Below are positions 1 to 54,493 of a stretch of DNA of 54,493 nt, piece by piece. Made by a program: the position numbers and the translations under genes. Source of the stretch: a virus. Each line of letters opens with the position of its first letter. Positions within the stretch are counted from its first letter, which is position 1. The notes beneath the pieces are model-generated. The model saw nothing but the letters and a program-made list of their open reading frames with translations, was not told where the DNA came from and did no database searches. The DNA lies in IMG/VR virus record IMGVR_UViG_3300048996_000054, positions 1 through 54,493 of that record; one strand, given 5' to 3'.

Positions 1-323
1 GACAACCCGTACCGTCGAATCGCATAGAGCGAAGCCAATCCCCAGAGCAGTGGGCCGGCCATGTAGATCACGAGCACGTCGATCACAGCTAGATCTGAAA
101 TGCCTCGGGACAAACCAACGACCAAGTAGACGGTGGAGATGAACAGAGCGACCGCATACCAGGCGGCAAATTGACTACGGACAAATCGTCGCCCAATGGC
201 GACAACTCCAATGAGGGCAGCGAATATCAGCGCGCCTGCCGCGAACTCCTTGAAGGCGTTCGGGATCACCACGCAGAGGATCAGCAGCGCGCCATAGATG
301 AGCGTGGTTGTCAGGTGCAGCAC
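1..323 (-). CDS. wzy: O-antigen polymerase (Wzy/WaaL-like), N-terminal part, runs off the left edge
   Basis: Minus-strand reading from a GTG at 323 gives 107 codons to the edge with no stop. The product is almost wholly hydrophobic, with about four membrane helices (for example LIYGALLILCVVIP, AAGALIFAALIGVVAIG and WYAVALFISTVYLVVG) and ends RRYGL, as in the first quarter of Wzy/WaaL proteins. An in-frame TGA at 351-353 bounds the frame upstream. No good Shine-Dalgarno precedes the GTG, but a perfect TATAAT lies at 334-339, so the mRNA may be nearly leaderless. The rest of the protein is probably the segment at 53583-54493, which lacks a start. In phages such genes change the linkage or length of host O antigen after lysogeny. 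Confidence 0.72.
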   Translation of the reverse strand, partial: MLHLTTTLIYGALLILCVVIPNAFKEFAAGALIFAALIGVVAIGRRFVRSQFAAWYAVALFISTVYLVVGLSRGISDLAVIDVLVIYMAGPLLWGLASLYAIRRYGL

Positions 324-328
324 GACCG

Positions 329-345
329 GGCGAATTATAGACGTC
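329..345 (-). promoter_or_regulatory. Candidate promoter of wzy (TATAAT -10)
   Basis: On the minus strand a perfect -10 hexamer TATAAT occupies 339-334, about 11 nt before the GTG start of wzy. No convincing -35 hexamer is visible at 16-18 nt upstream, so the element is supported by the -10 and its position only. It would let wzy be expressed in a lysogen independently of the genes upstream. Confidence 0.4.
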
Positions 346-360
346 CGCCCTCAGCCTCTA

Positions 361-660
361 TCAGATCAGGTACCAGGCGATCGCTATGGCCACTGCGGCG
401 GCTATCCAGCCCCACAGTGGAATCACTGTGCCGGCCTCATTCTGCGGGAGTACATAGCAGCCGTCGTTATTCGGCCAACGCCGTTTTATGCGGCCCAACT
501 CTTCCAGTTCCTGCACCTCGTGTTTCATCAACGGCTCGTAGCGGTCGTCAGGCAAGTCTGTCACGTAGAAGAGGCCGCTATGCTTGCCGTCTGCGGCGTA
601 AAGCTCGCGGAACGGCGACTCGGCCAACAGGTGCACAACGCGCTCTTGTTTCGGGCTCAT
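361..660 (-). CDS. Small membrane-anchored protein of unknown function
   Basis: A 99-aa protein with a charged N-terminal part (begins MSPKQERVVHLLAE) and one C-terminal membrane helix (IPLWGWIAAAVAIAIAWYLI), which suggests a tail-anchored cytoplasmic domain. It lies just upstream of wzy on the same strand, and its stop is about 40 nt before the wzy start, so the two are probably co-transcribed in part. I do not recognise the family. Confidence 0.65.
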   Translation of the reverse strand: MSPKQERVVHLLAESPFRELYAADGKHSGLFYVTDLPDDRYEPLMKHEVQELEELGRIKRRWPNNDGCYVLPQNEAGTVIPLWGWIAAAVAIAIAWYLI

Positions 661-686
661 TCCAACCTCCTATGCTGTGATGAATT

Positions 687-905
687 TCACACCCGCTCAA
701 AGGTGCCCGACATATCGCTGGCCAGGAGCGTGACCTCTGCATCTTCCGGCTCCACGTCCAGGAAGCGCACCACGGCGTCACCGAGCTCGTAGGTGATGTC
801 GACCAGCTGCCCGGGCTGGCTGGGGTGATCGAAGTAGAGGTGCCGGCCAGCCCGCATGCCGGTGAAGCGCACGAGGGGAGGGAGCCAGGGCTTGTCGGTG
901 CTCAT
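687..905 (-). CDS. Small hypothetical phage protein (72 aa)
   Basis: A 72-aa acidic protein (MSTDKPWLPPLVRFTGMRAG at the start) with alternating hydrophobic and charged residues typical of a small soluble beta-rich domain. It belongs to the leftward series of small genes between attP and wzy. Family not recognised; coding is supported by strand consistency, ATG start and compact spacing. Confidence 0.55.
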   Translation of the reverse strand: MSTDKPWLPPLVRFTGMRAGRHLYFDHPSQPGQLVDITYELGDAVVRFLDVEPEDAEVTLLASDMSGTFERV

Positions 906-920
906 GGCCGCGTTATACCG

Positions 921-1145
921 CTACGGTGGCTTCACGCTGTCCCGGCCGGCGGATTGGTAGCGGAAATGAGCGGCGGCGCGCTCCTCGTCCGTTTCGGGCA
1001 GCTCCCGGACCTCGCGCGTGCTCAATTCCGGGCGAGCGCCGGGATAGCTTGCGGCATCAGCGGCCGTCATGGGAAAGCGGGTCAGGTACGGGCGAGGGCG
1101 ACCGGGGGCCGTCACCCACCACTTGAAGTATTCGACTTGGCGCAT
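921..1145 (-). CDS. Small hypothetical phage protein (74 aa)
   Basis: The ATG at 1145 (MRQVEYFKWWVTAPGRPRPY) is chosen instead of an upstream start at 1355, because the longer reading overlaps the better-looking 66-aa gene at 1159-1359. The N-terminus, with FKWWV followed by a tract rich in P and R, recalls small phage proteins of no known function. Next gene on the same strand begins 16 nt after its stop. Confidence 0.5.
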   Translation of the reverse strand: MRQVEYFKWWVTAPGRPRPYLTRFPMTAADAASYPGARPELSTREVRELPETDEERAAAHFRYQSAGRDSVKPP

Positions 1146-1158
1146 GCCCCATCTTCCA

Positions 1159-1359
1159 TCATTCCGCTCCTTGAGGGGCCGGAAGAAGGGCGGCAGCATC
1201 GTACTCTTGCTGCCATTTGGCCTGCACCTCCGGTCGGAGCTGATCGAACTTTGGCGCGAAGGTGTTCCCCTGCGCCATGTAGTCGTAGTAGCGCTCCACC
1301 GTGTCCAAGCCATATTCGCGGACGGCCTGCGCGCAAAAAGCGGAGTGTTTGTCACTCAT
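1159..1359 (-). CDS. Small hypothetical phage protein (66 aa)
   Basis: A 66-aa protein (MSDKHSAFCAQAVREYGLDT) with helical, charged composition. It starts at ATG 1359 and ends 14 nt before the next start. A competing frame covers the same DNA but gives an arginine- and threonine-rich product unlike a real protein. Function unknown. Confidence 0.55.
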   Translation of the reverse strand: MSDKHSAFCAQAVREYGLDTVERYYDYMAQGNTFAPKFDQLRPEVQAKWQQEYDAAALLPAPQGAE

Positions 1360-1395
1360 GTTCCGTCACTCCTTGAGGGGCTAGGGCAGCAGCAG

Positions 1396-1686
1396 TCAAT
1401 ACAAACCTTCGCTGTACAGCTTGGGGCCATTCAGACCTTCGCCGCAGGCACGAGGGCGCGTGATCTGCTGGGCAGCAGTCGCAACGGTAAACGCTTCCTC
1501 GCGCGAAAGGTACACGCCGTGCTGATCGACAAAGCCCTGGTCCTCGTCGTGCCGGTGCGTGAACTTTGCGCCATCACGGCGGGCAGCAATCTGCTTGTGC
1601 ATGTCGGCGCTGTAATGCCGAACGCCTAGCAGCACATCGCCATCGGCCGCCCGAATTGCGGCGCAAACAATCCTTCGTTCCGTCAT
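1396..1686 (-). CDS. Conserved phage protein of unknown function (96 aa)
   Basis: Begins MTERRIVCAAIRAADGDVLL and contains an EDQGFVDQHGVYLSREEAF segment seen in a widespread family of uncharacterised phage and prophage proteins; it ends LYSEGLY. ATG 1686 follows a GGAG at suitable distance; a GTG one codon upstream (1689) is possible. It lies in the leftward series downstream of attP. The family is found beside exonuclease or integrase genes in other phages, but its role is not known. Confidence 0.65.
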   Translation of the reverse strand: MTERRIVCAAIRAADGDVLLGVRHYSADMHKQIAARRDGAKFTHRHDEDQGFVDQHGVYLSREEAFTVATAAQQITRPRACGEGLNGPKLYSEGLY

Positions 1687-1762
1687 CACATCTCCATTCC
1701 TCGGCGCTACACCGAGCTTTGCCGTTTCCGGCGATTCTCTCCGAGAGGCACTCGCGGAGACA

Positions 1763-2002
1763 TCAGGTGTGGGGGCGGGGCATCGCCACGTAAACGATGT
1801 CGCTCATGGACCGGGGCGGCTCTATTCCCCGCTCATGGCGCAGGCCGCTGTCGATGGCCTCCCGCAACGAGCGGACTAGGGCACCTGGGCGCAAGCCGAG
1901 CCCGGTGCGGCCGTGTTCGCTGCCATCGTGCAGGAGCAGCCCGCCCGGCTCGTTCGCCATGCGCTCCAGCCAGTCGATCCGTTCGGCGTCTGTGAACTGC
2001 AT
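1763..2002 (-). CDS. Small hypothetical phage protein (79 aa)
   Basis: Begins MQFTDAERIDWLERMANEPG, a pattern common to small phage proteins that start with a D-x-ERIDWLE helix. The start at 2002 has a very strong GGAGGTGAG ribosome site. It is the first gene of the leftward series and diverges from int, so its promoter must lie in 2003-2277. No function assigned. Confidence 0.65.
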   Translation of the reverse strand: MQFTDAERIDWLERMANEPGGLLLHDGSEHGRTGLGLRPGALVRSLREAIDSGLRHERGIEPPRSMSDIVYVAMPRPHT

Positions 2003-2277
2003 TTCTCACCTCCAAAATTTTCCGCCGAACGCTCGGCGCGGCCAATGGTAGAAAAGGTGGTACGGCTGACGTAACCTGCTGTCAGACAAGAAGTTGCCGC
2101 TCCCGCCCTCTCCGCCAGTAATTGTCCAAGAGCGTCCCGGTTTGTCCAAGTACATCCATCGGACAACCGGGACCGCCTCTCATAACCTTCGGTAATCGTC
2201 CTGTACAGTCCGTTCCTGTCCAGATCAAGCCAGCAGTCGCGCATGGTATCGGTCGTGGCACAGAGGCCGGAAATACC
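2003..2277. other. Intergenic region with candidate attP arm sites and divergent promoters
   Basis: This 275-bp gap separates divergently read genes (minus-strand gene at 2002, int at 2278). It holds the nonamer TTGTCCAAG twice in direct orientation (2122-2130 and 2142-2150, 20 bp apart) and an inverted GGACAA at 2161-2166. CCCGGTTTGTCC (2136-2147) forms an imperfect inverted repeat with GGACAACCGGG (2161-2171). P4-type integrases usually have their attachment site just upstream of int, so this is the best place for attP. The core cannot be fixed without a host junction. Confidence 0.45.
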
Positions 2278-3432
2278 ATGACCCTGACCGTCCGCGCGGT
2301 CGAAACCGCCAAGCCCAAGGACAAGCCCTACAAGCTCGCTGATGAGAAGGGGCTGTACCTTTATGTCTCCAAGGCAGGAGGCAAGAGCTGGCGCGCCAAC
2401 TTCCGGGAGGCAGGGAAGCAACAGACCCGGACCTATGGTCGCTATCCGTCCATGACCCTTGCCGACGCCCGCAAGGCTCACCAGGCGGCCAAGGAAGCGC
2501 CGGAAGCCGTGGCTGAACCCACAGGGCCCACCTTTGAGGCAGTCGCCAAGGAATGGCTGCTCACGCACCTGCCGGGTCTGTCCAACCCCAAGCACAAGAG
2601 CCAGGTTCAGGGGACGCTGGAAAACTACGCCTACAAGCAGCTCGGCCCCAGACCGATCAAGCAAATCGAGCGGGAGGAACTGGTCAAGGCGGTCAAGGCC
2701 ATCGGCGGCGGCAAGGTCGAAACCGCGCACCGGGTCGCCGGCCGAATCACAGCCGTCTTCAACTACGCGCAGGACGCTGGAATCCTGAAGATCCACCCGG
2801 CGCACAACCTCACCCGGGTACTGGAGGCACGCAAGGTCAAGAGGCCGATGGCGAGTGTCCAGCCGGAAGAGGCCGGCGAACTGCTGCGGGCGGTCCAAGG
2901 CTACACAGACACTGTGACTCGGCTCGGCCTGCTGCTGCTTGCTCACACCTTCGTCAGAGTGGGCGAGCTGCGACTGATGCGTTGGTCCGAACTGAAAGAG
3001 GGCGGGGCGGTCTGGGTCGTTCCAGAAGAACGCATGAAGCTCAGGCTCCCGCATGTCGTGCCGCTGTCCAAGCCCGCACAGACCATCCTGGCGACCCTGC
3101 GCGAGATGACGGACGCTGAGCTTGTGCTCGACTCCCCTGCCAACCCGGGACACCCGCTGTCCGAGAACACGCTGCTTTTCGCCCTGTACCGGTTGGGATA
3201 CAGAGGCAAGATGACAGCTCACGGATTCCGCGCGCTGGCGTCTACCGTTCTCAATGAGCAGTCCGGGTTCCCGCATGATGTGATCGAGCGTCAGCTAGCC
3301 CACAAGGAAACGGACGCAGTGCGGGCGGCATACAACCGCGCCGAGTACCTGCCGCAGCGCCGGGAACTCATGGCGTGGTGGTCGACATGGCTTGAAGGTG
3401 CCGCTGCAGGTCAGAAACCCGCCAGCGAGTAG
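2278..3432 (+). CDS. int: Tyrosine integrase, P4/DUF4102 type
   Basis: 384 aa from ATG 2278 (MTLTVRAVETAKPKDKPYKL); the frame is open further upstream, but the first 52 codons look non-coding. The N-terminal DUF4102-type arm-binding domain (KLADEKGLYLYV, RTYGRYPSMTLADAR) is followed by a SAM-like core-binding domain and the catalytic domain. Visible catalytic features are the first arginine in RVGELRLMRW (about residue 227), HGFR (about 315) and the tyrosine in AAYNRAEYL (about 352). It would integrate and, with the excisionase, excise the genome. P4-type enzymes often target tRNA or tmRNA 3' ends. The 3' end overlaps the convergent xis gene by 65 bp. Confidence 0.93.
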   Translation: MTLTVRAVETAKPKDKPYKLADEKGLYLYVSKAGGKSWRANFREAGKQQTRTYGRYPSMTLADARKAHQAAKEAPEAVAEPTGPTFEAVAKEWLLTHLPGLSNPKHKSQVQGTLENYAYKQLGPRPIKQIEREELVKAVKAIGGGKVETAHRVAGRITAVFNYAQDAGILKIHPAHNLTRVLEARKVKRPMASVQPEEAGELLRAVQGYTDTVTRLGLLLLAHTFVRVGELRLMRWSELKEGGAVWVVPEERMKLRLPHVVPLSKPAQTILATLREMTDAELVLDSPANPGHPLSENTLLFALYRLGYRGKMTAHGFRALASTVLNEQSGFPHDVIERQLAHKETDAVRAAYNRAEYLPQRRELMAWWSTWLEGAAAGQKPASE

Positions 3433-3553
3433 CCCCGCCGATCTTCACAGGCTTGGGCAGTATCCCCTTCCTCACGTTCTCCCGGAAGGCTGAGCGTTTC
3501 AGCCCGAACAGCTCTGCTGCCTCAACGTCTTTCAGGGCTAGTTTCTCACTCAT
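3368..3553 (-). CDS. AlpA/HTH_17-like excisionase
   Basis: 61 aa (MSEKLALKDVEAAELFGLKR at the start) with a winged-helix AlpA/MerR-type fold signature: L-KDVEAAELFGL-KRSAF, then a GILPKPVKIGG turn and RWRVSDLQRHL. Such proteins act as excisionases or regulators next to P4-type integrases. It is the last gene of the leftward early operon and overlaps the 3' end of int tail to tail, so transcription of one may affect the other. Start coupled to the preceding 41-aa gene by ATGA. Confidence 0.8.
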   Translation of the reverse strand: MSEKLALKDVEAAELFGLKRSAFRENVRKGILPKPVKIGGATRWRVSDLQRHLQAMSTTTP

Positions 3554-3675
3554 CGCGTTTCCTTCGGTGCTCGGAACTCAACCAAGGCAGATGAATTGCA
3601 GGAGGAGACGCCTAATACCAAGGAATGAATCCCTGTCAGGCGCTGTATCTCTTCTGCGGGAAGGGTGTCGGTCAT
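3550..3675 (-). CDS. 41-aa protein, possibly a degenerate DUF4224-like peptide
   Basis: A short reading frame joins its neighbours by two ATGA overlaps: with the gene ending at 3672 and with xis starting at 3553. That exact coupling is the main evidence that it is translated. The start TLPAEEIQRLTG resembles the N-terminus of DUF4224 proteins found near phage integrases, but the remainder does not, so it may be truncated or frame-altered. Function unknown. Confidence 0.5.
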   Translation of the reverse strand: MTDTLPAEEIQRLTGIHSLVLGVSSCNSSALVEFRAPKETR

Positions 3676-4274
3676 GCCTTACCGCCCGATTCAGCAGTAG
3701 GAGGGCGTACCCCTTCATGGCCGCTGTCGCTCAAGCCAGGGATGTGCACGTCGCCGCTGACCGTCAACAGCTTGCGTTGCGCGTCGGTCAGGTGGATTTT
3801 TTCGACCCTCGATCCGCTGTGCGCGTTGAATCGCGCCACCAGCTCGCGGGCCAGCAGTTCGTGCTCAGCGCGGGTCCGGTTCGAGTCATCGAAGCCCATC
3901 CAGCCGACGACTTCGTTCCCATCCGCGTCAAGGATGGCGGTGGTGTTGTTCGCGCTGAACACCTTGAGCGGGCCGCGCGGTAGTTTTGCCTTAGCCACGG
4001 CCACCCCCTTGCTGCTGGCTTCTTCCACCATTCCCGGGGCAGGGGCGCTCTCGGCCGCCATCGCGGCGTCGATGGCTTCCCCCACGTCACAGAACTCACC
4101 CACCTCGTCGGGGACCCGGCGCTCGACGCCGTGCACCTCCAGGATCACGCCGGACGGCACTTGATCGGTGTAGCACTCCCCGATGTAGGCATCCTTGGTG
4201 AGCCAGCGATAGCGTGCGGCGTCGCGTTGCAGTTTGGCCAACTTGTCGGCGGGGACGGTTACGGCGTTACTCAT
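3672..4274 (-). CDS. Hypothetical early protein (200 aa)
   Basis: ATG 4274 (MSNAVTVPADKLAKLQRDAA) is chosen over a longer frame whose first 72 residues are arginine-rich noise. The N-terminal KLAKLQRDAARYRWL helix is a common opening of mosaic phage early proteins, often followed by DUF-type modules. The middle (LKVFSANNTTAILDADGNEV) looks like a small beta domain. It overlaps the preceding gene by 8 nt. No enzymatic motif seen. Confidence 0.7.
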   Translation of the reverse strand: MSNAVTVPADKLAKLQRDAARYRWLTKDAYIGECYTDQVPSGVILEVHGVERRVPDEVGEFCDVGEAIDAAMAAESAPAPGMVEEASSKGVAVAKAKLPRGPLKVFSANNTTAILDADGNEVVGWMGFDDSNRTRAEHELLARELVARFNAHSGSRVEKIHLTDAQRKLLTVSGDVHIPGLSDSGHEGVRPPTAESGGKA

Positions 4275-4851
4275 GCTGTTGTGCTCCATCAGGTCTTGCC
4301 GCACCCTCGGCGCTGGCCTCTCTCGCTTCTGTCGGCTCCTTGGGGTGGGTGGCGGCGAGCTCGGCCCTTGCCTTGTCGACCCACTCTTTGCGTGCCACCA
4401 TCGGCGCGTAGTGCCACGGCAGCGGGGTGGTGCCGCGATAAGTCGGGTGCTCCGCATACAGCATGCGAGCCCGGTCCACCACATCGGCATCCTCGTAGAT
4501 CGGCCGACATTGGCCGTCGCAATACTGCGTCATGATGCAGCGGCACTCGTCGTATCCGACCAGCTTCGGCTCTCTCGCTTCTACAGGGGGAGGTGCAGAG
4601 GTGGCGAGGGCGGCGAGCTTCGCGATGGATTCGGGCAAGGTGCGCCAGCCGTCACGTTGGACGCCTGCGGCTGCCAGCGCGTCCCACGCCTCGTTTACGG
4701 CCGCAGCCTCGGGGCTCTCGCCTTCGTAGAACAGGTGCTTTCCGGTCTCGCGGTCGTGCCACACGCCGTGATCCATGAAAAATCGGCCCTGGTCTGCCGG
4801 TACTGCGGCAGGCACCGTTCCTTCGTTGAGGGTGGTGGTGTCAGAAGCCAT
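4267..4851 (-). CDS. Hypothetical mosaic early protein (194 aa)
   Basis: Read from ATG 4851 (MASDTTTLNEGTVPAAVPAD); an in-frame ATG at 4869 is the alternative. It contains GRFFMDHGVWHDRETGKHLF and a Cys cluster CRCIMTQYCDGQC that could bind metal. The start overlaps the end of the Lar/DUF551 gene by 11 nt and the end overlaps the next gene by 8, so it is tightly coupled. Function unknown. Confidence 0.65.
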   Translation of the reverse strand: MASDTTTLNEGTVPAAVPADQGRFFMDHGVWHDRETGKHLFYEGESPEAAAVNEAWDALAAAGVQRDGWRTLPESIAKLAALATSAPPPVEAREPKLVGYDECRCIMTQYCDGQCRPIYEDADVVDRARMLYAEHPTYRGTTPLPWHYAPMVARKEWVDKARAELAATHPKEPTEAREASAEGAARPDGAQQHE

Positions 4852-6277
4852 CGAATTCGGGGAGTGCATCGAATTCCTCCTTGCTCAGATAAACGTCCTC
4901 GGTGCGGTAGTCGTCGGGCCGCTCCGAATCGACCATGGCGGCAACGTCACCAGGAGGGACGACGCAGGTAGTGCCGTCATGGCTCACGCGCACGTAGCGC
5001 ACGCGAGGGCGTCCGAAGGCGTCGAACATCACGCCGCGCGGCGGGCACTTGATCGTCGGGTTCTCCCTCTCATTCGACGGGGAGGGGGAGGCGGCACCGG
5101 GAGGTGCAGGAAGCGGCATCCAGTGGGATGGCGTCCAGCTTGCCCCGAACAACTTCCAGCCTTCGTGGTGGTAGTGCTGTCCCATCTTGATCCGCCAGTC
5201 GCCGGGGCGGTCAAACTCGCACGCGACCAAAACGAACTCGCTGCGGTCACGCGCTGGCAAAGTGGGCGGCAGGCGGTCACTGCAGTTAATCCAATTCCCC
5301 ATTGCGCTGGATGCGGGCCACGGATCAACGAGCCCGACGATTCCCCGCATTGCGGTTGCTGCATCAATGCAACCGGGAGGCAGATAGCTATTCACGATCT
5401 CCAGCACGGCGAGCAAGCGCTCCTCGAACACGGGTTCGCTGGAGGCGGCAGACTCCCCTGTCTTTCCTGCATCGGTGAGCGGGCGATTCTTGGCTACAAC
5501 GGCGTCGACCTGTTCATCGGTCATGCCATGACAAGTGCACAGCTCAACAGCTTTGCCCTTGCGCCAGCACGCGCCGCCGGGCTTGTTGGTGTAGCGACAC
5601 GCACGCACTGCTCCAGCGCGGTTTTCTTCGCTGCCCTGTGCCTGGGGTGGGGTGGGGTGGATGCCAGTGGCGAGCAGGTTTTTGACGATTGCTGCCGCAG
5701 CAGGGATGTCGCTGTCTTCCAGTGCATCCAGCACCGCCTGCAAAGCACCGTAGCGCGCCATACCGGGGAGGTCTGCCACGATGCGCCGTTCAGGCTGTGC
5801 TGGGGTGGGTGCGCCCTGAGTGGCGGCGGCAGCAACCAAATCCGCTGCAGCGTGGCGGGCGTCACGGTGGCCCCGGCAGTAGTGGGTGTAGGCGTCGGTT
5901 CCGTCGTAAGGCTTGCACGGCAGGTTCATGATCTGCTGGCGCAATTCGTCCACGCTGGGTGCGGGCTGAGTGGCGGTGGCAAATAGCGGGACAGGGCTGC
6001 CGTTCGGTGGCAGTAGTGCGAAAGGAATGGCGTCGTAACTGTGGAACAGCGATCCGCAGCAAAGCCATGCCGCGGGCTCGCTCAGTTCTGCGCTTCCCTG
6101 ATCGGGGGTGGCGCGGCGATTCCATGCGGCAATGGCTTCGGCTTTCGTCTGACCTGCGGTAAACGGCTGGGCTTCGCACCCAGGGTTGTTGCAGTGGACG
6201 GAACGCTCGTTGAGTACCTCCGGCTCTCCGCCACAAAACGGGCAGGGATCGGGGGTGGCGCGGGGGGATTCGGTCAT
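4841..6277 (-). CDS. Lar-like zinc-finger protein fused to a DUF551-type module (478 aa)
   Basis: Begins at ATG 6277 (MTESPRATPDPCPFCGGEPE). Residues about 12-55 show the Lar restriction-alleviation signature: CPFCGG, HCNNPGC and AIAAWNRR. Near residues 310-375 the WINCSDRLPP ... WMPLPAPP pattern is that of DUF551. Between them are at least two Cys-rich stretches (CKPYDGTDAYTHYCRG; a CRYTN..CWRKG..CTCH cluster) that may be further zinc sites. Lar-family proteins blunt type I restriction in Rac-type prophages; whether this mosaic does so is inferred from the N-terminus only. It is much longer than Lar itself. Confidence 0.75.
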   Translation of the reverse strand: MTESPRATPDPCPFCGGEPEVLNERSVHCNNPGCEAQPFTAGQTKAEAIAAWNRRATPDQGSAELSEPAAWLCCGSLFHSYDAIPFALLPPNGSPVPLFATATQPAPSVDELRQQIMNLPCKPYDGTDAYTHYCRGHRDARHAAADLVAAAATQGAPTPAQPERRIVADLPGMARYGALQAVLDALEDSDIPAAAAIVKNLLATGIHPTPPQAQGSEENRAGAVRACRYTNKPGGACWRKGKAVELCTCHGMTDEQVDAVVAKNRPLTDAGKTGESAASSEPVFEERLLAVLEIVNSYLPPGCIDAATAMRGIVGLVDPWPASSAMGNWINCSDRLPPTLPARDRSEFVLVACEFDRPGDWRIKMGQHYHHEGWKLFGASWTPSHWMPLPAPPGAASPSPSNERENPTIKCPPRGVMFDAFGRPRVRYVRVSHDGTTCVVPPGDVAAMVDSERPDDYRTEDVYLSKEEFDALPEFDGF

Positions 6278-7251
6278 GATGTTGCTCCAGGAAATCCGTC
6301 GTGCGTGACCCCATCGAGCAGGCGGCCGGCGACCTTCTTGCCGACGCGGCCGATGCACTGCTGGTCATCGATCACGCCGTCCAGGGAGTCCAAGTAACCG
6401 GGTCTGCCAACGTCGCGCCATTCGCCGTCGACGTGTTCGAGCGTCCGAAAGCGCGTTTGCTCCGGTGGATCGTCCACGTCAGAGTCGCTGAATTGCGACC
6501 AAGGGAGCCACTCGCCCCACTGCTTGAACAGGAACGGCACGCTGGCGGCGGCGCATTGATCGCGCAGGCTGCGGGCCCAGTCCGGGTGCATCGGCCTGGC
6601 GCCGGGACCGCTCTCTCCGCCGACGATGACCCAGTGAAGTTTCTTGACCAGCGGCCTTTCACCGAAGAGCGGGCCGCCCCCCATCGGGAGACGTATGTAC
6701 CGAGTGATCAAATCCACCGGTCCCAGCAGCGGCTCCATGCTCAGGAACCGCACGCGCGCCGGCGTCGCCAGCAGCTTCGGGATGTCGCGGTCGGCCTCTT
6801 CCTGGTTGACCACGGTGGCGCCCAGCCAGACGTTTGACGGGAGAGGCTTGTGCATGCAGCCGATGGCACCCATCGCCACCTGCGACATGGACCGCGCGTT
6901 GCCGATCCGCTTCGTCAACAGCAGCCAGTCGAGCTGCGGCGTCGCCTCGATGAGGCGGAACAGGTCCACACGCCACTCGGGCGGTACCTGGTTGTCGAAC
7001 ACATCGGCCAGCGAGGCGCAGAAGACCCGGAATCGTCGGCCTTCGCGCTCGGCCTGCGCGTTCCACTTCAGCGGCAGGCGCCAGTTCGCATCGGTGGTGC
7101 GCCGGCGCGGCGAGTCACCCCACTGCACCGTGCCGGATCGCTTCGCCCAGCCCTCGGCGTAGCAGTGGTCGCAGCCCGGGGACACCTTCGTGCAGCCGGT
7201 CCATGGGTTGAACGTGTGGTCCGTCCATTCAATCTTGCTGTTCTCAGCCAT
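6274..7251 (-). CDS. Phage Gp37/Gp68 family protein (DUF5131)
   Basis: 325 aa beginning MAENSKIEWTDHTFNPWTGC. The WTDHTFNPWTGCTKVSPGCDHCYAE block is the family hallmark and places three cysteines as C-X6-C-X2-C, similar to iron-sulfur or radical-SAM-like proteins. Later signatures include FCASLADVFD, LLTKR, LSMEPLLGP, VIVGGESGPGARPMHP and FKQWGEW. The family is common in actinophages and proteobacterial prophages; its substrate is unknown. The stop overlaps the next start by ATGA. Confidence 0.88.
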   Translation of the reverse strand: MAENSKIEWTDHTFNPWTGCTKVSPGCDHCYAEGWAKRSGTVQWGDSPRRRTTDANWRLPLKWNAQAEREGRRFRVFCASLADVFDNQVPPEWRVDLFRLIEATPQLDWLLLTKRIGNARSMSQVAMGAIGCMHKPLPSNVWLGATVVNQEEADRDIPKLLATPARVRFLSMEPLLGPVDLITRYIRLPMGGGPLFGERPLVKKLHWVIVGGESGPGARPMHPDWARSLRDQCAAASVPFLFKQWGEWLPWSQFSDSDVDDPPEQTRFRTLEHVDGEWRDVGRPGYLDSLDGVIDDQQCIGRVGKKVAGRLLDGVTHDGFPGATS

Positions 7252-7300
7252 GGGCCACCTCCGCCTGCAGCTGGTGCTGCGCCTCGATGTGGGAGGGCAT
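7244..7300 (-). CDS. Possible 18-aa leader peptide
   Basis: A tiny frame MPSHIEAQHQLQAEVAHG fills the gap between the KTSC gene (stop at 7303) and the DUF5131 gene (start at 7251). Its end carries the GGAGG that serves as ribosome site for the DUF5131 gene, and the two overlap by 8 nt. Translation could therefore couple the two genes. Length is too short to exclude chance. Confidence 0.3.
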   Translation of the reverse strand: MPSHIEAQHQLQAEVAHG

Positions 7301-7302
7301 GT

Positions 7303-7614
7303 TCAGGCCTCTGCCTTCTGGCCGGCCGGCGCCGCCTCCGCCTCCGCCGCGTACTTCGTGAACGGCAGCGCCTTGATGTGCTGACCGAAGTAGCCGCCGA
7401 TGGACTCGGCGGCCTTGAAGGCCTCGAAGGTCGCCGGCTCCACCTGGTGGTAGTGGTAAATGGCGCCGGTGCCGCGGGTGAACGTCACGGCCAGTTCCTT
7501 GGTCGCCGGGTCGTAGCCGATGGCCTTCACCTGGCTGGAGTTGACGGCGAGCAGCTCGATCGGCGGGCGGGCTTCGTTGGCGAAGGCCTGGGGCGGGGTG
7601 TAGGTTTTGGGCAT
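7303..7614 (-). CDS. KTSC-domain protein (103 aa)
   Basis: ATG 7614 (MPKTYTPPQAFANEARPPIE) follows a GGAG. The KTSC pattern is clear: VNSSQVKAIGYDPATKELAV, then the F-x-RGTGAIYHYHQV turn and SIGGYFGQHIKALPF. KTSC domains are about 60 aa and occur in phage and lysyl-tRNA-synthetase-associated proteins, with proposed nucleic-acid or regulatory roles. The short Ala/Glu-rich tail is probably disordered. Confidence 0.85.
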   Translation of the reverse strand: MPKTYTPPQAFANEARPPIELLAVNSSQVKAIGYDPATKELAVTFTRGTGAIYHYHQVEPATFEAFKAAESIGGYFGQHIKALPFTKYAAEAEAAPAGQKAEA

Positions 7615-7628
7615 GGTGGGCTCCGGGG

Positions 7629-9560
7629 TTAGGCGGCTTTCGCCAGTTGGTCGCACACCACGGCCAAGTGGCTGATGGCGGCATGGAGAATTCGCGGCAG
7701 GTCGCCGTGGTGGTACAACTTGGCGGCGCCCTCGCGGCCGGCCGGCGGGAAGCCGAGGGTTTCCAGGCCGGCGGCGTCGATCTGGAACGGGGCGATATGG
7801 GCCTTGATCTGGCCGAGGGTCATAGTCGGAGGTCCGGCAGGCGCGGCCGGCGCCCGGGTGGGCATGGGGATGACGGCGGGGCCGGCGGCGGGCTTTGCGG
7901 CCTCCGCGGCATGGTGGACCGCCAGGTCGGCGATGATCCCGCTGGCGGCCTGCTCCATCGCGTCTAGCAGCTGCGGCGGCAGGTCGTCGGCCTCACGGGC
8001 GCCGCTGATCGCTTCCATGGCAGCGGAGCCGGCGGCATTCGCCTCGGCGCGGCGGCGCTGGATCTCCGCCTGGCGCTCCTGTTCGACCTGTGCCGCCGCC
8101 TGTTGACGCTGCGCCTGCTGGGCGGCCTCCCGCTGCCGGCGCTCCTCGGCTTCCCGCGCCTCCTGCTCGCGCTGCAGCTTGGCCTGCTCCTCGGCCCGGA
8201 TGCGGGCGCGCTCGCGTTCCGCCAGTTCGGCGGCCCGGCGTTCTTCGGCGGCGCGGTGCTCCGCGATCCGACCCTTTACCAGCTCGCGGACGTCGTCGGC
8301 CGGCTTGCTGATGAAGGCGAGCCGGTCGGCGAATAGGTGCTCATAGCCCTTGGCCTCGTCATCCAGGGCGGCCAGCGCCGCACGGATCTTGCGGGCGGAC
8401 TCGTCGGCCGCGATCTTGGCGTTGGCCAGCACCGTGTCCAGCGCGTCCTGCATGCTGGCGAAGCTGCGCTTGCTCTTGATGGCGCCGGCCCAGTCGGGGG
8501 TAGGGAGAACGATCCAAGGCCCGCCGGTGGCGACCTTGGACGCCTCGATGTGTTGCTCGTAGGCGCTGCGCGCCGCGGAGATCATGGCCGCCTTCTTGGC
8601 CTTGTCCTCGCGCTCGACGTCCTGCTCGAGTTTCAGGGCCGTCAGGCGCATGTCCTCGCACCAGGCGTCGATCATCCGGGCGGCCTCACCGACGGTGACG
8701 GTCTGCGCCAGCATGGCGTCTTTGGCCAGCCGGGCCTGCTGGATGTTGTCGCGCAGCAGCTTGGCCGACTCCTTGGCGTTGCTGAAGTCCTGGTCGGTCA
8801 CCAGCGCGATGGCTCGGACCTCCGCCAGCCTCTTCGCCAGCGCCTGGCCGTACTCCTGCATGTTGCTGGTGGTGATCTCGCCCTTGGCGTGGATCACCAG
8901 CGCCGGCAGCGCGAGCGTCACTTCGGCGGCGGGCCGCTCCTTGATGTCGGCCGGCGTGTAGACGGCGAGGTCGGCATCGAACTGGTCCCAGCCGGCGACG
9001 ACGCGCTCCATCCAGAGCAGGGCCTCCTCGCGGGTCACCTTGGCCCAGACCATGCGCTCCGGCGTGCCGTCGGAGACGACGAAGTACAGTTCTTCGGCGC
9101 CGGTGACCAGCAGGACCTGGGTGCACTGCGGCATGTGCTCGTCGGGCACCAAGCCGGCCGCCACCATTGCCGCGAGGTCCTCGGCCCACTGCTTGTGCTC
9201 GATGGCGATCCGGTCGTCCATGGTCAGGCCGTCGCAGCTGGCGGACAGATGGCCGCGCGACATGGTCACTGGGTAGAGGTCCTCGCCGATCAGCTTCTCG
9301 AGCAGCGGCCGGGCCTTGGCCTCAACCTCGTGGCCCTTGTCCAGCACGTTGCGCTGCAGCCATTCGCTGAATTCGCGCGCCAGGCCGGTGTGCTTCATGT
9401 GCAGCAGCTCGGTGCGCTTCATCTTTTTCGACAGGCCGAGGGCGGCTGCCGCCTCGCTGGCGCCGCGGTGCTGCAGCCGGAACTGGTGCCAGGCATCGGT
9501 GCCCTGAGCCAACTGGTGGGTGACCTTCGGCAGGGCGAGGATTTCGTCGAGGCGGCTCAC
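7629..9560 (-). CDS. YqaJ/lambda-exonuclease-type recombination nuclease with long coiled-coil extension
   Basis: 643 aa. Residues about 20-200 form a PD-(D/E)XK exonuclease of the YqaJ family: GASEAAAALGLS, GHEVE (about 76-80), D110 in SASCDGLTMDD and the E-H-K motif at 121-123 (IAIEHKQ). This would resect double-strand ends for the adjacent RecT annealase. Residues about 440-530 are a highly charged E/R/Q/A coiled coil, and the C-terminus is proline-rich, then globular (TLGQIKAHIAPFQIDAAGL). Typical YqaJ exonucleases are 200-350 aa, so the extension is unusual. Start overlaps the recT stop by ATGA. Confidence 0.88.
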   Translation of the reverse strand: MSRLDEILALPKVTHQLAQGTDAWHQFRLQHRGASEAAAALGLSKKMKRTELLHMKHTGLAREFSEWLQRNVLDKGHEVEAKARPLLEKLIGEDLYPVTMSRGHLSASCDGLTMDDRIAIEHKQWAEDLAAMVAAGLVPDEHMPQCTQVLLVTGAEELYFVVSDGTPERMVWAKVTREEALLWMERVVAGWDQFDADLAVYTPADIKERPAAEVTLALPALVIHAKGEITTSNMQEYGQALAKRLAEVRAIALVTDQDFSNAKESAKLLRDNIQQARLAKDAMLAQTVTVGEAARMIDAWCEDMRLTALKLEQDVEREDKAKKAAMISAARSAYEQHIEASKVATGGPWIVLPTPDWAGAIKSKRSFASMQDALDTVLANAKIAADESARKIRAALAALDDEAKGYEHLFADRLAFISKPADDVRELVKGRIAEHRAAEERRAAELAERERARIRAEEQAKLQREQEAREAEERRQREAAQQAQRQQAAAQVEQERQAEIQRRRAEANAAGSAAMEAISGAREADDLPPQLLDAMEQAASGIIADLAVHHAAEAAKPAAGPAVIPMPTRAPAAPAGPPTMTLGQIKAHIAPFQIDAAGLETLGFPPAGREGAAKLYHHGDLPRILHAAISHLAVVCDQLAKAA

Positions 9561-10537
9561 GATGCAGCCCCTTGGCCGGAGGTACCCTTGATGGCCCAGC
9601 TCGCGATCTCCACCTTCTGCTCCTGCGTCAGCGTGTTCTTCGTCTCCGCCGTGGCGATAACGTCGTTCACGGTCTTGCCCCCGGCGATGGCCTTTTTCCA
9701 GCCTTCAGCCTTGTTGGCGAAGTCCTCGTCGGACAGTGCCGGAAGCCCGACCGCGCCCGCGCCGGTGGAGTCGTCGTCATTGCCAGCGCCGTCGTCGCTG
9801 GCGGACGGGTCCGGGGTCGCCACCCAGGTCTCGGCGTCGATCACCACGTTCTGGCCACGCTCCGCCGCGTTGGCTACGTCCATGGCGGCCGTGAGTTCGA
9901 TCGACTGGGGCATGTACTTCAGCACCTGGAGCAGCGGCACCTTGCGTGCGTACATTTCCCAGTTGTCGTAGCTGTAGTGACGCTTGCCGACCTTGTTGAA
10001 CTTGTCGCGGTGGTTGGCGATCTTGCGAATCGGCCAGACCTCGATCACCGGAACATCGTTTCCCTTGATGCGGCCGATCGCATACACGTGCGTCAGGTTC
10101 GCCGGGTTGTCGTCGCCGTTATCACCCGGCTTGTGCGTGACGAAGGGGCGATCGCCCAGCGCGTAGTCGAAGTCATCACCTTTGTAGACGGCGCCCGTCC
10201 AGACCGTGCAGCGGCCGGAGCGGTTGGCGAGATCCACAAGGCCTTTCCAACCGGGGACGAAGGTGCAGGTGCCCTTGTACGTGATCAGGTAGCCCTGGCC
10301 GTTGACGTTGGGCTCCAGCCCCAGCTGGCAGGCCGTGAGGATGGACGCGGCGATGCTGCGTTGGGAGCAGTTGCCCAGTTCGGGGTTGCTACTGAACACC
10401 GTCAGCGCCAAGCGCGTGATGCGGCCCGGCTTCATGAAGGTGGGGAGGGCCAGCGCCATCTGCGGCTCCAGCTTCTTCAACCAGCTGCCGAACTGGGTCG
10501 GGCTGTCGAAGTGCGCTACTTGTCGGTCGTTGCTCAT
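9557..10537 (-). CDS. recT: RecT-family single-strand annealing protein
   Basis: 326 aa with the RecT core: CSQRSIAASILTACQLGLEP, VNGQGYLITYKG, FVPGWKGLVDLANRSGRC, and a downstream KFNKVGKRHYSYDNWEMYARK, VPLLQVLKYMPQS. The C-terminal third contains an acidic linker (DDGAGNDDDSTG). RecT anneals complementary single strands produced by the neighbouring exonuclease and supports phage recombination and circularisation. Both are expected from the leftward early promoter. Confidence 0.93.
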   Translation of the reverse strand: MSNDRQVAHFDSPTQFGSWLKKLEPQMALALPTFMKPGRITRLALTVFSSNPELGNCSQRSIAASILTACQLGLEPNVNGQGYLITYKGTCTFVPGWKGLVDLANRSGRCTVWTGAVYKGDDFDYALGDRPFVTHKPGDNGDDNPANLTHVYAIGRIKGNDVPVIEVWPIRKIANHRDKFNKVGKRHYSYDNWEMYARKVPLLQVLKYMPQSIELTAAMDVANAAERGQNVVIDAETWVATPDPSASDDGAGNDDDSTGAGAVGLPALSDEDFANKAEGWKKAIAGGKTVNDVIATAETKNTLTQEQKVEIASWAIKGTSGQGAAS

Positions 10538-10545
10538 GGTTTCTT

Positions 10546-10851
10546 TCAGCGGAAGAAGGGAAGGGAGACCACCAGGGCGCGCAGGAGGGACTCGCGGCGG
10601 CTGAAGAACATCCGGCGATGCCGGCGATAGGCGGCGACAAAGTCGGTGTCCAGCACGCGGCAGACGACGGCCGCGATCAGGATGCGTAGCGCCATGGAAG
10701 CCAGCACCAGGGTGGAGCGGCGGCGCTGGCCCGGCGACAGCAGAACCGCCTGGATGATCTCGGCCTGCGATCCCAGGGGCTGCGGCGGCGGGGTCCAGGC
10801 TCCGCCGATGACGATGCCTGTCCGCGTGGTGACGATGCGGGCGCGATTCAT
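10546..10851 (-). CDS. Small membrane-associated hypothetical protein (101 aa)
   Basis: ATG 10851 (MNRARIVTTRTGIVIGGAWT) overlaps the stop of the preceding 56-aa gene as ATGA; a longer upstream frame is arginine-rich and rejected. A central helix (LVLASMALRILIAAVVCRVL) may span the membrane, followed by a basic tail. No known domain seen. Confidence 0.6.
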   Translation of the reverse strand: MNRARIVTTRTGIVIGGAWTPPPQPLGSQAEIIQAVLLSPGQRRRSTLVLASMALRILIAAVVCRVLDTDFVAAYRRHRRMFFSRRESLLRALVVSLPFFR

Positions 10852-11018
10852 GCGAACCACCATCCGACGATGCCGGCCCAGACGGATACGACGAACACCA
10901 GGGCAGCGAAGCCGGCGGGGCTTTGCACGAACTTGGCTGACGCCGCCTTGCAGCACGTGCAGCTCTTGTAATTGCCAGTCGCCAGATAGGCGCGGTTGCA
11001 GCAGGTGGGGGAGGTCAT
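10848..11018 (-). CDS. 56-aa membrane protein with Cys-Cys motifs
   Basis: Short frame beginning MTSPTCCNRAYLATGNYKSC. It has paired cysteines (TCC, CTCC), possibly a metal site, followed by a membrane helix (AGFAALVFVVSVWAGIVGWW). It is linked by ATGA overlaps to genes on both sides (11015-11383 and 10546-10851), which strongly supports translation despite its size. Function unknown. Confidence 0.65.
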   Translation of the reverse strand: MTSPTCCNRAYLATGNYKSCTCCKAASAKFVQSPAGFAALVFVVSVWAGIVGWWFA

Positions 11019-11383
11019 GTGGCGCTCCCGGTAGCCTTGGCGATGGCGGCGCGGTAACGCTCGGCGTCGGCCGGCGTGATCTGGTCGAACCAGTGGGCCG
11101 CGTGCTTGAGCTCGCGCACCAGCTCGTTGATCACCTCATCGCGCTCGTCGAAGGGCGCCAACTCGTGCGCCGGGACGTGCTGCCGGTAAATGCGCAGCTC
11201 GTGATCGTCGGCGTTGATCGGCGGGATGACGAGGGCGTCGTCGAGGACGATGTCGGCGTGCAGCACGTCCTCCTCGATGCAGAGGCCGCGCACCACACCC
11301 GTGACGCGCTTGCCGTGGAAGTCGTGATGCCGAACGCGCTGGCCGATGCGCAGCGAGATTTCGACGCCGGCGGCCGCGCTCAT
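11015..11383 (-). CDS. Hypothetical early protein (122 aa)
   Basis: Starts at ATG 11383 (MSAAAGVEISLRIGQRVRHH), coupled by ATGA to the previous stop. The RIGQRVRHHDFHGKRVTGVV segment looks like a small SH3-like beta-barrel; the C-terminus is helical (INELVRELKHAAHWFDQITP). This two-part pattern is seen in uncharacterised phage early proteins. Function unknown. Confidence 0.7.
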   Translation of the reverse strand: MSAAAGVEISLRIGQRVRHHDFHGKRVTGVVRGLCIEEDVLHADIVLDDALVIPPINADDHELRIYRQHVPAHELAPFDERDEVINELVRELKHAAHWFDQITPADAERYRAAIAKATGSAT

Positions 11384-11724
11384 GACGGCACCCCACAGGT
11401 GCAGGCCCCGACGAAGCCGCGATGGCTCTCGCCGGTCGAGGTGCCGCCGCACAGGGTGCAACTGCGCTGGTAGTGCGCCGGCAGCTGCATCAGGCGCTTC
11501 TGCGCTTCGACGAATGCCTTGGGCCAGGTGGTCCCGGTTTGCGCCCGGGATGCCTTGATGCGATCGGCCAGGGCCTGCATCTCCGCGGCCAAGCCCATGA
11601 TGGTGGGCTCCGGCTCATCGTTCTGCGCTGCGAGGTGGTTACCCTTCGCTCGAATCTCGAAGGCACCACCGGGCCGCCCCGCCGCTACCTGCACTTGCCC
11701 CGTGGGCTTTGGTGAGGTGGTCAT
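11380..11724 (-). CDS. Zinc-ribbon hypothetical protein (114 aa)
   Basis: ATG 11724 (MTTSPKPTGQVQVAAGRPGG) overlaps the preceding stop by ATGA. The C-terminus has CTLCGGT ... GACTCG, a four-cysteine arrangement likely to bind zinc. A central helix (MGLAAEMQALADRIKASRAQ) precedes it. The GQVQVAAGRPGG start resembles AQVQVAAETRRP near the start of the upstream protein, which may reflect shared N-terminal tags between neighbours. Confidence 0.65.
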   Translation of the reverse strand: MTTSPKPTGQVQVAAGRPGGAFEIRAKGNHLAAQNDEPEPTIMGLAAEMQALADRIKASRAQTGTTWPKAFVEAQKRLMQLPAHYQRSCTLCGGTSTGESHRGFVGACTCGVPS

Positions 11725-11993
11725 GCGCGGGCTCCCGTGGCCCGTGCAGTCAAGCCGCGCCAGGCGCGAGGTTTCGGCGCGCCGTCGTAACGCCCCCGCA
11801 TAGCCTCGGTCTCTTGCGGATCGCTGCACCCGTAGTGCCACCGCGTTCCGTCCCAGAACTGGTACTCCTCGCGCACGCCGAAGTCCTTCTGGTAGACGCC
11901 AACGCGAACCGGCGCCACATCGGCTGGGAACCAACGGGTCAGCCGCGGCCGCCTGGTCTCCGCCGCTACCTGTACTTGCCTTGCCTGCTCCAT
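11721..11993 (-). CDS. First gene of the leftward operon, hypothetical (90 aa)
   Basis: Begins MEQARQVQVAAETRRPRLTR and contains WFPADVAPVRVGVYQKDF and YQFWDGTRWHYGC, a tryptophan-rich small domain frequent in phage early proteins (Pro-x-R-x-GVY .. FW-G-W). It starts about 30 nt downstream of the predicted operator-controlled promoter, so it would be the first protein made on leftward induction. Function unknown. Confidence 0.7.
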   Translation of the reverse strand: MEQARQVQVAAETRRPRLTRWFPADVAPVRVGVYQKDFGVREEYQFWDGTRWHYGCSDPQETEAMRGRYDGAPKPRAWRGLTARATGARA

Positions 11994-12030
11994 CTTTCAG
12001 CTCCTCGCCGTGTTTGGTGGCGTGGAGTGA

Positions 12031-12072
12031 AGTATGGACAAACATGTCCATGGCAGCAAGACATATTTGTCT
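12031..12072 (-). promoter_or_regulatory. Leftward early promoter with two repressor operators
   Basis: Two palindromes of the form GACA-N4-TGTC lie at 12036-12049 (GGACAAACATGTCC) and 12059-12072 (AGACATATTTGTCT), centres 23 bp apart. On the minus strand, TTGCTG (12059-12054), a 17-nt spacer and CATACT (12036-12031) fit a sigma-70 promoter, with the first operator inside the spacer. Bound repressor would therefore block leftward transcription. The same palindrome and the same 23-bp spacing recur at the repressor/cro divide. Confidence 0.7.
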
Positions 12073-12075
12073 ATT

Positions 12076-12375
12076 TCCGACTAATGGTAGTGGGTACTCG
12101 AAACAGGTGTGAACGGTCGGTTTCGACGGACAGGTGGCAGAGGTGTGGAAAGCCTCTCGCTGACGCCTCGCCCGAATGGATGAGGCAGACCTAAGTGGTG
12201 CGGGTAGTCCCTAAGTTTGACGTCCGCATTCCGCAAGCCGCTTTACTGATGAGTAGTGCCGATTTGCGGAATACGGACGTTTTGGACCGTCCGAATTCCT
12301 GACGGTCTTCATCGTCGTATGACAATCCAGTGCCACCATCTGACCCAGCAAACAACGAAGTTATGAAGGTCAGTA
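12076..12375. promoter_or_regulatory. Gene-free hairpin-rich segment upstream of the second HTH gene
   Basis: No convincing gene. It contains, in order, hairpins AGAGG/CCTCT (12139-12157), GCCTC/GAGGC (12165-12186), a long inverted repeat with 17-bp arms (12220-12236 and 12264-12280, one mismatch, 27-nt loop) and GACCGTC/GACGGTC (12284-12306). The 11-mer GTCCGNATTCC occurs three times: 12222-12232 and 12289-12299 forward, 12268-12278 reverse. No T-run follows any stem, so this is not a simple terminator. It could be operator DNA for the HTH protein at 12376, a small RNA, or both. Confidence 0.5.
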
Positions 12376-12705
12376 GTGAGTCAAGAGGAATTCAGCCAGA
12401 TCGGTGAACGGCTGAGACAGGCCAGAAAGAGAGCAGGGGTAACGCAGGAGCAAGCGGCGGCAGAGGTTAAAGTGGCCCGCAGCACGATCAGCAACTGGGA
12501 AGCGGGCCGAAACCTGCCTTGCCTATTGCAATTTCGGCAGCTCACCAATCTCTACGCAGCGTCCCCGGCCCGGATCTTGAACGGCCGGTCAATCGTGGAG
12601 CTCACCAGGCACGAACGAGTGCAGATCCTCGAAGCGACCCGCTCCCTGGATGAGAGCCTGATGCGCAGGGTTGACCTGCTACTGCAGATGCTCGATCCGG
12701 CGTAG
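12376..12705 (+). CDS. XRE-family HTH regulator (109 aa)
   Basis: GTG start preceded by GAAGGT. Residues about 6-60 are a classical XRE helix-turn-helix: GERLRQARKRAGVTQEQAAA, then VARSTISNWEAGRNLP. The C-terminus (RHERVQILEATRSLDESLMR, then LLLQMLDPA) is helical and may dimerise. It is the only rightward gene between the leftward promoter and the repressor operon, and its 3' end overlaps the convergent secreted-HNH gene. It could regulate its own hairpin-rich upstream region. Confidence 0.8.
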   Translation: MSQEEFSQIGERLRQARKRAGVTQEQAAAEVKVARSTISNWEAGRNLPCLLQFRQLTNLYAASPARILNGRSIVELTRHERVQILEATRSLDESLMRRVDLLLQMLDPA

Positions 12706-12972
12706 CTTCCTGTACTCCCTCACATCCACCAGCGTCTTGAACCGGTGGTCGTCCTTGGACAGCCAGTGCATGTTCTGCCTGGTGTCCGGCCCGCCAGCGC
12801 ATAGCGGCACGATGTGATCGACCTCCCAACCTGGGCAGGAGCCGCGGCGTAGGCTGGTGGCAGGGCAGGGGTTCTCTCGGATAAAAGCGCGGCGCTCGGC
12901 GGCTGACCGTGGCGTTTGGCCAGCCACCGAATGCGCCATCAAAGCAAGCAGGATCGCCGCAAGTGCCTGCAC
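12679..12972 (-). CDS. Secreted HNH-type nuclease-like protein (97 aa)
   Basis: Begins MQALAAILLALMAHSVAGQT, a short signal peptide with likely cleavage after VAG. The mature part has GWEVDHIVPLCAGGPDTRQN followed by MHWLSKDDH, matching the D-H-I-VPL...GG...N pattern of small HNH proteins of Proteobacteria. Whether it cuts DNA is unproven. It is the third gene in the leftward repressor operon and may therefore be made by lysogens and exported. Confidence 0.7.
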   Translation of the reverse strand: MQALAAILLALMAHSVAGQTPRSAAERRAFIRENPCPATSLRRGSCPGWEVDHIVPLCAGGPDTRQNMHWLSKDDHRFKTLVDVREYRKLRRIEHLQ

Positions 12973-12976
12973 GGCG

Positions 12977-13147
12977 CTATGGTGACTTGAGCCAGGCTAT
13001 CAAGTGCGCGAGTACGTAGGCAGGCCAGTAGAGCACTCTCTCCGCTGTCCAGAAAACCAAATCCTCTTCGCGGCGCTGGTGTCGACACAGCCATGCGACT
13101 GCACCTCCAATCGCCATGTACGCGGCCCATGCGATGACGGCATCCAT
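12977..13147 (-). CDS. 56-aa membrane protein in the repressor operon
   Basis: Short frame MDAVIAWAAYMAIGGAVAWL at the start, with an N-terminal membrane helix and a second hydrophobic segment near the end (YWPAYVLAHLIAWL). An AGGGG lies before its ATG; the gene starts 12 nt after the repressor stop and ends 4 nt before the next start. Position in the lysogenic operon and small membrane nature suggest, but do not show, a superinfection-exclusion type role. Confidence 0.65.
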   Translation of the reverse strand: MDAVIAWAAYMAIGGAVAWLCRHQRREEDLVFWTAERVLYWPAYVLAHLIAWLKSP

Positions 13148-13159
13148 GCTCGGCCCCTG

Positions 13160-13561
13160 TTAGTGGTGAACCGCCTCTAGGACCTCGAGTGGCCGCCTGA
13201 TCGGCTTCTCGTTCGGCTGTAGCCCAGGGATGAGGATCTGCCAAGGCTCCAGGTCGAAGAACTTGGCGATCAGCTCTATCGCGTCCAGCTGCGGCGCGAC
13301 CTCCCGGTCGAGATAGCGGCGGATGCTCTTACTGGAAATCCCGGCCTTCCAGCCGGGCAACTTGACCAGGCTCTCCGGCGACATCCCCTTCTCGTGGGCA
13401 TCCATCAGCCGCCGAAGGTTCTCGGCGAACTCCTTGACCGACTGGCTCGCGCGAGCGCGTTCTTCCGCTGGCGTCAGGCTGCTACTTGGCTGCTTCCCCA
13501 TCCCTGAATCATCGCCCAAGGCGTTGACATATTTGCCCAAAGAGAGATGGTTGGCATTCAT
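13160..13561 (-). CDS. Small CI-type repressor without a peptidase domain (133 aa)
   Basis: Read from ATG 13561 (MNANHLSLGKYVNALGDDSG); ATG 13501 is an alternative. An HTH domain spans about residues 40-105 (SVKEFAENLRRLMDAHEKGM, SSKSIRRYLDREVAPQLDAI). There is no C-terminal S24/LexA-like peptidase, so RecA-stimulated self-cleavage is not expected. It diverges from the cro-like gene across three palindromic operators and is the obvious candidate for binding them. The 13561 start has no Shine-Dalgarno and lies against an operator. The rightmost operator-like site (13525-13538) falls inside its own coding sequence. Confidence 0.75.
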   Translation of the reverse strand: MNANHLSLGKYVNALGDDSGMGKQPSSSLTPAEERARASQSVKEFAENLRRLMDAHEKGMSPESLVKLPGWKAGISSKSIRRYLDREVAPQLDAIELIAKFFDLEPWQILIPGLQPNEKPIRRPLEVLEAVHH

Positions 13562-13603
13562 GGACACATTTGTCTTGTAGAAATGGACATATACGTCTAT
13601 GCT
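13525..13603 (+). promoter_or_regulatory. Rightward early promoter and three-operator switch
   Basis: Operator-like sites: 13525-13538 (TGACATATTTGCCC, degenerate), 13562-13575 (GGACACATTTGTCT) and 13585-13598 (GGACATATACGTCT). The last two are 23 bp apart centre to centre, as at the leftward promoter. On the plus strand TTGTAG (13575-13580), a 17-nt spacer and TATGCT (13598-13603) form a promoter with an operator in its spacer. Transcription would begin at about 13610, which is the A of the cro ATG, so the cro mRNA may be leaderless. Confidence 0.7.
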
Positions 13604-13609
13604 TGCCGT

Positions 13610-13819
13610 ATGAGCGATCAACCCGACCTTCTCGGCGATGTCGTCCGCGAGCTGAACAACCGGCAAGGCGACCTCGTGACAGTGGCCCGTGAGACCGGCA
13701 TCCCCTACGACACGGTGCTGCGGATCAAGCGACAGGAGAACGACCCCGGCTACTCCAAGGTCGCGGCACTGCATCGCTACCTGTTCGCAGGGACCCGCGA
13801 AGAACAGAAAGCCGCCTGA
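13610..13819 (+). CDS. Cro-like regulator (69 aa)
   Basis: ATG 13610 (MSDQPDLLGDVVRELNNRQG) is preferred to an upstream ATG at 13547 that would run through the operators. The protein holds one HTH: GDLVTVARETGIPYDTVLRI. It is the first rightward gene, opposite the repressor, and probably binds the same palindromes. No Shine-Dalgarno is present and the predicted +1 coincides with the ATG. Confidence 0.75.
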   Translation: MSDQPDLLGDVVRELNNRQGDLVTVARETGIPYDTVLRIKRQENDPGYSKVAALHRYLFAGTREEQKAA

Positions 13820-13849
13820 CCCCATAACGACATCCCACCCGGAGACAAC

Positions 13850-14167
13850 ATGCCTGAAGGAACACCCACCGGCGAGCCGATGCTTTCGCGGCCGTTGCAG
13901 ATCGGCCCATTCGGCACGATGCACGCGGAGCTGAAGTGCGCGATCGACCAGCAGACGCTGGAGTCCTTTGACCGCAAGGCCCACGCGGCCGGCGTCACCC
14001 GCTCGGATGTGTTGCGCAATCTCGCGTACCTGTTCGTGCATGGAAAGTCGTTCGACGTCTTGATGGCTGAGGCGGCCAATCGTCGTATGCGGCTGCTCCT
14101 GGGGGAAGGGCTTGAACTGGCCCAGGAAATCCAGGCGCTGCAGGTGCGCGGCGAGGTGCAGGCATGA
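13850..14167 (+). CDS. Hypothetical regulator-like protein (105 aa)
   Basis: Starts at ATG 13850 behind CGGAG. The segment ELKCAIDQQTLESFDRKAHA followed by GVTRSDVLRNLAYLFVHGKS looks like a ribbon-helix-helix fold (beta strand, helix, turn, helix), common in small phage DNA-binding proteins. Joined to the next gene by ATGA. Identity beyond that is unclear. Confidence 0.65.
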   Translation: MPEGTPTGEPMLSRPLQIGPFGTMHAELKCAIDQQTLESFDRKAHAAGVTRSDVLRNLAYLFVHGKSFDVLMAEAANRRMRLLLGEGLELAQEIQALQVRGEVQA

Positions 14168-14376
14168 CCAGCAAGCAGAAGATCGCCATCGGCCCTCTGT
14201 CGACCAAGGCCCGCGGCAGCCACTACCAGCCCTCGAGGGCCGACTTCACGGGCTACCAAGTGCCGGTGTGCAACGCCTCGAGCAAGGCTCCGCTGGTGAT
14301 GGGGCAGGGCTGGGCATCAGCTCCGCGGCCTGGATCGCTGGACTACAAGCGGCATCCGTCGAAGGGCGGCTGCTAG
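14164..14376 (+). CDS. Hypothetical protein (70 aa)
   Basis: Begins MTSKQKIAIGPLSTKARGSH, with few acidic residues and no visible domain. Coding is supported by ATGA coupling to the gene before and by lying in the compact rightward operon. Function unknown. Confidence 0.5.
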   Translation: MTSKQKIAIGPLSTKARGSHYQPSRADFTGYQVPVCNASSKAPLVMGQGWASAPRPGSLDYKRHPSKGGC

Positions 14377-14379
14377 GCC

Positions 14380-14541
14380 ATGACCAACCAAGAGCCCGCC
14401 CTCTCCGAGCCTGCCAGCGCTCAGCAGGCGGACTGCCTCCACTCCAATTTCTCAGCAGCAGAACCTGTCAAGGGCCAGACGGTGCCGACGGCTGATGTCG
14501 GAGAACACAGACACAGCCATTGGAAAGGCTATGCCGGGTGA
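14380..14541 (+). CDS. 53-aa hypothetical protein
   Basis: Frame MTNQEPALSEPASAQQADCL..., polar and probably disordered, ending HSHWKGYAG. It fills the gap before the replication gene and overlaps the GTG start at 14538 as GTGA, the coupling pattern used throughout this operon. Function unknown. Confidence 0.5.
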   Translation: MTNQEPALSEPASAQQADCLHSNFSAAEPVKGQTVPTADVGEHRHSHWKGYAG

Positions 14542-15344
14542 GCTTCGACGCGATCAGGTGGGCTCTAGACCAGCCTGTCACCCCTGCGATGACCAAATTT
14601 CTGTTGGTCACCATGGCTGACTGCGTCAACGCCGAAGCAGGAGACATGACCTGTTGGCCGTCGTACGCGCGCCTGGCGAAGCGCACCGGAATGAATACCA
14701 AGACGGTCGAGGCCAGCGTGTCTCGGCTCAAGGAAATCGGATACCTCGTTGACACCGGACGGCGCGCAGGAGACACCGGCAAGGTTGTCGTCTACCGCCT
14801 CAATGACCCCAAGACTGGGTGCATTAAGCCAGGACCTCAGACCCCGAACGCGAACGGCACGCGGCCGCAGAACGACCCCGAAAGTGGTGGCGTTACCCCC
14901 GAAGGTAATCCCCCCAAATCTGACGTTAATCCCCCCAAATTAGGCGGCCAATCCCCCCAAAAAGTGGAGGAAACGACCCCAAAACAGGGTGACGTAATCA
15001 GTAAGGGAACCAAGAAGAGAACCAGGAAAGAACCAGGAAGTGGAGCGGCTGTCGCCGTCATTCCGGGGGTTCCTGCCGTCCTTCTTTCGGACTGGCTGGT
15101 GGTTCGCAAGGACAAGCGCGCCGGCACGTTGACGCAGACCGCCGTCGACGGATTGCTGCGCGAAGCGACGAAGGCAGGGCTCACGCCGGAAGAGGCCGTT
15201 CGCCTGTGCATCGAGAAGAACTGGATCAGCCTGAACGCTGGCTGGGGTGGCGTGACGGCCAGCCCGCTGGTCAAGAGCAAGCACGCCGGGTTCTCCGGCA
15301 AGAACTACCGCGAAGGAGTTTCCGATGACGGATCGTTCCATTGA
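14538..15344 (+). CDS. O-like replication initiator (268 aa)
   Basis: GTG 14538 (MSFDAIRWALDQPVTPAMTK), with GGAAAGG upstream, is preferred to a TTG at 14520. The N-terminus is a winged-helix domain: TCWPSYARLAKRTGMNTKTV, EASVSRLKEIGYLVDTGRRA. The middle is a repetitive linker (GGVTPEGNPPKSDVNPPKLG) encoded by the iteron DNA. The C-terminus (LSDWLVVRKDKRAGTLTQTA, then EEAVRLCIEKNWISLN) resembles the helicase-loader-contacting part of phage initiators. With the DnaC-like gene after it, it forms a lambda O/P-type replication pair. Confidence 0.85.
   Translation: MSFDAIRWALDQPVTPAMTKFLLVTMADCVNAEAGDMTCWPSYARLAKRTGMNTKTVEASVSRLKEIGYLVDTGRRAGDTGKVVVYRLNDPKTGCIKPGPQTPNANGTRPQNDPESGGVTPEGNPPKSDVNPPKLGGQSPQKVEETTPKQGDVISKGTKKRTRKEPGSGAAVAVIPGVPAVLLSDWLVVRKDKRAGTLTQTAVDGLLREATKAGLTPEEAVRLCIEKNWISLNAGWGGVTASPLVKSKHAGFSGKNYREGVSDDGSFH
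14893..14985 (+). other. Candidate replication origin: iterons inside the initiator gene
   Basis: The 12-mer AATCCCCCCAAA occurs three times: 14907-14918, 14928-14939 and 14950-14961, spaced 21 and 22 bp, about two helical turns. Degenerate relatives flank them (TTACCCCCGAA at 14893, ACCCCAAAA further on). In lambdoid phages the origin lies as iterons within the initiator gene and the initiator binds them, so placement fits. The repeats lie in the linker region, where the protein is free to accommodate them. An AT-rich unwinding tract is not obvious. Confidence 0.75.
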
Positions 15345-16161
15345 AAAGCTCGGCGAGCAGGCGGACACCGTCGCCACCGCCCTGTCTGCAGTTCTTGAGC
15401 CGCTGGGCAGCCGGCAGCAGTCGTGTGACAAGCACGGGGAGTACACCTCCAACGGCACGAAGCTGTCGCGCGGTCGGGAAATCTGGACCCGCTGCCCCGG
15501 CTGCCGCTCCGACTATGACGCCGCGGAGCAGCAGGCGCGCGAACTGCGCGCTGCGGAACAAGCCCGAGCCGACATGGAAGCGAAGTTGGAGCAGGTCGCC
15601 ATCCCGGCCCGCTTCGTTGGCCGCACTCTGGACAACTTCAACGCCGACACCGAGCAGCAAAGCTACGCGCTGACGGTAGCCAGGGACTACGCCGAGAACT
15701 TCAGCCAGTACGCGAAGCGAGGCGAAGGCCTCATCCTGTCTGGGCTGCCTGGCACCGGCAAGAGCCACCTCGCCGCGGCCGTCCTGCAGGCGCTGCTGCC
15801 CCGTCGCGTGGGGATGTACGTCACCTGCATGGGGATCATCCGCAGCGTGCGCGGCACTTGGCGTAAGGATTCGGAGCGCAGCGAGTCCGACGTGCTGCAC
15901 ATCCTGCGCACCGTGCCGCTGCTGGTGGTTGACGAGATCGGAGTGCAGTACGGCACCGATGGCGAGCAGACCATCCTGTTCGATGTGCTGGACGGCCGCT
16001 ACCGCGAGATGCAGCCGACCATCCTGCTGACCAATCAGGACCGGGCCGGCCTGAAGACCTTCATTGGCGAGCGCGCTTATGACCGGTTGACGGAAACCTC
16101 GCGCTGGATTCCCTTCGATTGGCCTAGCTACCGGCTGCAGGCCCGCAAGGAAGCGGCGTGA
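15325..16161 (+). CDS. DnaC-like helicase loader, AAA+ ATPase (278 aa)
   Basis: Walker A GLPGTGKS at 140-147, Walker B LLVVDEIG with D203-E204, and a sensor-like ILLTNQD. An N-terminal zinc-binding half (CDKHGEYTS ... CPGC) precedes a helical linker. DnaC/IstB-type proteins load the replicative helicase at an origin opened by the initiator, here encoded by the overlapping upstream gene (20-nt overlap). C-terminal YDRLTETSRWIPFDWPSYR matches family members. Confidence 0.9.
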   Translation: MTDRSIEKLGEQADTVATALSAVLEPLGSRQQSCDKHGEYTSNGTKLSRGREIWTRCPGCRSDYDAAEQQARELRAAEQARADMEAKLEQVAIPARFVGRTLDNFNADTEQQSYALTVARDYAENFSQYAKRGEGLILSGLPGTGKSHLAAAVLQALLPRRVGMYVTCMGIIRSVRGTWRKDSERSESDVLHILRTVPLLVVDEIGVQYGTDGEQTILFDVLDGRYREMQPTILLTNQDRAGLKTFIGERAYDRLTETSRWIPFDWPSYRLQARKEAA

Positions 16162-16355
16162 ACGCGCTCCCCCACCGCCAGACCCTGCCGGAATCGGTGC
16201 GCGCGGCGATGTGCGTGCTGGACCGGGCTTCCGAGGGGCAGGCGATTCCGACGCGGGACATCGAGCGGGCGCTGCGCGTCACAGGCGACGTCGGTTGGCG
16301 GCATGAAATGCACGAGCCGGTGCTGCTGGTGGATCCGTTCCCGGTGGAGCACTGA
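16158..16355 (+). CDS. Hypothetical protein (65 aa)
   Basis: GTG start coupled to the previous stop as GTGA. MNALPHRQTLPESVRAAMCV followed by a helix resembles small phage proteins between helicase loader and recombination genes. No domain recognised. Confidence 0.5.
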   Translation: MNALPHRQTLPESVRAAMCVLDRASEGQAIPTRDIERALRVTGDVGWRHEMHEPVLLVDPFPVEH

Positions 16356-16359
16356 GCCT

Positions 16360-16560
16360 ATGCTGCCGCCCACCGTCGCCCGCTGCCCCGGCGAGATGTA
16401 CGTCCCGCCGACCATGGAATTCGCCTGCCTGCCGGACGAGTGCATGGGCTGCGCGCGGCGCATGGAGGGCATCCGCGACTACATGAGCGGGGCTGCTGTG
16501 GAGTGGATGACGCCAGCCGGCAAGACGCCTTGCCCTGACCGCCTGGAGCCGAAGAAATGA
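16360..16560 (+). CDS. Cys-rich small protein (66 aa)
   Basis: ATG 16360 (MLPPTVARCPGEMYVPPTME) follows GGAG; an upstream start at 16303 gives a Trp/Cys-rich nonsense N-terminus and is rejected. CLPDECMGCARR with the later Cys suggests a zinc site. ATGA couples it to the nuclease gene that follows. Confidence 0.6.
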   Translation: MLPPTVARCPGEMYVPPTMEFACLPDECMGCARRMEGIRDYMSGAAVEWMTPAGKTPCPDRLEPKK

Positions 16561-16838
16561 GGCGCGCTGCCAAGGTCGACGCAACCCACGACGCCATCGT
16601 GACGGCGCTGCGGGCGGCTGGTGCCAGCGTGCAGAGCCTGGCGCCGGTAGGCAAGGGCTGCCCCGACGCCTTGGTGGGCTACCGCGGCATCACCTACACC
16701 ATCGAGTTCAAGGCGGGGCGGACATCCAAGACGGTGAAGGCGGCACAGGACAAGTGGCATTCGGAATGGCGCGGCCAGCCGGTGGCGATCGCCTTCACCC
16801 CTGATGACGCGCTGCGCGCAATCGGAGCACTCGCATGA
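16557..16838 (+). CDS. VRR-NUC-type PD-(D/E)XK nuclease (93 aa)
   Basis: Compact nuclease fold: DATHDAIVTALRAAGASVQS, then GKGCPDALVGYRG (catalytic D) and TIEFKAG (E-x-K), with a C-terminal QDKWHSEWRGQPVAIAF that matches the family's end. Stand-alone phage VRR-NUC proteins act on branched or flap DNA during replication and recombination. Coupled on both sides by ATGA overlaps. Confidence 0.85.
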   Translation: MRRAAKVDATHDAIVTALRAAGASVQSLAPVGKGCPDALVGYRGITYTIEFKAGRTSKTVKAAQDKWHSEWRGQPVAIAFTPDDALRAIGALA

Positions 16839-17107
16839 ACCCATGGAACCTGACCGCGCGCGAGGCCGAAGTGATGGCCCGCATGGTGGCCTGTGGCGGC
16901 GTTCAGAAGATCGTCGCCTCAGACCTCGGCCTGTCGGTGAAGACCGTCGACACCTACGTCGGCAGGGCCACCGAGAAGATCGGGTCGCGCACGCGCACGG
17001 CGGCGTTGCTCGAGTGGGACCGCAAGACGCGGCCGTCGTCGCAGCGTTCTGTTGAGCCGTGCATGCACTGCGCCGGCCTGGGCTTCGTGCAGCGGAGCGC
17101 GGCGTGA
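16835..17107 (+). CDS. LuxR-type HTH protein with C-terminal Cys motif (90 aa)
   Basis: Residues 5-60 are a LuxR/GerE helix-turn-helix: LTAREAEVMARMVACGGVQK, DLGLSVKTVDTYVGRATEKI. The tail has CMHCAGLGF, half of a zinc finger. There is no receiver or ligand domain, so it is a bare DNA- or RNA-binding unit. Overlaps neighbours by 4 nt on each side. Confidence 0.8.
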   Translation: MNPWNLTAREAEVMARMVACGGVQKIVASDLGLSVKTVDTYVGRATEKIGSRTRTAALLEWDRKTRPSSQRSVEPCMHCAGLGFVQRSAA

Positions 17108-17286
17108 ATTGCGCTCGCTGCAATCGAAAACTGCGCAACCCGGTGCTGCTGTCCGGGGTGCCGTTCGGCTCCACCTGTGCGCAAGCAGTGGCCGGTGCGC
17201 GGGCAAAGCGTAAGCGCAAGGCCGTCGAGTCCCACCACGTTGCCGCCGATCCCCGGCAGCTGCGCCTGGCACTGGAGGTGGCCTGA
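17104..17286 (+). CDS. DUF6011-like zinc-ribbon protein (60 aa)
   Basis: GTG 17104 coupled by GTGA to the previous stop. CARCNRKLRNPVLLSGVPFG followed by STCAQ matches the CxxCxRxL(x)nP...G..C pattern of DUF6011-type small zinc proteins. A basic patch (ARAKRKRKA) follows. Function unknown; nucleic-acid binding is plausible. Confidence 0.65.
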   Translation: MNCARCNRKLRNPVLLSGVPFGSTCAQAVAGARAKRKRKAVESHHVAADPRQLRLALEVA

Positions 17287-17507
17287 TGGACAGAAGCTTG
17301 GCGCCCTTCATTGCAGTGGTGACCGTCCATGCGCTGGCTGCAGTCCGTGGTGACCCCGTGTCGATCATCACTCTCGCTGCTCTCGTCGGCTTGCCGCTGG
17401 GATACGGCATCTGTTGGTGCTGGGACTGCTTCGACAAGATGGCCGATGCCTGCATTGAAGGACAGGACCTGTTCTCCTATTCGTATGCCCCGGAGGTGTG
17501 GAGGTGA
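17286..17507 (+). CDS. Small membrane protein (73 aa)
   Basis: MDRSLAPFIAVVTVHALAAV with two hydrophobic helices (10-25 and about 28-48, IITLAALVGLPLGYGICWCW) and a short polar tail. Start overlaps the prior stop as TGATG. Unknown function in the early operon. Confidence 0.6.
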   Translation: MDRSLAPFIAVVTVHALAAVRGDPVSIITLAALVGLPLGYGICWCWDCFDKMADACIEGQDLFSYSYAPEVWR

Positions 17508-18046
17508 GCGAGACCACCCTTACCGTAATCCTGCTCCACCCGGATGACGCACCCGGGCAAGCCCGATCTGTCATGGCCGCCCAGGTGCTGCCCGCCTGCG
17601 ATGCGAAGTTCAAGCGCGGCGTGCGGCGCGTGAAGGTGACGGTGGAAGACGTCGAGGACGACCGCACCGAGCAGCAGCACAAGTACTACTGGGCGGTGGT
17701 GCTGCAGGACGTGGCGGACCATGTTGTCGTCGGCGGCCAGCGGTACACGAAGGACGCCTGGCACGAATACGGCAAGCGGGAATTCCTGCCACGCAAGACG
17801 AAGAATGTGAAGGTCGCAGGCCGCCGCCGGCCGGTGGTGACGACGGTGATCGCCAGCACGACCGAGCAGAGCGTGCGCCGGATGGGCGAGTACCTGGAGA
17901 AGTGGATCGCCTTTGCCGCGGAGCACGGCGTCACCGTGTCCGAGCCGCTCCCGCCGCACTTGCGACCCCAGCGCCGCGCGCGCAAGGCGGAGACCGTCGA
18001 CGCCGAGACCGGCGAGATCCTGAACCGGGAAGAGGTTCCAGCTTGA
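17504..18046 (+). CDS. ninB: NinB/Orf-family recombination mediator (180 aa)
   Basis: GTG 17504 is GTGA-coupled; a GTG six nt upstream is possible. The NinB pattern is present: EQQHKYYWAVVLQDVADHVV, then the KDAWHEYGKREFLPRKTKNV insertion, TTVIASTTEQSVRRMGEYLE and FAAEHGVTVSEP. NinB (lambda Orf) helps load annealing proteins in phage recombination, which fits a genome carrying recT and an exonuclease. Confidence 0.88.
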   Translation: MSETTLTVILLHPDDAPGQARSVMAAQVLPACDAKFKRGVRRVKVTVEDVEDDRTEQQHKYYWAVVLQDVADHVVVGGQRYTKDAWHEYGKREFLPRKTKNVKVAGRRRPVVTTVIASTTEQSVRRMGEYLEKWIAFAAEHGVTVSEPLPPHLRPQRRARKAETVDAETGEILNREEVPA

Positions 18047-18297
18047 GCAACATCCATATCAGCTACACGCGGTATTCGCAGACCTGTTGCACCGTCAACG
18101 ACTGTCCGACTTGTGAGCGGCCTCGCCGCATGCTGGCGCAGTTCCAGGAGTGGTACGGGTGGACTGTGACCTGCACCGGCTGCGGCGAACGCTGGCAAGA
18201 CGGCGAGCACGGTGGCCGCGAGTTTCGCCCGCGCTGGAGGCAGGAAAGCATTCGCCGAGCGCGAGCGGTGCTCGCCAGCATCGGAGTGCCGGCATGA
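18043..18297 (+). CDS. Double Cys-cluster protein (84 aa)
   Basis: TTG start coupled to ninB by TTGA. MSNIHISYTRYSQTCCTVND begins it; CCTVNDCPTCERPRR and CTGCGERW give two zinc-ribbon halves. The C-terminus is a basic helix (RRARAVLASIGVPA). Similar small proteins occur beside nin-region genes in other phages; no function known. Confidence 0.6.
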   Translation: MSNIHISYTRYSQTCCTVNDCPTCERPRRMLAQFQEWYGWTVTCTGCGERWQDGEHGGREFRPRWRQESIRRARAVLASIGVPA

Positions 18298-18392
18298 AGC
18301 GCACGCTGATTTGCCTCGCAGTGCTTGCCGTGTGCGGCCGGGCGAGCCGACAGCCCATGGTGCAGTTGTTCGGCAAGAGGTTCGCCGAATGA
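18294..18392 (+). CDS. 32-aa peptide with hydrophobic N-terminus
   Basis: MKRTLICLAVLAVCGRASRQ followed by a short tail looks like a lipoprotein or secretion signal. ATGA overlaps with both the previous and the next gene support translation. Could be a toxin-like or leader peptide; no proof. Confidence 0.45.
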   Translation: MKRTLICLAVLAVCGRASRQPMVQLFGKRFAE

Positions 18393-18577
18393 GCCACACC
18401 CAGCACCACGAAGGTGTGCGCTGCCAGTGCGGCCACTTCCCCGGACGCCACCGGTGGGGCGACAACGCCTGTCCGAACCCACGCTGGCGCGCCGGCAACG
18501 GACAGCCTCAGTGGCTCCAGAACACCTACCAGCCATTCACCCGCGGCGCGGCAGCGCTTTCTGCCGCACAACGATAG
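18389..18577 (+). CDS. Small His/Cys-rich protein (62 aa)
   Basis: MSHTQHHEGVRCQCGHFPGR with a later C: a possible single zinc site (C-x-C-x-H...C). ATGA-coupled to the 32-aa peptide before it and ending 7 nt before the next start. Unknown function. Confidence 0.5.
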   Translation: MSHTQHHEGVRCQCGHFPGRHRWGDNACPNPRWRAGNGQPQWLQNTYQPFTRGAAALSAAQR

Positions 18578-18584
18578 GAGAACC

Positions 18585-19052
18585 ATGGAACTGCCAACCA
18601 TCACGGCATCCAGCTACGTCAGTAGTACGGCAGACCCGAGATTGCTTATGGGCCATGCCGGGGTGCACCAACCGATGGGCATTGCCCAAGCAGCATTAGC
18701 CGACGCATTCCAGCGGAAGCACGACCCGATCCAAGCCATTCTTAACCAAGCACAGAAGGAATTTGCAACCATGAGCACCGCCCGCATCGTCAAAGTCTTC
18801 ATCGCCGACCCCAACGAAAACCTGCCGCTGGACAAGCGCGTCCTGTACGCCGGCGACGAAAAGCTGACCGACCTTACCGACCAGGAACTGTTCTTCGATG
18901 TGCCGATGGCCGAACTGCTGGCCAAGCACAACGCCCTGCGCGCCACCACAATCGACAAGAAGCAGGAAGCAAAGTCCGGCCGCGACGTATTCCTGGAGCC
19001 GGCGCGCATCCGTGACTTGAAGATGGTCGTCGTCACCGTGGCGCAGTTCTAG
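18585..19052 (+). CDS. Hypothetical early protein (155 aa)
   Basis: ATG 18585 (MELPTITASSYVSSTADPRL) has AGGAG at good spacing. An inner ATG at 18771 with AAGGA opens a globular part (MSTARIVKVFIADPNENLPL, AGDEKLTDLTDQELFFDVPM) and could be a second start. The inner domain looks like a compact alpha-beta protein. No family recognised. Confidence 0.6.
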   Translation: MELPTITASSYVSSTADPRLLMGHAGVHQPMGIAQAALADAFQRKHDPIQAILNQAQKEFATMSTARIVKVFIADPNENLPLDKRVLYAGDEKLTDLTDQELFFDVPMAELLAKHNALRATTIDKKQEAKSGRDVFLEPARIRDLKMVVVTVAQF

Positions 19053-19058
19053 GCAGCC

Positions 19059-19562
19059 ATGTTCGGCCGCTCCACCACCGACCACCGCGAGCGCCGGGAA
19101 GCCGAGCGCGCGCGCAACCTCGCCGTGCTGCTGGCCGGCGGGGCAGGCCTGCACCGTGGCACCTATGCCGGCGGCACTTCGGGTGAGGTGGTGGAGAAGA
19201 CAGAGGCCTACCGCGACCCGGTGCTGCTGGAGATGGCACGCGGCCGGCCCTGCTTGCTGCTGGTGCCGGCGGCCTGCAGCCAGCGGGTGGACACCGTGGT
19301 CGCTGCGCACTCCAACCTGCCGGAGCACGGCAAGGCCATGAGCCGCAAGGCCGACGATTGCTACAGCGCGTGGGGCTGCTTCGCCTGCCATACGTGGCTG
19401 GACCAGAGCAACGCCGCGGCGTCCCAGAAGCTGGGCGTCTTCATGGCCGCCCACGCCCGGCAGGTGCTGGCCTGGCGCCTGATTGAGATGGACCCGAACG
19501 AGCCCGAGCGCTTCCGCCGCGCCGCGGGCCGAGCCCTTGAACGCCTGAACGCCACGCTATGA
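19059..19562 (+). CDS. DUF1364/YbcO-like HNH nuclease (167 aa)
   Basis: Key elements: ARGRPCLLLVPAACSQRVDT, VVAAHSNLPEHGKAMSRKAD and WGCFACHTWLD, which follow the DUF1364 pattern of CxxxxP..C....D-T-V..H....GKA...K..D....C.ACH. E. coli YbcO is a DNase of this family, and these genes lie in the nin region of lambdoid phages. The N-terminal 45 residues are an extra charged extension. Confidence 0.82.
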   Translation: MFGRSTTDHRERREAERARNLAVLLAGGAGLHRGTYAGGTSGEVVEKTEAYRDPVLLEMARGRPCLLLVPAACSQRVDTVVAAHSNLPEHGKAMSRKADDCYSAWGCFACHTWLDQSNAAASQKLGVFMAAHARQVLAWRLIEMDPNEPERFRRAAGRALERLNATL

Positions 19563-20029
19563 CCCGCAAGTCCACCCGCCGCAAGTACCGGCCCGGCATG
19601 CACCCGCTGGACGCCATCACCGCCAGCCAGCCCTTCCCGGAGGCGGAGCTGACCCGCATCCTGATCAAGGTGCAGGACGCCTTCATGCAGCTGCGCAAGG
19701 GAAGCACTGATCCGGACATCTTCGACCGGCTGGCGGCCGTCCTGAACGTCGGTCTGGTCCGCGCCGAGAGCATTGGCCAGCCGGCAGTAGAGGTGTTTCA
19801 GGCCGGTCAGCGAGCCCTGATGGAGTGCGACGCCATCTTCGGCCGCCACCGCAAGTTCGGATTCACCGGGCCCGGCCTGCTAGCCATGCAGGAGGCCGTC
19901 GACCTCTACGAGCAGATCCTGCGCCTGTCGACCCCGCTGCAGATGGCCAAGGCGCAGGAGGAGTGCATGCGCCGGGTGATGGCGGGGCACTTCGAACAAG
20001 CGCCGGCAGCAACGGCCGCCGCGGCCTGA
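19559..20029 (+). CDS. Phage protein of a tandem paralogue pair, copy 1 (156 aa)
   Basis: MTRKSTRRKYRPGMHPLDAI, then FMQLRKGSTDPDIFDRLAAV, LNVGLVRAESIGQPAVEVFQ and AGQRALMECD. The same blocks recur in the next gene. ATGA overlap with the DUF1364 gene. The N-terminal 15 residues are strongly basic. The family is found in gamma- and betaproteobacterial prophages without assigned function. Confidence 0.65.
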   Translation: MTRKSTRRKYRPGMHPLDAITASQPFPEAELTRILIKVQDAFMQLRKGSTDPDIFDRLAAVLNVGLVRAESIGQPAVEVFQAGQRALMECDAIFGRHRKFGFTGPGLLAMQEAVDLYEQILRLSTPLQMAKAQEECMRRVMAGHFEQAPAATAAAA

Positions 20030-20045
20030 CAACAACAAGGAACCC

Positions 20046-20456
20046 ATGAACGCCGTCACCAACAGCTACAGCGCCGCCGAGCGCAATTCCATCATGACCG
20101 CGGTGGCGCAGTCCTTCATCGCCCTGCGCGACGGAAGCAACCGCATCGGGGACTTCAACACCTTGGCGGCGGCCTTCAACATCGCCATCGTCCGGGCCGA
20201 GTCGATCGGCGAGCCGGCGGTGGAAGTCTTCCGGGCCGGCCAGCAGGCGCTGCTGCGCGCCGACCAGACCTATGACGCCATGAAGGTGTACTGGTTCTCG
20301 CAGAGCGACATGGTGGACCTGGCCAAGGGCGTGCAGGGCTACTCGGAACTGCTGGCCATGAGCACGGAGCCGCAGATGAAGGCGGCCATCGCGGAAGCCG
20401 AGCGCCGGCTGCAGGAAGGCATCCACGCACGGCTGCCGGGGCAAGCCACGCACTGA
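20046..20456 (+). CDS. Phage protein of a tandem paralogue pair, copy 2 (136 aa)
   Basis: Shares with the previous gene FIALRDGSNRIGDFNTLAAA, FNIAIVRAESIGEPAVEVFR and AGQQALLRAD, so the two arose by duplication. Copy 2 lacks the basic N-terminal extension. A purine-rich AAGGAA precedes the ATG. Function unknown. Confidence 0.65.
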   Translation: MNAVTNSYSAAERNSIMTAVAQSFIALRDGSNRIGDFNTLAAAFNIAIVRAESIGEPAVEVFRAGQQALLRADQTYDAMKVYWFSQSDMVDLAKGVQGYSELLAMSTEPQMKAAIAEAERRLQEGIHARLPGQATH

Positions 20457-20476
20457 ACACAACGAAGGAGTAGGGC

Positions 20477-20995
20477 ATGGACATGGCAGTAAGCGGCGGG
20501 GGCTACGTGGAGCGTTACGTCAGCGGCGCCAACTCCTCGGACCTTTCGGTGCGAAGCGAGGGCAGGGCGGACGACGTCGAGGCGATCGTGGCGGTGGCCT
20601 GGAACCGCAGCCGCATCGGGGCCGCTCTTCTGCGCCTGCATAGCGAGTGGGACGGCGCGGCTCGCCGCGGCATGAAGCTGGAGCAAGCCTTCCGGCAGCT
20701 CCGATCGCTGGCTGACGTCAAGACCGCGATGGTCACCTGGGCGCATCAGGATCGGCGGCCGGAGCCGGACGAACTGGTGGCCGCGGTGCTGGCCTGGTGG
20801 CTGGACAAGACCTGCAAGGTCTGCAACGGCACGCAGTGGGTGACCCGACCGAACCGGCCCAAGCAACCCTGCACTGGCTGCCATGGGACCGGAGAGGCAC
20901 GCATTCCCTACGGGGTGGACGGCCGGGCCCAGCTGGCTTACATGGAGTCCTGCCTGTACCGGGCCAGGGCGAGCATCAAGGCGCGCGCGCGATGA
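20477..20995 (+). CDS. Q-like antitermination protein with zinc finger (172 aa)
   Basis: The C-terminal part has CKVCNGTQW and CTGCHGTGEARIPYG, the DnaJ-like CxxCxGT/CxxCxGTG pair of phage antitermination Q proteins (AntitermQ type), preceded by helices (KLEQAFRQLRSLADVKTAMV). In such phages Q modifies RNA polymerase at the late promoter so that it reads through the terminator ahead of the packaging genes. The terminator at 22574-22606 would be its natural target. Assignment rests on the zinc motif and location. Confidence 0.65.
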   Translation: MDMAVSGGGYVERYVSGANSSDLSVRSEGRADDVEAIVAVAWNRSRIGAALLRLHSEWDGAARRGMKLEQAFRQLRSLADVKTAMVTWAHQDRRPEPDELVAAVLAWWLDKTCKVCNGTQWVTRPNRPKQPCTGCHGTGEARIPYGVDGRAQLAYMESCLYRARASIKARAR

Positions 20996-21417
20996 AGTGG
21001 CTCGATCGAAACATGGTGCATGGCCCGCACCTTTTCCTTGCCACCAGCGAGGCGTCGTTCAAGCGCGCCATGCGTGGCCTGGGGGTCGCGCGGGAGAAGT
21101 GGCCAACGTGGCAAGGAGACGACGCCATCGCCCGCGTGCATTCGTTCATGCACAAAAATGGCAGCTTGGCGTGCGTGGTGAGCTTCCGGCCGCCGCAAGT
21201 GTTCGATGGCATCGACGTTGCCTGCACCCTGGTCCATGAAGCGGTGCACGTGTTCCAGCAGTGGTGCGCTCATTACGAGGAGCGCGCGCCGTCGCGGGAG
21301 TTCGAGGCCTATTCGATCGACGGCATTGCGGAGCGGCTGATGCGCATCTGGGTGGAGGAGGAGAGGAAAGCCTACCGGGATCGCATGAAACGGGAACTTG
21401 CCAAGGCGGAAGGGTAG
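20992..21417 (+). CDS. HExxH metallopeptidase-like protein (141 aa)
   Basis: ATGA-coupled start MKWLDRNMVHGPHLFLATSE. The motif LVHEAVHVFQQW gives HEAVH at 82-86, followed by REFEAYSIDGI where a glutamate could be the third zinc ligand. Layout (short protein, HExxHxxQ, then EFEAY) is that of small phage zinc-metalloprotease-like proteins. Substrate unknown. Confidence 0.75.
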   Translation: MKWLDRNMVHGPHLFLATSEASFKRAMRGLGVAREKWPTWQGDDAIARVHSFMHKNGSLACVVSFRPPQVFDGIDVACTLVHEAVHVFQQWCAHYEERAPSREFEAYSIDGIAERLMRIWVEEERKAYRDRMKRELAKAEG

Positions 21418-21426
21418 GATGGCACG

Positions 21427-21696
21427 ATGAACGAATCAGGCGTACGCCAACAACTCACCGAAGCCGAGCGGAAGGCCTTGGGCGGCCAGCTGCGGCCCGG
21501 GGACTTCGGAGTTCCGGAGCAGCACGCTCGGGCAGCTCAGGACTATGCCGCACGGCTGGTCGCGGAGGAGCGCGAGCGCTGCGCCAAGCTGTGCGACGAG
21601 GTCGTAACCGAAACCGTGGCGCGGCTCGGGTATGGCGACGAGTGCTCAGTCGTGGCAAGCAACTTGGCCGCTGCTATCCGCAAGGGTACGCCATGA
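21427..21696 (+). CDS. Hypothetical protein (89 aa)
   Basis: MNESGVRQQLTEAERKALGG; the second half is ARLVAEERERCAKLCDEVVT ... ASNLAAAIRKG, a pattern common in small phage proteins. Joined by ATGA to the next gene. No function known. Confidence 0.6.
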   Translation: MNESGVRQQLTEAERKALGGQLRPGDFGVPEQHARAAQDYAARLVAEERERCAKLCDEVVTETVARLGYGDECSVVASNLAAAIRKGTP

Positions 21697-22097
21697 AGGT
21701 ATCAGACCTCACCGGCGCGCAGCTGGACTACTGGGTGGCGAAGGCGCAGGGATGGATCAAGACCCGCAGCCAGTACGACGACAAGCCCCTGCTCTGGGAC
21801 ACCGGCGGCGGGTTCTACCGGATAGAGGGAGTCGCCGGAGCGGAAGGCGACGAGCGCTGGCGACCGTCGACATGGTGGGGGCACGGCGGCCCGATCATCG
21901 AGCGGGAGCAGATCGCGATCTATCACGACTACGAGCATTGGCTGGCGGTGATGCCAGGGGCAATCAGCTACCCTGGTGACGTTGACCACGACGACGTGAC
22001 TGCGGTATTCGACGGGCATGGGGGCCCCACGCCCCTGATCGCTGCCATGCGTGCTTTCGTGGCTTCCAAGTTCGGGGAGGAGGTGCCAGATGTCTGA
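21693..22097 (+). CDS. DUF2591/NinX-like protein (134 aa)
   Basis: MKVSDLTGAQLDYWVAKAQG is the standard opening of DUF2591 proteins, and WRPSTWWGHGGPIIEREQIA and MRAFVASKFGEEV near the end are also typical. NinX-family proteins lie in the nin or late-leader region of many phages; their role is unknown. Confidence 0.85.
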   Translation: MKVSDLTGAQLDYWVAKAQGWIKTRSQYDDKPLLWDTGGGFYRIEGVAGAEGDERWRPSTWWGHGGPIIEREQIAIYHDYEHWLAVMPGAISYPGDVDHDDVTAVFDGHGGPTPLIAAMRAFVASKFGEEVPDV

Positions 22098-22419
22098 AAG
22101 ATTCCATCCCATCAACGACCTGCGGGAGCACGCGCCGCCCCAACGCGGGCCGGTAACGGAAGTGCGGCGCGGCAACATCGTGGTGGGTCACCTGAACTTC
22201 CTGGTGGACCCGGCCGCCCGCTACGTGCGGCTGCCGCTGATGACGCATAGCGACAGCGATCCGCTGAATGACGCGCCGCTCGCGTATGCCGACATGCTCC
22301 TGGACCTGCCGATGCGGTGGTGGCGCGACCTGGACACGAGGCGCGAGGAACGGTTCGCTGACGCCTCAGATGTGCCGGATGCGACATTGCGATTGGCCGC
22401 TGGATTCAAGCCAATATAA
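22090..22419 (+). CDS. Hypothetical protein (109 aa), last gene of the rightward early operon
   Basis: ATG 22090 (MSERFHPINDLREHAPPQRG) overlaps the previous stop by 8 nt; an earlier ATG at 22051 is possible but less likely. Charged, no known domain. Its last codons overlap the predicted late promoter. Confidence 0.6.
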   Translation: MSERFHPINDLREHAPPQRGPVTEVRRGNIVVGHLNFLVDPAARYVRLPLMTHSDSDPLNDAPLAYADMLLDLPMRWWRDLDTRREERFADASDVPDATLRLAAGFKPI

Positions 22420-22437
22420 GAAGCAAGTAATACTTGC
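22393..22437 (+). promoter_or_regulatory. Candidate late promoter with palindrome at the start site
   Basis: TTGGCC (22393-22398), 16-nt spacer and TATAAG (22415-22420, five of six consensus bases) form a promoter pointing into the late leader. A perfect palindrome GCAAGTA-A-TACTTGC (22423-22437) covers the expected start near 22427. In lambdoid phages the late promoter, a Q-recognition region and an early terminator occur in this order, and the order fits here. Confidence 0.5.
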
Positions 22438-22486
22438 AACCTCATCCAGAAGGTAGGACAATTCCCGCAGCCTGTACTGGGTGACC

Positions 22487-22606
22487 GCCTCAACGCGAGG
22501 CAGACAATCCGAACAGCGGCGCTTTCAACGCAGCGCCGAAGACCTGAAGGCAAAGCCGCCTTCGCAAGATACCAAGCCCGCCACTGTGCGGGCTTTCGTT
22601 TGTCTC
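22487..22606 (+). ncRNA. Structured RNA element, copy A, ending in an intrinsic terminator
   Basis: Successive hairpins: GCCTC-AACGC-GAGGC (22487-22501); CGGCGCT with an 8-nt loop and AGCGCCG (22517-22538); AAGACCT linker; GAAGGC-AAAGCC-GCCTTC (22546-22563); and terminator AAGCCCGC-CACTGT-GCGGGCTT (22574-22595) followed by TCGTTTGTCT. Copy B at 48864-48980 has the same order, loop lengths and linkers with compensatory stem changes. It lies between the early operon and terS, so it may be the attenuated late leader (like lambda 6S), a small RNA, or a cis-acting antitermination site. No Rfam class recognised. Confidence 0.65.
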
Positions 22607-22628
22607 CTCGGGGAATCCATCCTCGATT

Positions 22629-22657
22629 GGCCGGCCCCGCGCCGGCCCTCTTTCTTC
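22629..22657 (+). terminator. Second rho-independent terminator in the late leader
   Basis: GGCCGGC-CCCGC-GCCGGCC (22629-22647), a 7-bp GC stem with a 5-nt loop, is followed by CTCTTTCTTC. It comes 24 nt after the terminator of structured RNA copy A, so two barriers stand before the packaging genes. Confidence 0.6.
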
Positions 22658-23015
22658 AGCGCAATCAGGATGCTCGCTGCGAGCAGCAGCGAATCCCGTG
22701 CGAAATCAAAGACTTAGGTGCTTAAGCGCTATTCGCGAACAGCACCTCCCCCGCTTGGGCGCCGCCCACTCCTGATGTCATAGGCCCCACCGCTCGAGCA
22801 GCACAGGGCGCCACCTAGACCCAGGGCGAGCGCCCAGCTTCTCCACGCGACGGCAGGCCCGCAAGCCTTGGCGGGAGGCAGGACCGGCTCCAACCCGGTG
22901 CCCGCCGCCTTTCAGCGCCGCCCGGCTCGGCGTCCCAAGCGCATAGACGGCCCAGCAGGCGCGCAGCCCGCAAGGGTCAGCCTGGAATGCGCGCCCCCTC
23001 CGGGGAAGGAACCCC
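22658..23015. other. Non-coding leader before terS; candidate packaging (cos/pac) region
   Basis: No credible gene in about 360 bp. It contains a dyad GCTCGC-T-GCGAGC (22672-22684), a long hairpin AGGTGCT/AGCACCT (22716-22747) with an inner GCG/CGC pair, and a stem GGCGGG/CCCGCC (22870-22906) enclosing ACCGG/CCGGT. Packaging sites usually lie just upstream of or within the small terminase gene, so these dyads are candidates, but no cos ends can be recognised. Confidence 0.4.
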
Positions 23016-23711
23016 ATGGCAACAACCCCCGACAAGAAGAAGCGCCCGGACTGGGCTGCCATCCAGCGCGACTACCGCACCGGCAAGTTCACCTTCCGGG
23101 AGCTGGAAGACAAGCATGGTGTCGGCTACGCCTCTATCAACCGCAAGGCCAAGGCCGAAGCCTGGCAAAAGGACCTGAGCCAAGTGGTGCGGGAAGCCAC
23201 CGAGGCTGCCGTCATCCGCGATGCCGTGCTGCAACAAGGCGCCGCAACAGGAACCGCAACAGCAACAGAACCGCAACAACAGAATGACCCCGACGTCGTG
23301 GCCGTGATGGCGGCGGTGGAACTGAATAAGGAAGTCCTGCTGCGACACCGCCGGGACATCCGGGATGCGCGGGACCTGACCATGACGATGCTCGGCGAGC
23401 TGAAGGTCGTGGGCGAAAACCCGGACTCGCTGGAGATCATGTTCGAACACATGACCTCGGAGATGAAGCCCGAGGAGCTGATGAATGCCACGCGCGCCTA
23501 CAACGCGCTGGTGAAGCTGCCTGGTCGCATCGGCTCGGTGCACAAGCTGGCCGACACCCTCGCCAAGCTCCAACCCCTGGAGCGCAAGGCCTTCGCCCTG
23601 GACAACGGGGCCGACGACACACCCCCACCCGAAGGCAGCCAGGCGGACAACGAGACCGCCCGCCGCATCGCTTTCATCCTCGAAAAGGGCCTGCGGGCTC
23701 AGAAGGGCTGA
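23016..23711 (+). CDS. Terminase small subunit (231 aa)
   Basis: An N-terminal HTH (DWAAIQRDYRTGKFTFRELE, HGVGYASINRKAKAEAWQKD) is followed by a Thr/Gln-rich linker encoded by CAACAG-type repeats near 23230-23283 and a helical oligomerisation region. This HTH opening is standard for small terminases of podoviruses related to BPP-1. It recognises the packaging site and recruits TerL, encoded two genes downstream. GGAAGGA precedes the ATG. Confidence 0.82.
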   Translation: MATTPDKKKRPDWAAIQRDYRTGKFTFRELEDKHGVGYASINRKAKAEAWQKDLSQVVREATEAAVIRDAVLQQGAATGTATATEPQQQNDPDVVAVMAAVELNKEVLLRHRRDIRDARDLTMTMLGELKVVGENPDSLEIMFEHMTSEMKPEELMNATRAYNALVKLPGRIGSVHKLADTLAKLQPLERKAFALDNGADDTPPPEGSQADNETARRIAFILEKGLRAQKG

Positions 23712-23714
23712 CCC

Positions 23715-24062
23715 ATGGGAACTCTTTCCTCCATCAACCCCGGCCGCTTGAACAACGAGCAGCTGGTCGGCCAGGCTGATTTCATCGATGCCCGCGTGCT
23801 GGCGGCCAGCACTGCTGAAACCTTCCAGGCGCCGCCCAACGCCAAGTTCGTGCGCATCGCCGGTGATGGGGCGTTCTTCCTGAAGATCGCCACCTCTTCC
23901 ACTGCGGCGACTGTTCCTGCTGCCGATGTGACCGATGGCACGGCCTCCGAGTGCTGCCCCAACGGGGACGCTGTGTGGCGGATCTTGCCCGGCGACCAGC
24001 CCTATATCAGCGTGATCGCCACGGCAACTCGGATCGTGACGCTCTCGTACTACCGCAACTGA
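23715..24062 (+). CDS. Hypothetical, probably virion-associated protein (115 aa)
   Basis: MGTLSSINPGRLNNEQLVGQ, rich in small and beta-branched residues (DGAFFLKIATSSTAATVPAA) and ending ITLSYYRN-like (RIVTLSYYRN), consistent with a small beta-sandwich decoration or minor head protein. It starts 3 nt after terS. No family recognised. Confidence 0.6.
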   Translation: MGTLSSINPGRLNNEQLVGQADFIDARVLAASTAETFQAPPNAKFVRIAGDGAFFLKIATSSTAATVPAADVTDGTASECCPNGDAVWRILPGDQPYISVIATATRIVTLSYYRN

Positions 24063-24129
24063 ATCCCTCACCGCCCGGGCCAATGGGCGGGTCTCCACCA
24101 GCAACAGCAACAAGCAGGAGTAAAGCAGC

Positions 24130-24651
24130 ATGGACATTCGCAAATCCCTTCACGGCCGAGACCTGGGCATCGGCCCGACCGGCGAACTGGTCATCAACAA
24201 GGACACGGGCGAGCAGTCCGTCCTTGGCTTGTCGGCCAACAAGATCATCACCAGCGCGCAGGTGCTGGCGCTGTTCACCACGGCCATCGCGGTGATCCCG
24301 ACGCCCGGTGCTGGCCTCATCGCTGTGCCGCGGCTGGCGCAGGTCTACAAGCCCGCGGGCACCGCCTACGCCGTCGGTGCTGGCTCCGACCTGGTGCTGA
24401 AGTACACCAATGCGGCCGGCGCGCAGTGCTCCTCGGTCATCGAGACGGTGGGATTCCTGGACCAGGCCACTGCGCAGAACCGCTTTGTCGGCATGCCCGG
24501 TGCCACCGGCGCGACCGCGGCGGACGTGAACGGCGTGGCTGACGCTGCGGTGGTGTTGCACTGCCTGAGTGCCAACCCCACGACCGGTACCTCGCTGCTG
24601 TCCGTGCGGGTCTGGTACGACATCATCACCAGCACGCTGCCGATCGTCTGA
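24130..24651 (+). CDS. Hypothetical, probably virion-associated protein (173 aa)
   Basis: MDIRKSLHGRDLGIGPTGEL with repeated Ala/Gly/Thr-rich beta stretches; ends VWYDIITSTLPIV. Similar in style to the preceding protein, suggesting both are surface or minor structural proteins placed unusually between the two terminase genes. The stop overlaps the terL start (TGATG). A GGAG lies before the ATG. Confidence 0.6.
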   Translation: MDIRKSLHGRDLGIGPTGELVINKDTGEQSVLGLSANKIITSAQVLALFTTAIAVIPTPGAGLIAVPRLAQVYKPAGTAYAVGAGSDLVLKYTNAAGAQCSSVIETVGFLDQATAQNRFVGMPGATGATAADVNGVADAAVVLHCLSANPTTGTSLLSVRVWYDIITSTLPIV

Positions 24652-26207
24652 TGTCGCAGCTGGCCGAGATCCTTTCCGCGCTGTCCGCCCTCCCGGAGAA
24701 AGACCGGGAGGCGGTGGTGCGCGAAGCGATGGAGGCCACGAAGGACCTCAAGTGGGTGCCGAACCCCGGCCCGCAGACCGAGTGCTACTACTGCGAGGCC
24801 GAGGAAATCCTGTTCGGTGGCGAGCCGGGCGGCGGCAAGAGCCAGGTGGGCATCGGCCTGTCCCTGAACGAGCACGAGCGCTCGCTGCTGCTGCGCCGCA
24901 CGAACAAGGAAGCCGGCAAGTTCGTGGGAGAGGTCGAGCTGGTGCTCGGCACCCGCGACGGCTACAACGGCCAGAAGGACTGGTGGAAGCTGCCAGGCAA
25001 GCACCTGGACTTCGGCGGCGTGCAGCACGAGGACGACAAGCAGAAGTACAAGGGCGACCCGCACGACCTGATCTTCTTCGACGAGCTGACCGACTTCACC
25101 GAGTCGCAGTACATGTTTATCCGGCAGTGGAACCGCTCCACGACGCCGGGTCAGCGCTGCCGCACGGTGGGAAGCTCCAACGGTCCGACCAGCACCAATG
25201 GCCTGTGGGTGATCACCCGCTGGGCCGCCTGGCTGGACCCCAAGCACCCGAACCCGGCCAAGTCCGGCGAGATCCGCTGGTACCTGGTGGGCGACGACGG
25301 CAAGGAGATCGAGGTCGACGGGCCCGGCCCATACCCGGTACTGGGCCGGCAGGTGAAAGCGTCCTCGCGCACCTTCATCCGGTCCAAGCTGGAAGACAAC
25401 CCAGACCTGGCCGCCACCGACTACGGCTCGCGGCTGATGAACCAGTCGGAGAAGAACCGCAAGGCGTACGCGCTGGGCGACTTCGGCTCGATGCTGGAGG
25501 ACCACCCCTACCAAGCCATCCCGACCGAATGGGTGGTGCAGGCGCAGGAGCGCTGGACCAAGCTGCCGCCCTTCGGCGTGCCGATGTGCTCGCTGGGTGT
25601 CGACGTCGCGCAGGGCGGCAATGACGAGAGTGTGGTTGTCGAGCGCCACGATGCGTGGTTCTCCGAGCCCTTCAAGAAGCCCGGCAAGGAAACGCCCGAC
25701 GGCCCCTCCATCGCCGGCATGGTGACCTCGCGCCGCCGCGACGGTGCAAAACCCATCGTCGACGTCGGCGGCGGTTGGGGCGCGGAAGCCTACGGGCACC
25801 TGATCGGCAACGGCATCGAGGCCGAGGCGTACATGGGCATCAAGGCCACCCGCCTGCGCACCCTGGACAACTTGCACCCCTTCGTGAACGTGCGCAGCGC
25901 GGCCATCTGGAAGATGCGCGAGCTGCTCGACCCGAGCCAAGCCGGCGGCAGCCCTTGCGCCTTGCCTCCGAGCCGGATGCTGCTGGCGGACCTGACCGCT
26001 CCCATCTTCGAGATCACGCCCCGCGGCATTGCGGTGGAGTCCAAGGAAGACGTCTGCGCGCGGCTGGGCCGAAGCACCGACGAGGGCGACGCCACCGTGA
26101 TGGCGAACTGGGGTGGCGCGCGCATGGCCAGCCACTACCAGCAATGGAAAAAGCAAATGGCGCCCCCGCGCGTCGTCTTGAGCCGCCCGTCGGCACGGAG
26201 GAAGTAA
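24651..26207 (+). CDS. terL: Terminase large subunit (518 aa)
   Basis: Walker A GEPGGGKS at about 57-64, Walker B LIFFDE with D144-E145, and a C-terminal RNase H-like nuclease beginning LGVDVAQGG (catalytic D318), with further acidic residues near IVDVGGGWG. It is the packaging motor and cuts concatemers. Length and motif spacing are normal for a podovirus TerL. TGATG and TAATG junctions couple it to its neighbours. Confidence 0.95.
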   Translation: MSQLAEILSALSALPEKDREAVVREAMEATKDLKWVPNPGPQTECYYCEAEEILFGGEPGGGKSQVGIGLSLNEHERSLLLRRTNKEAGKFVGEVELVLGTRDGYNGQKDWWKLPGKHLDFGGVQHEDDKQKYKGDPHDLIFFDELTDFTESQYMFIRQWNRSTTPGQRCRTVGSSNGPTSTNGLWVITRWAAWLDPKHPNPAKSGEIRWYLVGDDGKEIEVDGPGPYPVLGRQVKASSRTFIRSKLEDNPDLAATDYGSRLMNQSEKNRKAYALGDFGSMLEDHPYQAIPTEWVVQAQERWTKLPPFGVPMCSLGVDVAQGGNDESVVVERHDAWFSEPFKKPGKETPDGPSIAGMVTSRRRDGAKPIVDVGGGWGAEAYGHLIGNGIEAEAYMGIKATRLRTLDNLHPFVNVRSAAIWKMRELLDPSQAGGSPCALPPSRMLLADLTAPIFEITPRGIAVESKEDVCARLGRSTDEGDATVMANWGGARMASHYQQWKKQMAPPRVVLSRPSARRK

Positions 26208-26413
26208 TGGGCTCGCTATTCAGTTCGACTGCATCGAAGGTCACCGGCCTGCCTGGCATCGGCGGCAAGGGCGGAGGCGGCGAACCGGCCAAGGCCAAGG
26301 TTTTGCCGGTGCTGCTGAACACCTCGGAGCTTCGCGCCAAGCAGCGCCAGGCCGGCATGGCCAACACCATCGTGAGCGACACCCTCGGCGGCTCCAGTGA
26401 CGCAGTGGTCTGA
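26207..26413 (+). CDS. Small hypothetical virion-region protein (68 aa)
   Basis: ATG overlaps the terL stop (TAATG). MGSLFSSTASKVTGLPGIGG, a Gly/Lys-rich linker, then ELRAKQRQAGMANTIVSDTL. The ending is like that of the next small gene, so they may be related. Small proteins of this sort sit between terL and portal in related podoviruses. Confidence 0.65.
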   Translation: MGSLFSSTASKVTGLPGIGGKGGGGEPAKAKVLPVLLNTSELRAKQRQAGMANTIVSDTLGGSSDAVV

Positions 26414-26426
26414 ACAGGAGAACACC

Positions 26427-26606
26427 ATGAGCGGACTCTTCGGCAAAACGCCCACTCCTCCCCCCATCGCCCCTCCGGCGGTGATGCCTGTCATCGGTGA
26501 CGAAGCCGTGGCCAAGGCAAAGAAGAACGCCATCGCCAGCGCACAGCAGCGTGGCGGGCGCGCAAGCACGATCCTGACCGACGCCACCGACGACAAGCTG
26601 GGCTGA
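26427..26606 (+). CDS. Small hypothetical virion-region protein (59 aa)
   Basis: ATG 26427 (MSGLFGKTPTPPPIAPPAVM) behind AGGAG. A proline-rich start, then KKNAIASAQQRGGRASTILT, a motif found in many tiny phage proteins located just before the portal gene. Function unknown; possibly structural. Confidence 0.7.
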   Translation: MSGLFGKTPTPPPIAPPAVMPVIGDEAVAKAKKNAIASAQQRGGRASTILTDATDDKLG

Positions 26607-26610
26607 CCGA

Positions 26611-28260
26611 ATGAGCGACGTCAAAAAGCTGGTCGACCGCGCGAATGCCCTGCTTGGCAAGAGGTTCGACCTCCTGCAGCTGTGGCAGACCATCGCGGAT
26701 AACTTCTACGTCGAGCGCGCCACCTTCACGGTCACGCGCGAGATGGGTGCGGAGTTCGCCGACCACCTGATGACGTCCTACCCGCTCATGGTCCGCCGTG
26801 ACTTGGGCAACCAGTTCTCCGGCATGCTGCGGCCGACTTCGAAGGACTGGTTCAAGATGTCCACCGAGCGGGCGCAGACGGACCTGCAGGCCCGCGCCTG
26901 GCTGGAGTACGCGACCGGCGTGCAGAAGCGCGCCATGTACGACCGGAAGGCCCGGTTCGTGCGCGCCACCAAGGAAGGTGACCACGACTTCGCCGCCTTT
27001 GGGCAGTGCGTGATCAGCGTGGAGAAGTACCAGCCGCCAGACATCGGCCGCCAAGCCTTTCCGCCCCACCTGCTGTATCGCTGCTGGCACCTGCGCGATT
27101 GTGCCTGGGCCGAGGACGTGACTGGTGAGGTGAACACCTTCGTGCGCAAGTGGAAGCCGTCGCTGATGGTGCTGAATCAGAAGTTCCCCGGCAAGCTGAG
27201 CCCCAAGCGGATGCAGCAGCTGGAGAAGGACCCGCTGATGGAGGTGGAATGCCTGCACATTGTGGTGCCGGCCGACACCTACGACTGCATGGACGGCAAG
27301 AAGTACCGCACCCGGTACGTGAGCGTCTACGTCGACATCGACGAGCAGACGGCCCTGGAAGAAGTCGGCCAGCGCTCCATGATGTACGTGGTACCGCGGT
27401 GGCAGACGGTGAGCGACAGCCAATACGCCTACAGCCCGGCCACTGTCTGCGCGCTGCCCGACGCCCGGCTGCTGCAGGCCATGACGCTGACCCTACTGGA
27501 GGCCGGCGAGAAGGCGGTGAACCCGCCGATGGTCGGCGTGCAGACCGCGCTGCGCTCGGACCTGAACCTCTTCGCCGGTGGCTTCACCGCGGTGGACGCG
27601 GCGTACGACGAGCGGCTGGGCGAGGTGCTGAGGCCCCTGACCAGCGACAAGTCGGGGCTTCCCTACGGCATCGAGGTCCGTGACGACATCAAAGCGAGCC
27701 TGATGGACGCCTTCTTCCTGAACAAGCTGAATCTGCCGCCGGTCGACACGGCCAAGATGACGGCCTACGAGGTGAGCCAGCGCGTCTCGGAGTACATCCG
27801 CCAGGCGCTGCCGCTGTTCGAACCGCTCGAGTCCGACTACAACGGGGCCCTCTGCGAGCGCACCTTCGACATCCTGATGCAGGACGGCGCCTTCGGGCCG
27901 GTCGACACCATCCCGGAAGCGCTGAGCGAGGAGGAGGTCACCTTCCGCTTCGAGTCCCCGCTGCAAGAAGCTGTGGAGCGCCAGAAAGCCACCATCTTCA
28001 TGGAAGGCCAGGGCCTGGTGGCGCAGGCGGTGCAGGTCGACCAGACCGCCGTCTCCGTGATCAACGCGCCCAAGGCTCTGCGCGAGGCACTGCTCGGTAT
28101 CGGCATGTCGCCGGCCAACATCCGCAGCGAGGAAGAGATCGACGAGATCGTGGCCGCAGAGGAGCAGAAGGCACAAGCCGCCCAGCTGCTGCAAGGCATG
28201 CAGGCCGCCGCCGACGTGGCGAAGACGGCCGGTGAAGCAGCGGGGGCCTTCCAGGTATGA
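26611..28260 (+). CDS. Portal (head-tail connector) protein (549 aa)
   Basis: Typical Head-tail_con portal of short-tailed phages: LLQLWQTIADNFYVERATFT, DHLMTSYPLMVRRDLGNQFS, WLEYATGVQKRAMYDRKARF, FAAFGQCVISVEKY and the C-terminal VSQRVSEYIRQALPLFEPLE. The C-terminal 60 residues are helical and Ala/Gln-rich. It forms the twelve-subunit DNA portal at one capsid vertex. Length is in the normal range. Confidence 0.93.
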   Translation: MSDVKKLVDRANALLGKRFDLLQLWQTIADNFYVERATFTVTREMGAEFADHLMTSYPLMVRRDLGNQFSGMLRPTSKDWFKMSTERAQTDLQARAWLEYATGVQKRAMYDRKARFVRATKEGDHDFAAFGQCVISVEKYQPPDIGRQAFPPHLLYRCWHLRDCAWAEDVTGEVNTFVRKWKPSLMVLNQKFPGKLSPKRMQQLEKDPLMEVECLHIVVPADTYDCMDGKKYRTRYVSVYVDIDEQTALEEVGQRSMMYVVPRWQTVSDSQYAYSPATVCALPDARLLQAMTLTLLEAGEKAVNPPMVGVQTALRSDLNLFAGGFTAVDAAYDERLGEVLRPLTSDKSGLPYGIEVRDDIKASLMDAFFLNKLNLPPVDTAKMTAYEVSQRVSEYIRQALPLFEPLESDYNGALCERTFDILMQDGAFGPVDTIPEALSEEEVTFRFESPLQEAVERQKATIFMEGQGLVAQAVQVDQTAVSVINAPKALREALLGIGMSPANIRSEEEIDEIVAAEEQKAQAAQLLQGMQAAADVAKTAGEAAGAFQV

Positions 28261-28571
28261 CCGCTCCCCAGATCCGCGAGCGCTGGCTGCCGGCCGAGTG
28301 GGAGGTGCCCGATGCAGCCGCCCTGCAGGCGCTCGCCCGCGGCGATGCCACCCCGGACCAGCAGCTGCGCGCGCTCAAGTGGGTGATCGAGGCCGCCGCT
28401 GGCACCTACGAGCACACCTTCGTGCCCGGCGCGAGCGACCAGAGCACCTACCTGGAGGGCCGCCGCTCGGTGGGCCTGCAGATGGTGAAGCTGCTCAAGG
28501 TGAGCCTGCCCGCTCTGAAGCAGGCGGCCGAGGCGAAGAAGAACCAACCCGCGCGCAAGCGCAACACCTGA
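28257..28571 (+). CDS. Hypothetical structural-module protein (104 aa)
   Basis: ATGA-coupled to the portal gene. PDQQLRALKWVIEAAAGTYE and FVPGASDQSTYLEGRRSVGL are conserved-looking blocks seen next to portal genes of BPP-1-like phages. The lysine-rich tail ends the protein. Role unknown. Confidence 0.65.
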   Translation: MTAPQIRERWLPAEWEVPDAAALQALARGDATPDQQLRALKWVIEAAAGTYEHTFVPGASDQSTYLEGRRSVGLQMVKLLKVSLPALKQAAEAKKNQPARKRNT

Positions 28572-28581
28572 AGGAAACCTC

Positions 28582-29604
28582 ATGTTCAAGCGCAATCCAC
28601 TGCTGATGGTCGACGATCCTGGTGCTGCTGGTGGCGGTGCTGCTGCCGCCGCTGGAGGGGCTGGCGCTGGCGCCGGCGCTGGTGGTCAAACGGGTGCTTC
28701 CGCTGGTGCTGCGGACGCCGGGGCCAAGGCTGGCGCGGCTTCCGGCGCCGCCGATGCTGGTGGGCAAGGCGCTGCTGCCGCCGGCGCCGAGGGTGGTGCA
28801 GGTGCTGCCGCCAAGGAACCGCCGAAAGCCGACTGGGCCGAGGACTGGCGCACCAAGCTGGCCGGCGAGAAGCCCGACAAGCAGCTCGAGCGCATGGCCT
28901 CTCCCAAGGACGTCTACAACTCATGGAAGGCGCTGCAGTCCAAGCTGTCCAGCGGCGAACTCAAGTCGACCCTGCCCAAGGACGCCAAGCCAGAGGACGT
29001 GGCCAAGTGGCGCACCGAGAACGGCATCCCGGAGAAGCACACCGACTACAAGATGCCCGATGGCGTGGTGGTGGGGGACGCCGACAAGCCGCTGATCGAC
29101 CTGTTCCTGCAGGACATGCACGGCAAGAACGCCTCGCCGGAGATGGTGCAGACCGCGGTGGCCAGCTACTACAAGATCCAGGAGCAGCAGGCCGCCGCCA
29201 TCGCCGAGGCCGACGTCTCGCACAAAGACGAGATGGAGAACACGCTGCGCGCCGAGTGGGGCGCGGAGTACCGCGGCAACGTCAACGCCATCACCTCCAT
29301 GCTGTCGACGGCGCCAGGCGGCATCAAGGACAAGATCCTCAGCGCCCGCATGGCCGACGGCCGGGCGATCATGAACGACCCGGACGTCCTGCGCTGGTTC
29401 GCCACCACCTCGCGCGAGCTCAACCCGGTGGCGACCGTCGTCCCTTCCGGCGGCGACCAGATGGGCGCCATCACCGACGAACTTGCCGGCATCGAGAAGC
29501 TTATGGGCAACCGCTCCAGTGAGTACTGGAAGGGCCCGAAGGCCGACGCGATGCAGGCCCGATACCGCACCCTGGTCGCCGCGCGCGACCGGAAGACCAA
29601 ATGA
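28582..29604 (+). CDS. Probable scaffolding protein with Gly/Ala-rich N-terminus (340 aa)
   Basis: Residues about 13-78 are nearly only Gly and Ala with some Thr, Asp and Glu, encoded by GGTGCTGCTGG-like repeats (about 28618-28815). The rest is helical and charged: DWRTKLAGEKPDKQLERMAS (read with the preceding WAE), KDVYNSWKALQSKLSSGELK, HTDYKMPDGVVVGD. Position between portal and capsid and this composition fit a scaffold. It would be lost from mature heads. Confidence 0.7.
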   Translation: MFKRNPLLMVDDPGAAGGGAAAAAGGAGAGAGAGGQTGASAGAADAGAKAGAASGAADAGGQGAAAAGAEGGAGAAAKEPPKADWAEDWRTKLAGEKPDKQLERMASPKDVYNSWKALQSKLSSGELKSTLPKDAKPEDVAKWRTENGIPEKHTDYKMPDGVVVGDADKPLIDLFLQDMHGKNASPEMVQTAVASYYKIQEQQAAAIAEADVSHKDEMENTLRAEWGAEYRGNVNAITSMLSTAPGGIKDKILSARMADGRAIMNDPDVLRWFATTSRELNPVATVVPSGGDQMGAITDELAGIEKLMGNRSSEYWKGPKADAMQARYRTLVAARDRKTK

Positions 29605-29813
29605 CCCAGCTCCAAGTCCCGAACGCAACCCGGGCACGCCTCACGAGGCCGGACAACCGCGCAAGCGCCCCGGCTGGTGGAGGTGGTTCGCTGACGACAG
29701 CGCCCCGCCAAGGAGCGCGCCGGCCCCGCAAGGGCAACCCGGCGCCCCTGACGCGGGCAACCGCCGCCTCAGCTTGCACCTTCGCAACTACCCAAGGAGT
29801 TCAGCATGGCTGA
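29601..29813 (+). CDS. Doubtful 70-aa frame between scaffold and capsid genes
   Basis: ATGA-coupled to the scaffold gene and overlapping the capsid start by 8 nt, but the product (MTQLQVPNATRARLTRPDNR...) is Arg/Thr/Ala-rich and unlike a folded protein. Another frame over the same DNA gives a proline- and tryptophan-containing product (KRPGWWRWFADDSAPPRSAP). One of the two may be real. If neither is, this is a 200-bp spacer. Confidence 0.3.
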   Translation: MTQLQVPNATRARLTRPDNRASAPAGGGGSLTTAPRQGARRPRKGNPAPLTRATAASACTFATTQGVQHG

Positions 29814-30654
29814 CACCGCATTCCAGACGCAATACCGTCAAGAGTTCATCCAGGGCTTCGAACAGCACCAGTCGCTTCTGCGCGGCACGGTGACCACCGA
29901 GGCCGTCATCAAGGGCAACACCGCCGTGTTCCTCGTCGCCGATTCGGGCGCCGCCACCGCGGTCACCCGCGGCGTGAACGGCCTCATCCCGGCGCGCGCG
30001 GACAACATGACGCAGAACAGCTGCACGCTGTCCGAGTGGCACGACCTGGTGCGCAAGACCGGGTTCAACATCTTCGCCAGCCAGGGCGACCAGCGCGGCA
30101 TCATGCAGATGACCACGCAGGCTGTGATCAACCGCAAGATCGACAGCCAGATCATCACCGAGCTGAACACGGCCACCAACGACACCGGCGCCACGAAAAC
30201 GGCGTCGATCAACCTGGTCACGCGCGGCCAGGTGATCCTGGGCAACAACGGCGTGCCGTGGGACAACTGGATCACGCTGCTGTGCACGCCGGCCTTCCTG
30301 GGCTACCTGCGTCAGGCGCCGGAGTTCAGCCGCGCGTCGTACGTGAACAGCAAGCCGTTCGAGTCGGGCCCGGACTGGCGCGACACGCCGGTGTCCTACC
30401 GCTGGGACAACATGCTGATCGTCGTACACCCCAACCTGCCCGGCGTCGGCACCTCCGCCGAGAAGTGCTTCATGTACCACAAGAACGCCATCGGCCATGC
30501 CGCTGACGTCAAGGGCATGGAGACCCCGGTGGGCTACGACGAGGAGCAAGCCTACTCGTTCGCCCGCGCGTCCATGAACATGGGCGCCAAGCTGCTGCAG
30601 AACAGCGGCGTGGTCGTTTTCAATCACGACGGCAGCGCATTTTCGGCTGAGTAA
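29806..30654 (+). CDS. Major capsid protein (282 aa)
   Basis: MADTAFQTQYRQEFIQGFEQ, HQSLLRGTVTTEAVIKGNTA, VNGLIPARADNMTQNSCTLS and the C-terminal NSGVVVFNHDGSAFS are typical of the short HK97-fold coat proteins of this phage group. AAGGAG is well placed before the ATG. No maturation protease is evident. It is a little shorter than some relatives and is followed directly by a homing-type HNH gene. Confidence 0.88.
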   Translation: MADTAFQTQYRQEFIQGFEQHQSLLRGTVTTEAVIKGNTAVFLVADSGAATAVTRGVNGLIPARADNMTQNSCTLSEWHDLVRKTGFNIFASQGDQRGIMQMTTQAVINRKIDSQIITELNTATNDTGATKTASINLVTRGQVILGNNGVPWDNWITLLCTPAFLGYLRQAPEFSRASYVNSKPFESGPDWRDTPVSYRWDNMLIVVHPNLPGVGTSAEKCFMYHKNAIGHAADVKGMETPVGYDEEQAYSFARASMNMGAKLLQNSGVVVFNHDGSAFSAE

Positions 30655-30660
30655 TCCGGC

Positions 30661-31260
30661 ATGAACGTGCTGTCCATCTCCCAAGCCAAAGCCGAAGGGC
30701 TCACCCGGTATTTCACCGGGAAGCCTTGCGGCAAAGGCCATGTCTCCGAGCGCATGGTGTCGAACAAGTGCTGCGTGACTTGCCTTCGGGCAAAGCGCAA
30801 GGTACAGCGCCAGGCCAACCCGGAGCGGGAGGCGGCAGTGCGCCGTGCATGGGTTGCCTCGAATCCCGAGCACCACAAAGCCCTCAAGGCTGCATGGAAC
30901 AAGGCCGATCCCGAAGGTCAGGCCAAGCGTTCACGCGCTTGGTACCTCCGCAACAAGGAACAGGCCGACACCGCATCCAAGCGGTGGGTCGAGGAAAACC
31001 GTGGTCGTGCAAACGCGAGGGTCGTCCGGTATCACGCCGAACGACTCCAGCGGACGCCGGCCTGGGCTGACATCGGCCTGATCGACGACATCTACTCGCT
31101 CGCCTCGGTCCTTCGGGTCCATGGCGGTGTGCAGGTGGACGTCGACCATGAAGTCCCACTGCGGGGCCGCAAGGTGAGCGGGCTGCACACGCACCACAAC
31201 CTACGTCTTCTCGACTCGACGCAAAACAAGTCGAAGAGCAACCATTTCAACGTTTCATAG
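30661..31260 (+). CDS. HNH homing endonuclease inserted after the capsid gene (199 aa)
   Basis: N-terminal Cys knuckle (KPCGKGHVSERMVSNKCCVT, then C) typical of phage zinc-containing HNH proteins. A helical basic middle follows, then VDVDHEVPLRGRKVSGLHTH with HNLRLL, the HNH catalytic core. Starts 6 nt after the capsid stop. Free-standing HNH genes of this kind spread between phages by cutting lacking alleles. Its base composition resembles neighbours but the product is unusually basic. Confidence 0.85.
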   Translation: MNVLSISQAKAEGLTRYFTGKPCGKGHVSERMVSNKCCVTCLRAKRKVQRQANPEREAAVRRAWVASNPEHHKALKAAWNKADPEGQAKRSRAWYLRNKEQADTASKRWVEENRGRANARVVRYHAERLQRTPAWADIGLIDDIYSLASVLRVHGGVQVDVDHEVPLRGRKVSGLHTHHNLRLLDSTQNKSKSNHFNVS

Positions 31261-31269
31261 GAGCCACAC

Positions 31270-31527
31270 ATGGCCTATTCCACCGCAACCCCGCCCAACA
31301 AGCTGATGGACGCCGTCGGCGGCAACGGCGCGATCTGGAGCTACCGCTCCACGGACGCTGTCGCCACCGTGCGCGGCGCGAACTACATCACCAACGCCGT
31401 CGACCTCGGCATGAAGACCGGCGACATCGTCTTCAGCGCCGAGACCGACCAGGCGCCGGTGCTGGGCTCGGTCAGCGTCGTGGGCGCCGTCGCCGCTGCG
31501 GGCGCCACGCTGTACGCGCTGACCTGA
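31270..31527 (+). CDS. Small head decoration-like protein (85 aa)
   Basis: MAYSTATPPNKLMDAVGGNG, then SYRSTDAVATVRGANYITNA and LGMKTGDIVFSAETDQAPVL; a beta-rich small protein conserved right after the capsid gene in BPP-1-like phages. Probably a capsid decoration or stabilising protein. AGGAG precedes the ATG. Confidence 0.7.
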   Translation: MAYSTATPPNKLMDAVGGNGAIWSYRSTDAVATVRGANYITNAVDLGMKTGDIVFSAETDQAPVLGSVSVVGAVAAAGATLYALT

Positions 31528-31536
31528 TCTGCGCAG

Positions 31537-31558
31537 GGGAGGGCCTTCGGGCCTTCCC
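31537..31558 (+). other. UUCG-capped hairpin between head genes
   Basis: A 9-bp stem (GGGAGGGCC/GGCCTTCCC, with one G-T pair) closed by C(TTCG)G, the most stable tetraloop class, lies between two virion genes. No U-run follows (ATTCCC), so it is either a weak terminator or an mRNA-stabilising or processing element that could raise capsid mRNA over downstream messages. Confidence 0.55.
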
Positions 31559-31585
31559 ATTCCCTCCACCTCACAAGGAACCCTC

Positions 31586-32041
31586 ATGGAAGTCATCGAG
31601 AAGAAGGCCACGCACCGCAAGCTCACCGCCCCGCGGTTCAAGAACGCCGAGTTCGAGCGTACCGTCTGGCAAGCCTCCATCGAGGCTGGCGTGCCGTTCG
31701 AAGAAGTGCAGAAGCCCGAGTTCTGGGGCCACGTGGCCGAGAGCCTGAAGCCACTCGCGCGCATCGAGGTCATCGCCGAGGACCTGAGCTACTTCGCCGA
31801 GCTGATCGTGATCGACTGCGACCGCCTCTGGGCCAAGACCGCGGTGCTGCGCTTCGTGGAACTGGATGGCCAAGCCGCGCCGCCCACGCTTCCGGCCGAC
31901 TATCGCGTCGAATACAAGGGACCGACCAAGAAGCACGTCGTCATCCGCGAGTCGGACAACACGATCGTGCAGGAAGGCATCGCCACCAAAGCCGAGGCCA
32001 ATACCTGGGTCGGCGAGCACGTGAAGACCCTGGCGCGCTGA
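31586..32041 (+). CDS. Hypothetical structural-module protein (151 aa)
   Basis: MEVIEKKATHRKLTAPRFKN, PEFWGHVAESLKPLARIEVI and CDRLWAKTAVLRFVELDG; the last third (DYRVEYKGPTKKHVVIRESD) looks like a separate small domain. Conserved position after the capsid block in related podoviruses. Role not known. Confidence 0.65.
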   Translation: MEVIEKKATHRKLTAPRFKNAEFERTVWQASIEAGVPFEEVQKPEFWGHVAESLKPLARIEVIAEDLSYFAELIVIDCDRLWAKTAVLRFVELDGQAAPPTLPADYRVEYKGPTKKHVVIRESDNTIVQEGIATKAEANTWVGEHVKTLAR

Positions 32042-32042
32042 C

Positions 32043-32318
32043 ATGGCCACGATCCCGACCATCGCTGACGTGCTCGACGGCTTGGTTGCCGGGCGGTACA
32101 CGCGCGCGCAGGCGCTGGTCTGGATCGACCTGCTGATTGGCGAGGCCTGCGACGCCTCCTGTGACCGGGACGCCGCGGCGCGCGCAGCAATGCAGACCCT
32201 ACTGGCCGACCGAAAGTTTGTGCAGGACGCCATCAACGCCAGGCAGAACCCGATGGATGCGGTCGCCTGCGAAGCCTACCGGGCCGCCGATTCGATGAAA
32301 AAAGCGAGGAGCGCATGA
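32043..32318 (+). CDS. Hypothetical structural-module protein (91 aa)
   Basis: MATIPTIADVLDGLVAGRYT with a helical body and a basic end; a small all-alpha protein coupled to the tail adaptor gene by ATGA. Possibly a chaperone or head completion factor; no direct evidence. Confidence 0.6.
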   Translation: MATIPTIADVLDGLVAGRYTRAQALVWIDLLIGEACDASCDRDAAARAAMQTLLADRKFVQDAINARQNPMDAVACEAYRAADSMKKARSA

Positions 32319-32956
32319 CCACCACCAGCCGCCTGACCCTCTACAACGGCGCCCTGCGTGAACTGGGTGAGCGTCAGCTGGCCTCCATCACGGAGAACCG
32401 GGAGTCCCGCCGCATGCTCGACGCGGCTTGGGACGACAACGCCGTGCAGCGTGCGCTCGAGGCCGGCCAGTGGCTCTTTGCCTGCCGCTCCATGCAGTAC
32501 GACTACAGCCCTTCGGTGGAGCCGCCCTTCGGTTTCCAGCGGGCCTTCAACAAGCCGGACGACTTCGTGCGGACCCTGGCCATCTGCTCGGACGCCTACT
32601 TTCGGACCCCCCTCACGGCCCGGCAGGTGTCCGACGAGGCCGGCTACTGGTTCTCCGACCTGGACACCATCTACGTGAAGTACGTGTCCAACGCTGCGGA
32701 ATACGGCGGCGCCATGGCTCGCTGGCCGCAGTCGTTCGTCAAGTACCTCGAGGCCCTGCTGGCGCGCGACATCGCCATGCCCCTGAAGCAGAACCGCCAG
32801 GCCATGCTCGACATGGAGCAGCTGATGGAAAAGCGGCTCACCGAGGCCAAGTCGCAAAACGCGATGGCCGACGGCTCCAAGCAGCTGCCGGTGGGTAGCT
32901 GGGTCGGAGCGCGCTTCGGCGGCCTCTGGGGCAGCCGCAACAGGAACGGCCAGTGA
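32315..32956 (+). CDS. Tail tubular protein A-like adaptor (213 aa)
   Basis: LTLYNGALRELGERQLASIT, ESRRMLDAAWDDNAVQRALE, QWLFACRSMQ and FNKPDDFVRTLAICSDAYF match the gp11/gp4-type adaptor that connects portal to nozzle in short-tailed phages. Length is normal for the family. ATGA-coupled on both sides. Confidence 0.9.
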   Translation: MTTTSRLTLYNGALRELGERQLASITENRESRRMLDAAWDDNAVQRALEAGQWLFACRSMQYDYSPSVEPPFGFQRAFNKPDDFVRTLAICSDAYFRTPLTARQVSDEAGYWFSDLDTIYVKYVSNAAEYGGAMARWPQSFVKYLEALLARDIAMPLKQNRQAMLDMEQLMEKRLTEAKSQNAMADGSKQLPVGSWVGARFGGLWGSRNRNGQ

Positions 32957-35601
32957 AGGGCGAGCAGCAGATCCTCGCCTTCAACCGGGGGCTGATCTCC
33001 CGGCTGGCGATGGCCCGCACGGACCTGAAGCGCTATCCCATGAGTGCGCAGGAGCAGACCAACTACATGCCCCGGGTTCTGGGCAGCGCCATGCTGCGAC
33101 CTGGCATGGGGTATCTGGGCACCACCCGCAGCAACACCCGCGCCAAGATGCTGGACTTCATCTTCGCATCAGATGACACCGCGGTGCTGGAGCTCACCGA
33201 CTCCAACCTGCGCATCTGGGTGAACGACGCGCTGGTGACCCGGCAGGCTGTGACTGCGGTCTTCGCCAATGGCACCTTCGACGCCAACCTGGCCGGCTGG
33301 ACCGACATCGACCAGACCACGCAGACCATCTCGCAGTGGGTGGCCGGTGGATACATGGGCCTGTCCGGGTACGGCGACAGCTACGCCGGTCGGCGCCAGG
33401 CCGTCACCATCAACGAAGTGAACACGGTGCATGGCCTTCGGGTCGTGGTCGCCCGCGGAGAGGTCGAAGTGCTGGTTGGCGCTACGCCCGGCGGCGATGA
33501 CTACTTCCACGTCACGCTGGGGGTCGGCACCCACTCGCTGGCCTTCACCCCCACTGGCAACATCACCGTCGACATCCGTTCGTTCACCGAGTACGAGTCG
33601 CTGGTCGACTCGGTGAGCTTCGACGTGGCCGGTGTGCTGACACTGCCGACTCCATGGACCGAGGCGCTGCTGCAATACGTGCGCAAGGACCAGTCGGGCG
33701 ACGTGCTGTTCGTCTCTTGCACGGGGCTGCAGCAGCGCAGGATCGAGCGGCGCGGCGTCACCTCCTGGTCGATCGTCCTGTACGAGACCGAGAACGGGCC
33801 GTTTCGGGTGATCAACACCACCCCGGTCACGATCAGCAACACGCTCATCCGCGGCACCACCGCACTGACGGCATCGCAGCCTACCTTCAAGCTGGCGCAC
33901 GTGGGCGCCCTGTTTCGCCTGAAGTCCAACGGCCAGGACGTCGAGCGCGTGTTCGAGGCGCTGAACGAAGTGGGCGACCAGATCGTGGTAACCGGCGTGG
34001 GCGATACCCGTGAGTTCACGGTCACCATCAGCGGAGCTTTTGTCGCCACCATCACCTTGCAGCGCAGCGTAGGGGACACGGGAGTCTGGGAAGACACCGC
34101 CACCACCTATACCGCGCCTGGCACAGCCACCTTCAACGACACGCTGGACAACCAGATCATCGCCTACCGCCTGAAGTGCACCGCCTACACCAGCGGCACC
34201 AGCGACGGGCAACTGAGCTACCAGTACGGCTCCATCACCGGCGTGGTCCGCATCATCACGGTGACCAACTCGCTGGTCGCTACGGCTTCCGTGCTGAAGA
34301 CGCTGGGCAGCCTGACCGGCTCCACCACCGACTGGAACGAGGGCTGCTGGTCCGACTATCGTGGCTGGCCGTCTGCCGTGGCGCTGGACGAAGGGCGCCT
34401 GTGGTGGGCCGGCAAGGACAAGTGGTACGGCAGCGTCACCGATGACTTCCACAACTTCGACCCGGACTACGAAGGCGATGCGGCTCCCATCATCCGGTCG
34501 ATCGGATCTGGCCCGGTGGACGTCATCAACTGGCTGCTGCCCCTGCAACGCCTGCTGGCCGGCACCGACGGGTCGGTGGTCATGGGGCGCTCCAACTCCT
34601 TCGACGAGCCGCTGACCAACAGCAACTTCAACCCGAAGATCCCGCTCACGCAGGGTTCCGCGCGCATCCAGGCGCTGAAGATAGACAACACCGGGGTCTA
34701 TGTGCAGCGCGGCGGCCGGCGCATGCTGTCCATCTCGCCTTCGGCTGATGGCACCTCCAGCTACGCGGCAGAAGACCTCACGCAGCTGGTGCCCGAGGTG
34801 ACCACCACCGGGGTAGTTGCGTTCGCCATCCAGCGGCAGCCAGACACCCGCATCCATTGCGTGCTCGCTGACGGGACCGTCGCGGTGATGGTCTACGACA
34901 AGACCGAAGATGTGAAGTGCTGGATCGAAGTCGAGACGACCGGCGCCTCCGGGCTCGTGGAAGACGTGCTGGTGATGCCCGGCACTGGCGGCGAGGACGC
35001 TGTCTATTACGTGGTGAACCGCACCATCGGCGGGACGACCAAGCGCTACTTCGAACGCTGGGCGCGTGAGGACGAGTCGATCGGCGGCACGGTCAGCAAG
35101 CTGGCCGACTCCTTCGTCACCTACGACGGATCGAACCTGTCCCACCTCGAGGGTGAGGAGGTGATCGGCTGGTACAACGGCGTCGCGCTCGACCCGGTGA
35201 CCGTCAGCGGCGGGGCGGCATCTGGCATGCCGGTCGGCGCGATCGTGGGCCTGACCTACCGCGCCAGGTTCAAGAGCACGAAGCTGGCCTACGTCACCCA
35301 GCCCGGCGAGTCGGGCATGCCTTCGCGCAAGCGCCTGAACGCGCTGGCCCTGGTGCTGGCCGACACCCACCCGCAGGGTGTCCGCTACGGCCGGGACTTC
35401 GTGACCATGGACGACCTGCCGCTGCAGGAGGCCTATCAGGACGTCGACCCGGACGCGGTGTGGGAGGCCTACAACTACGAGGCGTTTTCCTTGCCAGGCG
35501 AGTGGGGCGTGGACGAGCGCCTGTGCCTGGAATCGAACGCACCCTATCCCTGCACGCTGCTGGCGGCGATCCCAGTCCTTGCTTCCAACAGCACGACATG
35601 A
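32953..35601 (+). CDS. Tail tubular protein B-like nozzle (882 aa)
   Basis: GTG start. ILAFNRGLISRLAMARTDLK, RYPMSAQEQTNYMPRVLGSA and MLRPGMGYLG are the family opening; SDYRGWPSAVALDEGRLWWA and YGSVTDDFHNFD are further conserved blocks. It forms the tail tube tip through which DNA leaves. Ends overlapping the GNAT-like gene by ATGA. Confidence 0.9.
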   Translation: MKGEQQILAFNRGLISRLAMARTDLKRYPMSAQEQTNYMPRVLGSAMLRPGMGYLGTTRSNTRAKMLDFIFASDDTAVLELTDSNLRIWVNDALVTRQAVTAVFANGTFDANLAGWTDIDQTTQTISQWVAGGYMGLSGYGDSYAGRRQAVTINEVNTVHGLRVVVARGEVEVLVGATPGGDDYFHVTLGVGTHSLAFTPTGNITVDIRSFTEYESLVDSVSFDVAGVLTLPTPWTEALLQYVRKDQSGDVLFVSCTGLQQRRIERRGVTSWSIVLYETENGPFRVINTTPVTISNTLIRGTTALTASQPTFKLAHVGALFRLKSNGQDVERVFEALNEVGDQIVVTGVGDTREFTVTISGAFVATITLQRSVGDTGVWEDTATTYTAPGTATFNDTLDNQIIAYRLKCTAYTSGTSDGQLSYQYGSITGVVRIITVTNSLVATASVLKTLGSLTGSTTDWNEGCWSDYRGWPSAVALDEGRLWWAGKDKWYGSVTDDFHNFDPDYEGDAAPIIRSIGSGPVDVINWLLPLQRLLAGTDGSVVMGRSNSFDEPLTNSNFNPKIPLTQGSARIQALKIDNTGVYVQRGGRRMLSISPSADGTSSYAAEDLTQLVPEVTTTGVVAFAIQRQPDTRIHCVLADGTVAVMVYDKTEDVKCWIEVETTGASGLVEDVLVMPGTGGEDAVYYVVNRTIGGTTKRYFERWAREDESIGGTVSKLADSFVTYDGSNLSHLEGEEVIGWYNGVALDPVTVSGGAASGMPVGAIVGLTYRARFKSTKLAYVTQPGESGMPSRKRLNALALVLADTHPQGVRYGRDFVTMDDLPLQEAYQDVDPDAVWEAYNYEAFSLPGEWGVDERLCLESNAPYPCTLLAAIPVLASNSTT

Positions 35602-35954
35602 TCATCCGCCCGCTCACGATCGAAGACCTGCGCCAGTGGTGGGGTGACGTCGAACTTCAGCGCACCGTCCGTGGCTTCGCGGTGCTCGATGGCGACGAGG
35701 TCAAAGGCGTGGCAGGGCTCATGTACCTGCACAGCTCCATCGTGGCCTTCGCGGAGATGGGGGAGGACGGGCAGAAGCACCCGCTGACCATCATGCGCGT
35801 GGCGCGCGCGATGAAGGCGCTGATGCGCGGCATCGTGGCGCCGATCTTCGCGGTGGCAGACGAGCAATACCCGAATTCCGCAGGGTTCCTCAAGCACTGC
35901 GGGTTCGAGCAGGTGGTCGGTCGACAGTACGTATTCAAGAACGGAAGGGGGTAA
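35598..35954 (+). CDS. GNAT-fold protein of the tail module (118 aa)
   Basis: MIIRPLTIEDLRQWWGDVEL; a central strand with FAVLDGDEVKGVAGLMYL, and the C-terminal NSAGFLKHCGFEQVVGRQYV matches the last strands of acetyltransferases. GNAT-like proteins sit at this place in several podoviruses, sometimes packaged. Substrate unknown. Confidence 0.75.
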   Translation: MIIRPLTIEDLRQWWGDVELQRTVRGFAVLDGDEVKGVAGLMYLHSSIVAFAEMGEDGQKHPLTIMRVARAMKALMRGIVAPIFAVADEQYPNSAGFLKHCGFEQVVGRQYVFKNGRG

Positions 35955-35957
35955 GCA

Positions 35958-36455
35958 ATGGCAGTCGCTCCCATAATGCTCATGATGATGGCCAGCGCAG
36001 CGGTCACCATCATCGGCCAGCAGCAGGCCGCGAAGGCGGAACAGGTCGGGCTGGACTACCAAGCCAAGCAGATGGAGGTCAAGGCCGGCCAGGACCGCGC
36101 GACCGCGCAGCGCCAGGGCATGGAGGAGCATCGCCAAGCCCGGCTTGCCAACTCCCGCGTGCAGGCGCTGGCAGGCGGAGGCGGCGCGGACGAGAGCGTG
36201 ATGAACCTCACGGCCAACATCGCGGGCGAAGGGGAATACAACGCGCTGACGTCACTGTACGAGGGTGAGCAGAGTGCGCTCGGCCGCGAGATGCAGGGCG
36301 CAGGCCTTCGCATGGAGGGCAAGGCCAAGCGCACCGCGGCGAACTGGAAGTCGGCCAGCACCGTGATGAGCACCGCATCGTCCATGTTCGGCAGCTACGG
36401 CAGCGGGGGCTTTGGAGCTTCTGCTGGCGGTGGCGCATTCGGAAAGGGCGGCTGA
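35958..36455 (+). CDS. Internal virion protein (ejection protein B-like, 165 aa)
   Basis: A hydrophobic N-terminus (APIMLMMMASAAVTIIGQQQ) precedes a long charged helix (AKAEQVGLDYQAKQMEVKAG) and a Gly/Ser/Ala-rich tail. This is the usual make-up of small podovirus internal or ejection proteins that line the DNA path. Its stop overlaps the next ATG. Confidence 0.75.
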   Translation: MAVAPIMLMMMASAAVTIIGQQQAAKAEQVGLDYQAKQMEVKAGQDRATAQRQGMEEHRQARLANSRVQALAGGGGADESVMNLTANIAGEGEYNALTSLYEGEQSALGREMQGAGLRMEGKAKRTAANWKSASTVMSTASSMFGSYGSGGFGASAGGGAFGKGG

Positions 36456-38587
36456 TGGCCACCATGCCGCAACTCGGCGCCCGCCGGACGCCCAAGGACA
36501 CCCGGCAGATTGCCACGGTGGACCTGTCGGCGGAAGGCCGCGCCATCGAAGGCTTCGGCAACACCGCGCTGAAGATCTCCGAGGACCTGATGAAGCAGCA
36601 GCAGCAGGAGGCCGACGCCGCTTCCGTGTTCGCTGCCCGCCGCAAGCTCGACGACTGGGAACGCTCCAACCTGTACGACTCGCAGAACGGCGCCGTGGCC
36701 AAGCTTGGGCGCGACTCCTTCGATCTGCCGACCACCATTCCCAAGTCTTTCGACGAGTTCGCCGGAAAGCTGGGCGATGGCATCACCTCGCCGCGGGCGC
36801 GCAATGCGGTGCAGGAGATGATCACCAGCCGGCGAGACCAGGCGCTGAACTTCGTGGACCGCCACACCTTCCAGCAGCGGCAGGTGTTCGAAGAGGGGCA
36901 GTTCAAGGCGGACATCGATTCCAGCCTGAACCGGGCGGCGTTGCTGATGGACGCGGGCGACAGCGCCACGTCGGCGGCCGAGGTGAAGCTGGCACAGACG
37001 CGCGCGGTGGGGTTCCTGAAGGCGCGCGGCAAGTCGGAAGAAGAGATTGCGGCGGCCACCCGCGACATCTCGAGCAAGGCCGCCATCAGCACGATCAACA
37101 TGCTGCTGGACAAGGACAAGCCCACCGAGGCAGAGAAGTACCTGCGGGAGAACGCCGGCAGCATGAAGACCGAGGACATGCTGCGTGCACAGGCTGCGGT
37201 CGGCAAGGCGGTCGATGCGCGGCAGGGCCTGGTGGTGGCGCAGACGGTGGTGGACAAGGTGCTCAAGCCCGCGGTGGCGCCTACCGACTTCGGACGCCTG
37301 CATGCCCTGGCCGGCGAGCCGGCGCCGGAGCGCCTGACCGAACTGGTGAAGATGGCGGAGTCCGGCGGCAAGCGGTACGCCAAGGACGGCGTGATCCTCA
37401 CCAGCACCAAGGGCGCCAAGGGCGAGATGCAGGTGCTCGACTCGACGAACAAGGACCCGGGCTACGGCGTGGTGCCGGCGCGCGACAACAGCCCGGACGA
37501 GCGCGCGCGCGTGGGGCGCGACTACCTGCAGGCGATGGTGCGCGAGTTCAAGGGTGACGTGCCGAAGGCCCTGGCCGCCTATAACGCTGGTCCCGGGCGG
37601 GTGCAGGACGCCATCAAGGCCGGCGGCGACAACTGGCTGGAGAAGTTGCCGGACGAGACCAAGGCCTACGTGGCGAAGATCACCAAGCAGTTCGGCGAGG
37701 GCGCCGGTGCGCCGACGCTGCCGACGCTGCAGTCGCTGCACGAGCAGGTGCGCAAAACCATCCCGCCCGACCAGCCGCAGCGCCGCAAGATCGCACTGGA
37801 CGAGGTCACCCGCCAGTACGAGGAAACGCTCAAGGCCAAGAAGCAGGGCGAGGACGAAAACATCGCCCGCGGCTACCAGTGGCTGGACCAGAACGGTGGG
37901 CGCTTCAGCCAGATGCCGGCGAACCTGCGCGCCAACATCCCAGCCAAGGACTACGACAACATGCGCAACTACGGGGTGCGCGTGGCCAAGGGCGACGACA
38001 TCACCGACCCGGTGGTGTTCCAGAAGATGGCGACGGACGACAAGTGGCTGGCCGGCCTGACGGATGCGCAGTTCTACATGCACAGCCGGCAGCTGTCGCA
38101 GTCCGACCAGCAGCAGATGGCGCTGCGCCGCGGCAAGCTCCTGAACAAGGACATCCCGGCCGGCCAGAAGCCCACGGACCTCGACGCCAACGGCGTGAAC
38201 GCCATCTTGAACAACCGCCTGCAGCAAATCGGCCTGGACCCGACCCCGAAGGACTCCAGTTCGGAAGCGCAGCGCGTGGGCGCCATCCGCAAATTCGTCT
38301 GGGATGGGGTGCTGCAGGCGCAGCAGGCCGCCGGCAAGAAGTTCAATGACGCCGAGATGAGCACGCAGATCGACAAGATGTTCGCCACCAACGTCACGTT
38401 TCAGAAGACCTTCCTGGGCTTCGCCACAGGCTCTAAGGAGTCCATGCGGCTGCTCGGTATGTCGGTGGGCGACATCCCGGGCGACGTCAAGACGGCGCTG
38501 GAGAAGGACTTCGTCGCCAACGGCATCAGCAAGCCGACCGACGCGGACTTGCTGGGCGCGTACTTCCAGCTGAGGGCCCGCAAGTGA
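36455..38587 (+). CDS. Internal virion protein with lytic transglycosylase domain (710 aa)
   Basis: SLT domain around residues 290-410: KMAESGGKRY with catalytic E302, then GEMQVLD, and AAYNAGPGRVQDAIKAGGDN. The flanking parts are helical and Q/K/A-rich. It would be ejected first and open peptidoglycan so that DNA can pass. Such fusion of transglycosylase to an internal core protein is known from T7 gp16 and BPP-1-like phages. Confidence 0.9.
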   Translation: MATMPQLGARRTPKDTRQIATVDLSAEGRAIEGFGNTALKISEDLMKQQQQEADAASVFAARRKLDDWERSNLYDSQNGAVAKLGRDSFDLPTTIPKSFDEFAGKLGDGITSPRARNAVQEMITSRRDQALNFVDRHTFQQRQVFEEGQFKADIDSSLNRAALLMDAGDSATSAAEVKLAQTRAVGFLKARGKSEEEIAAATRDISSKAAISTINMLLDKDKPTEAEKYLRENAGSMKTEDMLRAQAAVGKAVDARQGLVVAQTVVDKVLKPAVAPTDFGRLHALAGEPAPERLTELVKMAESGGKRYAKDGVILTSTKGAKGEMQVLDSTNKDPGYGVVPARDNSPDERARVGRDYLQAMVREFKGDVPKALAAYNAGPGRVQDAIKAGGDNWLEKLPDETKAYVAKITKQFGEGAGAPTLPTLQSLHEQVRKTIPPDQPQRRKIALDEVTRQYEETLKAKKQGEDENIARGYQWLDQNGGRFSQMPANLRANIPAKDYDNMRNYGVRVAKGDDITDPVVFQKMATDDKWLAGLTDAQFYMHSRQLSQSDQQQMALRRGKLLNKDIPAGQKPTDLDANGVNAILNNRLQQIGLDPTPKDSSSEAQRVGAIRKFVWDGVLQAQQAAGKKFNDAEMSTQIDKMFATNVTFQKTFLGFATGSKESMRLLGMSVGDIPGDVKTALEKDFVANGISKPTDADLLGAYFQLRARK

Positions 38588-40473
38588 ACGAGGAACTGGA
38601 CACCTCCGCCGCGGTTGCCAGCTACCTGGGCGCGCGTAAGCCCGAGCAGGTGCTGCACACCAGCCTCACGCTGGCCGGCGCGGCCAACCCGGACGCAGAG
38701 GCGGAGTTTCAGCGCCTGTCCAAGGCCGCCGGCCTGCCGATCGACAGCGTGCGCGACAACGCGCCAGCCGTGAAGCAGCGCCTGGCCATGCCGGACACCG
38801 CAGACCTGGCCGCCAAGTTCCCGAGCACGACCCAGTACCTGTCCAACATCGAGAACGCGCGGATTGCGCACGACGACGTCGGGAGCCTGATCGCCATCGA
38901 GAAGGGCATTCGGTCCTTCATGAACGGCGGCGGCATGAAGAAGGAAGCGGGGCAGGCCCTCAGCTTCCTGGGCGAAGGCGTCAAGCAGATCGGTCTTGGG
39001 GCGACGGTAGGCCTGGGCGCTGGCATGTTCGACCTCGCGGCCGTCCCGATGGACATCCTCTCGACGGCGACCAGGGGCATGCTGCCGCAGGACATCCCGG
39101 GCATGCTGGCGGCCGACTACCGCGAGCGGGCCAAGCGCGCGCGCGCGGCGATGGACGAGGTGTCCCACAAGCCGGAAGGCAACGTCGCCAAGGGCTTCCA
39201 ATCCGGCTTCCGTTCGGCCGGTCAGAACCTTGCCCTGCTGCCTCTGGGCATCGCCGCCGGCACCGAAGCCATGCTGGCCGGAATGGTGGGCATGGTCGGT
39301 TCGCAGGCCTATGGCGATGCACGCGAGAAGGGCATGGCCCCGCTGGGCGCACTTACCTACGCCATCCCGCAGTCGGTCTTCGAATACGCCTTCGAAAAGC
39401 TACCCGCCAGCCGCTTGCTGGAGGACATCGCCAAGCACTCCAGCTTGGGCACCATCGTCGCTCGGCAGCTCGGGCCGGAAGTGCTGGGCGAGCAGGCCAC
39501 CACGGTGCTCCAGGACCTGAACGAGTGGGTGCGGCTGAACCCTCAGAAGACTGCACGCGAGTTCCTGGAGGAGCGACCTGGTGCTGCGATGCAGACGCTG
39601 GTGGCAACGCTGGTCGGGGTGGGCGTGCAGGGTGGCGCCGTGCGGGGTGTGCAGAAGGTCCTGGGCGGCGCTGCCGAACGCGAGGCCAGCGCCCAGCGCG
39701 CCGAAGCCTCTGCCACCCGCGCGCAGGAGTTCGCCGGCCTGGTGGAGCAGTCCAAGCTGCGCGAGCGCGATCCGCAGGCCTTCAAGCAGTTCGTCGACCA
39801 GGTTGCTGAGTCCGGCGACGCGCCGACCGAGTTCTTCATCGACGCCGAGCAGCTGGCCAACAGCCTGAACCAGTCGGCCATCTCGCTTGAGGAGTTGCGC
39901 GCGGTGGCGCCTCAGGTGGCCGCGCAACTCGAGGCTGCCCAGCACGTTCCGGGCGCCGACATCCGGGTGCCGGTGGCGGAGTTCGCCGCGGTGCCGTCAG
40001 ACATCACCACCACCCTGGTCGATCACCTGCGAGAAGCGCCGGACGCCATGAGCCGTTCCGAGGCGCAGGCCTTCATCAAGGAGCAGGGCGACCGGATCAA
40101 GCAGGACGTGGAATCCGCGCTGGGCGACGAGACGAAGCGGGCGGCGACCAAGGCGGCCACGGATGCCGTGCGCCAGCACTTCGAGGACCAGCTGAACGCC
40201 GTGGGCAAGTTCCGCCCCGAGGTGAACAAGGCCTACGCCACCCTGATGGGCAGCTTCTACGGCACGCAGGCGGAGCGCGCTGGCATGACGGCCGATGAGT
40301 TCCTGCAGCGCTACCAGCTGAAGGTGGCCAAGAAGGACGGCGCCGGTTCGCAGCGGCTGGAGCAGGCCGCTCCTCCAGCCAAGCCTGACCCGCAAAAGCA
40401 GCGGGCCATGATCGACCTGCGCAAGCGCCACAAGGTGCTGGAGTCGCTGCGCACCTGCCTGGGGGCCGCATGA
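38584..40473 (+). CDS. Large internal virion/ejection protein (629 aa)
   Basis: ATGA- or GTGA-type coupling to the transglycosylase gene (GTG start). Helical throughout, with amphipathic or membrane-like stretches (LGATVGLGAGMFDLAAVPMD, LALLPLGIAAGTEAMLAGMV). The end (MGSFYGTQAERAGMTADEFL, RYQLKVAKK) is a sequence that in related phages continues into giant polyvalent proteins. Here it stops soon after, before the fiber genes, and the giant protein resumes at 44216. Confidence 0.78.
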   Translation: MNEELDTSAAVASYLGARKPEQVLHTSLTLAGAANPDAEAEFQRLSKAAGLPIDSVRDNAPAVKQRLAMPDTADLAAKFPSTTQYLSNIENARIAHDDVGSLIAIEKGIRSFMNGGGMKKEAGQALSFLGEGVKQIGLGATVGLGAGMFDLAAVPMDILSTATRGMLPQDIPGMLAADYRERAKRARAAMDEVSHKPEGNVAKGFQSGFRSAGQNLALLPLGIAAGTEAMLAGMVGMVGSQAYGDAREKGMAPLGALTYAIPQSVFEYAFEKLPASRLLEDIAKHSSLGTIVARQLGPEVLGEQATTVLQDLNEWVRLNPQKTAREFLEERPGAAMQTLVATLVGVGVQGGAVRGVQKVLGGAAEREASAQRAEASATRAQEFAGLVEQSKLRERDPQAFKQFVDQVAESGDAPTEFFIDAEQLANSLNQSAISLEELRAVAPQVAAQLEAAQHVPGADIRVPVAEFAAVPSDITTTLVDHLREAPDAMSRSEAQAFIKEQGDRIKQDVESALGDETKRAATKAATDAVRQHFEDQLNAVGKFRPEVNKAYATLMGSFYGTQAERAGMTADEFLQRYQLKVAKKDGAGSQRLEQAAPPAKPDPQKQRAMIDLRKRHKVLESLRTCLGAA

Positions 40474-40796
40474 CACTGGAAGAACAGGTAACCGCGCTGC
40501 GCATGCAGGTCGACGAGATCGGCCAGCAATACGCCGAGGTGCTCGAGCGTATGGAGCAGATGCAGGCCGCCATGGCCGAGCAATTCCAGCAGGCACTGAC
40601 CGCCATGCGGGCGCAGCCGGGGCCGCAGGTCACGGTCACGCCGGAATTCAACGTGCCGCAGGCGATGGCGCCGGTGGTGCAGGTCGCCGCACCGGTGATC
40701 GAGATGCCGGACAACAAGGGCGCCACATGGGAGATCGCCATGCCAGGATTCAATGGTGGCCCGCCCCGGGTGGCATTCGTGAAGCGGACGAACTGA
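40470..40796 (+). CDS. Coiled-coil protein before the fiber gene (108 aa)
   Basis: Residues 1-50 are a coiled coil (EEQVTALRMQVDEIGQQYAE, VLERMEQMQAAMAEQFQQAL), followed by a Pro/Val linker and a short beta end (WEIAMPGFNGGPPRVAFVKR). ATGA-coupled to the ejection gene. Probably a fiber attachment or assembly protein. Confidence 0.6.
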   Translation: MTLEEQVTALRMQVDEIGQQYAEVLERMEQMQAAMAEQFQQALTAMRAQPGPQVTVTPEFNVPQAMAPVVQVAAPVIEMPDNKGATWEIAMPGFNGGPPRVAFVKRTN

Positions 40797-40797
40797 G

Positions 40798-43700
40798 ATG
40801 GCAACCATCACCAGCGCGGCCAGCGGCCTGGCCAGTGCAACCGGAACTTGGGTTGGCGGTGTCGTGCCTGTCGAAGGAGACCGCGTCATCATCGCCGCCG
40901 GTCACACAGTCACCATCGACGGAACGTTCACCTGGGGCGATGACACGGTAGGAACGAACGGCGGCAACCCGGCTGCGGCCGGCGGAGTCTGCGCCATCAA
41001 CATCATCGGCACGCTCAAGGCGTCGCGCACGGTCAACTCGTCCCTTACGGTGAAGGGCGGCATCCTCACCGGCTACGCCACCCAGGGCATGGACTACGGC
41101 ACCGAGGCCGACCCGATCCCAGACGGCATCACCGCGGAACTGGTGCTGAACAAGGCCACTACGCCTGCAGTGCGACTTGCGCTGGTGCAGCGGGTCGGCG
41201 CATCTGGCGCGGGCAACTACATACTGTGGACCTTCTGTGGCGCGGACGTGCGCACGCGCGGCGTCACGCTCGCCGCCGACGCCGCCGCCGGGGCCACCAG
41301 CCTGACCCTCACCAGCAGCTCGCATGGATGGAAGGTGGGCGACACCATCATCCTGCCCAACACCACGGACGCGAGTGCCGTCGATCAGTGCGAGGAACGG
41401 GTACTCACCAGTGTCGCGGGCGCGACGATCGGCTGGACCACTGGACTAACCTACGCTCACAAGGCCGGCGCGCCAGCGGTGAACCTCACGAACAACGTGG
41501 TTGTGCGCTCGTTCAATGAGGTGGCCAACCAAACCGCTCGGTTGGATTTCGCTTACCCCAACAGCGGGGGCAACAACGCCACCCTGGGTGTCAGGCTGAT
41601 TGCGTCGAACGCCACGTTCAAGAATTTGGGAGGCACGAGCGCCAACGCCGGGCCGTTCTTTAGCTCTGGTGGCGCCACCTCGGCGTTCACCCAAGAGGCA
41701 CGCTTCAACAAGTGCGTGTTCTACAACAGCGTGCAGGCCAACGCGGTGTTCGCATTCGCCGCCCCAGTGCCGATCCAGTACACCGACTGCGCATTGGTCG
41801 GCCCGACTGCCAGCACATTCCAGTGGGGTGCAGGTGTCACCGTCACCATTCAGGGTGGGTATCACTTCGCTGGAGTGCTACTCACTTCCGGCACCGCCGG
41901 ATGCAGCGGCGACAGCCTGTTCGTGTGCATGCGCAACCCGAACGGCCCAACGGCGTCGGGTGCTGCTGGCATGACGATCACCAACAGCACGTTCTGCGGG
42001 CGCGCAACTGAGTTCGGCCAGCGCAGTCTGAGTTCGGAACAGAACACCGTTCTCAACAACTGCGACCTTGGCTCGACGTTCGGGTGGTCCAGAGGCTCGG
42101 CCACCGACAATTTCTACCGCTTCGGCGCGGACACCGCATTCCAGCAATGCAAGCACACGCTGACCGACTGCTTGGTGCATTCGGCCCTCAGCACGCCATA
42201 CTCCGTCGAGTCCACCATCGCCATGCAAGGCGATGGCTTCGCGCTGACATTCATCAACAAAAATCGGGACGTCACAGCCCAGGAGATTTACACCCGGCGC
42301 GCAGCCTTCAAGCGCGACAACAGCGTGCGCACCCGCAGCAACGCGGCCATCAGCATCAAGCCCTACGCGGTTAGTGTCCCGGCCACACGAACGCTAAGCA
42401 TTGCCTGCCCCGCAGGCCAGAGCATCACGGTTGTGGGCTACGTGCGCGTCGACTCGTCCTTCTACAACGGTGGGTCGTGGACGCCGCCGACTGTGAGCCT
42501 TTCCGGCCTGACCGCGGTCACGCAGACGTTCACGGCCAGCGCCGCCGCCAATGGCGCGTGGGAAAAGTACACGCTGACCATCACCAACGGCACTGCCAAT
42601 GACGGCAACTTCACCCTGACTTACACAGCGACGGCAGCAGCAGTGACCACAGGCACGGCCTACTTCGACGGCGTGCCGGACTCGCCATTCGTCACGGCCT
42701 GCCGCCACTACGGCTTCACCTTCGATGAGGCCAACCCGGTGCGCGCGGTGAACCCGTACACCGTGGTGGCCGAAGCGACTGCCGCGGCCTACACGGGGGC
42801 GACCTTCAACACAGGCACCAAGCGCTTGACGTTCGGCGCCGGCACCATCGACACGTTCGCCAAGCTCTACGACTACTCGCAGGCATGGGGCGTGACGGCG
42901 ATCAGCGGAGCCACCTACACCACCATGCCGTGGACCCGCGCAGGCGGTCTGCTGTCCCTCTCCACCGGCTGGACAGTGGTGGACCCGGCCATCACCGGCA
43001 TGACCTGGGGCGGAGGCATCATCGAGTTCAACAGCATCGGCGCGAAGGGCGGCAGCTACGACGCCTGCACCATCAACTTCAAGGCGGCCGGCGCCTTCAA
43101 CATGGCCGACGCCATCCTCACCAGCTCGGTGAACCTGGTGAACACCTCCGGCGGCGCGGTCACGGTGCAGTTGTCTGCCGATGCCAGCTACACCAACACC
43201 GGCCCGAACATCACCGTGGTACTGCCGCAGGTGACCCAGAGCGTGACCATCTCCGGAGTGGTCGTGGGCTCGCGCGTGCAGGTGTACGACCTGACCAACA
43301 GCGTCGAACTGCTGAACACGGTGGCCGTGGCAACGACAGTCGACTGGACGGATTCGGTGGCAGCGACGGCCGACCGCGACATCCGGGTCCGCATTGCCTA
43401 TGCTTCCGGCCCCACCGGCTACGAGTTTCTGGAGGCCGAGGTCGGTACCTGTGGCACGACTGACACGACTGCCGCGGTGACCTATCTCGCCAGCCAGCAG
43501 GCCGATGCGGTCTACAACACCAACGCCATCGACGGTTCCACAGTGACCGGCATCACCATCGACGATTCCACCGACCGGGTGAGCATCAACATCGGCGGTG
43601 GCAGCGTGACCTGGCCGCAGATCTACGCCTATCAGTGCCACTGGAACCAGACCGAGGATGGCATCCGAGACGATGCGGCGATCATCACGGCGCCCGACAC

Positions 43701-44034
43701 GGCCAACTACCTGCTGGTCGGTTTCAAGGTCAAGAACACCAGCGCCACCCCGCTGACGATCACCGGCGGGTACGGACGCGATGCCACGACCGGCACCGTG
43801 CTGGACGTGATGGACACCACCGGAGGCTTCATCTTCCCGGCGCCGGATCACGTGGTTCCGTTCTCGGTCGGCTCCGGTCTGACGGCAGGTGAGCAGGCGC
43901 AACTCGCCACCGCCGCCACGGTCGCCGGCCTGCTGTCGTTCACCGGTGGTGCTGTGGACGCGAACATAGCGATGGTCAAGGGTCAGGAGGTCGGCGGCAG
44001 CGGCACCAGCGACGACCCGTGGGGACCTGGCTGA
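40798..44034 (+). CDS. Tail fiber protein with G8-like N-terminal domain (1078 aa)
   Basis: The N-terminus ATGTWVGGVVPVEGDRVIIA, AGHTVTID resembles G8/CEMIP-type beta-helix openings. The rest is Thr/Ser/Gly/Ala-rich with beta-strand repeats, consistent with an elongated trimeric fiber. The C-terminal 300 residues (LASQQADAVYNTNAIDGSTV; PQIYAYQCHWNQTEDGIRDD) form a separate region found at the ends of other phage fibers. Very few charged residues. It is one of two receptor-binding candidates; the other is the tailspike. Confidence 0.8.
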   Translation: MATITSAASGLASATGTWVGGVVPVEGDRVIIAAGHTVTIDGTFTWGDDTVGTNGGNPAAAGGVCAINIIGTLKASRTVNSSLTVKGGILTGYATQGMDYGTEADPIPDGITAELVLNKATTPAVRLALVQRVGASGAGNYILWTFCGADVRTRGVTLAADAAAGATSLTLTSSSHGWKVGDTIILPNTTDASAVDQCEERVLTSVAGATIGWTTGLTYAHKAGAPAVNLTNNVVVRSFNEVANQTARLDFAYPNSGGNNATLGVRLIASNATFKNLGGTSANAGPFFSSGGATSAFTQEARFNKCVFYNSVQANAVFAFAAPVPIQYTDCALVGPTASTFQWGAGVTVTIQGGYHFAGVLLTSGTAGCSGDSLFVCMRNPNGPTASGAAGMTITNSTFCGRATEFGQRSLSSEQNTVLNNCDLGSTFGWSRGSATDNFYRFGADTAFQQCKHTLTDCLVHSALSTPYSVESTIAMQGDGFALTFINKNRDVTAQEIYTRRAAFKRDNSVRTRSNAAISIKPYAVSVPATRTLSIACPAGQSITVVGYVRVDSSFYNGGSWTPPTVSLSGLTAVTQTFTASAAANGAWEKYTLTITNGTANDGNFTLTYTATAAAVTTGTAYFDGVPDSPFVTACRHYGFTFDEANPVRAVNPYTVVAEATAAAYTGATFNTGTKRLTFGAGTIDTFAKLYDYSQAWGVTAISGATYTTMPWTRAGGLLSLSTGWTVVDPAITGMTWGGGIIEFNSIGAKGGSYDACTINFKAAGAFNMADAILTSSVNLVNTSGGAVTVQLSADASYTNTGPNITVVLPQVTQSVTISGVVVGSRVQVYDLTNSVELLNTVAVATTVDWTDSVAATADRDIRVRIAYASGPTGYEFLEAEVGTCGTTDTTAAVTYLASQQADAVYNTNAIDGSTVTGITIDDSTDRVSINIGGGSVTWPQIYAYQCHWNQTEDGIRDDAAIITAPDTANYLLVGFKVKNTSATPLTITGGYGRDATTGTVLDVMDTTGGFIFPAPDHVVPFSVGSGLTAGEQAQLATAATVAGLLSFTGGAVDANIAMVKGQEVGGSGTSDDPWGPG

Positions 44035-44225
44035 TGGCATCGGCCTGGGGTCAGGCGTGGGGTGCGGCCTGGGGCTCCAGCTGGGGCTCCGTCGCCACAG
44101 AAGACTCCGACGACGACATTACGTGGAGCTGGGCGCGCAAGCGGCGCGAGCACGAAGAAGCCGACGAGGAACTGCTGACGCTGGCCGTGGGCCTGCTCAT
44201 ATCCGGGGAATTTGAATGTCACTGA
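44034..44225 (+). CDS. Short Trp-rich fiber-associated protein (63 aa)
   Basis: TGATG overlap with the fiber gene. MASAWGQAWGAAWGSSWGSV followed by an acidic helix (RKRREHEEADEELLTLAVGL). The W-G-x-A/S-W repeats resemble small proteins that follow fiber genes. Its stop lies inside the start of the giant gene (10-nt overlap), so the three are translated together. Confidence 0.65.
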   Translation: MASAWGQAWGAAWGSSWGSVATEDSDDDITWSWARKRREHEEADEELLTLAVGLLISGEFECH

Positions 44226-47200
44226 TCAGCTGTCTGCGCAAAGCCAAGAGCGTCATCCACGCCGAGGACAAGGCGGCCATCCTTGCGCTGGCGACGGAGT
44301 TCCGTGGCAAAGGGGAGAACGCCAGCGGCGCCGCGCAAAAGGCCATCGAGCAGCACATGGCCGCGGTGCAGGCCCAGCTGGAGGACGCGGAATCCTCGCT
44401 CCTGCCGGGCCTGCAGAAGACCATCGCCGCGCAGGCTGTCGAAGCGCTCACCCGCGCCGGCCTGGGCAACCTGAAGCTGGTGGAATCGGTCGACCAGCTC
44501 CCGGAGTCCGCGCAGCGCAAGATCAAGTCCGAGGGCCAAGCCGGCACGCGCGGCATGTACGACCCGGAGACGGACACCACGTACCTGGTGCGGCAGAACA
44601 TCGCCAGCCTGGATGAAGCCTTCTGGGTGGGCCTGCATGAGGCCTTTCACCGAGGACTGCGCAAGACCGTAGGGGCGGAGGTGGAGCCGCTGCTGCAAGC
44701 CATCCACGACGGCAACCCGCGCGTGCAGGCGCTGGCGGCGCGGTACATGGAGCAGCAGAACATCCCGCTGGCCGAAGCCATCGAGGAAGTGCTGGCGGAC
44801 ATGGCGGGGCAGGGCGAGGTGGGGAACCTCAAGGGCTGGGACCAGCTGCTCGCCTTCCTGAAGGACGCAATCACCAAGCTCGCCGCCGCCGCTGGGGTGA
44901 AGCTGGAAGTCACCGACCAGATGGTGACGGACCTGGTGGCTGGAATGCGCCGGGCTGGAATGCAGGACCATTCCGGTGACGTCACCAACATGGTCAGCCA
45001 AGGTCCCAAGGGCACCCTCTCCTTCGGCAACGACATCACCGCCGTCCCTTCGATCATCGCCCTGATGGAAGGCGCCGACCTGTCGACCTTTTTGCACGAG
45101 GGCGGGCATTTCTTCCTCGAGGTGCAGGCCGACCTTGCCGCCCGAATCCAGCGCCGCACCTTCAACGAGCAGTACACCGGTGAGCCGGTCAGCGACTCCG
45201 AGCGCCAGATCGTCAAGGACATGGAGGCCATCCTCGGCTGGTTTGGCATCACCGGCACGCCGGAGCAATCGGCTCTGGACACCTGGGCCAGCATGACGCT
45301 GGAGGAAAAGCGCGAGCATCACGAGAAGTGGGCCCGGGGCTTCGAGCGCTACGCCATGGAAGGCAAGGCGCCGAGCCAGGACCTGCAGGGCCTGTTCTCC
45401 AAGTTCCGCGCGTGGCTGGTGTCGGTCTACAAGGCGCTGGCCGGGCTGAACGTCGAACTGACCCCGGAAGTGCGGCAGGTGATGGACCGCATGCTCGCCA
45501 GCGACGAAGCCATTGCCGAAGCGCAGATGGCCCGGAACATGGGCCCGCTGTTCGAGAGCCCGGAAGCGGCCGGCATGACGCCGGTGCAGTACCAGGAGTA
45601 CCAGGCGCTGGGCGAGCGGCAGACGGCCGAGGCCGCGGCGGAACTGGACGCCCGGCTGCTCAAGGACATGAAGTGGCTGTCCAAGGCGCGCGACAGGGCG
45701 ATGAAGGCCAAGCAGGAGGAGGCGGAGGATCTGCGCCGCGAGGTGCGGATGGAGGTCACCACCGATGTGATGGCGCGGCCGGTCTACCGAGCCTGGGCGT
45801 TTCTGACCAGCAAGGCCGAATACTTCGTCGAGCCTGGCCTTCAAATGGCCGAGACGGTCGACGCCACCCGGCAATCGGGCAAGCTGCGCACCAGCTACCT
45901 GAAGGAAAGCCACCCCGAGCAGTGGAAGACTCTGTCCGAGCGCCGCATGACCAGCGAGGAGCGGGGCCTGGACCCGGACTACGTGGCCGACGTGATCGGC
46001 TTCAGCTCCGGCGACGAGATGGTGCAGGCGCTGGCTTCCGCGCCAGCGCCGAAGCAGCTCATCGAGGAGATGGTCGATCAGCAGATGCTGGAGCGCTACG
46101 GCGACATCACCAGCGACGAGGCCCTGCAGCGCGCGGCCGACGAGGCGGTGCACAACGAGGTCCGCGCCCGGGTGGTTGCCACGGAACTGAAGGCGCTGGA
46201 GAAGGCGGGCAAGGTGCGGACGGGCCCGCGCAGCACGGTCGACGCCATGGCACGGGCGGCCAAGGAATACGCCTACCAGGTGATCGCCGGCCAGCGCGTG
46301 CGCGATCTTCGCCCGAGCCAGTATTCGGCGGCGCAGGCGCGCTCGGCCCGGCTCGCGCAGCAGGCACTGGGCAAGAGCACCGAAGAAGCGGCGATGCACA
46401 AGCGCAACGAGCTGATCAACGGCTACGCGGCCAAGGCTGCCTACGACGCGCAGGAAGAGGTCCGGTCGCTGCAGAAGTACATGCGCAAGTTCGACAAGCG
46501 CATAGACGGCATCGACCCCGGGTACCAGGACCAGATCGAGCAGCTGCTGGAGGGTTACGACTTCAAGCCAGCCAGCCTGAAGGCGATCGACAAGCGCAAG
46601 GCGTTTGCCGAGTGGTACGCCGAGCACAAGAACGACGACAACCCGCCGGTGGTGCCGCAGGAACTGATCGACGGCATGGGCCGCAAGTCGTTCAAGAACA
46701 TGACGGTGGAGGAATTGCGGGGCCTGCGCGACACCGTCAAGCAGATCGAGCACCAGGGCCGGCTGAAGAAGAAGCTGCTGCTTGCGCGCGATGCCAGGGA
46801 CTTCGAAGCCATCGCCAAGGAGATCGCCGCCTCCATCGTGGAGCACGGAGGCGAAGCGCGCGAGGTGAAGCTGGAGGGCGAGAACGCGGTGGTGGACTGG
46901 TTCGCCGGGGTTGCAGCCTCGCATCGCAAGCTGGCCAGCCTGTTCCGCCAGATGGACGGCAACAAGGACGCCGGGCCTCTATGGGAGCACATCGGCCGGG
47001 CCATGAACGAGCGCGGCACCATGGAAGACGTGATGGTGGAGCGCGCCACCATGCAGCTGCGCGAGCTCTACGCACCTCTGCTGAAGATGCGCGGCGGCAT
47101 CTCCGGGTTCCGCTCCAAGGTCTTTATCCCCGAGATCAACGCCAGCCTCACGCGCGGCGGCCGACTGGCGGTGGCGCTGAACTGGGGCAATGAGGCGAAC

Positions 47201-48820
47201 CGCCAGCGCGTGATGGACGGCGACAAATGGTCCGTCGGCCAGGTGCAGGCGATCCTGAAGACGCTCTCGCGCCAGGAGCTCGACTTCGTCAACAAGGTGT
47301 GGGAGTTCCTCGACTCCTACTGGCCGGAGGTGGCCGCCAAGGAAAAGCGCCTGACCGGCGTGGAGCCTGAGAAGGTCGAAGCGGTCCCGTTCAATCTCTC
47401 CCTGCCCGACGGCACCGAGGTGGCGATGCGCGGCGGCTACTACCCGCTGAAGTACGACACCGACCGCAGCGACCGGGCCGAGCAGCAGGAAGCCGCGCAG
47501 GCAGCCAAGGAGATGATGCAGGGCGTCTTCACCAAGGCCACCACCCGCCGCGGCCATACCAAGGAACGGCTGGAGGATGTCAAGCGCGCGGTGCGCAAAG
47601 ACCTGAACGTGATAACCCAACACGTGACGCAGGTGGTGCACGACCTGACCTGGCACGAGTGGCTGATCGACACCAACAAGCTGCTGGACGACGACGGCAT
47701 CAAGGAGGCCATCCGCGCGCACTACGGCCCCAAGGTCCTGAAGACCATCCGCGACGACGTCCTGGGCATCGCCACGGCCGACGTCGTGCCGCAGACGGAC
47801 ATCGACAAGGCGCTGCTGATGCTGCGATCCAACGTGAGCCGCGCGACCATGGGCGCGTCCCTGACGACCGCCTTCCTGCAGCCGTTCGGCCTCACGCAAT
47901 CCATCGTTCGCATCGGCGGCCGGCACGTGCTGCGCGGTATGGCGCGGTGGGGAGGCGACGCGGCCAGGATGGAAAGCACCCTGTCCTGGATTCACGAACG
48001 CTCGGACTTCATGCGCCTTCGGGCCAAGACCTTCAATCGGGAACTGCGGGAGATCCAAGGCTCCGTGGCCGGCAAGTCAGCCACCATGCGGGTGGTCGAC
48101 GCAGGCCTCTTCGTGATGATGCAGAAGATGCAGATGGTGGCGGACGTGCCGACCTGGCTGGGCCAGTACGAGAAGTCGCAGGCGGAAGGGCTGGACGAGG
48201 CCGCCTCCGTCGCCATGGCCGACCGGGCGGTGCTCGAGGCCCAGGGCGGCGGCCAGACCAAGGACCTGGCAGAAGTGCAGCGCAAGCACCCCATGCTGAC
48301 CCAGTTCTATTCGTACTTCAGCACTACCCTGAACCTCGCCGCGGAAAGCACGGCGGCCACCAACTTCAAGCAGCCGGCCGCGGTGGCCGGCTGGCTGGGC
48401 GACATGGCGCTGCTGATGGTGGTGCCGGCCATCCTGCCGTCCCTCATCCTGTTTTCGTTGCGGGGCGGGGACGGCGATGACGACAAAGGCCTGTTGCGCC
48501 GGATGCTGGAGTGGCAGGTGAGCTACCTCCTGGGCACCGTGGTCTTGGCGCGCGAACTGTCCGGCGCGGTCTCCGGCTTCGACTATGCCGGCCCGCCGGT
48601 GGGCCGCCTGGCGACCGACATCACGAAGGCTGGCAAGCAGACCGCGCAGGGCGAAGTCGACGAGCCGCTGGTGCTGGCGTACATCAACCTGTTGGGGTCA
48701 GGCCTCGGCATCCCCACGGTACAGGCCCTGCGCTCCTACAAGGGCTGGAAGGCCTGGAGCGAGGGCAAGGAAGGGGCTGGGCCGCAATCCGTCTTGTTCG
48801 GGCCGCCCCCCAAGGATTAA
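44216..48820 (+). CDS. Giant polyvalent ejection protein with two HExxH motifs (1534 aa)
   Basis: Begins MSLISCLRKAKSVIHAEDKA. Two zinc-protease-like motifs: GLHEAFHRG at 141-145 and FLHEGGHFFLEV at 294-298, each in its own domain. A long helical centre (about 440-900) is followed by DUF-like parts and a C-terminal membrane-like region (LLMVVPAILPSLILFSLRGG). Such multi-domain virion proteins of podoviruses are ejected with the DNA and are thought to protect or process it. The proteolytic activity is unproven. Structured RNA copy B starts 44 nt after the stop. Confidence 0.85.
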   Translation: MSLISCLRKAKSVIHAEDKAAILALATEFRGKGENASGAAQKAIEQHMAAVQAQLEDAESSLLPGLQKTIAAQAVEALTRAGLGNLKLVESVDQLPESAQRKIKSEGQAGTRGMYDPETDTTYLVRQNIASLDEAFWVGLHEAFHRGLRKTVGAEVEPLLQAIHDGNPRVQALAARYMEQQNIPLAEAIEEVLADMAGQGEVGNLKGWDQLLAFLKDAITKLAAAAGVKLEVTDQMVTDLVAGMRRAGMQDHSGDVTNMVSQGPKGTLSFGNDITAVPSIIALMEGADLSTFLHEGGHFFLEVQADLAARIQRRTFNEQYTGEPVSDSERQIVKDMEAILGWFGITGTPEQSALDTWASMTLEEKREHHEKWARGFERYAMEGKAPSQDLQGLFSKFRAWLVSVYKALAGLNVELTPEVRQVMDRMLASDEAIAEAQMARNMGPLFESPEAAGMTPVQYQEYQALGERQTAEAAAELDARLLKDMKWLSKARDRAMKAKQEEAEDLRREVRMEVTTDVMARPVYRAWAFLTSKAEYFVEPGLQMAETVDATRQSGKLRTSYLKESHPEQWKTLSERRMTSEERGLDPDYVADVIGFSSGDEMVQALASAPAPKQLIEEMVDQQMLERYGDITSDEALQRAADEAVHNEVRARVVATELKALEKAGKVRTGPRSTVDAMARAAKEYAYQVIAGQRVRDLRPSQYSAAQARSARLAQQALGKSTEEAAMHKRNELINGYAAKAAYDAQEEVRSLQKYMRKFDKRIDGIDPGYQDQIEQLLEGYDFKPASLKAIDKRKAFAEWYAEHKNDDNPPVVPQELIDGMGRKSFKNMTVEELRGLRDTVKQIEHQGRLKKKLLLARDARDFEAIAKEIAASIVEHGGEAREVKLEGENAVVDWFAGVAASHRKLASLFRQMDGNKDAGPLWEHIGRAMNERGTMEDVMVERATMQLRELYAPLLKMRGGISGFRSKVFIPEINASLTRGGRLAVALNWGNEANRQRVMDGDKWSVGQVQAILKTLSRQELDFVNKVWEFLDSYWPEVAAKEKRLTGVEPEKVEAVPFNLSLPDGTEVAMRGGYYPLKYDTDRSDRAEQQEAAQAAKEMMQGVFTKATTRRGHTKERLEDVKRAVRKDLNVITQHVTQVVHDLTWHEWLIDTNKLLDDDGIKEAIRAHYGPKVLKTIRDDVLGIATADVVPQTDIDKALLMLRSNVSRATMGASLTTAFLQPFGLTQSIVRIGGRHVLRGMARWGGDAARMESTLSWIHERSDFMRLRAKTFNRELREIQGSVAGKSATMRVVDAGLFVMMQKMQMVADVPTWLGQYEKSQAEGLDEAASVAMADRAVLEAQGGGQTKDLAEVQRKHPMLTQFYSYFSTTLNLAAESTAATNFKQPAAVAGWLGDMALLMVVPAILPSLILFSLRGGDGDDDKGLLRRMLEWQVSYLLGTVVLARELSGAVSGFDYAGPPVGRLATDITKAGKQTAQGEVDEPLVLAYINLLGSGLGIPTVQALRSYKGWKAWSEGKEGAGPQSVLFGPPPKD

Positions 48821-48863
48821 CCCCGACCTTGCACACCTGAGCCATAACCCGGAAAATGACACC

Positions 48864-48980
48864 TGCCCGCGCAAGGGCACATGAACAACTCGGAACGCGC
48901 CGCTTGAAACACAGCGGCGAAGAACTTAGGGGATAGCCGTCCCCGCTCGAAACCCGCCTAGTGCGGGTTTTGTCGTTTCT
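48864..48980 (+). ncRNA. Structured RNA element, copy B, ending in an intrinsic terminator
   Basis: Order as in copy A: TGCCC-GCGCAA-GGGCA (48864-48879); ACAACTCGGAAC linker; CGCCGCT with an 8-nt loop and AGCGGCG (48898-48919); AAGAACTTA; GGGGA-TAGCCG-TCCCC (48929-48944); terminator AAACCCGC-CTAGT-GCGGGTTT (48950-48970) with TGTCGTTTCT. Between copies the second stem changes CGGCGCT/AGCGCCG to CGCCGCT/AGCGGCG and the terminator A-T to G-C, both compensatory. A weak promoter TTGCAC-N17-GAAAAT (48829-48857) could start an RNA of about 115 nt. It separates the giant ejection gene from the HNH, spike and lysis genes. Confidence 0.65.
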
Positions 48981-49082
48981 GGCTTGGGATAGGCTGGCCG
49001 GCCGACAAGGGGTGAACGCACCGCCCTTTCCCAGAGTCTTCGTGCGGCCTTGCGCCACTCGGCGCGTGTAAAGGCAAACCCC

Positions 49083-49517
49083 ATGTTGGAAATTCTTCTG
49101 GACCCAGAGGACGCGCACCTGTGGCCGCTTCCTTGGTACATCAACGGCGGCTACATCCGGCGCACCTACTACGACCAAGACGGTAGTCACCGCCACGAGT
49201 TTTTGCATCGCGCGGTTCTTTCCGTGCCGGTAGGCCACGTTATCGACCACATCAACGGCAACACGTTGGACAACAGGCGCTGCAACTTGCGCGTGTGCAC
49301 TCCGGGCGAAAACGCAAAGAACCGCGGTCCGTACAAGAACAACACAACCCGGTTCAAAGGCGTTTGTTACGTGGCGAGGCTGGGAAAGTTCCGGGCTTCT
49401 ATTGGATGCGACGGCATCAAGCATCGCCTTGGGTGGTTCGACACCGCGGAAGCAGCTGCTGCTGCCTACAACAAAGCTGCGCTCGACCTTCACGGCGAGT
49501 TTGCGCGCTTGAACTGA
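49083..49517 (+). CDS. HNH-AP2 homing endonuclease (144 aa)
   Basis: ATG 49083 (MLEILLDPEDAHLWPLPWYI). HEFLHRAVLSVPVGHVIDHI, NGNTLDNRRCNLRVCTPGEN is the HNH nuclease core with its N-N pair, followed by an AP2 DNA-binding domain (RFKGVCYVARLGKFRASIGC, LGWFDTAEAAAAAYNKAALD). This is a classic stand-alone phage homing endonuclease, the second HNH in the structural module. It lies directly downstream of structured RNA copy B. Confidence 0.92.
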   Translation: MLEILLDPEDAHLWPLPWYINGGYIRRTYYDQDGSHRHEFLHRAVLSVPVGHVIDHINGNTLDNRRCNLRVCTPGENAKNRGPYKNNTTRFKGVCYVARLGKFRASIGCDGIKHRLGWFDTAEAAAAAYNKAALDLHGEFARLN

Positions 49518-49555
49518 ATTTTTAGTTTCTGCGCCTTGCGCGCCAGGAGCAGCCT

Positions 49556-51694
49556 ATGCCTGCAACCGCTACTGACCGGCTCTACGGGTTAACCACTAGT
49601 ACAGCAATAAAACCCCCATGCTTGGTCGCCACCACCGCCAACATCGCTTTGACCGGTCTCCAGACCATCGACGGCGTGGTGCTGGCGGCCAACGACCGGG
49701 TGCTGGTGAAGAACCAGACCAACACCACAACGAACGGCATCTACGAGGCCAACACCTCCGGGTGGAGCCGCGCGCCTGACTTCGATGGGGTGCGCGACGC
49801 GGTGAGCGGCACGCTGGTGATCGTGCGTAACGGCACTGACAACGGTAACACCGTCTGGGAACTGACCACGGCCAACCCGGTGGCGATCGGCACGGACGCG
49901 CTCACCTTCACCAAGGCGCTGCTGGACGACACGGCCACTGCTGTCTTCATCCAAAACGGGACCGGCGCAGTCGAACAAACCGCTCAGGACAAGCTGCGCG
50001 ACTGGGGCACGGCGGAGGGGTACGGCGCACTGGGCGACGGCGCGACCGACGACACTGCCGCCATCATCAAGTGCCTTAACGCCAAGGGCGCCTGCTACCT
50101 GATCCCCGGCAAGACCTACGTTTGCGACAACGTAATCCTTCCCGCCGGGGCCTGCATCTTCAGCGTGGGACGAGCCGCCACCCTCAAGCAGAAGTTCGCG
50201 GTCGCCAGCACTGGCATGCTGTACGCAAACAGCGGCTCGGCCAGCGCCACGCTCGACAACATCAGCATCTTCGGCGTCACGCTGGAGGGTCAGGTTGCGA
50301 CTCAGGGATTCGCCGAGTTCGTGCACCTGATTTCGGTCAACGGCGTGCGCAACTTCAGGCTCGATGACTGCCTGCTCAAGGGGTTCCGTGGCGACGCGCT
50401 CTACCTGGGCTCTGGCATCGTCGCGGGAGATGAGCGGCACAACTACAACGTGCGCGTCACGCGCACCGACTTCGATGGCGTGAACAACGACAACCGCAAC
50501 GCGGTTAGCGTGATTGACGTTGACGGTCTGACCATCAAAGGCTGTGGTTTCAAGAACTGCACGCGCCCGAACATGCCGGGCCCCATTGACCTGGAACCGG
50601 ACGCCCTGCCGTTCCATGTGATCCGAAACGTCCGCATCGCCAACAACACAGGTGACAACATCGGCGGCAACGTGGGATTCGTTTCAGTGCTGGTGCCGGC
50701 GGCAGTCACTGCCGCTCCAAGGAACATCCGTGTTCTCAACAACACGCTCACCAATTACGTCGGCACCGGCGCATTCTTCACCTTCACCGCGAACCGCGCC
50801 CCCACGGCAACCAGCGAAAACAACGATGTTCAGGTGATCGGAAACCACGGCAAGACGGGCGGCCTGCCTCTGCAGATCTTTGACGGCAAGGGCATCGTCA
50901 CCCGAGACAACACATGGGAAGATTTCACCGCTTCGACCTTGATCGGCTACACGGGAGCGGCGCAGAAGGTCCTCGACCTGGAGGTGGACGACACCTACAT
51001 TCGCTGCGGCTCCAATAGTGGCAGCGGAGTGGTGGTGTATCAACTGGATCACGCCAAGATCAAAGGCAAGTTGGTCGATTGCGGAAAAGGAGTGGCAGGC
51101 AGCGCCAATGGCATCGACTTCAACACCGGAACCTCGTCGTACATCGACATTGAGGAGTTGGAGATTTCCTCGCCGACTGGCAAGACGCTGGTGGGCATCC
51201 AGAAAGAGGCCGGGCACACGTTCGCAGCTTCCACCAACAGGTATGTAAACAACAACCTGAATGGTCTCAGCAACGCTTTCCAGGCCGACTACTCCGACGA
51301 GCTGGAAACTGCGTGGCTACCTATCGTCACGGGGTCATCTTCGGCCGGCGCAGGTGTCTACACCGCCGGCCAGTACGGCCGGCTTCGGCGCATGGGCAAG
51401 AAAGCGAGCATTCGGGGCAAGGTGCAGGTGAGTGCCGGCCATACCGGCACCGGCATGATCCAAATTCCGCTCCCAATTGCCGCCAAGGCAGCCAGCAACA
51501 ACGAGGAGACGCCTGTTTCCCTGCTGGTCACTGGAGTGGCGACGACCGGCGGCCATGTAGGTCTCATCAACCCTGCGGTCGGGTCGACAGGGGCAATCCG
51601 CTGCTACTACACAGGCACTGGGACCATGGGGCAGACAGCGATCCCTGCCGGCGCGTTCACCGTCTACTTCAGTGCCGAGTACGAGACCGCCTAA
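49556..51694 (+). CDS. Tailspike with right-handed beta-helix (712 aa)
   Basis: The N-terminal head-binding region (TTANIALTGLQTIDGVVLAA, NDRVLVKNQT) is typical of podovirus spikes. GYGALGDGATDDTAAI at about residue 155 opens a pectate-lyase-like beta-helix; N-rich turns (RVTRTDFDGVNNDNRNAVSV; RIANNTGDNIGGNVG) follow. The C-terminus (KASIRGKVQVSAGHTGTGMI) is a small beta trimer. It probably binds and may cleave O antigen or capsule, which would make wzy-driven O-antigen change a means of excluding further phages. Confidence 0.88.
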   Translation: MPATATDRLYGLTTSTAIKPPCLVATTANIALTGLQTIDGVVLAANDRVLVKNQTNTTTNGIYEANTSGWSRAPDFDGVRDAVSGTLVIVRNGTDNGNTVWELTTANPVAIGTDALTFTKALLDDTATAVFIQNGTGAVEQTAQDKLRDWGTAEGYGALGDGATDDTAAIIKCLNAKGACYLIPGKTYVCDNVILPAGACIFSVGRAATLKQKFAVASTGMLYANSGSASATLDNISIFGVTLEGQVATQGFAEFVHLISVNGVRNFRLDDCLLKGFRGDALYLGSGIVAGDERHNYNVRVTRTDFDGVNNDNRNAVSVIDVDGLTIKGCGFKNCTRPNMPGPIDLEPDALPFHVIRNVRIANNTGDNIGGNVGFVSVLVPAAVTAAPRNIRVLNNTLTNYVGTGAFFTFTANRAPTATSENNDVQVIGNHGKTGGLPLQIFDGKGIVTRDNTWEDFTASTLIGYTGAAQKVLDLEVDDTYIRCGSNSGSGVVVYQLDHAKIKGKLVDCGKGVAGSANGIDFNTGTSSYIDIEELEISSPTGKTLVGIQKEAGHTFAASTNRYVNNNLNGLSNAFQADYSDELETAWLPIVTGSSSAGAGVYTAGQYGRLRRMGKKASIRGKVQVSAGHTGTGMIQIPLPIAAKAASNNEETPVSLLVTGVATTGGHVGLINPAVGSTGAIRCYYTGTGTMGQTAIPAGAFTVYFSAEYETA

Positions 51695-51806
51695 CCGCAG
51701 GACGCACGAAAGGACCACACCCGTGACATCGGATGCTTGGCTAGGGTTGATTTTGAAAGACAGTGCCGCGCGCTCCGCTGCGGAAGACCCACCACTGGAG
51801 AGCGTG

Positions 51807-52031
51807 ATGGACGAACGACGACATGCCGCAAGGCACGGTGACGATGAGAACCGCTATTTGAGCGACGGGGACGTGAAGGCCATAGCGCTGGAACTGAAGG
51901 CGGCGTTCCTGAAGGACTTCTACATGGACCTTGGCAAGGGGACGTGGGCTGTGCTGTGGCGCGGCGCCGCCGCCGTGCTCGGCGTCATCGCCGCTTACGG
52001 GCAACTCAAAAGCTGGGGGGTGCTCAAGTGA
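51807..52031 (+). CDS. Small one-helix membrane protein of the lysis module (74 aa)
   Basis: ATG 51807 (MDERRHAARHGDDENRYLSD) has GGAG at good distance; a GTG at 51723 would add 28 residues. A single membrane helix (GTWAVLWRGAAAVLGVIAAY) follows a charged amphipathic stretch. It may be a holin partner or antiholin. GTGA couples it to the next gene. Confidence 0.6.
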   Translation: MDERRHAARHGDDENRYLSDGDVKAIALELKAAFLKDFYMDLGKGTWAVLWRGAAAVLGVIAAYGQLKSWGVLK

Positions 52032-52519
52032 TTCTCACCACCCTCCTGTCCCTCGGGTCCGGCCTCGGCTCCTTCCTGGCTGGTTCCGTCTTCCGAATGA
52101 TCTGGGGCGAGGTCTCCAGCTGGATGACCAAGAAGCTGGAGCACAAACAGGAGATCGAGCGGCTCGCGCAGCAGGAATCCTTTGCCGCGGCGCAGCACGC
52201 GCGCAACCTTGAGGCCGTCAAGCAGCAGGCCGATCTGCAGGTGCAGGTGATCCGGGTGCAGGGCGAGCAGGCGCTGGAGCTGCTGGACGCGCAGACCTTC
52301 GGCGAGGGCGTGAAGGCCACCGCCCTGATCACCGGCATCCGCATCATCGACGGCTGGAACGCCGCCATTCGCCCTGGTGTTGCCACGTGGGCGGTGGTGA
52401 TGCTGACGCTGGAGGCGTTCGCCTGGATCGGTGGCCTGAGCGCCGGCACGAAGGAAGTCATCTTCGCCGCTCTGGGCCTGTACCTGGCCGACCGCGCACT
52501 GGCGCGCCGGGGGAAGTAG
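52028..52519 (+). CDS. Holin-like membrane protein (163 aa)
   Basis: GTG start, MILTTLLSLGSGLGSFLAGS: one N-terminal helix, a long charged coiled coil (KLEHKQEIERLAQQESFAAA) and two C-terminal helices (VATWAVVMLTLEAFAWIG; GTKEVIFAALGLYLADRAL). Similar proteins precede the endolysin in related podoviruses. It would release or time the endolysin, which has no signal of its own. Confidence 0.72.
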   Translation: MILTTLLSLGSGLGSFLAGSVFRMIWGEVSSWMTKKLEHKQEIERLAQQESFAAAQHARNLEAVKQQADLQVQVIRVQGEQALELLDAQTFGEGVKATALITGIRIIDGWNAAIRPGVATWAVVMLTLEAFAWIGGLSAGTKEVIFAALGLYLADRALARRGK

Positions 52520-52520
52520 C

Positions 52521-52961
52521 GTGGAGCTCCTCGACCTGGTGCTGGCGCTATGCCGCGCATTCGAGGGCTTCTACAGCCACCCGTACCTGTGCCCGGCCGG
52601 CGTTCCCACGATCGGCTACGGCGCGACCTTCTACGAGGACGGCCGCGCCGTCACGCTCAAGGATCAGCCGATCGATAAGGTTCGGGCCGAGCAGCTCCTG
52701 CGCTGGCACGTGCAGCAGCGGTTCCTGCCGGCCGCGCGCCGGCTGTGCCCTGGTGCGGACACCCCGGGCCGCCTGGCCGGCCTCATTGACTTCGCTTTCA
52801 ATCTGGGCGAGGGCAATCTGCGCGCCAGCACGCTGCGGCGCAAGGTGAACGCGGCCGAGTGGGAAGAGGTTCCCGCCCAGCACCTGCGCTGGAACCGCGC
52901 TGGCGGCCGGGTGCTCCGCGGCCTGACCCGCCGCTGTCAAGCACGCGCAGACCTGGTGTAG
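52521..52961 (+). CDS. Endolysin, GH24 lysozyme (146 aa)
   Basis: CRAFEGFYSHPYLCPAGVPT followed by IGYG gives the E15-(8 aa)-C24-(5 aa)-T30 triad; the usual Asp is replaced by Cys, a known variant in phage endolysins. LAGLIDFAFNLGEGNLRAST and LRRKVNAAEW are further GH24 features. There is no signal peptide or SAR helix, so export depends on the holin. Starts one nt after the holin stop. Confidence 0.92.
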   Translation: MELLDLVLALCRAFEGFYSHPYLCPAGVPTIGYGATFYEDGRAVTLKDQPIDKVRAEQLLRWHVQQRFLPAARRLCPGADTPGRLAGLIDFAFNLGEGNLRASTLRRKVNAAEWEEVPAQHLRWNRAGGRVLRGLTRRCQARADLV

Positions 52962-52964
52962 GCC

Positions 52965-53141
52965 ATGCCCGCCGCCCTCCTGCCCACCCAGCAACTCGTC
53001 GAGCGGCTTGGGCGTGAGGAGCAGCAGCTCAGGAAGCTCGGCCTGCACGCCCAAGCCGCCGGCATCCGCACCGCCATCACCGTCTTGCTGCGCATGGCCG
53101 ATGAGCCGGCGCAGCAGCAGTCCCTTGATCCATCAACCTGA
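52965..53141 (+). CDS. 58-aa helical protein after the endolysin
   Basis: Frame MPAALLPTQQLVERLGREEQ, amphipathic and Gln-rich, ending QQQSLDPST. It starts 3 nt after the lysozyme stop and ends 10 nt before the next gene. It lacks the membrane anchor expected of an Rz spanin. Function unknown. Confidence 0.5.
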   Translation: MPAALLPTQQLVERLGREEQQLRKLGLHAQAAGIRTAITVLLRMADEPAQQQSLDPST

Positions 53142-53151
53142 AGGAGTCGCC

Positions 53152-53475
53152 ATGCGTGCTGCCATCATCGCCATCGTCTTTGCCGTTTCAGCACTCGTGA
53201 GCTGGGCCGCGCGAGCCGACCTGATGGTCAAGAGCCAGGAGTCGGGCATCGAGCTGCGCCTGCTGGACGCACCGTGCACCCATGCCCAGACGCTGGCCGG
53301 CATCAAGGAAGAATGGCGCCCCAAGTTCCGCAACGCGCGCATCATGGACGGCAGAGGAACGATCCTGCACTACGGCTGCTGGGTGGAGCACGACGCGGAG
53401 ATCGCCTTCATCATGTTCGATGACGGCAGCAGCACCGGCATGAGCTTGGCGAGCTTCCGCGACTCGTCGATCTAA
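53152..53475 (+). CDS. Secreted periplasmic protein (107 aa)
   Basis: ATG 53152 behind AAGGAG. MRAAIIAIVFAVSALVSWAA with a likely cleavage after ARA gives a mature 84-aa domain with two Cys (DAPCTHAQTL, HYGCWVEHD) that could form a disulfide. Similar small secreted proteins end lysis modules of some phages. It is the last rightward gene before the wzy terminator. Function unknown. Confidence 0.65.
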   Translation: MRAAIIAIVFAVSALVSWAARADLMVKSQESGIELRLLDAPCTHAQTLAGIKEEWRPKFRNARIMDGRGTILHYGCWVEHDAEIAFIMFDDGSSTGMSLASFRDSSI

Positions 53476-53502
53476 GAAAGCCGGCCGCACGATGGCGGCC
53501 GG
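53473..53502 (-). terminator. Terminator of the wzy transcript (possibly bidirectional)
   Basis: A perfect 8-bp GC stem CCGGCCGC/GCGGCCGG (53481-53502) with a 6-nt loop is followed on the minus strand by CTTTCTT, so it terminates leftward wzy transcription 80 nt after the wzy stop. On the plus strand no U-run follows, but the stem may still slow lysis transcripts. Confidence 0.7.
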
Positions 53503-53582
53503 AAGTGTCGCGGCCCACAGGGGGAGAACGTCGGGCCGGTGGTGATTATCCGCAGGTCAGCGCGGCTTGGTGGTGATGAAGA
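53503..53582. other. Short gap between lysis genes and wzy
   Basis: 80 bp of convergent 3' ends with no gene or clear motif beyond the flanking terminator. Confidence 0.5.
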
Positions 53583-54493
53583 TCACGTCGCCAATCTGCG
53601 GTTTGACCAAACCGCGTGCGTAGCAGCCGCGGTATTGCGTCTCGCCTCATCCAAAAAGTACACCACGGGAAGTACATACATCCACTGGAACACGATCGCC
53701 TCTATGTACGGGTTCGTGTTGCTGGCGAAGAAGGCGCAGACAAACCCGCCGTACATGAACCGCTCATGGATCGACAACTGCCCGCGCAGGAGCGGGCGCC
53801 ACCCACGATACAGGGCGAGGACGAACGGGATCGCATAAATGATGGCGCCGATGACGCCGACGCGAAAGACGCTCGCAATCCAAACCATCTCGTAGCGCCA
53901 TGGGGTGAGTTCGTTCACGTAATACCGAACCCCCATTCCGTGCCCTGCGCCCGTGGCCATCGTCTCGCTGACACCCTCAAGCAATGCCATGAACTGAGTC
54001 GACCGCTCCTCGCCGCCGCCGGTACTCAGCTTCTCCAACGTGTTTTCGAGCGGGAGCATGATGTCTATCCCGTACATCTCATTGAGCGCCCAGCCTACTA
54101 GAGATACCACGAGAACGACACCGATACCGCGGACAAACAGTCGACCGACCGCCCTGCCGGCCTGCTTACTTGTGATTCCGTGCAGCGCCCCCAGGAGCGC
54201 GCCGATTGGCACAGCCAGCATGAGGCCGCTGCGCGCAGATGTTAGTGCTACGGCAACGCAGCACCCGATCAGGACCCATCGGACGATTGCGTTCGGGATC
54301 ACCTGCGGAGCAGCAACTAGCCCGCCGAGGATGAAGATGAGCGAGCCGTACACGTACATGCGCGCCCCAACATAACCGTACTCGATGTGGACGTTCGGGT
54401 CGTCAATCATGAACTTGACGGCTTCCTGTCCCCATCGTTCATAGGCCCAGAAATAGAACGCCACCCCAAGGCAGCCCAGCGCGGCACCAACGC
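53583..54493 (-). CDS. wzy: O-antigen polymerase (Wzy/WaaL-like), middle and C-terminal part, enters from the right edge
   Basis: Open from the edge (in frame from 54491) to a TGA at 53583, 302 codons. Around six or more membrane helices, for example MYVYGSLIFILGGLVAAPQ, GIGVVLVVSLVGWALNEMYG and VGVIGAIIYAIPFVLALY. ALTSARSGLML is the conserved Wzy/WaaL segment (LTxSRxg), and the large periplasmic loop between about residues 145 and 210 contains LSTGGGEERSTQFM. It lacks the first three to four helices, which are found at 1-323 on the same strand. Joined, they make about 410 aa, a normal length. Confidence 0.78.
   Translation of the reverse strand, partial: VGAALGCLGVAFYFWAYERWGQEAVKFMIDDPNVHIEYGYVGARMYVYGSLIFILGGLVAAPQVIPNAIVRWVLIGCCVAVALTSARSGLMLAVPIGALLGALHGITSKQAGRAVGRLFVRGIGVVLVVSLVGWALNEMYGIDIMLPLENTLEKLSTGGGEERSTQFMALLEGVSETMATGAGHGMGVRYYVNELTPWRYEMVWIASVFRVGVIGAIIYAIPFVLALYRGWRPLLRGQLSIHERFMYGGFVCAFFASNTNPYIEAIVFQWMYVLPVVYFLDEARRNTAAATHAVWSNRRLAT

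Follow-up and report, generated by a model that had tools for sequence, protein, structure and literature searches.

Conversion genes in described temperate phages

Pseudomonas aeruginosa phage D3 is a temperate phage with a multi-helix O-antigen polymerase, Wzy-beta (PMC4815439; PMC9658991), which is encoded together with the inhibitor Iap, and a host infected by D3 acquires resistance against other phages (PMC4815439). In the Variovorax phage VarioGold, which integrates at tRNA-Ser, the plus-strand lysozyme and spanin genes are followed by the minus-strand O-antigen ligase-family gene VG_p25, by small minus-strand genes and by a plus-strand tyrosine recombinase gene (PMC9658991).

The DNA analysed here, referred to as the window, is the whole of IMG/VR record IMGVR_UViG_3300048996_000054 (54,493 bases), for which a temperate phage with a multi-helix polymerase is likewise predicted. 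The record would share with D3 an effect on the host surface polymer and on superinfection (PMC4815439; PMC9658991). However, D3 has Iap and Oac (serotype conversion), neither of which was recognisable in the examined parts of the record, and the structural genes of the record belong to a different phage group. Its local gene order and tRNA-Ser integration are those of VarioGold (PMC9658991), a likeness that concerns gene order and annotation rather than protein alignment; moreover, VarioGold is an isolated and fully described phage, whereas the record is a contig. We consider it very probable that this contig covers nearly the whole genome of a podovirus-like temperate phage (approximately 54.5 kb) as a circular map, opened within a wzy-type gene with the loss of some 20 bases. 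By analogy, this gene would serve in conversion of the host.

A wzy-type gene is divided over both contig ends

Because the window comprises the entire record, its edges are the ends of the contig. Each of them carries part of a wzy-type gene:

1-323, minus strand: 5′ part of the gene, with a GTG start at 323, residues 1-107 and about four transmembrane helices, truncated by the contig end
53583-54493, minus strand: 3′ part of the gene, comprising the last 302 residues, with the stop at 53583

Read along the minus strand, the left frame consists of 107 codons plus two bases and exits at base 1, while the right frame is entered at 54491 and runs for 302 codons, with two bases preceding it. The two pieces add up to 1234 nt (323 + 911), which equals 1 mod 3, so that a direct join of the edges is out of frame and any gap between them must be 2 mod 3. 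A simple hydropathy scan yielded four to five peaks in the left piece and about six to seven in the right one, and the summed length of approximately 417 residues (107 + ~8 + 302) fits the size of a polytopic Wzy protein (approximately 400-450 aa with at least 10 helices). The right piece further displays SARSG, EERSTQ, GHGMGV, PWRYE and NPYxExxxFQWM blocks that are conserved with its homologues.

The ends of the record do not overlap exactly over any length from 6 to 200 nt, and no identical end repeats close the circle; nor was significant similarity between the left and right ends found among the matches listed.

Homologues join the two pieces and size the gap

A tblastn search of plasmid records with the right piece retrieved two near full-length homologues, WP_180829941.1 (Sulfitobacter pontiacus plasmid; 435 aa; 33% identity to the right piece) and WP_265561555.1 (Qipengyuania spongiae plasmid; 439 aa; 36% identity), to which the left piece is 27-33% identical. 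The left piece matches residues 39-118 of WP_180829941.1 (E 4e-8) and 24-106 of WP_265561555.1 (E 2e-7), and the right piece matches residues 142-430 (E 1e-51) and 136-408 (E 7e-57), respectively. When the left piece was shuffled 300 times for each homologue, no shuffled version scored as high as the actual piece (at most 73 against 105; z ~10), which together with the ordered matches indicates that the edge arrangement did not arise by chance.

Between residue 94 of the left piece and residue 3 of the right piece the homologues count 23 residues (a spacing extrapolated without gaps) and the window 15, leaving 8 residues missing with respect to each homologue, and a MAFFT alignment with the pieces as separate rows again left 8 residues missing. 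Eight codons minus the four bases present correspond to 20 nt, in agreement with the frame rule (2 mod 3), although this estimate presumes that the loop has no indel and might shift by a few codons either way. When more distant homologues were aligned in a second round, the piece ends fell elsewhere, and this alignment was left out of the gap estimate.

These comparisons support that both edge pieces belong to one wzy gene, from which approximately 8 residues (~20 bases) appear to be absent. The sequence-only reading had already proposed a minus-strand wzy gene split over both edges, with its start and first four helices at the left edge, and this is borne out by the 107-aa GTG-initiated frame with its approximately four hydrophobic helices and by the same two full-length homologues being matched in order. 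Its further proposal that the parts complement each other without duplication, but join directly only out of frame (requiring 2, 5, 8... further bases), likewise holds, as the homologue matches do not overlap, fall 8 residues short and lead to a gap of ~20 nt.

The split gene resembles probable bacterial Wzy polymerases

Both full-length homologues reside in bacterial polysaccharide clusters, unlike the phage-borne wzy gene of the window. The Sulfitobacter homologue is neighboured by a flippase, glycosyltransferases and rfbABCD (dTDP-rhamnose genes), and the Qipengyuania homologue by an autokinase and glycosyltransferases; flippase, glycosyltransferase and dTDP-rhamnose neighbours provide the context expected of a Wzy polymerase. 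Six more distant homologues in bacterial genomes have S-R, GxGxG, PWxYE and NPY blocks in common. Among 385 genomes sampled from the class to which one Acetobacteraceae genome belongs there was no match, which is no demonstration of absence, and matches were present in 6 of the 369 genomes sampled from a second class.

The right piece scored above the cut-off of no Pfam or NCBIfam model, the best being PF13425 (O-antigen_lig; E 0.09). The Sulfitobacter homologue also remained below the cut-off of Wzy_C (PF04932; E 7e-4), a model matched by 2 of 11 aligned members (best E 2.6e-7). Wzy proteins differ widely in sequence (PMC12502699), and such weak domain-model support would for that reason be usual among them. 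No credible match to a solved structure was obtained by sequence, and a fold predicted for the right piece from its single sequence had too low a confidence (mean pLDDT 46) to be used. On sequence grounds, the gene probably encodes a Wzy-type polysaccharide polymerase. The G+C content of its pieces (58% and 60%) lies below that of the early and late blocks (65-66%), suggesting separate acquisition.

The wzy gene is situated between the lysis genes and attP, on the strand opposite to that of the late genes. Beyond its start, the following genes lead up to attP:

361-660, minus strand: 99-aa protein with one C-terminal hydrophobic segment and no Pfam match, directly upstream of wzy and co-directional with it; a candidate partner gene
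687-905, 921-1145, 1159-1359 and 1763-2002, minus strand: small genes between wzy and attP (codon-based gene call)

Another small protein of 107 aa, with an apparent signal peptide and no Pfam match, is encoded between the lysis genes and wzy (53152-53475, plus strand).

Pattern scans of IMG/VR, using either the right piece alone or a three-sequence alignment, revealed no phage relative of wzy, and tblastn of the right piece against phage records yielded nothing up to an E value of 1. When 20 relatives of the phage were searched as records, the only wzy match was a weak one within an unrelated 2,544-aa frame, and none of these searches found a junction-located wzy gene in relative phages. A distant homologue, QLG13513.1 (27% identity over 141 aa), is carried by 'plasmid p_5' of Deinococcus sp. 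D7000, a phage-like circular element on which it has large structural-type genes as neighbours and a glycoside hydrolase family 19 gene nearby; this host is very distant, and the left piece has no significant match there. The element (CP058539.1, 1-44524; QLG13513.1 at 5691-7019) has the appearance of a phage or phage-plasmid, given that terL and genes for a minor capsid protein, an HK97 gp10 family protein, a GH19 protein and a recombinase are among its contents.

Circular relatives are unbroken where the window breaks

The layout of the genome outside the wzy region is marked by the following features:

7629-10537, minus strand: RecE-like exonuclease and RecT annealing protein of the early block (phrog_7655, phrog_148, PF03837)
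24651-26207, plus strand: terminase large subunit (phrog_979), distant from both contig ends and conserved in 12 of 12 relatives
26611-28260, plus strand: head-to-tail connector or portal (PF12236, E 9.5e-60), the query for relatives
49556-51694, plus strand: tail fibre/tailspike-like protein (phrog_11518; weak PF12708, pectate-lyase-type signal)
52521-52961, plus strand: phage lysozyme of the lysis block (PF00959, E 3.5e-29), the last recognisable late function before wzy

A portal-based search of IMG/VR revealed a family of environmental phages, the best shown being 65% identical (IMGVR_UViG_3300015050_000873, referred to as G001). Of the 12 relatives compared, 6 (unique lengths 49.9 to 54.4 kb) have ends that overlap exactly by 123 or 127 nt, and we read these overlaps as assembler k-mer overlaps of circular contigs. 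The distance from the terminase gene to the contig end varies among the six circles, which were thus opened at different places, and in all six the plus-strand tailspike and lysis genes lead into the minus-strand early genes, unbroken where the window breaks. The window, unlike these circular relatives, has no end overlap, meaning that no read or k-mer seen here closes its circle.

G001 (circular, 54,270 bp unique) has the same late and early modules as the window, and its unbroken order of tailspike, lysis genes, minus-strand small genes, recombinase-like gene and early genes equals the order obtained by joining the right edge of the window to its left edge. It differs in having no wzy gene at the junction, where a different minus-strand recombinase-like gene is found instead. 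In another relative (G010) a different gene is split over the contig ends in the same circular sense.

An intact attP lies beside the integrase

The integration functions are found near the left end of the window:

2101-2117, plus strand: attP core TCCCGCCCTCTCCGCCA, a single exact copy identical to the 3′ end of tRNA-Ser(GGA)
2278-3432, plus strand: tyrosine integrase with arm-DNA-binding, central and catalytic domains (PF13356, PF22022 and PF00589)

The attP core and the integrase start are 161 bp apart. The integrase scored below the cut-off of NF007246, and integrases 66-71% identical to it are present in IMG/VR. The 17-mer TCCCGCCCTCTCCGCCA occurred in 19 of 100 genomes from the order of a related MAG, and each of the 12 genomic loci examined proved to be a tRNA-Ser(GGA) 3′ end; the reversed 17-mer, used as a control, was found in no genome among the matches listed. 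The tyrosine integrase and an attP equal to a tRNA 3′ end argue for a temperate phage of the tRNA-Ser integrating type.

The integrated state is represented by IMGVR_UViG_3300048924_000390, in which a 69% identical integrase starts 160 bp after a complete tRNA-Ser(TGA). The att sequence of that record (tRNA at 705-792) matches the one given for a Variovorax prophage (PMC9658991), which hints that the host range of such integrases lies in the Burkholderiales. The window itself contains neither host sequence nor an attL with a complete tRNA. Because no complete tRNA adjoins the integrase, the site is an attP with phage DNA on both sides, and the window is not a single integrated prophage.

Alternative explanations for the divided gene

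The two edge pieces might alternatively stem from two different wzy-type genes, for instance in host DNA flanking a phage insertion, as Wzy genes do exist in bacterial clusters and the gap is closed by no read. A phage inserted in a host wzy gene would, however, leave the pieces in the opposite order, as the sequence-only reading had correctly reasoned. Moreover, set against two homologues, the pieces add up to one protein but for 8 residues, and the att site on the integrase side is an attP without the body of a host tRNA, which makes the left end a phage arm rather than host DNA. An origin from two genes is therefore extremely improbable. It is only slightly less improbable that the ends are the physical ends of virion DNA, at a cos site whose single-stranded overhangs were lost in library making. 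The loss of ~20 bases at the junction would have the size of a trimmed overhang, but cos sites usually adjoin terminase genes and the terminase large subunit gene is ~24 kb away, while the relatives are opened at several different places and G001 lacks a wzy gene altogether.

Were the record one unit of a tandem prophage, or of concatemeric DNA in replication, and not a free circle, it would hold an internal att site as well and give the identical continuous sequence, so that a tandem-prophage unit and a free circle cannot be told apart from sequence alone. Since host sequence and an attL with a complete tRNA are absent from the window, and contigs with circular overlaps are common among the relatives, we regard such a unit as unlikely. 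The exact gap size apart, the circular map and its opening within wzy are demonstrated at the level of the sequence, and the earlier view of the window as a nearly complete circular map opened inside wzy gains support from the homologues, the circular relatives and the intact attP alike.

As to the cause of the break, a hairpin found no support, since neither end folds unusually, and neither did an end repeat, since the matches listed include none of significance between the left 1 kb and other parts of the window. Either a gap in coverage or a population mixed for wzy alleles might account for it.

Predicted role in the lysogen

In our reading, the assembler opened the circle inside the phage-borne Wzy-type polymerase gene and dropped ~20 bases. 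Integrase-mediated recombination would take place between attP (2101-2117) and the 3′ end of a host tRNA-Ser(GGA) gene and, given the att geometry, wzy and the small minus-strand genes should come to lie at the prophage end away from the integrase, adjoining host DNA. Because wzy is opposed to the late genes, its expression in the lysogen could be independent of theirs. By analogy with D3 and with the homologue clusters, Wzy would join lipid-linked sugar repeats in the inner membrane into a host surface polymer, and an altered linkage or length of this polymer might change the receptor for phages that need it. In line with this analogy, wzy can be regarded as a putative lysogenic-conversion gene.

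More speculatively, wzy and the 99-aa gene (361-660) might constitute a two-part conversion module in a lineage unrelated to D3, in which the small membrane protein silences the host polymerase and the phage polymerase builds a different polymer no longer recognised by the phage's own tailspike, an idea that we deem unlikely.

Since the record can serve as a genome that is almost complete, the order of genes, the genome size and the site of integration are established for this environmental phage group. A further gain is a phage-borne polymerase whose sequence family had no match in the searched phage collection. The position of wzy is already known for lysogenic-conversion genes, and the result concerns data completeness in an ordinary temperate phage type rather than a new kind of system. 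Asking whether both ends of a contig carry two parts of one gene offers a simple check of near-completeness.

Additional observations

The early block also encodes a DUF5131 protein (6274-7251, minus strand; PF07505, E 1.4e-93), a relative of which is found in the early block of another circular phage (G011). A tRNA with an undefined anticodon, reported by ARAGORN at 28724-28817 (plus strand), lies within a conserved structural ORF (28582-29604) and probably represents a false call. Finally, in the 66.7 kb relative IMGVR_UViG_3300031237_000002, adjacent late genes match near 10-11 kb and at 65-66 kb, towards both contig ends, which may reflect redundancy or a chimera.
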